Source: Hyphomicrobiales bacterium (GTDB lineage Bacteria; Pseudomonadota; Alphaproteobacteria; Rhizobiales; Methyloligellaceae). Taken from it: a stretch of 38,673 nucleotides of DNA. The DNA lies in the NCBI GenBank assembly GCA_003135455.1, contig PLBV01000012.1, positions 1 to 38,673 on the forward strand, in the 5' to 3' direction. Both the position numbers and the translations under genes were made by a program. The notes beneath the pieces were generated by a model. The model did no database searches. It was not told the DNA's origin and saw nothing but the letters and a program-made list of their open reading frames with translations. This document shows positions 1-38,673 of this stretch, in pieces (position 1 is the stretch's first letter; each line of letters opens with the position of its first letter).

Positions 1-531
1 GATGGCTTGACCGCGACGCGGGCAATTAGAGCGTGGGAACAGGCGAACCCCCGGCCGCCCACGCCGATCATCGCACTGACGGCCTCCGCCTTTAAGGGGG
101 ATCAAGAACAGTGTGTGGCGGCGGGGTGCACGGCGTATTTGACGAAACCAATCAAACAAGAGGTGCTGCTGCAAGCGATCAAGGAGCACTCCATATTCGC
201 GCCTCCGTCATCAAAAGAGGAAAGCCGCCGGATGGACACGATCCTTGTGCGTGCGAAGCCTAAATTCGCAGACCGGATCCCCGCGTATCTGCAGAACTGC
301 AGGCAGAATGTCATCGCGATGCAGGACGCCTTGGATCGGGTTGACTTTGAGACCGTGACGATTCTGGGGCACCAGATGAGGGGCTCCGGGGGCGCCTATG
401 GATTCCATGCCATCACTGACATCGGCGCCGCCCTTCAGCAGGCGGCCGAGAGCGCCGACACCGACGCGTCGCGCAAATGGCTGGGCGAATTGTCCAGCTA
501 CCTGGATCGTGTCGAGATCATTTCCGACTAG
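1..531 (+). CDS. C-terminal part of hybrid sensor histidine kinase (end of receiver domain plus Hpt domain), truncated by window edge
   Basis: Frame open from base 1 ([12 protein letters not shown]...). Receiver end '[30 protein letters not shown]', then Hpt motif '[13 protein letters not shown]'. Confidence 0.85.
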
Positions 532-674
532 CCCGTCACTCAATCCCGAAAACCGCTGCCTTCCGGACGAGCTGAGAGAGCGAGAGAGCAATACGACCGC
601 GCCCGTCCTTCGTCCCCTCCTGCCAAGTGTTGCCGGTCACAGACAACACAAGACATTCAGACGGGAGCAGGCGT

Positions 675-1265
675 TCAAACGAACCTGACGGATAACCGTC
701 GTCCTGTGGCTCCTGGGTACTCTCGAGACCGGCCGGCATCGAGGAAGCCACCGGCGAGCGCACCAAGCGTGTCTCGGATCGCATAAGCAAGGGAAAGGCC
801 GTCTGCGATTGCGTGGTGAGCAACCAACATGAAGGCCGCGTCCCGAACGCCCTGAATCAAGACGGCGCGCATGAGCGGCGCCTGGCTCGGGTCGAAAGGC
901 GTCGCCAATTCCACGCCGACCTCGTGCTCCCAGCGTGACCGAGGTTCCTTCTCCACGATCCGGAGCGGGATCGGCGCGGCGTCCGCTTGACGGAACCGAG
1001 GGACGGAACCTGGCCTCCCGTCGATGCAGACGGACAGGAGCGGATGTCGCTCCTGCACGCGGTCGAGTGCTTTCCGCCAATCGCGCGGGGTCGCTTCGCC
1101 AGAAATCTGCGCTGTCACCGCAAAATGGGCAGGACGATTCTGGTCGATCAACCAGAACAGGTGCTCGACCGATCCAAGAGGGCGGATCGTGTCCCATGCC
1201 TTCCCAATGATGACTTGTGAAGCATCCACTTTATCCCGAGCGACTCGCCTTGCAGCCTCGGCCAT
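675..1265 (-). pseudogene. Truncated condensation-domain / acyltransferase-like protein (196 aa, C-terminal half missing)
   Basis: N-terminal 'LGSVEHLFWLIDQNRPAHFAVTAQISG', 'RHPLLSVCID' and the HHxxxDG motif 'HHAIADG' are typical of condensation/PapA/WS-DGAT folds, normally over 400 aa. The ORF ends about 30 aa after the motif. Confidence 0.6.
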
Positions 1266-1553
1266 CGATCACCTCCTTGTTTTTCCGTTCATGCCTGTTG
1301 ACACGCAACGTAGTTTGCTTTGGAGGGGACGCACCATTCTCCGATGGTTGGGGGAACCCATACTTTGGTCTGCGACGCATTGACCTGGAGCGGGGCGAGC
1401 GCCTGGGGCCAGTCGCTCAGCGGCCTCAACGCGCCGCGGCGAGGCCGTGGATCAAGACCTCGACGCAGTCATCAAAAGCAAACCGCGCCGAGTCGATGCC
1501 CCGGCTGACCTGAAAAGCGCGCTGAAATGATGGTCAGCAAACGTCGCCTAGCC

Positions 1554-2828
1554 CTAGCTTGCCGGAGGCGGCGCTTTCGCGCGCACCTGCACCTTGCTGC
1601 CGTCGGCGAGGTCGACCGGGGGATTGAGGATCACCTGATCGCCAGCCTTCACGCCGTCTCCAACCTCAACCGATGTCCCGAAATCGCGCGTCACCGTAAC
1701 CTTGCGAAAGTGGGCCGCGCCATTCTCCATGACGGCGACGTGCAGCCCATCGGAATCGAAAACGATGGCATCGGAGGGAATGATAAGGGAAGGCACTTTC
1801 CGCGGGATATGCAGCTCGACCGAGCAATAGACCCCAGGTGACAGCGCCCCATCGGGATTCGGGACGTCGATCTCGGTCAGCAGCGTCCGCGTGCCGGGGT
1901 GCAGAGCGTCGGCGATGCGCGTCACCTTGCCGGGAAAGGTTCGATCCGGGATTTCGGGCACTCGAACGACCGCCTCGACACCTGGGTCTAATCCGAATGC
2001 CTGGTCCTGCGGCACATAGACCTGAATGCGGATGACGTTGCTCTGCATGATGGTGAACATGAAGGTGCCGCTCGTCGCATCGGCCTGCACCAGGCTGCCC
2101 ACATCGATATTGCGCTGGGTGATGACGCCCTCGAAGGGGGCCACGACGCTCTGATAGTCCTTCTGTTGATGCAGCACGGAGAGCTGGGCCTGCTGGGCGG
2201 CGATGTTGGATTGCGCGACGCCGACCCCGGCCTGTTGCGCCTGAAGCCCGAGCCGGTCCACGTCCCCCTGTTGCAGGGTGACCCAGCCCTTGTCGACCAG
2301 CGGCTTGTCGCGTTGCCAGGTCGCGCTCGCCAGATCCGTATTTGCCTGGGTTTGGCGCAAGGAGGCCTCGGTCTGGCCGAGGGTGGCCTCGGCCTGCACG
2401 ATCTGGTGATCGAGCTCGGGCGCGGTGATCTGGGCCAGAAGCTGCCCCTCCTTGACGCGGTCGCCGATGTCGACATTGCGTTTGTCGATATAGCCGCTTG
2501 CGCGCGCGAAGACGTTTGCCTGAGCGAACGCCGAAATCGTGCCGGGCAGGGTGACGAGCATGGTGGCGTCGCTCGCCTTGACCGCGGCAACACTCAGGCT
2601 CGGCACGAAATCGGCTCGCCGCTCGGCGGTGGCCGCAGCCTCGCGATGTTGCGCCTCGTAGCGCCAACCGCCAAAAGCGAGGGCCCCAATGAGCGCCAAG
2701 AGCGCGCCGATTCCGAGCAATCGGCCTCCTGGGCGACGCCGATTGTGCTGCCGATCCTCCGGCGGCGCTTCGGGCAAGGGCTCGACGGCCGGCTTGCGCT
2801 GCCGATCCAACACGACAAATTCGTTCAT
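1554..2828 (-). CDS. RND efflux periplasmic adaptor subunit (MFP/HlyD family)
   Basis: 424 aa; one N-terminal TM; 'ASGYIDKRNVDIGDRVKEGQLLAQITAPELDHQIVQAEATLGQTEASL' lipoyl/hairpin pattern; overlaps the permease stop by 4 bp. Confidence 0.93.
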   Translation of the reverse strand: MNEFVVLDRQRKPAVEPLPEAPPEDRQHNRRRPGGRLLGIGALLALIGALAFGGWRYEAQHREAAATAERRADFVPSLSVAAVKASDATMLVTLPGTISAFAQANVFARASGYIDKRNVDIGDRVKEGQLLAQITAPELDHQIVQAEATLGQTEASLRQTQANTDLASATWQRDKPLVDKGWVTLQQGDVDRLGLQAQQAGVGVAQSNIAAQQAQLSVLHQQKDYQSVVAPFEGVITQRNIDVGSLVQADATSGTFMFTIMQSNVIRIQVYVPQDQAFGLDPGVEAVVRVPEIPDRTFPGKVTRIADALHPGTRTLLTEIDVPNPDGALSPGVYCSVELHIPRKVPSLIIPSDAIVFDSDGLHVAVMENGAAHFRKVTVTRDFGTSVEVGDGVKAGDQVILNPPVDLADGSKVQVRAKAPPPAS

Positions 2829-5800
2829 TCGATGCCCTCCTCGAATACACCATGGGGCGTCTTGTGGTCGTTGCCCTTCCGCAGCATCGCAAAGAGATAG
2901 GGTACGACGAGCAAGGTCGTCGGAGTTGCGAACAAGAGGCCGCCGACGACCGCGCGCGCCAATGCCGCATTCTGCTCTTCGCCCGCGCCGCCGATCGCCA
3001 TCGGCAACATGCCGACGATCATTGCGGCAGCCGTCATCAGCACGGGGCGGATCCTTGTGTGGCCTGCCTCGATGGCGGCCTCGAAGGAGGTCCTGCCGGC
3101 TAGCTGCTGTTCATGGGCAAACGTCACGAGCAGGATAGAGTTCGCCGATGCGACACCAACGGCCATGATTGCCCCCATCAGCGAAGGAACGTTGAGGGTC
3201 GTGCCGGTGACGAACAGCATCACCAGAATGCCGCATAGGGTTGCAGGCAGCGCCAGGATCACGACAAAGGGATCGCCGAAGTTCTGGTAGTTCACCACCA
3301 TCAGGGCGAAAACGAAAACGGCGGCAAACAAGAGTCCGATGCCAAGGTCGCGGAAGCTGTCGTTCATGCTCTGGATCTGACCCACCACCTGGATGGTGTT
3401 GCCGGGGGACAGTTGCGGTGCAAGCTCGGCGACGAGCGTGTTAATGCCCTCGGAGATGCTGCCGAGGTCGCGGCCTTGAACGCTGGCATAGACCTCGTAG
3501 ACCGGCTGGACGTTCGCCTGGTTTCGGTTGGTCGACACGCTGCCGCGGCTAAGCGTTGCCACGTTGCTGAGCAGACCAGGCACCGGGTCCCCGGAGGTAG
3601 ACAGCGCGGTAGAGACCGGCGTGTTGCGAAGATTGTCTAACGAGGCTAACCGAGGCTCCGGCGTCTGCACCGCTATGTAATAGGGGATCCCCGATGCTGG
3701 GTCGGTCCAGAAATTCGGGGCAACCTGCGCTGACGAGCTCAGGCTGACATTGATGTTCGAGGCAATGGCGTTGGCGGTGAGGCCAAGCCCGGCGGCGCGG
3801 GTCCGGTCGATCGTGGCGTAAAGCGCCGGAGCATTGACCTCCTGCTGGAGATGGGCATCGGCGATGCCTGGAATTGCCGCGATGCGCTGCCGCAGCTCCT
3901 TCGCGACACGCAGATTGGTCACCCGGTCGTAACCGACCGTGCGCACGTCTATCTGGGCCGGCAAGCCGAAATTGAGAATCTGGGTGACGATGTCGGCCGC
4001 TTGAAAATAGAAAGTCGTGTCGGGAAATGCGCCGGGGAGCACGTCGCGCAACTTGCGCACGTAGTCGGCCGTCGGCGCGTGACCAGATTTTAGCGCCACC
4101 TGGATGACCCCGTCATTGGGGCCAATGGTCGAGCCGTCGGAGAAGGCGAGATTGTACGCCCGCGCCGGCAGCCCGATATTGTCGACAATGAGTTGACGCT
4201 GGTCCGCAGGGATAATCTCCCTGATCTTGTCCTCGACCGCTTGGAAAATGCGCTCGGTCGTCTCGATCCTTGTGCCGGCCGGGGCGCGGACATGGAGCTG
4301 GATCTGGCCGCCGTCGATGAGCGGAAAGAAGTCGCGGCCGACCAGCATCAGCATCGCAGCCCCAAGCGTCAGCACCAGGACGGCAACGACCGGCACGATG
4401 AGCCGCCGATTGAGCAGCAGCCTCAGTACCTGGACGTAGCCCTCGCGCATATGCTCGAAGCCTCGTTCGAAGCCGGCGTTAAAGCGGCCAAACCAGCTCC
4501 TCGAAGCGGCACCTGGCGTGCCGTGTTTCGCTCCCTTGAGCAAGAGGCCGATGGTGATCGGCGTCAGGGTGCGCGACAGGCTGTAGGAGGCGAGCATGGC
4601 GAACACGACGGCGAGCCCGAGCGGCGTAAACAGGTAGCGTGCCGGTCCCTCGAGAAAGACCACCGAGGTGAACACGCAGCTTATCGCGAGCGTCGAGACG
4701 AGCGTGGGCACGGCGATGCCGGCAGAGCCATGCAGCGTTGCCGCCGGCAGCGGCATGCCTTCTTCGGTGAGCAGCCGCTGGGTGTTCTCGATGGTCACCG
4801 TGGAATCGTCGACCAGGATGCCGACCGCGAGCGCGAGCCCGCCGAGCGTCATGGTATTGAGCGTGTCGCCGAGGAAGTACAGCGCCACCAGCGAGGTCAG
4901 GATCGCCAGCGGAATGGAGATCATCACCACCAGCGTCGACCGCCATGAGCCGAGGAACAGCAGGATCATCAGCGCGGTGAGCGCGCCCGCGATCGCGCCT
5001 TCGCGAACCACGCTCGCGACCGCCGCTTTGACGAACACCGACTGATCGAACAGCTCATTGATGTTGAGGCCAGGCGGCGCTGCGGCGCGGGCGGTCCGCA
5101 GCACATCGCGCACCCCGTTCACGACGTCCAGCGTCGAAGCATTGCCGTTCTTGATGACGCTGAGCAGGACGGAGCGCTTGCCGTCCTGGCGGACGATATT
5201 CTGCTGCACCGCCGAGCCGTCGCGGACCTGTCCGACATCCTTGATGAAGAGGGTCGCGCCATTCGTGTATTTGATCGGGATGCTGTTGAGCTCGGCGATC
5301 GAGGCCGGCGTTGCGTTGGTGCGCACGACGTATTGGGTGTTGCCGATCTTGGCGGCGCCCGATGGCAGCGTCAGGTTCTGGGCATTGACCGCGTTGACGA
5401 CATCAAGGGGCGTGAGACCGCGCGCGAGCAGCTTGGCGGGGTCGAGATCGACCATGATCTGCCGGTATTTGCCGCCGGCAGGCGTGGGAAAGGTGACGCC
5501 GTGCACCGGGGCCAATTGCTGGCGCAGATTATAGATGCCGTAATCGTAGAGCTGCTGCTCGTTGAGATTGTCGGAGGTCAGGCTGAGCTGCAGCACGGGA
5601 ACGGATGAGGCATTGAATTGCACGATGATCGGCGGGTTGATCCCGGGCGGCATGAGCGCGCGAATGGCATTCGTCGCCGAGACGATCTGCGCGATGGCGA
5701 GGTCGAGATTGACGTCCGGCTGGAAGAAGATCTTCTGCACCGAGATGCCATTGAGGGTCTGCGCCTCCATGTCCTTGATGCCGTTGACGTTCGAGCTGAT

Positions 5801-6010
5801 CGAATACTGGCTGTAGGTGGAGACGCGCTGCTCCATCTCCGGCGTTGAGAGGCCGGTGTAGCTCCAGATCACGGTCACCACCGGGATGTTGATCTGCGGA
5901 AAGATGTCGGTCGGCATCACCCGGATCGCGGTGACGCCGAGAAAGACGATGAGCGCGGCCAGCACGTAGAATGTGTGGGGAAACCGCAGCGCGAACCGAA
6001 CGAGTCCCAT
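2825..6010 (-). CDS. RND efflux inner-membrane permease (AcrB/MdtB-like)
   Basis: 1061 aa; 'ALAVGILVDDSTVTIENTQRLL', 'FFPLIDGGQIQLHVRAPAGTRIE' and RND repeat topology. Confidence 0.95.
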   Translation of the reverse strand: MGLVRFALRFPHTFYVLAALIVFLGVTAIRVMPTDIFPQINIPVVTVIWSYTGLSTPEMEQRVSTYSQYSISSNVNGIKDMEAQTLNGISVQKIFFQPDVNLDLAIAQIVSATNAIRALMPPGINPPIIVQFNASSVPVLQLSLTSDNLNEQQLYDYGIYNLRQQLAPVHGVTFPTPAGGKYRQIMVDLDPAKLLARGLTPLDVVNAVNAQNLTLPSGAAKIGNTQYVVRTNATPASIAELNSIPIKYTNGATLFIKDVGQVRDGSAVQQNIVRQDGKRSVLLSVIKNGNASTLDVVNGVRDVLRTARAAAPPGLNINELFDQSVFVKAAVASVVREGAIAGALTALMILLFLGSWRSTLVVMISIPLAILTSLVALYFLGDTLNTMTLGGLALAVGILVDDSTVTIENTQRLLTEEGMPLPAATLHGSAGIAVPTLVSTLAISCVFTSVVFLEGPARYLFTPLGLAVVFAMLASYSLSRTLTPITIGLLLKGAKHGTPGAASRSWFGRFNAGFERGFEHMREGYVQVLRLLLNRRLIVPVVAVLVLTLGAAMLMLVGRDFFPLIDGGQIQLHVRAPAGTRIETTERIFQAVEDKIREIIPADQRQLIVDNIGLPARAYNLAFSDGSTIGPNDGVIQVALKSGHAPTADYVRKLRDVLPGAFPDTTFYFQAADIVTQILNFGLPAQIDVRTVGYDRVTNLRVAKELRQRIAAIPGIADAHLQQEVNAPALYATIDRTRAAGLGLTANAIASNINVSLSSSAQVAPNFWTDPASGIPYYIAVQTPEPRLASLDNLRNTPVSTALSTSGDPVPGLLSNVATLSRGSVSTNRNQANVQPVYEVYASVQGRDLGSISEGINTLVAELAPQLSPGNTIQVVGQIQSMNDSFRDLGIGLLFAAVFVFALMVVNYQNFGDPFVVILALPATLCGILVMLFVTGTTLNVPSLMGAIMAVGVASANSILLVTFAHEQQLAGRTSFEAAIEAGHTRIRPVLMTAAAMIVGMLPMAIGGAGEEQNAALARAVVGGLLFATPTTLLVVPYLFAMLRKGNDHKTPHGVFEEGIE

Positions 6011-6389
6011 GCATCAATTCCTGGTTTCTTGCGCGCGGCGCACGTCTCGGGTTGAAAGGCTCCGTTGGTCGCCGGGCGGGCCTCCTTCTTAAGCGAGGCG
6101 TTCCTTAGCGAGCGCTGCTCTAGTGCTCCTGCACCCCGTGTCGGTCCTGCCCACGTAACGCTGAAGGCGCTCTCGATGCTTGTGGGGGATTGCGGCGTTT
6201 CGCCTTTCGTTGCCGGATTCGCCCGGACGTCAGGCCGTCCGGCCGCCCAGAACGATCAGGCACGAAGGGCCATCCCGGTTCCTCGGCTGCGTCCGAAGGT
6301 CGCCAAGCCGCGCCCCGCTGAGGCACCGTGCCGCAGAGGAAGCCAAGCGCTTCGCGGCGATTGGCCGCGTCTCTTGCCTCGAAGTCAGG

Positions 6390-7424
6390 TTACGGGCGGG
6401 CAGGGGGCGCCATGAACTCCGGGCCGACCGGATCGGTAATCGTCTCTTCTAGGATGCGCTCGATCTCGGCCTTGGCGGATGCGTCAAGCGACCAGCCCAT
6501 CACCTCGTCGACCGCCTGCAATTGCTTAGGGTGCCGCGCGCCCCACAGCGCCACGGTGACGCCATGGTCCAGGGCCCAGCGCACCGCCAAGTGGATGACG
6601 CGTTTGCCGTAGCGCTGCTGGGCGAGCTGGTCGAGCTTTTGCGCGGCCGCGAGATAGTGCGCAAAGCGCGGCGGCTGGAACTTCGGGTCAGTCCGGCGCA
6701 AATCGTCGCCCTCGAATTTCGTGTCGGCGCGCATCCGGCCGGACAAGAGGCCACGGCAGAGCGCGCCGTAGCCGAGCGTCGCGATCTGATGCTTGCGGCA
6801 ATAGGGCAGGATCTCCGCCTCGCTCTCCCGCTCGAACAGATTGTAAGGCGGCTGCGCCACGTGCAGCGGCGCGACCCGGCGGAACGCCTCCATCTGGGCG
6901 ACCGAGAAGTTGCTCGCGCCGATGGCGCCGATCTTTCCTTGCCGGTGGAGATCGAGCATGGCCTCCGCCGTCTCTTCGATCGGGGTGAGGGGATCGGGCC
7001 AATGCACCTGATAGATGTCGATGTGATCGGTCTTGAGCCGCCGCAAGGAGTCGTCGATCTCGGTCATGATCCGAGCGCGGCTCGCATTGCGGAACACTTT
7101 GCCGTCCCGCCATTCCAGCCCGACCTTGGTGGCGATGATGGCGCCGGAGCGCCGGCCGCCGGCAAGCGCCTCGCCGACGATCTCCTCGGAGCGGCCGAAG
7201 CCGTAGGCCGGAGCCGTATCGATGAGTGTGATGCCCTGGTCCAAAGCGGCCCGGATTGTCGACACGGACTCCGCCTCGTCGCTTCCGCCCCACATCAAGC
7301 CGCCGATCGCCCAGGTGCCGAGGCCGACCCGCGACACCTTCAGCGCCGTGCCCGGAATCTCGGCGAACTCCATCTGGCTATTCCTTGGATCGTTCTTGCT
7401 AATTTCGGCTTCGCTCACAGACAT
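6390..7424 (-). CDS. Aldo/keto reductase
   Basis: 'VSRVGLGTWAIGG', 'LIDTAPAYGFGRSEEIVGEAL', 'IDIYQVHWPDP', 'IGASNFS'. Start chosen at MSVSEAE (7424) with GAAAGGA upstream; the ORF extends to 7475. Confidence 0.92.
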   Translation of the reverse strand: MSVSEAEISKNDPRNSQMEFAEIPGTALKVSRVGLGTWAIGGLMWGGSDEAESVSTIRAALDQGITLIDTAPAYGFGRSEEIVGEALAGGRRSGAIIATKVGLEWRDGKVFRNASRARIMTEIDDSLRRLKTDHIDIYQVHWPDPLTPIEETAEAMLDLHRQGKIGAIGASNFSVAQMEAFRRVAPLHVAQPPYNLFERESEAEILPYCRKHQIATLGYGALCRGLLSGRMRADTKFEGDDLRRTDPKFQPPRFAHYLAAAQKLDQLAQQRYGKRVIHLAVRWALDHGVTVALWGARHPKQLQAVDEVMGWSLDASAKAEIERILEETITDPVGPEFMAPPARP

Positions 7425-7479
7425 GGTTCGAGTTCCTTTCGGACTGCTTTCATCGTTGCCATCGGGGAACCTCAAGAGC

Positions 7480-8466
<987 letters not shown>

Positions 8467-8550
8467 GACTTAACCTTCCTTTCCGTGATCTGGCCGCGGC
8501 TCTTCGAGCCCGCCGGCCCTGTCAATAAACTCCCAAGATGGGTAAAGGGC

Positions 8551-9147
8551 TCAGCCTTGCCCCCTGTGACTCAATGCCCACGCATAGTCGGCGACGGCCG
8601 CCACGCTAGCGCCCGGCGCCACCGGCGAGAAGGACCAAGCCCCCCGATCGATCGTGAGTCTCGTCGAACGATTGATCGACAGGGTCTGGGAGACCTTGGT
8701 GCGCGCGCGATCGACGAGGTCCTTGAACGTGTCGGGGCGACACCGGCAGATCCTCGCCGCCTCGCTATGGCAAAACCCCGCGGCTTCGACCAGCACCAGC
8801 GCCTCCCGCTGCTCCGGCGACAACTTGGCCAGCGCCGCCAGCAGGGCGCCATGCGCTGGCCCTGCGACATGCACCTGGTTCGTAGGCCAGCCGTCGGCAT
8901 TGGCGCCTAAATTGGGGGCCGAGCGGCTCGCATATTCGGAGTAGAAATAGCTGCGAAGCTTGCCGAACAGCCAGGCGGAGGCATCCCCGCCCTGCTCGAA
9001 TGAGCTCATGGCGACCCCGGTGCGCAGCAGCGTTATGTGCACGAGATCGTCGGCGAGATCGACATCCATGCATAGCAGCACGGCAAAGGCGCGGAGCTTG
9101 GCTATTGTTGCGAGGGGCTCTTGCTGCTTTGATGGCTGCAGAGTCAT
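8551..9147 (-). CDS. RNA polymerase sigma factor, ECF-like
   Basis: 198 aa; sigma region 4-like 'ALAKLSPEQREALVLVEAAGFCHSEAARICRCRPDTFKDLVDRARTKVSQ', region 2-like N terminus. Confidence 0.75.
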   Translation of the reverse strand: MTLQPSKQQEPLATIAKLRAFAVLLCMDVDLADDLVHITLLRTGVAMSSFEQGGDASAWLFGKLRSYFYSEYASRSAPNLGANADGWPTNQVHVAGPAHGALLAALAKLSPEQREALVLVEAAGFCHSEAARICRCRPDTFKDLVDRARTKVSQTLSINRSTRLTIDRGAWSFSPVAPGASVAAVADYAWALSHRGQG

Positions 9148-9382
9148 GACCGCTCTCCGCGTTCCGACACCGGGCCATTGTGATAGGCCGGTCCCATGGG
9201 AGATACTCGCCCGCGCTTGCCGGCCCTGTCGCGAGATTGCTTAAACTGGTCAGCTCCGGTCGCGCGCTTGTTCCGTCCCCACTCATGAGAGCGGGGCACT
9301 TAACGAAGGGACGCGGGCTGGCTTTGGTCCGGCGATTTCGGTGTCCTTTCGGCCCGCAGCAACTGGCGGTACTCTACGCACC

Positions 9383-11572
9383 ATGCAGCATAAGTCGCCT
9401 ATTCAGGACGATGCGGCCTCGCCCCTGCTTGCCGTTGCCGCTGTCGCCTTTGCCGTCGCGATCTTCATCATAGACACCTTCACCCCGCTCGGCATTGCGG
9501 TTGCGGTGCTCTATGTCGTCGTCGTGCTCATGGCCGGCAGCTTCTTCCAGCGGCGCGGTGTGCTGCTCGTGGGTGCGACTTGCGTGGTGCTGACGGCGGT
9601 GAGCTATGTGCTCCAGCATGGGGAGACTTACGGCCCGGCTCTTGTCCGCTGCCTAGTGAGCATTGCGGCGATCGGCATTACCACGTTCCTTGCCCTGAAA
9701 ATCCAATTGGCCGACACGGTATTGCGCGAGCAGGCGGGCCTCTTGGACGTCACCCACGACGCCGTGTTCGTGCGCGACATGAACGATGTCATCACCTACT
9801 GGAATCGCGGCGCGGAGCAGCTTTACGGATGGAAAAAGGAGCAGGCGGTGGGCCAAGTCTCGCACCGGCTCCTGCAGACGGCGTTCCCGGCGCCGCTCGA
9901 AGAGATCAAGGAAGCCGTGCTCGCCACCGGCCGTTGGGGAGGCGAGTTCCTCAACACCAAGCGGGACGGGACGCAGGTCACCGTGGCCGGCCGGTGGTCC
10001 ACGCAGCGCGACGAGCGGGGGGAGCCCGTTGCGACGCTGGAGACCAACAACGACATCACCGAGCGCAAGCGGGCCGAAGCCAAGGCGCAGCAGCAAGACA
10101 AAGAGCTTCAGCTCACCATCGACACCATCCCTGCCATCGTCTTCAGCAATCTGCCCGACGGCTCGACCGATTTCCTGAACGAACGTTGGCTGGATTATAC
10201 GGGTCTTTCTCTGACCGACGCCCAGGGCTTCGGTTGGCAGGCCGCCTACCATCCCGAGGACCTTGTCAGGGTCTTGAAGATGCGGAGCGAGAGCATGGCG
10301 GCGGGCAAGCCGTATGAAGGTGAAACGCGCATCAGAGGGGCTGGCGGAGACTATCGGTGGTTCATGAACCGCGCGGCGCCGCTGCGGGATGAGCACGGAA
10401 CGATCGTCAAATGGTACGGGACGAACACCGATATCGAGGACCGCAAGCGGGCGGGAGACGCGCTCAGTCGGAGCGAAACTTATCTGGCCGAAGCGCAGCG
10501 ACTGAGCCGCACCGGCAGCTTCGGCTGGAATATCAAGAGGGGTGAGATCCTCTGGTCGGAGGAGACCTTCCGCATCTTCAGCTACGATCCGGCGACCCCG
10601 CCCACGCTCGAGATGGTGCTCCAACGAACCCATCCTGAAGATCGGGGCCCGGTCAAACAGCTCCTCGATCGCGTGTCTCAGGATGGGCAGGACTGGGAAC
10701 TTGAGCATCGACTGCTGATGCCGGATGGCGCTGTCAAATATGTGCACGTTGTCGCTCATGCCATGCAAAATGCATCCAACGAGCTCGAATTCGTCGGTGC
10801 GGTGATGGATGTCTCCGCGGCCAAGCAAGCGGAAGCGGAGCTGCACCGGACGCATACCGAGCTCGCGCACGTCACCCGCGTGACCACTCTCGGGGAGCTC
10901 GCGGCCTCGATCGCCCACGAAGTGAACCAGCCGCTCGCCGCCGTGGTCACTAACGCCGATTCCTGTCTGCGTTGGCTCGACCGCGACACGCCGCAGCTCA
11001 AGGAGGCGCGGGATGCCGTGGCGCGCATCATTCGCGACGCCCACCGCGCAGGCGAAGTCATCCGCCGGATTCGCGATCTCGCCATGAAGACGGACCTGCA
11101 GCCGACGCCGCTCGATCTCAACGAGGCCATCCACGACAGCCTGCTCCTGGTGCAGCGCGAGCTGGTCAGGCAGCGGGTGGCGCTGCGGCTGGAGCTTGCG
11201 CCTAAGCTACCGCCGGTGCTTGGTGACCGGGTGCAGCTGCAGCAGGTGATCATCAATCTGGTGATGAACGGCATCGAAGCCATGGCGTCCGTCAACGACC
11301 GGCCGCGCGAGCTTAAGGTCCGCTCGCAAGAGGAGGGCGGCGACCAAGTGCTCGTAGCCGTGCAGGACTCCGGCATCGGTGTCGATCCCGCGCATGTGGA
11401 CCGGCTGTTCGACGCGTTCTTCACCACCAAGCCGGACGGGATGGGCATGGGGCTGTCGATCTGCCGCTCGATCGTCGAGGCGCATGAGGGACGGCTCTCT
11501 GCCTCGCCCAATTCCGGGCCGGGCGCGACGTTTCAATTCACCTTGCCCGCACATCGGGAGGACGTATCGTGA
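9383..11572 (+). CDS. Membrane multi-PAS sensor histidine kinase
   Basis: N-terminal hydrophobic helices; several PAS/PAC units ('NNDITERKRAEAKAQ', 'NTDIEDRKRAGDALSR'); HisKA 'ELAASIAHEVNQPLAAVVTNADSCLRWL'; HATPase 'VQDSGIGVDPAHVDRLFDAFFTTKPDGMGMGLSICRSIVEAHEGRL'. Confidence 0.93.
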   Translation: MQHKSPIQDDAASPLLAVAAVAFAVAIFIIDTFTPLGIAVAVLYVVVVLMAGSFFQRRGVLLVGATCVVLTAVSYVLQHGETYGPALVRCLVSIAAIGITTFLALKIQLADTVLREQAGLLDVTHDAVFVRDMNDVITYWNRGAEQLYGWKKEQAVGQVSHRLLQTAFPAPLEEIKEAVLATGRWGGEFLNTKRDGTQVTVAGRWSTQRDERGEPVATLETNNDITERKRAEAKAQQQDKELQLTIDTIPAIVFSNLPDGSTDFLNERWLDYTGLSLTDAQGFGWQAAYHPEDLVRVLKMRSESMAAGKPYEGETRIRGAGGDYRWFMNRAAPLRDEHGTIVKWYGTNTDIEDRKRAGDALSRSETYLAEAQRLSRTGSFGWNIKRGEILWSEETFRIFSYDPATPPTLEMVLQRTHPEDRGPVKQLLDRVSQDGQDWELEHRLLMPDGAVKYVHVVAHAMQNASNELEFVGAVMDVSAAKQAEAELHRTHTELAHVTRVTTLGELAASIAHEVNQPLAAVVTNADSCLRWLDRDTPQLKEARDAVARIIRDAHRAGEVIRRIRDLAMKTDLQPTPLDLNEAIHDSLLLVQRELVRQRVALRLELAPKLPPVLGDRVQLQQVIINLVMNGIEAMASVNDRPRELKVRSQEEGGDQVLVAVQDSGIGVDPAHVDRLFDAFFTTKPDGMGMGLSICRSIVEAHEGRLSASPNSGPGATFQFTLPAHREDVS

Positions 11573-12225
11573 CCGGGCATACGCCACCGTCCGAGCAGCC
11601 GGTCGTCTTTGTCATCGACGACGATCCGTCATTGCGCGAGGCGCTCAAGAGCCTTTTCCAATCCGTCGGCTTGCGCGTCGAGTTGTTCGGTTCCGCCTCC
11701 GAGTTTATGCAGAGCGCGCTCCCCGATGCTCCAAGCTGCCTCGTTCTCGACATCAGGTTGCCGAGGCTGAGCGGCCTTGATTTTCAAGCCGAACTCGTCA
11801 ACTCGAATATAGAGATGCCGATTATTTTCATTACGGGCCATGGGGATATCCCGATGTCGGTCAGGGCGATGAAGGCCGGAGCCGTCGATTTCCTGACCAA
11901 GCCGTTCCGCGATCAAGATCTGCTCGACGCCGTGGCAAGGGCGATTGAGCGCGACCGCAAGCGCCGAGACGAAGTGAAGGCCGTCTCAAATCTTCGCGCT
12001 CTGTACGGCTCCCTGACCCCCCGAGAGCGAGAGGTGATGACCCTGGTCACCACCGGGCTGATGAACAAGCAGGTCGCCGGAGAAATCGGGGTGAGCGAGA
12101 TCACCGTGAAGATCCACCGTGGCCACCTCATGAGGAAAATGGCCGCGCGATCCTTGGCCGATCTGGTGCGAATGGCCGAGGCGCTCGGGCTTCATCGCCC
12201 CAAGACGTCAACAACAAAAAGCTAG
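11569..12225 (+). CDS. FixJ/NarL-family response regulator (receiver plus LuxR HTH)
   Basis: GTG start overlapping the kinase stop (GTGA). 'VFVIDDDPSLREALKSLFQSVGL', 'CLVLDIRLPRLSGLDFQ', 'FLTKPF', HTH 'LTPREREVMTLVTTGLMNKQVAGEIGVSEITVKIHRGHLMRKM'. Confidence 0.95.
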   Translation: MTGHTPPSEQPVVFVIDDDPSLREALKSLFQSVGLRVELFGSASEFMQSALPDAPSCLVLDIRLPRLSGLDFQAELVNSNIEMPIIFITGHGDIPMSVRAMKAGAVDFLTKPFRDQDLLDAVARAIERDRKRRDEVKAVSNLRALYGSLTPREREVMTLVTTGLMNKQVAGEIGVSEITVKIHRGHLMRKMAARSLADLVRMAEALGLHRPKTSTTKS

Positions 12226-12325
12226 AGCGCTGTCGCGATTGGAACCTGACGCGAAAGCGCGCTAGCATGATCTTAGAAAAGTGGGAACCGGTTTTCCGAA
12301 AAGATCATGCGTCAAGAAAGAGCTA
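12223..12325 (+). repeat. Bimodular palindromic intergenic repeat, copy 1 (module order B-A)
   Basis: 'tagagcgctgtcgcgattggaacctgacgcgaaagcgcgctagcatgatcttagaaaagtgggaaccggttttccgaaaagatcatgcgtc'; begins on the stop codon of the FixJ-type gene. Confidence 0.88.
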
Positions 12326-12440
12326 GCCTGCATATAAACCCATGTATGACTGTTCGAGCAGGCGTTGACGGCGCACTCTCCTCCCTGTGGGCTCGCGCCG
12401 AATGGTGTGGGTCCAGTGTCTGCTGCTGAGGAGAGGCCAG

Positions 12441-12824
12441 GTGCCGAAGGTTCCGGTGATCTCGATCATCGACGATGACGATTCGGTTCGCGCAAGCGTG
12501 GGGTGCCTTGTCAGATCGTTGGGATTGCAGGCGCACACTTTCGCCTCCGCCGAAGAATTCTTGCGGTCGGCTCTCGTCAACGACACGTCCTGTCTGATCG
12601 TCGATGTGCACATGCCGGGGATGAGCGGGCTCGAGCTGCAAACGCTTTCGCTCTCCCAAGGTCGTCGCACGCCGGTGATCTTCATCACCGCCTTTCCCGA
12701 GAAGAGGATCCGATCCGACGCCGTCGCCTTGGGAGCCGTGGGCTTTCTCAGCAAACCCTTCGATGGAGCGGCCCTGATCGAATGCATCGACAGGGCTCTC
12801 GGGCGCCAACGGCCCAAGGCATAG
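12441..12824 (+). CDS. Stand-alone receiver-domain response regulator (FixJ-receiver type, no output domain)
   Basis: 'VPVISIIDDDDSVRASVGCLVRSLGLQAHTFASAEEFL', 'CLIVDVHMPGMSGLEL', 'GFLSKPFDG'. Start taken at GTG 12441; the ORF extends to 12387. Confidence 0.85.
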   Translation: MPKVPVISIIDDDDSVRASVGCLVRSLGLQAHTFASAEEFLRSALVNDTSCLIVDVHMPGMSGLELQTLSLSQGRRTPVIFITAFPEKRIRSDAVALGAVGFLSKPFDGAALIECIDRALGRQRPKA

Positions 12825-12973
12825 TGTGGCAAACCTAAGTATAGGCGCCCCCAACCAATCCGGCATTGGAAGCAACCTACGTAGAATGGAGCCGTCCGTC
12901 CCTTTCTCCATATCCTGGGCTTCAAACAGAAACACCAACGAGCCGTACCGAAGACGGTCAGAGGGTGAGGCCC

Positions 12974-14044
12974 ATGTCGACGAACGCACTGTCCATGAAT
13001 ATCGTGCCGCCCAGCCTCTTCGACGGATACGTCGTGCCGCCGCCACGGACAGCCATACGGCTGCCTGTTGGCCGGCGCTCGCAGCCCCGCGACACGAGGC
13101 ATGAGCTGGCCGATCGCCATCTCGAGGGCCAGCCCTTCGATGGCCAGCCCTATGGCCACATCGAAGCCGAGGTGCCGGCCACCATTGTGCAGATTGCTCC
13201 ATCCGGCAGCGTCAAGCGCCGCAGCTTGCGCTGGCGCGGCATGGCGGCGGAGATCGTGCAGGAAACGGGACACGAAACGATCGAATATCGGTGGCGCGCC
13301 TCCGTCCATCTCCTCGTCCTATGCGAACGGGGCGTGCGCAGCGAGGGAGAGACGATCCTCCAGGGTCTTCCTCCATCGACGCTGCACGACGCCACCCGAA
13401 AGCTCACCTTCGTGCCGGCCGGGCATGAGTATTACGAGCGGCGCGAGCCGCGAAACCCCGCCCGCATGATCTATGTCTATTTCGATCCTGCCGTGCTGCC
13501 GCTCCATGGCGAGCCGGGCTCGGCCGGCATGTCGTTAGCGCCGCGGCTCTACTTCGAGGATGCAGCGCTGTGGACCACGGCGCTCAAGCTCGCGGCATTG
13601 ATCGAGAGATCAGGGGTAGGCGACCAAACCTATTTCGAAGCCCTTGGCCTGGTGCTCGCCCATGAGCTCGTGCGCCTCCAGCTCGGGACCACCCAAAGCA
13701 AGCCGTCCGTCCGGGGCGGGCTCGCCGCCTGGCAGCAGCGGACCATCACCGCCTATATGGAGGAGCACCTTGGCGAGCAGCTACCGCTCGCCACGCTTGC
13801 CGCGCTCGTGGGCCTCAGCCCGTACCATTTCTGCCGGGCCTTCAAGCAATCCTTCGGCATTCCGCCGCGCCGGTATCACACCAGCCGGCGCATCGAATAC
13901 GCCAAGATGCTGCTAGCCAAGCCCGCGTTGTCGGTGACCGATATTGGATTGACGGTCGGGTTCAGCGAGACGAGCTCGTTCACCGCCGCCTTCCGCAAGG
14001 CCACGGGGCAGACCCCGAGCGGTTATCACCGGAGCCTTGGGTAG
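12974..14044 (+). CDS. AraC-family transcriptional regulator
   Basis: C-terminal double HTH 'YMEEHLGEQLPLATLAALVGLSPYHFCRAFKQSFGIPPRRYHTSRRIEYAKMLLAKPALSVTDIGLTVGFSETSSFTAAFRKATGQTPSGYHR'. Start chosen at MSTNALS. Confidence 0.92.
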   Translation: MSTNALSMNIVPPSLFDGYVVPPPRTAIRLPVGRRSQPRDTRHELADRHLEGQPFDGQPYGHIEAEVPATIVQIAPSGSVKRRSLRWRGMAAEIVQETGHETIEYRWRASVHLLVLCERGVRSEGETILQGLPPSTLHDATRKLTFVPAGHEYYERREPRNPARMIYVYFDPAVLPLHGEPGSAGMSLAPRLYFEDAALWTTALKLAALIERSGVGDQTYFEALGLVLAHELVRLQLGTTQSKPSVRGGLAAWQQRTITAYMEEHLGEQLPLATLAALVGLSPYHFCRAFKQSFGIPPRRYHTSRRIEYAKMLLAKPALSVTDIGLTVGFSETSSFTAAFRKATGQTPSGYHRSLG

Positions 14045-14161
14045 AGCATGATCCGGAAAAGTGGGAACCGGTTTTCCGAAAAGATCATGCGTCAAAAAAG
14101 AGCATGCTCAAACAAAAAGTGAGACGCGCTGTCGCAATTTTATTTCATACGATAGCGCCGT
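14042..14161 (+). repeat. Bimodular palindromic repeat, copy 2 (A-B, B degenerate)
   Basis: 'tagagcatgatccggaaaagtgggaaccggttttccgaaaagatcatgcgtcaaaaaagagcatgctc...gcgctgtcgcaattttatttcatacgatagcgccg'; begins on the AraC stop codon. Confidence 0.87.
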
Positions 14162-14195
14162 ACCCCGCTGGCGCGGCGCCTGCGGGTGGCCACCA

Positions 14196-15218
14196 TCACC
14201 CCCGCAAGCGCGATAGGACCGCCTCGAGCGTGGCGATGGCGTCCGCCCTGTCGTGCTTCTTGAGGTCGAGCAGGAGCTTGAAGCCCTCCTGCTCCTCGCG
14301 GATCACGTTGCCCGCCGCCACCAGGTCATCATAGATGCCGCGAACCTTGTAGCAGCGGACGGGCTCGGCAAAGCCCTTCACCTTGACGGGGGTCTGCTCC
14401 TCGGCCGCCACCTCGTGCTTGACCAGCGAGTAGGTCTCATGACCGAGCACGATGCCGCCGAGATCGGAAACCGACTGGAGCCTGGCCGCCAGATTCACCA
14501 CGTTGCCGATGATGGTGTAGTCCATGCGGTCTTCGCTGCCGAAATTGCCCACGGTGCAGAAGCCCGTATTGATGCCGATGCGGAGCTGGAACGGCCGCTC
14601 GGCGCCCCATTCCTGCCACTCCGACTGCAGCTCGCGCATGCGCTGCTGCATGGCCACGGCCATGCGCACGCCATTGATCGCGTCCTCCCTGACGCCCTTG
14701 GATTCCGGATCGCCGAAAAAGGCGAGGATGGCGTCGCCGATATATTTGTCGATGGTGGCGCCGTATTCGAGCGCGATCTTCGACATCTCGGTGAGATAGC
14801 GGTTGAGCAGGTTGGTGAGCTCTTCGGACTCAAGATTGTCCGTCGTGGCGGTGAAATCGGCGATGTCGGAGAAGAAGACGGTGAGCTTCTTGCGGTTGGA
14901 CGCGATCTCCACGCTTTGCGCGCCGGTGAAGATGGAGTTGTAGATTTGCGGCGAGAGGTATTTCGACAGCTTGGTCGAGAGCGCCTCGAGCTGCTTGTTC
15001 TTCTCCGCGATGACCTCGGCGGCGGCATTGAGCTGCCGCTCGTTGCTGTCGCTGAGGCGCATCAGCCGCCGCGTCATGCGGAACAGCTTCTGGTAGCCCT
15101 TCAGCAGCTGCTCGTAATGCTGCTGGTCTTGGTGACTGCTAAAGCCGCCATCGGCGACCAGCTGCTGGCCCGTGGCGATGACCTGCTCTTCGCCAGCGAA
15201 TAGATCGTCACCCGACAT
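14196..15218 (-). CDS. Class III adenylate/guanylate cyclase, putative output enzyme of a SiaABC-like module
   Basis: Catalytic motifs 'LTVFFSDIADFTATTD', 'IDKYIGDAILAFFGDP', 'IGINTGFCTVGNFGS', 'MDYTIIGNVVNLAARLQ'; N-terminal signalling helix 'YQKLFRMTRRLMRLSDSNERQLNAAAEVIAEKNKQLEALSTKLSKYLSP'. Start overlaps the upstream stop (TGATG). Confidence 0.93.
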   Translation of the reverse strand: MSGDDLFAGEEQVIATGQQLVADGGFSSHQDQQHYEQLLKGYQKLFRMTRRLMRLSDSNERQLNAAAEVIAEKNKQLEALSTKLSKYLSPQIYNSIFTGAQSVEIASNRKKLTVFFSDIADFTATTDNLESEELTNLLNRYLTEMSKIALEYGATIDKYIGDAILAFFGDPESKGVREDAINGVRMAVAMQQRMRELQSEWQEWGAERPFQLRIGINTGFCTVGNFGSEDRMDYTIIGNVVNLAARLQSVSDLGGIVLGHETYSLVKHEVAAEEQTPVKVKGFAEPVRCYKVRGIYDDLVAAGNVIREEQEGFKLLLDLKKHDRADAIATLEAVLSRLRG

Positions 15219-15604
15219 CAGTGCGGCATCTTCTCGAGGTAGAACTTGGCGTTCTCCAGGTCCTCGCCGAATTCCTCGCCAAGCTCCTGCATGGTGTCGT
15301 CTTCCTCGTCATAGAACCAATAGACGTCGACCGCGGCGCCTTTGGCCGCCGCCGCATCGAGCTTGTCCATCAGCATCATGACGGCCTTGGCGCTGCTCGA
15401 ATTGAGATAGATGAGCTCGAAATCGAAGCGGCAGCTGCCGGGCCCAAGCGTCTTGAGATAGGCGTCGAGCGCGGCGAAGACCGGGTTGTAGAATTCCGTC
15501 ACGTCCTCCGGGTAGGACTCGCCGGTGAGCTTCAAATGGTGCTTGGCGAAATCGAAAATTATGGCGGGCGTGCGGGCCGAGGCCGGGATTGCGAGGTTCT
15601 GCAT
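15218..15604 (-). CDS. siaC: SiaC-family (DUF1987) regulatory phosphoprotein
   Basis: 128 aa; 'TPAIIFDFAKHHLKLTGESYPEDVTEFYNPVFAALDAYL...FDFELIYLNSSSAKAVMMLMDKLDAAAAKGAAVDVYWFYDEEDDTMQELGEEFGED', the DUF1987/SiaC pattern. Confidence 0.85.
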   Translation of the reverse strand: MQNLAIPASARTPAIIFDFAKHHLKLTGESYPEDVTEFYNPVFAALDAYLKTLGPGSCRFDFELIYLNSSSAKAVMMLMDKLDAAAAKGAAVDVYWFYDEEDDTMQELGEEFGEDLENAKFYLEKMPH

Positions 15605-15619
15605 CGATCCGACTCTTCT

Positions 15620-16204
15620 TTACACTGAGGCCTTGAGTGTGAAAAAGGCGTACTTGTCGTCGACGTCGGTGAAATCGAACTCGATCGGCTTCGTCGCACG
15701 CCTGGCGATCTCCATGAAGCCGAGGCCGGCTCCCTTGCTGCCTTCCTCGGGGCCGGCCCTGAGCTTCTCCTTGTGCGAGGCGCGCAGCTCCTCCTTGTTC
15801 ATGTCGCGGATCTTGCTGAGCCTCGCCCTTAAGCGCTCCACGTCGGAGCGCTCGACGAGATTGCCGGCATGAACGACGTAATCGTCGCCGTCACGGCCGA
15901 TGGTGAGCACGCCGTAGCGGATCTCGATGAAGGGCGGCTCCAAGGCGCTGTTCGGCACCTTCTCGGCCGAGTAGCGGATCATGTTCTGCATCTGCTCGAC
16001 GAACACGGCGAACACGCTGCGCAGCGTCTTGGTGTCGGCATCGTCGATGGTGAGCTTCTGCTTGATCGCCTCGCCGACGCCGCTCAGCACGGTTTCGGTG
16101 ACGTAGCCGCTATAGGCGAAGATGATCCCCTGCTTGCGCAGGACCTGGCGGATGTCAAACAGCTCCCTCGCCAGCATTGGTGCCTCCCCCCGAAAGCGGG
16201 ACAA
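15620..16204 (-). CDS. siaB: SiaB-family protein kinase (DUF6272, GHKL-like)
   Basis: 'LTIDDADTKTLRSVFAVFVEQMQNMIRYSAE' (N-box-like) and 'GSKGAGLGFMEIARRATKPIEFDF' (G-box-like); sits between phosphatase and SiaC. Alternative start 16177 (MLARELFDIRQ). Confidence 0.82.
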   Translation of the reverse strand: MSRFRGEAPMLARELFDIRQVLRKQGIIFAYSGYVTETVLSGVGEAIKQKLTIDDADTKTLRSVFAVFVEQMQNMIRYSAEKVPNSALEPPFIEIRYGVLTIGRDGDDYVVHAGNLVERSDVERLRARLSKIRDMNKEELRASHKEKLRAGPEEGSKGAGLGFMEIARRATKPIEFDFTDVDDKYAFFTLKASV

Positions 16205-18704
16205 AACCCAACACCGTGAGGTCGTCGCGCCGCATTTGCTGACCCTGATATTTGGCGAAGGTCCGCTTCAACGACTCGGCCTGCTTCTGCATCGGATGTC
16301 CGCGATTGCGCTTCAGCAGGGCATGGAAGCGCCGCTTGCCGAAGGAGCGGCCGCGCGGGCCCCCGATCTGGTCGATGAGCCCGTCGGTGGTGAGATAGAA
16401 GGAGTCGCTGACGTCGAGGGGGAGGGTGTAATCGGTGAACGTCGCCTCTTGCGGATAACGGCGATAGCCGAGCCCCTTGCGGTCGCCCTTGATCTCGATG
16501 ATGCCGTCTTGGCCCGCCTTCCACAGCGAGAAGCGCGCGCCGGCGAAGGTCATCTCCTGCTTTGCGGTGTTGATGAAGCAGATGCCGGCCTCCAGCCCGT
16601 CATCGGTCTCGCCCAACTCCTGGTCCTGGCCGAGCAGGCTTTGCACGCCGCGATGCAGGCCGGTAAGCACCTGGCTCGGATTGCTGCTCGGCGCCCGCGC
16701 CAGCATGCGGTCGAGCATGCCCCAAGCGATCAATGTCATAAAGGCGCCCGGCACGCCGTGGCCGGTGCAGTCGCCGACGATGACGGCATAGCCGTCGCGG
16801 ATCGGCTGGAACCAGAAGAAGTCCCCGCCCACGATGTCGCGCGGCTCCCAGATCAGGAAATGGTCGGCGGTGACCGAGGCGAGCTCTTCGCGCGCCGGCA
16901 GGATGGCGGACTGGATGCGGCTTGCGTAGCGCAAGCTTTGCAAGATCAACAGATTGGCCGCCGCTGCCCGCTGCTCGCTTTCCTTGATGTCGGTGAGGTC
17001 GCTATAGACCGCGACGCTGCCGCCGCTGGCGATGCGGCGCTCGCTGACCTGCAGCCAGCTGCCATCGGAGCGGCGTTCGAGCAGCGGCTCGACCGGGTTT
17101 TTGTGTTGCGCCAGCCGCTGCCTGAGCCAGCCCGAGGCGCGGCCCTTGGCATCCTCGATCAGGCCCCGCTCCACGGCGCTGCGGATGATCTCTTCATAAG
17201 TCGTGCCCGGTTCGGGCGCCCCGGCGCCATGGTCGAATAGCTCGGCGAATTTGTAGTTGCCGAGCACCAGCCGGTCCTCGGTGTCGTAAAGCGAGAAGCC
17301 TTCCGAGATCGCGGCGATGGCATCGTTGAGGCGCTGCTCGCTTGCCTGCAAGGCCGCCTGCTCGGCGGTCTTGCGCGCGGTGACCTCGCTCCACGAGCCC
17401 ACCACCTCGAGCGGATTGCCGTGGCCGTCCTTCATCAGATGCTGCTCGTCGCCCACCCAGCAATAGGTGCCGTCGCTCTTGCGGAAGCGGTACTCGGCGG
17501 TGTGGCGGCCTTCCTCGAACAGCTTCGCCTGCTCGGCCTCCACCGCCTCGATGTCTTCCGGATGCACGCGCGCCCGCCAGAAGTCTGGCTGCTTCAGATA
17601 CTCGTCGGGATCGTAGCCGAGCACGCGCTTGATATTGTCGCTGACGAAGGTGGGCGCATAATCGCCGCTCGCCCGGAAGCTGTAGACCACCGCGGGGGCG
17701 CTGTGCAGCATCAGCGCGAAGCGGGCCTGCGCGGCGCTTTCGGCCGCTTCCGCGTCCTTGCGAGCGGTGATGTTGCTCCAGGATCCCACGATCTCGGCGG
17801 GTTCACCGTCATCGCCGCGCCGCAAATATTGCTCATCGCTGACCCAGATATAGGCGCCGTTCATCTTGCGGAATCGGTACTCAGCCGTATGGCGGCCCTT
17901 GTCAAACAGCTTGGCCTGTTCGGCTTCCACCGCGTGCAGGTCGTCGGGATGAACGTGACTTCGCCAGAAGTCCGCGTGCTCCAGATACTTTTCGGGGCAA
18001 TAGCCGAGCAGCCGCTTGATGTTCTCGCTGACGAAGGTGGGGGCGTAATCGCCGCTCGCCTTGAAGCTGTAGATCACCGCGGGCGCGGTTTCGAGCAGGG
18101 TGGAGAGGCGAGCCCGCGCCGCGTCCTCGGCAGCCTCGGCTTCCTTACGCGCGCTGATGTCGCTCCACGAGCCCACGATCTCGACCGGCTCGCCCTTCTC
18201 GTCGCGGATCACATGCTGGTCGTCATTCACCCAGCAATAGGAGCCGTCCTTGCGGCGAAAGCGATATTCGAGCGCGTGCTTGCCGTTCTTGAAAAGGTCG
18301 GTGACCTCGGCCTCGACGCGCTGAAGATCGTCCGGGTGGACGCGCTCGCGCCAGAAATTCGGATTGTCGAGATATTCGCGCGGACCGTAGCCGAACAGCT
18401 TCTCGATATTGGTGCTGACGAAGGTGGGGGCGTAATCGCCGCTCGCCTTGAAGCTGTAGATCACCGCGGGCGAGGCGCTGAGCAGCTGCGAAAGCCGCTC
18501 GCGCGCGGTGGCTTGCACCTCACCGAGACGCTGGCGCGTTGCCTCTTCCTGCTCGCGTGCTGCCCCGTTCAGCACTTGCTCGATGATATGGGCGACCCCC
18601 GCCAGATCGACGTCGTCAGGGGCAGCGCGCAGCTTCTCTGCCAAGGCGACCGCAGCCGTCTCGGCGCATTGTCTGAGTTCCGTCATGCTCCAATTTTCTA
18701 ACAC
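16155..18704 (-). CDS. siaA: Multi-PAS PP2C/SpoIIE-type serine/threonine phosphatase (SiaA-like)
   Basis: 849 aa; three tandem PAS-PAC units plus a fourth divergent PAS; PP2C motifs 'EPRDIVGGDFFW', 'GDCTGHGVPGAFMT', 'ETDDGLEAG', 'YLTTDGLIDQIGG', 'MRRDDLTVLGF'. Confidence 0.88.
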   Translation of the reverse strand: MLENWSMTELRQCAETAAVALAEKLRAAPDDVDLAGVAHIIEQVLNGAAREQEEATRQRLGEVQATARERLSQLLSASPAVIYSFKASGDYAPTFVSTNIEKLFGYGPREYLDNPNFWRERVHPDDLQRVEAEVTDLFKNGKHALEYRFRRKDGSYCWVNDDQHVIRDEKGEPVEIVGSWSDISARKEAEAAEDAARARLSTLLETAPAVIYSFKASGDYAPTFVSENIKRLLGYCPEKYLEHADFWRSHVHPDDLHAVEAEQAKLFDKGRHTAEYRFRKMNGAYIWVSDEQYLRRGDDGEPAEIVGSWSNITARKDAEAAESAAQARFALMLHSAPAVVYSFRASGDYAPTFVSDNIKRVLGYDPDEYLKQPDFWRARVHPEDIEAVEAEQAKLFEEGRHTAEYRFRKSDGTYCWVGDEQHLMKDGHGNPLEVVGSWSEVTARKTAEQAALQASEQRLNDAIAAISEGFSLYDTEDRLVLGNYKFAELFDHGAGAPEPGTTYEEIIRSAVERGLIEDAKGRASGWLRQRLAQHKNPVEPLLERRSDGSWLQVSERRIASGGSVAVYSDLTDIKESEQRAAAANLLILQSLRYASRIQSAILPAREELASVTADHFLIWEPRDIVGGDFFWFQPIRDGYAVIVGDCTGHGVPGAFMTLIAWGMLDRMLARAPSSNPSQVLTGLHRGVQSLLGQDQELGETDDGLEAGICFINTAKQEMTFAGARFSLWKAGQDGIIEIKGDRKGLGYRRYPQEATFTDYTLPLDVSDSFYLTTDGLIDQIGGPRGRSFGKRRFHALLKRNRGHPMQKQAESLKRTFAKYQGQQMRRDDLTVLGFVPLSGGGTNAGEGAV
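17388..18520 (-). repeat. Three in-register tandem units (387 bp / 129 aa) encoding the PAS-PAC array of the SiaA-like phosphatase
   Basis: Anchor 'ctgacgaaggtgg(g)ggcgtaatcgccgctcgcc' starts at 18415, 18028 and 17641 (each 387 bp apart). Second anchor 'gctcca' at 18162, 17775 and 17388 gives the same 387-bp spacing. Confidence 0.9.
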
Positions 18705-18953
18705 GTGAGATCAAGGGTTGAGCCCAACCCCCCGCGAATACATAGCATGCGCTGAAGGCTTAAGGCATCAGCCAGCCCGAATATATTCAACAACCGGAGA
18801 TCGCGTGGTGGGGCGGGAACCGGACCGCCCCACTTTTGGGGCGAGCGGCACGTCAGGCGTTGGTGATGCTTTAGCCCTTGGCCTTTGGATTTCCCCGCCT
18901 AAACTGGAGGCACCTGTTTGATCCAAGGACTCTAATGAGCATGAGAGGGAATA

Positions 18954-20110
18954 ATGTCCGAACCTTCACGCCGCCATGTGCTTGGCGGGGCCGCCATGGC
19001 TAGCCTTATTGCCTCCGGTGCCAGCGCCGGCCCCTTCACCGAGACCCCACAGCCCCCCTTTGGCCCCGCGCCAAAGCCCCTTGATGGGGCCGAGCTTCCC
19101 TCCTTCCGCTTCCCCTCGGTGAGACGCCGACCAAAGCCTTCGATGGCGGCACCGCCAAGGAGGCGACGGTCGCCGAGTTTCCCGTCTCGGAGAAGCTTGC
19201 CGGGGTCTATATGACGCTGGTCCCAGGCGGCTTGCGCGAGCTGCATTGGCACGCCAACGCCGCCGAATTGGGCTATGTGATCAGCGGGGACTGCCGCGTC
19301 ACCACCATCGATCCGCAAGGGCAGTCCGAGGCGGTCGACTTCGGTCCCGGCGATGTTTGGTACTTCCCGCGCGGCCACGGCCATTCGATCCAAGGGCTCG
19401 GCCCCGGCGATTGCGTCTTCATCCTCATCTTCGACAACGGCTATTTCTCCGAATTCGGCACCTTCAGCATCTCCGACTGGCTCGGCCACACCCCACCCGA
19501 GGTGCTGGCCAAGAATTTCGGCGTGCCGGCCTCGACCTTCGCCCCATTCCCCAAGCGCGAGGTTTATATCGCCACGGGCCCGGTGCCGCAGCCGCTGCCG
19601 CAAGATCCGGCGCCCGCCTCCCTCGACCAAGTCCCGCTTACCCATCGCTACCGACTTCTGGCGCAGCGCCCCGCCATTTTCGCCGGCGGAACCATGCGCA
19701 CCGCCTCGATGAACGAGTTTCCAATCTCGGCGACCATGACGAGCGCCATTCTCACCATCAAACCGGCCGGCATGCGCGAGCTGCACTGGCACCCCAACGC
19801 CGCCGAATGGCAGTTCTATGTGAGGGGAACCGCAAGCATGACCGTGTTCGGCTCCCATGGCCGCGCCCGCACCGACGCCTTCGCCCCGGGCGATGTCGGC
19901 TACGTCCCGCAAGGCTATGGGCACTATATCGAGAACACGGGCACCGACGAGCTCGAGGTCATGCTTGTCCTCAACAACTCCACCTATGAGTCGATCTCCA
20001 TCACCGCCTGGATGGCGGCCAATACCGATCTCCTGCTCGCCACGAATTTCAAGGTGCCGGCAAGCGTGTTCGCGAATTTCCCGAAAAACGCGGTGGTCAT
20101 GCCCGAATAA
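18954..20110 (+). pseudogene. oxdC: Tat-exported bicupin oxalate decarboxylase-like protein with an internal frameshift
   Basis: Frame 1: 'MSEPSRRHVLGGAAMASLIASGASAGPFTETPQPPFGPAPKPLDGAELPSFRFP'. After loss of one base in the C run 19112-19115, another frame continues 'LGETPTKAFDGGTAKEATVAEFPVSEKLAGVYMTLVPGGLRELHWHANAAELGYV...', with a second cupin 'GMRELHWHPNAAEWQFYV...GYGHYIEN'. Confidence 0.8.
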
Positions 20111-20130
20111 ATGTCGGCGCCCGCGCTGCT

Positions 20131-22232
20131 CTAAAGAGCGATGGGCCCTCTCGCTGGAAGAGATGCGGCGGGCGCCGTCTGGAGCCACTCGGTGAGATCA
20201 CGCAGCGGGCGCGCCTCGCTATAGAGGAAGCCCTGACCCTCCTCGCAGCCGCGGGCGAGAAGCGCCGCCTTATGCTCCTCGGTGGCGATGCCCTCGGCCG
20301 TCACCGCCATACGGAAATTTTGCCCCAAGGACAGAATGGCCTCCACGATCGCCGCGTCGCCTGGGTTGACCACGAGATTCTGCACGAAACTCCTGTCGAT
20401 CTTGAGCCGCGTCACTGGGAGCTGCTTGAGCATGCTGAGCGAGGCATAGCCCGTGCCGTAGTCGTCCAGCGCGATCCCGACGCCCTGCGCGCGCAGGGAA
20501 TTGAGCACGGCAATGATCGACTTATCGCTGCCGAGGATGACGTTCTCGGTAAGCTCGATCTCCAGCAGCGCAGGCGCGAGGCCGCTGGCGAAAAGGACGC
20601 GCCCGATCGTCTCGGGTAGGCTCCCATTGATCTGGGCCTGGAACAGGTTCACCGCCATGCGCAGCCTAAGGCCTTGCCTGGCAAGCTCGGCGGCTTCCGC
20701 GCAGGCCGTGTCCAACACCCACTCGCCCACGGCCTGCGCGAGCGCGCTCCGCTCCAGCACCGCCAAGAATTCGGCAGGCGCAAGCAGTCCGCGGTCGGGA
20801 TGGCGCCAACGCAAAAGCGCCTCGAAACCGGTGAGCTTGCGATCGACAAGCCTGAGCTGGGGCTGGAAGTGGAGCTCGAATTCGTATCCGTTGAAGGCGC
20901 GCCTGAGCTCGGTCTCCAGCCCCTGCCGCGCCTGCGAGGCCTCGTGCAGGTCGGAAGTGAAGAAACGGCAGGGGTTGCCGCCTTCCTGCTTGGCCTGGTG
21001 AAGGGCGAGATTGGCGTGGGCGATGATGGCTTCGGCCGAGGAGCCATGGATGGGTGCGATGGCGATGCCGATGGACGTGGCCACGAAGACCACGCGGTTG
21101 GCGACCTTGAACGGAGCGGTGAATGCATCCTGGATTTTTTCGGCGAGCTCGGCCACGATCTCTGGCGCCCCCGTCCTCGGCAAGAGGATTGCGAACTCAT
21201 CGCCGCCGAGACTGGCCAAGATATTGCCGTCCCCCGCCGCGGCCACGAGCCGCGCCGCCACCAGCTTCAACAGCTCGTCGCCGGCCGAGGATCCCGCCGT
21301 GTCGTTGAAGGATTGGAAGCCGTCGAGATCGATCATCAGCACCGCGGCAGCGTAGCCGGATTCGATCACTGCCTCCGCGCGCTCGGCCAGCAGCAGACGG
21401 TTCGGCAGCCCGGTCAGCTGGTCGTAATAGGCAAGGTGGAACAGAGCTCCTGCTGCTGGCGCTGGCGGGTGATGTCCTGCAAGGTGCCGAGCACGCGATA
21501 GGGCCTCTGCTCGGCATCTCTTAGCACCTGCGCATAGGCGACCACCCAGCGCTCCGCCCCGGTGTCAGCGCGCCGGATGCGGAACTCCGCGTCGAACTTG
21601 CCGTCATGCTCTGGCCTGAAGGCCTTGTTGCGCAGCGTCGCAAGCGGGGCGCGATCGTCGGGATGCACCAGCCCCCAGAAGGTCTCGTCGCTGATCGGGT
21701 TATCGTCGGCAATGCCAAGCAGCCGATACTTGCCGTCCGACCACCAGGCCCGACCGGAGACCAGGTCGAAGTCCCAGATGGCGAGCTCGGCGGTCTCCAC
21801 CGCGAGCGTCAGCCGCTCCTCGCTCCTGGCCAGGTCCTCCACCGCCGGACGTTGCTCATGCACATCGGTGACGGTGCCCACCCATTCCGACACCGTGCCG
21901 TCGGCGTCCTTGATTGGGATGCCGCGCCCGAGCGCCCAGCGGTAGCCGCCATCGCGCTGGCGGAGGCGAAAGACCGCTTCGAACACTTCGCCCGTTGCAA
22001 GCGCGAGGCGCCAGAGCGGCCCAACCCGCGCTTGATCATCGGGATGCAGGTCGTCGAGCCAGGCGTGGGCCCGCCATTCCTTGGGCCGTCCGGAATGTTC
22101 CGGCCAGCGGCAGGCTTCCAGCGGGGCGCCGTCAGGGGCCGCGCGCTACACCACGGCGTTGGTGGCCTTCGACAGCGCGTGAAAGCGCCGTTGGGCAGCC
22201 AGGTCCTCCAGGTCCCGCAACATCGCTTTCAT
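20131..22232 (-). pseudogene. PAS-PAS-GGDEF-EAL (diguanylate cyclase/phosphodiesterase) gene broken by an amber stop and a frameshift
   Basis: 'MKAMLRDLEDLAAQRRFHALSKATNAVV*RAAPDGAPLEACRWPEHSGRPKEWRAHAWLDDLHPDDQ...' with an in-frame TAG at 22148-22146. 'LGTLQDITRQRQQQEL' runs out of frame near 21446, where the shifted frame continues 'LFHLAYYDQLTGLPNRLLLAERAEAVIESGYAAAVLMIDLDGF...SLGGDEFAILLP...FEALLRWRHP...DDYGTGYASL'. Confidence 0.85.
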
Positions 22233-22372
22233 CACCACGCTTAATCAGCTCACTGAATACCATCGTGGCCACTCCAAGCATATCGAATGGACAAAAGAAA
22301 AAGCCGTTGAAAACCAATCACTGCCGCTTGCAACGAAGCGAAACCAGGTTGCCCGCTTGCGGCGGCGCCCCC

Positions 22373-22804
22373 CTAAGAGCGGGGCGGCATCGGCGCGTCT
22401 TGCAGCCGTTGCAGCTCGTAGAACCGCAAGCCCAATCGGCTGCGCGCCTCATTCGACGCTGCGCACCCCCGCCGCGCGGCTTCGAAGGGAAAGCGCAAGG
22501 CGCTCGAGGTCTTGAACACGTCGATCCACAGCGCTCGCGGCTCGTGCCAGCACGCCGCCCACATCCTTCATGTGCTGCAGCATGAAACGCATCAGGAGGG
22601 CGTCGTAGCTTCCGGGCGGCGCGTCTCCATAAAGTCGCCAAGCTCGAATCTGAGCCCCCTGGCGCCGTAGCGGGAGCGGGCCTGGGCGATGGGCTCCGGC
22701 GACCGGTCCAAGCCGGTGAAAGCCTTGTCGGGGAAATGCGTCTTGAGCCGGGACAGGTGGTATTCATTGCCGCAGCCGGCATCGAGCACGCTTCTTGCTG
22801 CCAT
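22373..22804 (-). pseudogene. Class I SAM-dependent methyltransferase remnant (N-terminally short, frameshifted)
   Basis: 'SVLDAGCGNEYHLSRLKTHFPDKAFTGLDRSPEPIAQARSRYGARGLRFELGDFMETR', then in another frame 'YDALLMRFMLQHMKDVGGVLARAAS', then possibly a third frame 'ALWIDVFKTSSALRFPF...'. Confidence 0.65.
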
Positions 22805-22830
22805 CCACCGCGGTGGCGTAAGCTATTAGC

Positions 22831-24246
22831 ATGACCGAGAAGAGGAGCCGCAATGGAAGCCCCCGCCACCGCGGCGGGGACACCGATGTGGACGCCGATG
22901 CGCGGTCGACCCGCGAGGAGCCGCGCAGCGAGGAGTCGCGTAGCGACGAGTCGCCCGGCGATGGCAAGGCGGAGTTAGAGGCACGGGCTGTACCTGAGCG
23001 CGCGCCCGTCACCGAGCCGCTGCCCTCGTCCCCCACCGAGGCGCCATCTCGCGAGGGCCGGCGTGGCGGCCGCATGCTGCTCTTGCTTCTGCTCGTCATC
23101 GCCGCCGCCGCCCTTGGCTATCGCTATTGGGGGTTCTGGCAGACCAATCCGGGCGCGCCTGCGGCCGCGCCACCACCACCCGCCGTCACCGTGGCCAAGC
23201 CCTTGGTCAAGGAGCTGGTCGAGTGGAAAGAGTTCACCGGGCAGTTCGAGGCCGTGGACTATGTCGACGTGCGGGCGCGGGTGAGCGGCTATCTCGAATC
23301 GATCAATTTCGTCGACGGCCAGACCGTCAAGAAAGGCGACCTTCTTTTCGTCATCGAGCCAAAGCCGTTCGAGCTTGCCCTGCAAACGGCGAAAGCGGAG
23401 CTGGCTCAGGCCGAGGCCCAACTCAGCCTCAACAAGGCGCAGCTCGATCGGACCACTCAGCTCAAGCAGAAGGACTATGCGACGCAAGAGACCTATGATG
23501 AGCGCGTGGCACAGGTGAACATCGCCACCGCCGCGCGTGACTCAACGGTCGCGGCCGTCAACCAGGCCCAACTCAACCTCGATTATACGCGCGTGACGGC
23601 GCCGCTCCCGGGGCGCGCGAGCCGCCACGAGCTCAGCGTCGGCAATCTCGTGATTGGCGGCATCAGCGGCACGGCCACCCTGCTCACCACCATCGTGTCG
23701 CTCGACCCGATCCACTTCTTCTTCAATGTGAGCGAGGCCGACGGCATGACCTATAAGCGCCTGGTGGCAAAGGGCGAGATCCCCTCGCCCCGGGACATGA
23801 AGGTCGAGGTCCAGGGCCAGCTCATGGACGAGACGGACTGGCCGCTCAAAGGCACCATCGACTTCGTCGACAACCAATATGACCGCTCGACCGGCACGAT
23901 CCGCGTCCGCGCCGCCTACCCCAATGCCAACTACTTCATCACCCCCGGCCAGTTCGGCCGCATCCGGGTGCCGATGTCGCAGCTTCACCCCGCGCTTCTC
24001 GTGCCCGACGCGGCCGTGGTCACCGATCAGTCGACCAAGCAGCTGTTCACCGTATCGCCGGACGGTACCGTCGTGCCGAAGCCGGTCGAGCTCGGTCCCG
24101 TCGTGGACGGCAATTTGCGCATCATCCGCAGCGGCATCGATGCCAATGACGAGGTGATCGTCAACGGCCTCTTGCGCGCCCGTCCCGGCCAGAAGGTCAC
24201 GCCCCAGCAAGGTACGGTCGAAGGCGCGGCCGCACCGAAGCAATGA
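22831..24246 (+). CDS. RND efflux periplasmic adaptor subunit with long charged N-terminal extension
   Basis: 471 aa; 'VKELVEWKEFTGQFEAVDYVDVRARVSGYLESINFVDGQTVKKGDLLFVIEPKPFELALQTAKAELAQAEAQL' (MexE/AcrA-like). Confidence 0.94.
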   Translation: MTEKRSRNGSPRHRGGDTDVDADARSTREEPRSEESRSDESPGDGKAELEARAVPERAPVTEPLPSSPTEAPSREGRRGGRMLLLLLLVIAAAALGYRYWGFWQTNPGAPAAAPPPPAVTVAKPLVKELVEWKEFTGQFEAVDYVDVRARVSGYLESINFVDGQTVKKGDLLFVIEPKPFELALQTAKAELAQAEAQLSLNKAQLDRTTQLKQKDYATQETYDERVAQVNIATAARDSTVAAVNQAQLNLDYTRVTAPLPGRASRHELSVGNLVIGGISGTATLLTTIVSLDPIHFFFNVSEADGMTYKRLVAKGEIPSPRDMKVEVQGQLMDETDWPLKGTIDFVDNQYDRSTGTIRVRAAYPNANYFITPGQFGRIRVPMSQLHPALLVPDAAVVTDQSTKQLFTVSPDGTVVPKPVELGPVVDGNLRIIRSGIDANDEVIVNGLLRARPGQKVTPQQGTVEGAAAPKQ

Positions 24247-24274
24247 TCCGCCGGACACCAAGGCCAGCGGCCAC

Positions 24275-27200
24275 ATGAACATCTCGCATTTCTTCATCGA
24301 CCGGCCGATCTTCGCCGCCGTCATCTCGATCATCATCACCCTGGTCGGCGGCGTCTCCTATTTCGCCCTGCCGGTCGCCCAATATCCTGAGATCGCACCG
24401 CCCTCCATCTCGGTCACCGCGTCCTATCCCGGCGCTTCGGCCGAGACCGTGGCCAAGACCGTGGCGACGCCCCTCGAGCAGGAGATCAACGGCGTCGACA
24501 ACATGCTCTACATGACCTCGCAATCGACGAGCGACGGCAACATGTCGCTCGCCGTGACCTTCAAGCTCGGCACCAACCTCGATACGGCGCAGGTGCTGGT
24601 GCAGAACCGCGTCGCCATCGCTCAACCGCGACTGCCCGATGAGGTGCGTTCGATCGGCGTGACGGTGACCAAGCAATCGCCGGATCTCATGCTGGTGATC
24701 CATCTCCTCTCGCCCGACGGAACCCGCGACCAGCTCTACATCTCCAACTACGCCACGCTGCACGTGAAGGACGTGCTCTCCCGCATCGACGGTGTCGGCA
24801 ACGTGACCATCTTCGGCGCCCGCGACTACTCGATGCGCATTTGGCTAGATCCGGAGAAGCTCGCGGCCCGCAACCTGACCGCGGGCGACGTCGTGGCGGC
24901 GCTCAGAGGGCAGAACGTGCAGGTCGCGGCCGGCGTCATCAATCAGCCGCCGGTGCCCCAGCCTGGCGCCTTCCAGCTCAACGTGGAGACGCAAGGCAGG
25001 CTCACCGACACCGACGCCTTCGGCAACATCATCGTCAAGTCCGACGCCGACGGCCGGGTCGTGCGCGTTCACGACGTGGGCAGGGTGGAGCTGGGCGCGG
25101 CGGATTACAGCCGTAACGGCTATCTGGACCAGACCGTCGCCGTGCCGTTGGGCATCTTCCAGCGGCCGGGCTCGAACGCCCTTGCCACTGCGGCACAAGT
25201 CCAGAAGACCATGGCGGAGCTTTCGAAGTCGTTCCCCTTGGGGCTGCGCTACGACATCGTCTACAACCCCACGGTCTTCATCTCGGAGTCCGTCTCTGCC
25301 GTGATCCACACCATGTTCGAGGCCGTGGTCCTCGTGGTGGTGGTGATCATTCTGTTCTTGCAGACCTGGCGTGCGTCGATCGTGCCCATCGTCGCCATTC
25401 CCGTGTCGCTGATTGGCACTTTCGCCATGCTCGAGGCGCTCGGCTTCTCGCTCAACAACCTCTCTTTGTTCGGCCTGCTGCTCGCCATCGGCATCGTGGT
25501 CGACGACGCCATCGTCGTGGTGGAGAATGTCGAGCGCAATATCCGCGAGGGTTTGAGCCCGCGCGATGCCGCCTACAAGACCATGGAGGAGGTAGGGGGC
25601 GCGCTGATCGCCATTGCGCTCGTGCTCTCAGCCGTATTCATCCCCTCGACCTTCTTGACCGGCATCCTCGGTCAGTTCTTCCGTCAGTTCGCCGTCACCA
25701 TCGCCACCTCGACGGTGATCTCGCTCATCGTCTCGCTCACGCTCAGTCCAGCGTTATGTGCTCTGCTGTTCAAGCCCCACGACCCCAATCCGAAACAGAA
25801 CCTGCTAACCCGGCCAATCAATGCCTTCTTCAAGGGCTTCAACCGCGTCTTCGAATGGCTGTCCCGGAGCTATGGCGGGCTGACCCGGCGCCTGGTGCGG
25901 ATCGCGCTTCTGATGGTGGTGGTCTATGCCGGCCTCATCGGCCTTACCGTCTACCAGTTCATCCAGGCGCCGACGGGCTTCATCCCGCAGCAGGATCAAG
26001 GCTATCTCATCAACATCATCCAGCTGCCGCCGGGAGCCTCGCTCGCCCGCGCCGACGAGGTGACACGGCGCGTGAACAAGCTGGTGCTGGAGACCCCCGG
26101 TGTCGCCCATACCGTTCCGATCGTGGGGCTGGACGGCGCTACCTTCACCAGCGCGCCAAACTCCGCCGTGATTTTCAGCCCTCTCGATCCCTTCGATCAG
26201 CGTGCCGAAAAGGGCCTGAGCGCGCAGAAGATCATCGGGACTCTCAATCAGAAATTCGCCGCGATCCAGGACGCCCTGATCATCAGCATATCACCGCCAC
26301 CGGTCAGAGGCATCGGCACCACCGGTGGCTTCAAGATGGAGGTCCAGGACACCCATGGCGGCGAGCCGGCCGAGCTCGAGGCGGTTACGCAACCCATCGT
26401 GGCGGCAGCCAATCAGACCCCTGGCCTGATGAGCATCTTCACCACCTTCAACACGCGCACGCCGAAGATCTATGCCGACATCGACCGCGTCAGAGCCGAG
26501 ATGCTGGGGGTGAGCACCGACGACGTTTTCACGACCCTCGAAGTGTATCTTGGCTCTCAATATGTCAACGATTTCAATTATTTAGGGCGCACATACCGCG
26601 TGATGGCGCAAGCCGACGGTAAGTTCCGCCAGGACCTGCACGCCATCTCGGAGCTGAAGACGCGCAACGCCAAGGGCGAGATGGTGCCGCTCGGTGCTGT
26701 TGCCTCTTTCCGCGACATCATGGGGCCCTATCGGGTCGAGCATTTCAACCTCTACCCCTCCGCCGCCGTGCAAGGCGGCGTGGCTCCGGGCTATTCGAGT
26801 GGCTATGGCCTCGCCGCCATGGCGAAGCTGGCGCAGCAGCTGCTCCCGGACGGCTACGCCTTCCAATGGACCGAGATCGCCTATCAAGAGCAGCTCGCCG
26901 GCAACACCGCGATCTACGTCTTCATGGCCTCGGTGGTGTTCGTGTTCCTGCTGCTCGCTGCGCAATATGAGAGCTGGGCGCTGCCGCTCGCCGTCATTCT
27001 GATCGTGCCTATGTGCCTGCTCGCTGCCGTCAGCGGCCTCCTCGCCCGTGGCATGGACGTGAACATCCTGGCGCAGATCGGCTTTGTCGTGCTCATAGGT
27101 CTGGCGGCCAAGAACGCCATTCTGATCGTGGAGTTCGCGCGACAGAACGAGGAGCACGGCGAGGATCCCTTCCAGGCTGCCGCCGAGGCCGCGCGCGTGC

Positions 27201-27436
27201 GCTTACGCCCGATCTTGATGACCTCGTTCGCCTTCATCCTCGGCGTGCTGCCGCTGGTGATCGCCACGGGGGCGGGTGCTGAGATGCGCCAGTCGCTCGG
27301 CACAGCCGTGTTCTTCGGCATGCTCGGCGTGACCATCTTCGGGCTGATCTTCACGCCGGTGTTCTACGTGGTGGTGCGCAAATTCGCGGCCAAGCCGCGC
27401 GCCCATCCTTCTACCTACCACGCCCCGGCGGAATAG
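24275..27436 (+). CDS. RND efflux permease, HAE1 family (AcrB/MexF-like)
   Basis: 1053 aa; 'MNISHFFIDRPIFAAVISIIITLVGGVSYFALPVAQYPEIAPPSISVTASYPGASAETVAKTVATPLEQEINGVDNMLYM'; 'GIVVDDAIVVVENVERNI'. Confidence 0.96.
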   Translation: MNISHFFIDRPIFAAVISIIITLVGGVSYFALPVAQYPEIAPPSISVTASYPGASAETVAKTVATPLEQEINGVDNMLYMTSQSTSDGNMSLAVTFKLGTNLDTAQVLVQNRVAIAQPRLPDEVRSIGVTVTKQSPDLMLVIHLLSPDGTRDQLYISNYATLHVKDVLSRIDGVGNVTIFGARDYSMRIWLDPEKLAARNLTAGDVVAALRGQNVQVAAGVINQPPVPQPGAFQLNVETQGRLTDTDAFGNIIVKSDADGRVVRVHDVGRVELGAADYSRNGYLDQTVAVPLGIFQRPGSNALATAAQVQKTMAELSKSFPLGLRYDIVYNPTVFISESVSAVIHTMFEAVVLVVVVIILFLQTWRASIVPIVAIPVSLIGTFAMLEALGFSLNNLSLFGLLLAIGIVVDDAIVVVENVERNIREGLSPRDAAYKTMEEVGGALIAIALVLSAVFIPSTFLTGILGQFFRQFAVTIATSTVISLIVSLTLSPALCALLFKPHDPNPKQNLLTRPINAFFKGFNRVFEWLSRSYGGLTRRLVRIALLMVVVYAGLIGLTVYQFIQAPTGFIPQQDQGYLINIIQLPPGASLARADEVTRRVNKLVLETPGVAHTVPIVGLDGATFTSAPNSAVIFSPLDPFDQRAEKGLSAQKIIGTLNQKFAAIQDALIISISPPPVRGIGTTGGFKMEVQDTHGGEPAELEAVTQPIVAAANQTPGLMSIFTTFNTRTPKIYADIDRVRAEMLGVSTDDVFTTLEVYLGSQYVNDFNYLGRTYRVMAQADGKFRQDLHAISELKTRNAKGEMVPLGAVASFRDIMGPYRVEHFNLYPSAAVQGGVAPGYSSGYGLAAMAKLAQQLLPDGYAFQWTEIAYQEQLAGNTAIYVFMASVVFVFLLLAAQYESWALPLAVILIVPMCLLAAVSGLLARGMDVNILAQIGFVVLIGLAAKNAILIVEFARQNEEHGEDPFQAAAEAARVRLRPILMTSFAFILGVLPLVIATGAGAEMRQSLGTAVFFGMLGVTIFGLIFTPVFYVVVRKFAAKPRAHPSTYHAPAE

Positions 27437-27442
27437 GTCGCC

Positions 27443-28447
27443 TCAAGGCACCAGCACCATGCGGAAGCGCGCTTTGCCGCTCATCATGCGGGCATAAGCC
27501 TCGGGCGCCTTGGTGAGCGGCATGGTCTCGATCATGGGCGCCACACCGGTCAGCGCGCTGAAGCGCAGGGTGTCCTCCGAATCGATCGACGTCCCCGATG
27601 GCCAGCCCCCGATGCCGCGGCGCTCGCCGATGATGTGAAGTGGGCTAACCTCGATGGACTCGGGCGAAGCACCCAGCACGAGCAGCGTGCCGTCGATGCC
27701 AAGCCCGTCGATCAAGGGCGTCATCGCCTTGGCGCTTGTCGCCGTGGCGAGGATGACCTTGGCGCCGCCGAGCTCGGTGAGCACCGAGGCTGCGTCTTCT
27801 GCCTGGCTGTCGATATAGCGATGCGCCCCGAGCTCGAGCGCGAGCTTCTCCTTGTCCTTCCCCCGCGCGATCGCCACTGTGTGGAACCCCATCTTGGCCG
27901 CGAACTGCACCCCGAGATGGCCGAGCCCGCCAATGCCGAGGATGGCGACGAGATCGCCGGCACGGGCGCCGCTGTGGCGGAGCGCATTGAAGGTGGTGAT
28001 GCCGGCGCACAGCAGCGGCGCGGCAGCGACCGCCTCGAGTTCGTCGGGGATGGCGGCCAGCGCCTCGATCGGCGCGATCATGTAGTCGGCATAGCCGCCG
28101 TCATAATGGATGCCGGGCACCTTGAGATAGCGGCAGCTGATGAAATCGCCGCGGCGGCAAGGAGGGCAGGTGCCGCAATTGCCGCCGAACCAGCCGACGC
28201 CCACGCGCTGCCCGAGGCGCCAGGTGGTGACCTCCGGTCCGACCTTATCGATGCGGCCCGCGACCTCATGCCCCGGCACTGCCGGATAGCGCACGCCGGG
28301 GAAGGTACCCTCGACCACGAGGCAATCGCTGTGGCAGACGCCGCAGGCCTCCACCTTGATGCGCACCTGGCGCGGGGCCGGTTCGGGCATCTCGCGCTCG
28401 ACCAGCTCGAGCGGGGCGTTGGGTTCGCGCACTTGGACGGCTCGCAT
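27443..28447 (-). CDS. Zinc-dependent alcohol dehydrogenase (MDR family)
   Basis: 'GVCHSDCLVVEG', 'PGHEVAGRIDKVG', structural Zn 'CGTCPPCRRGDFISC', 'ILGIGGLGHLGVQFA'. Confidence 0.94.
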   Translation of the reverse strand: MRAVQVREPNAPLELVEREMPEPAPRQVRIKVEACGVCHSDCLVVEGTFPGVRYPAVPGHEVAGRIDKVGPEVTTWRLGQRVGVGWFGGNCGTCPPCRRGDFISCRYLKVPGIHYDGGYADYMIAPIEALAAIPDELEAVAAAPLLCAGITTFNALRHSGARAGDLVAILGIGGLGHLGVQFAAKMGFHTVAIARGKDKEKLALELGAHRYIDSQAEDAASVLTELGGAKVILATATSAKAMTPLIDGLGIDGTLLVLGASPESIEVSPLHIIGERRGIGGWPSGTSIDSEDTLRFSALTGVAPMIETMPLTKAPEAYARMMSGKARFRMVLVP

Positions 28448-28472
28448 GGGGTACTCCTCTAAGGGTATCGCT

Positions 28473-28577
28473 TAGAGCATGATCTTAGAAAAGTGGAAAC
28501 CGGTTTTCCGAAAAGATCACGCTCAATCAAAAAGATAGAGCGCTATCGCGATTCCATTTCAACCGATAGCGCTCTAG
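28473..28577 (+). repeat. Bimodular palindromic repeat, copy 3 (A-B)
   Basis: 'tagagcatgatcttagaaaagtggaaaccggttttccgaaaagatcacgctc...tagagcgctatcgcgattccatttcaaccgatagcgctctag'; 2 bp from the MarC-family stop. Confidence 0.88.
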
Positions 28578-28579
28578 CC

Positions 28580-29221
28580 TCAGCGGAAGATATGGGTGTC
28601 GGCGATGCCGTTGAAGATCGACTGCACCGCGATCGCGGCGAGCAGCACGCCGAACACCCGCACGATCACCTTGCGCGCCGTCACCCCGATCAGCTGATGG
28701 ATCTCCTGGGCGAGCAACAGGAACACCAGCGTGACCAGCATCACGGCGAGGATCGCCACGACCACCGCCGCAAGCAGCTTGAAATCGCCTCTTGTGCCGG
28801 CGGCAAGCACGATGGCCGATGTCATGGCGCCGGGCCCTGCCAAGAGCGGGGTCGCCAGCGGAAACACGGTGATCTCGGCATGCCGCTCGGCCTTGGTCTC
28901 CGCCTCCTCGCTCTCCTTGGCTGAAAGCCTGGAGGGTCCCGGGCGCTTCGACAGCGTCATCTCGAGTGCGATCATGAACAGGATGATGCCGCCTGCCACC
29001 TGCAGCGCCGGCAGCGTGACGCCGAGCTGAGTGAGGATGGGCTGCCCGAGCAGGGCGAAGACGAGCACGATCAGCGTGGCGATCAGCACCGCTTTCACCG
29101 CGATCGCCCGCCGCTCCGCACGGGTGGCATTGGGGGTGAGCGTGGCGAGCAGCACGGCCGAATCGATGGGGCCGATGACCGCGAAGAAGGTGGTGAAGGC
29201 GGTGAGCGCGGTCTCGATCAT
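28580..29221 (-). CDS. MarC-family integral membrane protein
   Basis: 213 aa hydrophobic; 'FFAVIGPIDSAVLLATLTPNA', 'ITVFPLATPLLAGPGAMTSAIVLA', 'VIVRVFGVLLAAIAVQSIFNGI'. Confidence 0.88.
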   Translation of the reverse strand: MIETALTAFTTFFAVIGPIDSAVLLATLTPNATRAERRAIAVKAVLIATLIVLVFALLGQPILTQLGVTLPALQVAGGIILFMIALEMTLSKRPGPSRLSAKESEEAETKAERHAEITVFPLATPLLAGPGAMTSAIVLAAGTRGDFKLLAAVVVAILAVMLVTLVFLLLAQEIHQLIGVTARKVIVRVFGVLLAAIAVQSIFNGIADTHIFR

Positions 29222-29427
29222 GGCTTTAACGAGGGGCAGCGACTGAAGCGCAAGGCCAGGCTTCTACCATCTTTCGCGGTTAAGCACGCAACGCGCCGCC
29301 AAACCAAGAACGTTGCTCGGGAGGCAGGCATCGGCTTAAGATGACGCCAACCATAAACACCTGGGGAAGCGCACCAAGTTTGAGGGGAAGATGAGGTTGC
29401 GTTTTTGAGCCAGGGGCGGAGACCATT

Positions 29428-30906
29428 TTGTACAGTCTCGAAAGCGTGAAAGCCGGTGCCGGGTCGGAGGCGCCCAAAGCGCCTCTCTGCCGGTTTTTCG
29501 ACGAGATGCGCGATGAGGCGGGCAACGTGCGCCCCGCTTACGCGGCCTTTGCCGGGCTGCTTGACAACCTCTCCATCGAATCCCTGGTCACCAAGCAGGC
29601 GGCGGCCGAGGAGCTGTTTCGGCGGCTCGGCATCACCTTTGCGGTCTATGCCGAAGGGGGCTCGACCGAGCGCCTGATCCCCTTCGACCTCATCCCCCGC
29701 ATCCTGAACCGCGACGAATGGGCGCTCATTGAGCGCGGCTGCATCCAGCGGGTCAAGGCGATCAACACCTTCCTCTATGACATCTACCACGACCAGGAGA
29801 TCCTGAAGGCGGGGCTCATTCCGCCCGAGCTCGTGCTGCTCAATCCGGCTTTCCGCCCCGAGATGCTGGGGGTCGAGCCTCCCAACAAGGTCTATGCCCA
29901 TATCGCCGGCATCGATCTTATCCGCACGGGCGAGCGCGACTTCTTCGTGCTCGAGGACAATGTGCGTACGCCATCCGGCGTCTCCTATGTGCTGGAGAAC
30001 CGCGAAATCATGATGCGGCTCTTCCCGGATGCTTTCGCCGGCCAGAGCATCTCGCCCGTCGGCAACTATCCGGAGCGGCTCCTGGAGAATTTGCGCGCCG
30101 TGGCGCCGGGTGCGCCCAACGATCCTGTCGTCGTGCTGCTCACGCCCGGCCGCTACAACAGCGCCTATTTCGAGCATGTCTTCCTCGCCGAGCAGATGGG
30201 CATTGAGCTCGTCGAGGGCGGCGACCTCTTCGTCCGCCACGGCCAGGTGTGGATGCGCACCACCGAAGGCCCGGTCAAGATCGACGTGATCTACCGCCGC
30301 GTCGACGATGCCTATATGGACCCGCTCGTCTTTGACTCGCAGTCGGTGCTCGGGGTGCCTGGCCTCTTATCGGTGATCCGCTCAGGCAGGGTCGCGCTCG
30401 CCAATGCGCTGGGCACGGGGGTCGCCGACGACAAGGCCATGTATTGCTACGTGCCGCGCATGATCGAGTTCTATCTCGGCGAGCACGCCCTCCTCAACAA
30501 CGTGCACACCTACATGCTGCGCGACCCCACGCAGAGGCAGCACGTCCTCAACAATTTGCAAAACCTCGTGGTCAAGGAGGTACAAGGCTCTGGGGGCTAC
30601 GGCATGCTCATCGGGCCTGCCTCGACCGCCGAGGAGCGCGAGGCCTATAAGGCCCGGGTGATGCAGAACCCCGAGAACTATATCGCCCAGCCGACGCTCG
30701 CGCTCTCCACCGCGCCGACCCTCGTCGACGGCGAGATCGTGTCCCGCCACGTGGATTTGCGGCCCTTCGTGCTGAGCGGCAAGGAGACGAGCGTGGTTCC
30801 GGGTGCGCTCACGCGCGTCGCCTTGCGCCAGGGCTCGCTCGTGGTCAATTCGAGCCAGGGGGGCGGCACCAAGGATACCTGGGTGCTGGAGCGGTCCGCA
30901 TGCTGA
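29428..30906 (+). CDS. Circularly permuted type 2 ATP-grasp protein (Anbu cluster)
   Basis: 'GITFAVYAEGGSTERLIPFDLIPRILNRDEWALIERGCIQRVKAINTFLYDIYHDQEILKAGLIP', 'VLEDNVRTPSGVSYVLENR', 'VKEVQGSGGYGMLIGP'. TTG start with GGCGGAG upstream; stop 29392-29394 precludes an upstream start. Confidence 0.93.
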   Translation: MYSLESVKAGAGSEAPKAPLCRFFDEMRDEAGNVRPAYAAFAGLLDNLSIESLVTKQAAAEELFRRLGITFAVYAEGGSTERLIPFDLIPRILNRDEWALIERGCIQRVKAINTFLYDIYHDQEILKAGLIPPELVLLNPAFRPEMLGVEPPNKVYAHIAGIDLIRTGERDFFVLEDNVRTPSGVSYVLENREIMMRLFPDAFAGQSISPVGNYPERLLENLRAVAPGAPNDPVVVLLTPGRYNSAYFEHVFLAEQMGIELVEGGDLFVRHGQVWMRTTEGPVKIDVIYRRVDDAYMDPLVFDSQSVLGVPGLLSVIRSGRVALANALGTGVADDKAMYCYVPRMIEFYLGEHALLNNVHTYMLRDPTQRQHVLNNLQNLVVKEVQGSGGYGMLIGPASTAEEREAYKARVMQNPENYIAQPTLALSTAPTLVDGEIVSRHVDLRPFVLSGKETSVVPGALTRVALRQGSLVVNSSQGGGTKDTWVLERSAC

Positions 30907-31862
30907 GCCGCACCGCCGAGAATCTGTTTTGGATGGCGCGCGACATGGAGCGAGCGGAGAACACCGCGCGCATGCTCGATGTCGGCTTCCGCATGTCGCT
31001 GCTCCCCTCCACCATCGACAAGCAGGCGCTGCATTTCGAGCCGATCATCGCCATCGCGCCTGGCTCGGGGCGCTTCCACGAGCTCTATGGCGAGCTCACC
31101 CACGAGACCATCCTCCGCTATGTGGCGCTCGAGCCCGCCAATGGCGGCAGCATCTGCTCGCTGATCCGCCATGCGCGCGAGAATGCCCGCGCCCAGCGCT
31201 CGGCCATCTCCAGCGAGGCCTGGGAGAGCCTGAACAGCACCTGGCTGCAGGTGCAAAATCTCGACTTCGATGGGCTGAAGCGCTGGGGCTATCGCGACTT
31301 CTTCGACTGGGTGAAGGAGCGCTCGCACCTGTTTCGCGGCGTGGTGTTCGGCACCATGCTGCATGACGACGCCTTCCGCTTCATCAGGCTCGGCACCTTC
31401 ATCGAGCGGGCCGACAACACCGCCCGCATCCTCGACGTCAAATATCACGTGCTGCTGCCCGAGACCGAGGAGGTGGGCGGCTATGTGGACTATTATCAAT
31501 GGGGGGCGCTTTTGCGCTCGGTCGGCGCCTTCCGCGCCTACCGCAAGGTCTATCACGATACGGTTTACCCGTGGCGCATCGCCGAGCTGCTCATCCTGCG
31601 GGCCGACATGCCGCGCTCACTGCATCATTGCTACGCGAACCTGATCGGCACGCTGGACGAGCTCGCCGACAAGAAGCATCTGGAATGCCGCAGCCTCGCG
31701 GGCCGGACCTATGCGCTGCTGAAATATGGCCGCATCGACAAGATCTTCAGCGGAGGCCTGCACGAGTTCCTGTCGAGCTTCATCGACTCCAACAATGCGC
31801 TTGGCGGCCAGATCGAGGAGGACTTCCTCATGGTGCGGGCGGTGCTGGCCGGGGCCGCCTGA
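30900..31862 (+). CDS. Alpha-E domain-containing protein (DUF403)
   Basis: 'MLSRTAENLFWMARDMERAENTARMLDV', 'FRFIRLGTFIERADNTARILDVKYH'; overlaps the ATP-grasp gene by 7 bp. Confidence 0.93.
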   Translation: MLSRTAENLFWMARDMERAENTARMLDVGFRMSLLPSTIDKQALHFEPIIAIAPGSGRFHELYGELTHETILRYVALEPANGGSICSLIRHARENARAQRSAISSEAWESLNSTWLQVQNLDFDGLKRWGYRDFFDWVKERSHLFRGVVFGTMLHDDAFRFIRLGTFIERADNTARILDVKYHVLLPETEEVGGYVDYYQWGALLRSVGAFRAYRKVYHDTVYPWRIAELLILRADMPRSLHHCYANLIGTLDELADKKHLECRSLAGRTYALLKYGRIDKIFSGGLHEFLSSFIDSNNALGGQIEEDFLMVRAVLAGAA

Positions 31863-31864
31863 CC

Positions 31865-32689
31865 ATGCTGATCCGCGTCGAGCACTGCACCGCCTACTCC
31901 TATTCGGAGCCGATGCTCGCCAGCATCCAATATGTGCGCATGACGCCGCACTTCGGCCGGACGCAAGCGGTCGAGGGCTGGAAGCTCAGCTGTCCCGGCG
32001 CGCTCACCGAGGCCTGGACCGATCAATACGGCAATCTCTGCCATACGCTGACCGTGGCGCAGCCGGTCACCGAGCTGAAGATCAAGGTGAGCGGGCTTGT
32101 GCGCACGCGCGAGACTAATGGCGTGGTGGGGTTCGCCCCCTCCGAGCTTCCCTCGGGTCTCTATCTGCGCGAGACGCCCTATACGGTCAGCTCGGCTCCC
32201 ATCCGCGCCTATACCGCCCGTTTCAAGGCGAAGGCCGAGCAAGACCCGATCCAGGCCCTGCACGACATCATGCTCGCCATCGGCGAAGACGTCGAATACC
32301 GGACGGGCGAGACGCACGTCCACACCACAGGCGCCGAGGCGCTGGAGCAGAGAAGCGGGGTCTGCCAGGACCATGCCCACATCTTCTGCGCCGTCTGTCG
32401 CACCCTTGGCATCCCGGCCCGCTATGTGAGCGGCTATCTCGCCAATGGATCGGGCCATGAGGGCCATGCCGCGAGCCACGCCTGGGCGGAGGGTTTCGTT
32501 GAGCATCTCGGCTGGGTGAGCTTCGATCCCACCAACCGCGCTTCCGCCGACGAATCCTATATCCGCACCGCCATCGGACTGGACTATGCTGAAGCGGGGC
32601 CAGTTCGCGGCATCCGCAGCGGGGGCGGCGTCGAGACCATGACCGTCTCGGTCGCCTTTCCAAGCCAGCAACAACAACAAACTCAGTAG
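31865..32689 (+). CDS. Transglutaminase-like family protein (Anbu cluster)
   Basis: 'MLIRVEHCTAYSYSEPMLASIQYVRMTPHF'; catalytic region 'RSGVCQDHAHIFCAVCRTLGIPARYVSGYL', 'ASHAWAEGFVEHLGWVSFDPTN'. Confidence 0.94.
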   Translation: MLIRVEHCTAYSYSEPMLASIQYVRMTPHFGRTQAVEGWKLSCPGALTEAWTDQYGNLCHTLTVAQPVTELKIKVSGLVRTRETNGVVGFAPSELPSGLYLRETPYTVSSAPIRAYTARFKAKAEQDPIQALHDIMLAIGEDVEYRTGETHVHTTGAEALEQRSGVCQDHAHIFCAVCRTLGIPARYVSGYLANGSGHEGHAASHAWAEGFVEHLGWVSFDPTNRASADESYIRTAIGLDYAEAGPVRGIRSGGGVETMTVSVAFPSQQQQQTQ

Positions 32690-32697
32690 GGGGACAC

Positions 32698-33435
32698 GTG
32701 ACTTATTGCGTCGGCATTCTGCTCGATGAGGGTGTGGTGCTTGCCTCGGACTCGCGCACCAATGCAGGCATCGACCGCGTCTCGACCTTTCGCAAGATGT
32801 TCGTCTTCGAGAAGCCGGGGGAGCGGTTCTTCTGTCTGGTCACCGCCGGCAATCTCTCGCTCACGCAAGGGGTGATCAGCTTGCTTGGCGAGTGGCTCAA
32901 CAACGAGAATCCGGAGCAGGATCTATTCGCCGTAGGCTCCATGTTCGGAGCGGCGCGCATCGTGGGCAATGCGCTGCGGGAGATCCACAAGACCGACGGC
33001 GGCTATCTGCAGCAGCACGAGGTGGATTTCAGCGCCTCGTTCATTCTTGCCGGCCAGATCAAGGACGGCCAGCTCCGGCTGTACTTGGTTTATGATGCCG
33101 GCAACTTCATCGAGGCCATGGGCGTCACCACCTACTTCCAGATCGGCGAGGTGAAATACGGCAAGCCCATCCTTGACCGCGTCATCCAGCGCGACACGAG
33201 CTTAAGCGACGCCTCCAAATGCGCGCTGATCTCCTTCGACTCGACCATGCGCTCGAACGTCTCGGTGGGCCCCCCGCTCGATCTTCTGATCTACCGGCGG
33301 AATGCGCTCAAGACGGGTTTCACGGTGAGGCTCGAGGACCACGACCCCTATCTGAAGGCGATCAGAGACGGCTGGGGGGCGGCCATCCTTAAGGCCTTCC
33401 ACGACGTCAGCGCCGGTTCCGGCTGGACATTCTAA
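32698..33435 (+). CDS. Anbu / proteasome-type protease (Ntn hydrolase)
   Basis: GTG start, AGGGGGAC SD; 'TYCVGILLDEGVVLASDSRTNAGIDRVSTFRKMFVFEKPGERFFCLVTAGNLSLTQGVISLL'. Thr directly after the start Met, Asp17 and a nearby Lys fit the Ntn site. Confidence 0.93.
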   Translation: MTYCVGILLDEGVVLASDSRTNAGIDRVSTFRKMFVFEKPGERFFCLVTAGNLSLTQGVISLLGEWLNNENPEQDLFAVGSMFGAARIVGNALREIHKTDGGYLQQHEVDFSASFILAGQIKDGQLRLYLVYDAGNFIEAMGVTTYFQIGEVKYGKPILDRVIQRDTSLSDASKCALISFDSTMRSNVSVGPPLDLLIYRRNALKTGFTVRLEDHDPYLKAIRDGWGAAILKAFHDVSAGSGWTF

Positions 33436-33531
33436 AGCATGATCCGGAAAAGTGGAAACCGGTTTTCCGATAAGATCATGCGTCAAAAAGAGCTAGAGCG
33501 CCGTCGCGATCTTGGCGCGATTGCGCTCTAG
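33433..33531 (+). repeat. Bimodular palindromic repeat, copy 4 (A-B)
   Basis: 'taaagcatgatccggaaaagtggaaaccggttttccgataagatcatgcgtcaaaaagagctagagcgccgtcgcgatcttggcgcgattgcgctctag'; begins on the Anbu stop codon. Confidence 0.88.
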
Positions 33532-33641
33532 TCCTCGAGCGTTGCGCGCGATCACCCATCTGGCGGCGCACCGCGAGCGCGGCACGCCATGCCCGGCAGA
33601 CACCTTCCCACCAGGCTGCCGCGCTGGCTAGGCCGCAGCGC

Positions 33642-34160
33642 CTAATAGCCGGGGCCGCTGCCCCCGCCCGGCGCAGCGCCGCCGGAACTCCGACTTGCTG
33701 AGGTGGGAGCGCCCCCGGCAGAGGGCGAGGCAGCGCTGACGCCGGCCGCCATCTCCTGCGCCGCTTGTTTGCCGGCGGCGGCCGCCGCCTGGCCGCTCTC
33801 CTGGATGATCTTCGTGGCGAGGTCGCGGATCTCCTCCAGCTGGTGCGCGAACTGCTCCATCTGCTTGCGCGCAAAGTCGGCCTGCAGCCCGAGCGCCTGG
33901 GTCACGTCCTTGGTTTCGGCGAGCTTCAGCGCGAGCGCGAAATTCGCTTCCGCCGTGCTGCGGGTGATGTCGGCGATCTTCTGGTTCAACGAGCGCAAGC
34001 CGGCGCCTGCCGTATTGGAACTCGTCTCGATCGTCTTCCAGGTCTTCTCGGTGGTTGCGGCGAAGGTATCGAACGCACGCTTCGCCTGCTCGATGCTCAT
34101 CTTCATAAGGTCCCGCATCGACTCCGGAATTTCCGGTTTCATGAACGCGTCATTGGCCAT
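33642..34160 (-). CDS. Phasin-family protein
   Basis: 'MANDAFMKPEIPESMRDLMKMSIEQAKRAFDTFAATTEKTWKTIETSSNTAGAGLRSLNQKIADITRSTAEANFALALKLAETKDVTQALGLQADFARKQMEQFAHQLEEIRDLATKI'; Gly/Ser-rich tail. Start set at 34160; the ORF extends to 34322. Confidence 0.9.
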   Translation of the reverse strand: MANDAFMKPEIPESMRDLMKMSIEQAKRAFDTFAATTEKTWKTIETSSNTAGAGLRSLNQKIADITRSTAEANFALALKLAETKDVTQALGLQADFARKQMEQFAHQLEEIRDLATKIIQESGQAAAAAGKQAAQEMAAGVSAASPSAGGAPTSASRSSGGAAPGGGSGPGY

Positions 34161-34551
34161 GCCACTCTCCTGTTGCCGTACCTGCCCACTTTCGTCCTCG
34201 CGCGGCGGCGATGTTGCCCCGACCGCGGCGCCTCTCTCGGCGGCCTTTTCGAGGGTGAGCAGCCAAACGCGGGCCGGCCACCCCGCGAGCCAACAATAGC
34301 TCCTGACGTACAAACTTAGCATAGGGAGGTTCCTTACGGCAGAGGATCGGCGAAGTGCCGGCGGTCGTGCGGGGCATCATGCCGGAAACTGGGGAGACCG
34401 GCGAGCGCTCGCGTAGATTTTGCTTTCCAAATGCCCGCGCTTGCGGCTTACTTATGGAAGGGAACGGGAACATCCATAGGTCAAGGGCTTCACTTTAGCT
34501 CGCTGATCAGAGCGGGACCGAGCGATCGGCCCGCGATCAAGGAAGGTTCCG

Positions 34552-34869
34552 ATGCTCCGTTCGCTTATCCTGACTGCGCTTGTCCTCGTTCTATCGCCGG
34601 CCAGCGTCGGCACCATGCCCGCTGATGATACCGAGCAAGTTTGCGCCGACCTCGCCGGCACGTCGGCCAGGCAAGAACTGGTGATGCGGGGCTGCCTCGA
34701 TTTCGAGGAGCGGACCCGGCACGAGATCGCGGCTGCCTGGGACAAGGTGTCGGCCGACGTGCAGGTATCCTGCGAGAGGCTCGTCGAATCGAATGGCGGT
34801 GCCTCCTATTGGCGCCTCAAGACCTGCATCGACAAAGGGGCGGCATCGGGCTCCGCGTCTGGACAATAG
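34552..34869 (+). CDS. Small secreted Cys-containing protein of unknown function (105 aa)
   Basis: Signal peptide-like 'MLRSLILTALVLVLSPASVGTMPA' and four cysteines in the mature part. Confidence 0.65.
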   Translation: MLRSLILTALVLVLSPASVGTMPADDTEQVCADLAGTSARQELVMRGCLDFEERTRHEIAAAWDKVSADVQVSCERLVESNGGASYWRLKTCIDKGAASGSASGQ

Positions 34870-34970
34870 AGCATGGTCCGGAAAAGTGGGAACCGGTTTT
34901 CCGAGAAGATCATGCGTCAAACAAAAGCCTAGAGCGCTGTCGCGATTCAACCTGACGCGATAGCGGTTTA
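34867..34970 (+). repeat. Bimodular palindromic repeat, copy 5 (A-B)
   Basis: 'tagagcatggtccggaaaagtgggaaccggttttccgagaagatcatgcgtcaaacaaaagcctagagcgctgtcgcgattcaacctgacgcgatagcggttta'; begins on the stop codon of the small secreted protein. Confidence 0.88.
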
Positions 34971-35161
34971 GGGTCTGCTCCCCCGAGTCTCAATCTTGTG
35001 AGGAGTCATCGCGGGCTTGGCCTGCTCCCGCGCCCCGACGCGGGCGCGCCCATATCATTGCGCAACGCCGGCGTAAACCGCTGTTAACCGCTGTTGGGGC
35101 AGAGCTGTCCTCGTTGCTGCGCGCGCTGCACGCCGCAGGGAGAAGCAGGGAGGTGCCGTCA

Positions 35162-35899
35162 ATGCTGAACATTCCTATCCGTGAGTTCGAGCCGAACAGC
35201 GCCATCGACGATGCAGCCGCGCTGGAGCAGTTCCAGAAGCAATGGCCGACCTACCAGAAGCTGGTGGACGCCGACGCGCTGTCGCACCACGCGGTGGGAA
35301 AGATCCTCCACGACACGCTGACGGCGACCTTCGCCGAGCCCTTCGCCTTTCTCGACATTGCCTGCGGCGACGCGAGCCAAGTGGCGCAAGCGCTCGCCGG
35401 CACCAAGGTCCGCCACTACCATGGCGTCGATCTTTCCAAGCCGGCGCTCGAGCTCGCAGCGAAGAATCTGGCGGGCGCAGCTTACGAGGTCGAGCTCGAC
35501 CATCGCGACTTCGTCGAGGCTTTGACCAGGCGACCCGAGCCCGCCGGTGCCGCCTGGTGCAGCCTGTCGATCCATCATCTGCAGACCGACGGCAAGCTCC
35601 GCCTGCTTGAGGCCATCGGTGCCTCGACCTCGAGCTTCCTGATGATCTACGAGCCGACGCTGGCAGAGGGCGAGACCAGGGATGGGTATCTCGCGCGCTT
35701 CCGGCGCGTGAACCGGCCCGCCTGGACCATGTTGACGGCGGAGGAGTGGGGCGAGATCGACCATCACGTGACCAGCTGCGACTTGCCCGAAACCGCTGCC
35801 ACCTGGCTGGACCTCGGACGCAAGGCCGGCTTCGCGCAAGCGCGCGAGCTCTTCCTCGACCCCACCGGCTTCTATGGGCTCTATCGCTACGAGTGCTGA
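35162..35899 (+). CDS. Class I SAM-dependent methyltransferase
   Basis: 'FAFLDIACGDASQVAQALAGTKVRHYHGVDLSKPALELAAKNL', 'AWCSLSIHHLQTDGKLRLLEAI'. Start chosen at MLNIPIREF; the ORF extends to 35114. Confidence 0.88.
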   Translation: MLNIPIREFEPNSAIDDAAALEQFQKQWPTYQKLVDADALSHHAVGKILHDTLTATFAEPFAFLDIACGDASQVAQALAGTKVRHYHGVDLSKPALELAAKNLAGAAYEVELDHRDFVEALTRRPEPAGAAWCSLSIHHLQTDGKLRLLEAIGASTSSFLMIYEPTLAEGETRDGYLARFRRVNRPAWTMLTAEEWGEIDHHVTSCDLPETAATWLDLGRKAGFAQARELFLDPTGFYGLYRYEC

Positions 35900-35923
35900 G
35901 GTCTGGAGGGGCGGGCCCTGCCC

Positions 35924-37507
35924 CTACGCCACGATCATGGCGAGCACGGTGGCGAGCGTGTCGGCCTCCTCGGCCGGCTTGTCCCAGCGGATTCGGTGGA
36001 TGCGGGGAAAGCGCATGGCCACGCCCGATTTGTGCCGCGTGGAGCGGTGCACCGAATCGAAGGCCACCTCGAAGACGAGCTTGGGCTCCACCTGGCGCAC
36101 CGGGCCGAAGCTGTCCACGGTATGGTTGCGCACGAATGCGTCGAGCTCTTTCAGCTCGGCATCGGTGAAGCCGAAATAGGACTTGCCCACCGGCACCAGC
36201 TCGCGCTCCCCATTGGCGGCCTCCCGCCAGGCGCCGAAGGTGTAGTCGGAATAATAGGACGAGCGCTTGCCGCTGCCCCGCTGCGCGTACATGAGCACGG
36301 CGTCGAGGGTGAGCGGCGCCCGCTTCCATTTGTACCAATGGCCCTTCGGCCGGCCGGCGATGTAGGGGCTATCGCGGCGCTTCAGCATCAGGCCCTCGAT
36401 GCCGGTCGCGCGCGCGCCCGCCCATAGGTGCTCAAGCTCAGCAACGGAGGAAAAATCGAGCAGGCCCGAGATGTCTGTGCGCGGTGGCGTTGCCGCTTCA
36501 TGCCAGGCTTCGAGCCTTGCCCGGCGCTCTATGAAGGGGAGGGGACGCAAATCCTCCTCGCTCTCGAACAGCATGTCGTAGAGGCGGATATGGGCTGGAT
36601 GGGATTTGAGCATGGCGGCGGTCACGCTTTTGCGGTTCAGCCGCTGCTGCAAATCATTGAAGGGCGCCACCTCGCCGTCGCGCATCACCAGCAATTCGCC
36701 GTCGAGCACGACGTCCTCGGGCAGGGCTTCGACCGCGTCGGGAAAGCTCGCCGAGATATCGTCGCCGGTGCGGGAGAAGAGACGCTTCTCGCCGCCCCGG
36801 CTCGACGCCTGCACGCGGATGCCGTCCCATTTCCATTCGGCGGCGAAGGCAGAGGGCTCGATGAGCGCGAGCTCCCAATCCTCGATCTGATGCGACAGCA
36901 TCAGCGGCCGGAACACCGGGCCCGCCCCCACCTCCGGGCGCCCGCCCTCTCCGGAGAGCCAGGCGAACAGCGCCCCATAGGGTGGGGCCAAGCCATGCCA
37001 GATCTCCTCGATGTTGGCGAGCGGCACGCCCGACCACTCGGCGAGCGCCGTCTTGGCGAGCCGCGCCGAGACGCCAACGCGGAGCGCTCCGGTGAGGAGC
37101 TTGAGGAGGCCGAAACGGCCGGTGGGGTCCAGTCCGTCGAGCCAGCCGGCAAGGAGCGAAGGCAAGACCGCGGGCGCGGCCGTCTGGACCGCCTGCACGA
37201 TCTCGCTTAAGGCCGGCGCCTCGGCCCCCGCGCCCCTTTCGGGCCAGAGCAGCGCGATGGTCTCCGCCGTGTCGCCCACATAGTCGCGGGAGAGGCCGAA
37301 CAGCACCGGATCAATGCGGGCCTCGACCATCTCGCTCAAAGTTCGGCGAAGCGGCAGCCGGAAGAACAGGCCCTCGGTGAGCGCCGCCAGCGCAAAGCCG
37401 CGGTCCGGATCAGGCGTCGAGGCGAAATAGCCCCCGAGCAGCCTGAGCTTGTCGTTGCGGGAGGGCGTATAGGCCAGGCGATCCAGAAGCTCGGCGAAGG
37501 CCTTCAC
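35924..37507 (-). CDS. ATP-dependent DNA ligase (ligase-associated DNA damage response cluster type)
   Basis: Nucleotidyltransferase motif 'AAEWKWDGIRVQ', 'VVLDGELLVMRDGEVAPFNDLQQRLNRK', 'GIEGLMLKRRDSPYIAGRPKGHWYKWKRAPLTLDAVLMYAQRG'. GTG start overlapping the exonuclease stop (GTGA). Confidence 0.93.
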   Translation of the reverse strand: MKAFAELLDRLAYTPSRNDKLRLLGGYFASTPDPDRGFALAALTEGLFFRLPLRRTLSEMVEARIDPVLFGLSRDYVGDTAETIALLWPERGAGAEAPALSEIVQAVQTAAPAVLPSLLAGWLDGLDPTGRFGLLKLLTGALRVGVSARLAKTALAEWSGVPLANIEEIWHGLAPPYGALFAWLSGEGGRPEVGAGPVFRPLMLSHQIEDWELALIEPSAFAAEWKWDGIRVQASSRGGEKRLFSRTGDDISASFPDAVEALPEDVVLDGELLVMRDGEVAPFNDLQQRLNRKSVTAAMLKSHPAHIRLYDMLFESEEDLRPLPFIERRARLEAWHEAATPPRTDISGLLDFSSVAELEHLWAGARATGIEGLMLKRRDSPYIAGRPKGHWYKWKRAPLTLDAVLMYAQRGSGKRSSYYSDYTFGAWREAANGERELVPVGKSYFGFTDAELKELDAFVRNHTVDSFGPVRQVEPKLVFEVAFDSVHRSTRHKSGVAMRFPRIHRIRWDKPAEEADTLATVLAMIVA

Positions 37508-38517
37508 CGGTCCTCGTCCTCGAGCCCGATCAGGGCAAGCGCCCGTCCCCGCCGCCCGGTGGAGTGGATGTGATAGATGAGCGCGTCCTCGCGCCCATGG
37601 GTGACCCATACCTCCTCGGCGCCGGTCTGCTCGATGGTCATGACCAGCTCACGCCAATCGGCGTGGTCGGAGATCACCAGCGGCAGCTCCACGCCCCGCT
37701 GGCGGGCGCGGGCGCGCACCCGCATCCAGCCCGAGGCAAAGGCAGTGACGGGATCGGGCAGCCGCCGCGACCAGCGGTCGTCCACCGCCGAGGGCGGGGC
37801 AAGCACGATCTCGCCTTTCAGCTCCTCGCGCTTGGCGCCGGTGGCGGGCTTGAGAGGGCCCAAGGCCACGCCGAAGGATTCGTACAGCGCGCAGCACTCG
37901 ATGAGAGCGCCGTGTAGCCAGATCGGCCGCGAATACCCAGCCTGCCGCAGCGTGGCAATGACGCGTTGGCACTTGCCGAGCCCATAGACGCCGACCACAT
38001 GGGCACGCTCGGGAAACTGCTCGCGCGACTTAAGGAGCTTTGCCACCTCGGCGCCTGCGTCCCCATGCTGGAACACCGGAAGCGCGAAGGTCGCCTCGGT
38101 GATGAACAGCTGGCAGGGGACGAGCTCGTAAGGCGCACAGGTCGGGTCGGCGCTGCGCTTGTAATCGCCCGAGACCACGACCCGTCGGCCCTTCCACTCG
38201 ATCACCACTTGCGCGCTGCCGAGCACGTGGCCTGCCGGCACCAGCCGTACCGTCACCTCGCCGATCTGCAAGGCCTCGCCGTAAGCCACCGCCTGGCTGC
38301 CGCGCCAGGCCTGCGTCCCAAGCCGGGTCTGCATCACGGCCAGTGTCTCTCGCGTGGCGAGCACATGGGTGTGGCCGGGTCGGGCGTGATCGGAATGGCC
38401 ATGGGTGATCACGGCTCGGTCGACCGCGCTGCTCGGATCGACATGGAAGCCACCCGGGCGACAGTAGAGGCCCTTGCCGTCGACCGTCAGCCAGGAATCG
38501 AAGCGGTCAGGATGCAT
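37504..38517 (-). CDS. Ligase-associated DNA damage response exonuclease (metallo-beta-lactamase / beta-CASP-like)
   Basis: 'AVITHGHSDHARPGHTHVLATRETLAVMQTRLG', 'PAGHVLGSAQVVIEWKGRRVVVSGDYKRSADPTCAPYELVPCQLFITEATFALPVF', 'LVISDHADWRELV'. Start chosen at MHPDRFD; the ORF extends to 38538. Confidence 0.92.
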   Translation of the reverse strand: MHPDRFDSWLTVDGKGLYCRPGGFHVDPSSAVDRAVITHGHSDHARPGHTHVLATRETLAVMQTRLGTQAWRGSQAVAYGEALQIGEVTVRLVPAGHVLGSAQVVIEWKGRRVVVSGDYKRSADPTCAPYELVPCQLFITEATFALPVFQHGDAGAEVAKLLKSREQFPERAHVVGVYGLGKCQRVIATLRQAGYSRPIWLHGALIECCALYESFGVALGPLKPATGAKREELKGEIVLAPPSAVDDRWSRRLPDPVTAFASGWMRVRARARQRGVELPLVISDHADWRELVMTIEQTGAEEVWVTHGREDALIYHIHSTGRRGRALALIGLEDEDR

Positions 38518-38673
38518 TTTGCAACCGAGTGAGAACAAAACAGGTATTTGGCAGTAAAAATTTTGGCGCCTCTACCTTGGGTTGCAGGCGTGACCGTGTA
38601 TTCTCCCAGTAGTTGTTGGGTTTGTCCTGCTTTGCAAGCGAAAGATGCAGCATATTCATTTTGGTGTGGCGGG

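Follow-up and report, generated by a model that had tools for sequence, protein, structure and literature searches.

A SiaABC partner-switch operon with a class III nucleotidyl cyclase as its probable output, and a candidate SiaC-docking stalk common to several enzyme types

The window, the whole 38,673-nucleotide stretch of DNA analysed here, contains a four-gene operon in which genes for a SiaABC partner switch are directly followed by a gene for a class III nucleotidyl cyclase. We hold with good confidence that the output of the switch is an adenylate cyclase, with unphosphorylated SiaC docking on the stalk of the enzyme, activating it and raising cAMP. It also seems likely that SiaC acts generally as a phospho-regulated adaptor and that the stalk, about 75 residues long, is a plug-in carried by five or more unrelated kinds of catalytic domain (GGDEF, class III cyclase, HD-GYP, histidine kinase and PP2C phosphatase). 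One core would then have been rewired time and again for the synthesis or breakdown of different second messengers or as an input to two-component signalling, in some cases with two stalk-bearing outputs per SiaC.

The four same-strand open reading frames lie on the minus strand, exactly at the coordinates (14196–18704) given in the original prediction. The SiaA-like sensor phosphatase (16155–18704, minus strand) consists of three tandem PAS_3 domains 58–66% identical to each other, one PAS_7 domain and a C-terminal SpoIIE/PP2C domain (Pfam E 1.9e-21). The phosphatase domain matches P. aeruginosa SiaA (6k4e; PDB search E 1.8e-57) and the PP2C motif residues D623, D628, D645, D827 and D828 are present. 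The SiaB-like kinase (DUF6272, GHKL-type; 15620–16177, minus strand) matches PF19788 (Pfam E 1.2e-43) and 6kko_A (PDB search E 2.6e-23), and has both the N-box (E70..N74) and GAGLG, numbered from the TTG start. Its start is more likely the ATG at 16177 (185 aa, with GGGGGAGG upstream) than the TTG at 16204, which opens a longer reading frame. The 128-aa SiaC adaptor (PF09345/DUF1987; 15218–15604, minus strand) is encoded 15 bp further on, and its stop shares one base with the start of the 340-aa SiaC-linked cyclase (14196–15218, minus strand) in a TGATG overlap. A genome search finds no second SiaC in the source genome.

SiaC is recognized by both Pfam (PF09345, E 1e-39) and the PDB search (6kko/7e6g, E 1.4e-18), and is 38% identical to P. 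aeruginosa SiaC. Its AlphaFold2 (AF2) model (pLDDT 95) superposes on SiaC of the SiaB–SiaC (6kko_C) and SiaC–SiaD (7e6g_D) complexes with TM scores of 0.91–0.92 (query length, best chains). SiaA, SiaB and SiaC thus all match solved P. aeruginosa proteins, as had been proposed. The phospho-acceptor of P. aeruginosa SiaC is Thr68 (PMC8457831); by alignment and in the AF2 model its counterpart is Ser69 (codon 15398–15400, minus strand), which lies in N-S-S where P. aeruginosa SiaC has N-T-S, and caps the N terminus of helix 2 (69–87). Three features of a SiaABC partner switch are present: a SiaA-type PP2C/SpoIIE phosphatase, a SiaB-type kinase and a SiaC with Ser at the Thr68 position. The catalytic residues of SiaA, SiaB and the cyclase are intact.

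The fourth protein proved to be a class III cyclase, as predicted: it matches PF00211 (Guanylate_cyc, Pfam E 1.5e-26), its catalytic domain (14340–14900, minus strand) is about 54% identical to CyaB (3r5g; PDB search E 4.5e-69), and Foldseek places the AF2 model on 3r5g with a TMt of 0.92–0.93. Pfam finds no GGDEF domain in it. The class III adenylate cyclase residue set is complete, with metal-binding Asp118 and Asp162, base-selecting Lys158 and Asp233, and the transition-state pair N242 and R246. Lys and Asp at the base-selecting positions fit adenylyl specificity; guanylyl enzymes of this class usually have Glu and Cys or Gly there. Guanylyl-active bacterial class III cyclases are known, among them Cya2, itself matched by the window cyclase, and a cGMP product would place this enzyme with them; given that K158 and D233 have the adenylyl form, as in CyaB, we regard this as very unlikely. 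These two residues favour cAMP over cGMP. Ten cNMP-binding proteins score over the cut-off in the source genome and are possible effectors of cAMP.

SiaC occurs in 12 of the 289 genomes of a class sample and in 67 of the 398 of a phylum sample, a few of these matches being weak or incomplete. Gene neighbourhoods were read at 70 loci and at 80 named loci, the latter ranked by similarity to the window SiaC and hence a biased sample. In 33 of these 80 loci, biased as they are towards the window SiaC, a class III cyclase adjoins SiaC, once with SiaB between them. The linkage is found in Methyloceanibacter marginalis, Stappia, Hongsoonwoonella, Ruegeria, Tritonibacter and Microvirga massiliensis, and further in Azospirillum canadense, Granulosicoccus, Magnetococcales, Pseudodesulfovibrio and others. 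It is thus conserved across many genera, in line with the earlier proposal.

The N terminus of the window cyclase is a helical stalk of about 75 residues, with helices 8–23 and 29–84 in the AF2 model. Residues 5–70 (15009–15206, minus strand), delimited with a GGDEF-derived HMM and the AF2 model, form a candidate SiaC-docking stalk. In the register of SiaD R80-I-S82-D83-x-x-Q86, the putative docking motif is R54-L55-S56-D57-S58-N59-E60 (15039–15059, minus strand), inside the predicted continuous helix 29–84; no second RxSD motif was found in residues 1–106. In the SiaC–SiaD crystal structure, SiaC binds the SiaD stalk from R74 to D91, S82 and Q86 bonding to Thr68 (PMC8457831). Of the SiaD residues that contact SiaC in that work, class III stalks keep S82, D83 and R80, with K77 replaced by R and V78 by L; Q86 is Glu (E60) in the window cyclase. 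S56 and D57, like the catalytic residues, do not vary among 26 SiaC-linked class III cyclases. Four of the 26 are only 26–34% identical to the window cyclase, which suggests that the stalk was joined to more than one class III lineage.

Homology of the stalks was assessed with HMMs from which all class III sequences were left out. A GGDEF-only HMM matches the window cyclase with an E of 1.3e-10 (6.5e-13 without Pseudomonas-type sequences). It detects 38 of 39 SiaC-linked class III cyclases, and HMMs made only from histidine kinases or only from HD-GYP proteins detect all 39. Profile–profile comparison (hhalign) of class III stalks with the others gives E values of 3.8e-20 for GGDEF stalks without the Pseudomonas type, 7.5e-20 for kinases and 3.8e-29 for HD-GYP proteins, and the class III and GGDEF stalks align in register at the docking motif. 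Judged by these profiles, the whole cyclase N terminus is homologous between output types. Direct comparison of class III with Pseudomonas-type stalks by hhalign gives a weak match, with an E of 5e-5 over 41 columns and an alignment that is in register at RISDRYQ; class III stalks go undetected by an HMM made from Pseudomonas-type stalks alone, and a class III-only profile does not reach SiaD in the PDB. The non-Pseudomonas GGDEF HMM detects both, and the link between class III and Pseudomonas-type stalks, apart from the weak direct match, is transitive, via other GGDEF stalks, and weaker. General coiled-coil similarity was ruled out as the source of the matches: there were none among 2000 shuffled sequences and about 30 among 6537 background ORFs, and these 30, as far as traced, are stalk proteins from the loci under study or shorter versions of them.

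The stalk is almost confined to SiaC-bearing genomes among the 398 sampled: its profile matches 56 genomes, 54 of which carry SiaC, as 67 of the 398 do (Fisher 1.5e-51). Thirteen SiaC genomes have no stalk match; several of these carry SiaC systems that are partial or of the Pseudomonas type. Class III cyclases occur in 261 of the 398 genomes, as against 56 for the stalk, which is therefore not a general feature of cyclases. Within the source genome the window cyclase is the only match to the stalk profile A4; two other class III cyclases, unlinked to SiaC, are without the stalk. Chance adjacency of SiaC and cyclase was ruled out by conservation and co-occurrence. The operon could also be real and the cyclase merely co-expressed, SiaC having some other target. 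The pairwise mutual information between SiaC and stalk over the crystal contact list, which is not significant (p 0.43; the top four pairs include the interface residues E110, D79 and L107 of SiaC), would fit such an arrangement. However, the docking motif and whole stalk recur in other SiaC-linked outputs and almost never occur in SiaC-less genomes, and the source genome has one SiaC and one stalk protein, which makes a SiaC that does not touch the cyclase highly improbable.

We propose that signals reach the switch through the PAS array, which adjusts how active SiaA is as a phosphatase; SiaA would oppose phosphorylation of SiaC at Ser69 by SiaB. Unphosphorylated SiaC would dock on the R-x-S-D-x-x-E of the cyclase stalk, like SiaC on SiaD, and stabilize a catalytically productive cyclase dimer, with a rise in cAMP; docking of phosphorylated SiaC would be blocked. 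We thus infer that SiaC binds the stalk, that Ser69 is phosphorylated, that the effect is activation and not inhibition, and that the product is cAMP. The main rival to this mechanism concerns the sign of control: SiaC might dock on the stalk but inhibit or sequester the cyclase, its phosphorylation releasing activity. The docking motif does not encode the sign, and the common stalk is carried both by GGDEF synthases and by HD-GYP hydrolases, whose effects are opposed; docking may therefore not always activate. Activation of SiaD starts from a pentamer; to our knowledge, no such state is known for class III cyclases, and the sign of SiaC control could therefore differ. However, dimerization, which class III cyclases require, would be favoured by a stabilized coiled-coil stalk, and in the only case studied, that of the c-di-GMP enzyme SiaD of P. 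aeruginosa, SiaC activates (PMC8457831). Inhibition consequently appears doubtful, and activation by unphosphorylated SiaC is the reading that we prefer.

The original prediction, that the switch probably controls cAMP or cGMP synthesis, with SiaC-type proteins as activators of unrelated cyclase folds, is supported: the proteins match SiaC and SiaB profiles and structures, class III cyclases stay linked to SiaC in many genera, and the window cyclase has the docking motif of SiaD. The proposal was too narrow, as the outputs include HD-GYP proteins, histidine kinases and PP2C phosphatases. The stalk also heads GAF-HD-GYP proteins and HisKA/HATPase kinases, and is found on SpoIIE phosphatases (as an R-I-N/S-D variant), class III-PilZ proteins and one hybrid kinase. 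At some loci, for example L137 and L138, two stalk proteins surround one SiaC. The stalk would thus be a portable module that lineages have moved onto different enzymes while keeping the SiaABC core.

The closest known system is SiaABCD of P. aeruginosa (7E6G, SiaC–SiaD; 6KKO, SiaB–SiaC; 6K4E, SiaA), whose phosphatase, kinase and adaptor are orthologous to those of the window and encoded in the same order, whose output gene directly follows SiaC, and which has an RxSDxx[QE] motif in an N-terminal helical stalk. It differs in that its output, SiaD, is a GGDEF diguanylate cyclase with two tandem docking motifs, whereas the window has a class III cyclase with one; the window SiaC has Ser for Thr at the phospho-site, the window stalk has Glu for Gln86, and SiaA has PAS domains where that of P. 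aeruginosa has a membrane-bound sensor. CyaB (P. aeruginosa, 3R5G) resembles the window cyclase in its catalytic domain and catalytic residues, but the MASE2 domain of the CyaB type was not found by Pfam in the window cyclase, which has the candidate SiaC-docking stalk instead. STAS partner switches act on diguanylate cyclases in HsbA–HsbD and BgrV–BgrR (cited in PMC8457831). There, too, a small phospho-regulated adaptor controls a second-messenger enzyme; the window adaptor, however, is PF09345 (SiaC) and not Pfam STAS, and the output is a class III cyclase.

In the literature searched we found nothing linking SiaC/DUF1987 to class III cyclase, HD-GYP, kinase or PP2C outputs, although Chen et al. 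(EMBO J 2020) may have made an earlier remark, and no statement of a general SiaC adaptor rule; the most that PMC8457831 suggests is that DUF1987 proteins modulate neighbouring proteins. SiaABCD is already known; the class III output and the portable stalk may not have been reported before. The operon would place cAMP synthesis under a partner switch that works through Ser/Thr phosphorylation. More generally, an RxSDxx[QE] stalk beside PF09345 may predict SiaC targets across Proteobacteria and Desulfobacterota, and one adaptor serving many enzymes would be a testable answer to the question, raised in PMC8457831, of the role of DUF1987 elsewhere and the reason for a separate activator. The stalk could also become a phospho-controlled docking tag for engineered enzymes.

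Among assigned loci only, the outputs in the phylum and class samples, which are not biased towards the window SiaC, are GGDEF (22), HD-GYP (15), class III (6) and kinase (5); many further loci of these samples have no assigned output, in part because their contigs end. Stalk residue 86 varies with output type, being Q in most GGDEF proteins and all but one kinase, and E in class III and HD-GYP proteins; SiaCs and stalks may therefore be mutually matched pairs rather than freely exchangeable. On the SiaC tree, the window SiaC belongs to a clade of 21 rows, all class III (SH-aLRT 97). Output type needs 18 changes on this tree, which has few columns and many unresolved forks, and the supported branches alone force at least two changes per type.

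At three loci in other genomes (L120, L122 and L124), the SiaC protein belongs to the same clade of the SiaC tree as that of the window, and the class III domain behind the stalk, the predicted N-terminal SiaC-docking module, is of a different subfamily; at L120 and L122 the identity is only about 30%. The catalytic domain therefore appears to have been exchanged, with the stalk and SiaC retained. At two further loci (L137 and L138), a single SiaC is adjoined by two stalk-bearing enzymes, a class III cyclase and a convergent kinase in Magnetovibrio, and a kinase and an HD-GYP protein in an Azospirillaceae MAG; thus, one adaptor may serve two outputs.

The stalk also heads SpoIIE phosphatases (L223–L229), with the motif RINDRNQ or RISDRNQ. 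The stretch covered around these genes holds no SiaC, but the sampled genomes in which they occur encode one elsewhere. These proteins could be feedback phosphatases or a further output.

In the window, SiaA (16155–18704, minus strand) carries three tandem PAS_3 domains. These share 58–66% pairwise identity and look like a recent amplification, inside the gene, of its sensory portion. A GGDEF-EAL gene (20131–21369), also on the minus strand, lies some 1.4 kb upstream of SiaA, with a cupin gene on the opposite strand between the two. Convergent with the cyclase operon, consecutive genes (9341–12824, plus strand) encode a PAS histidine kinase, a FixJ-like response regulator and a single-domain receiver. 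The region is flanked on one side by an AcrB-type RND transporter gene at 2825–6010 (minus strand) and on the other by a second, separate one at 24275–27436 (plus strand).
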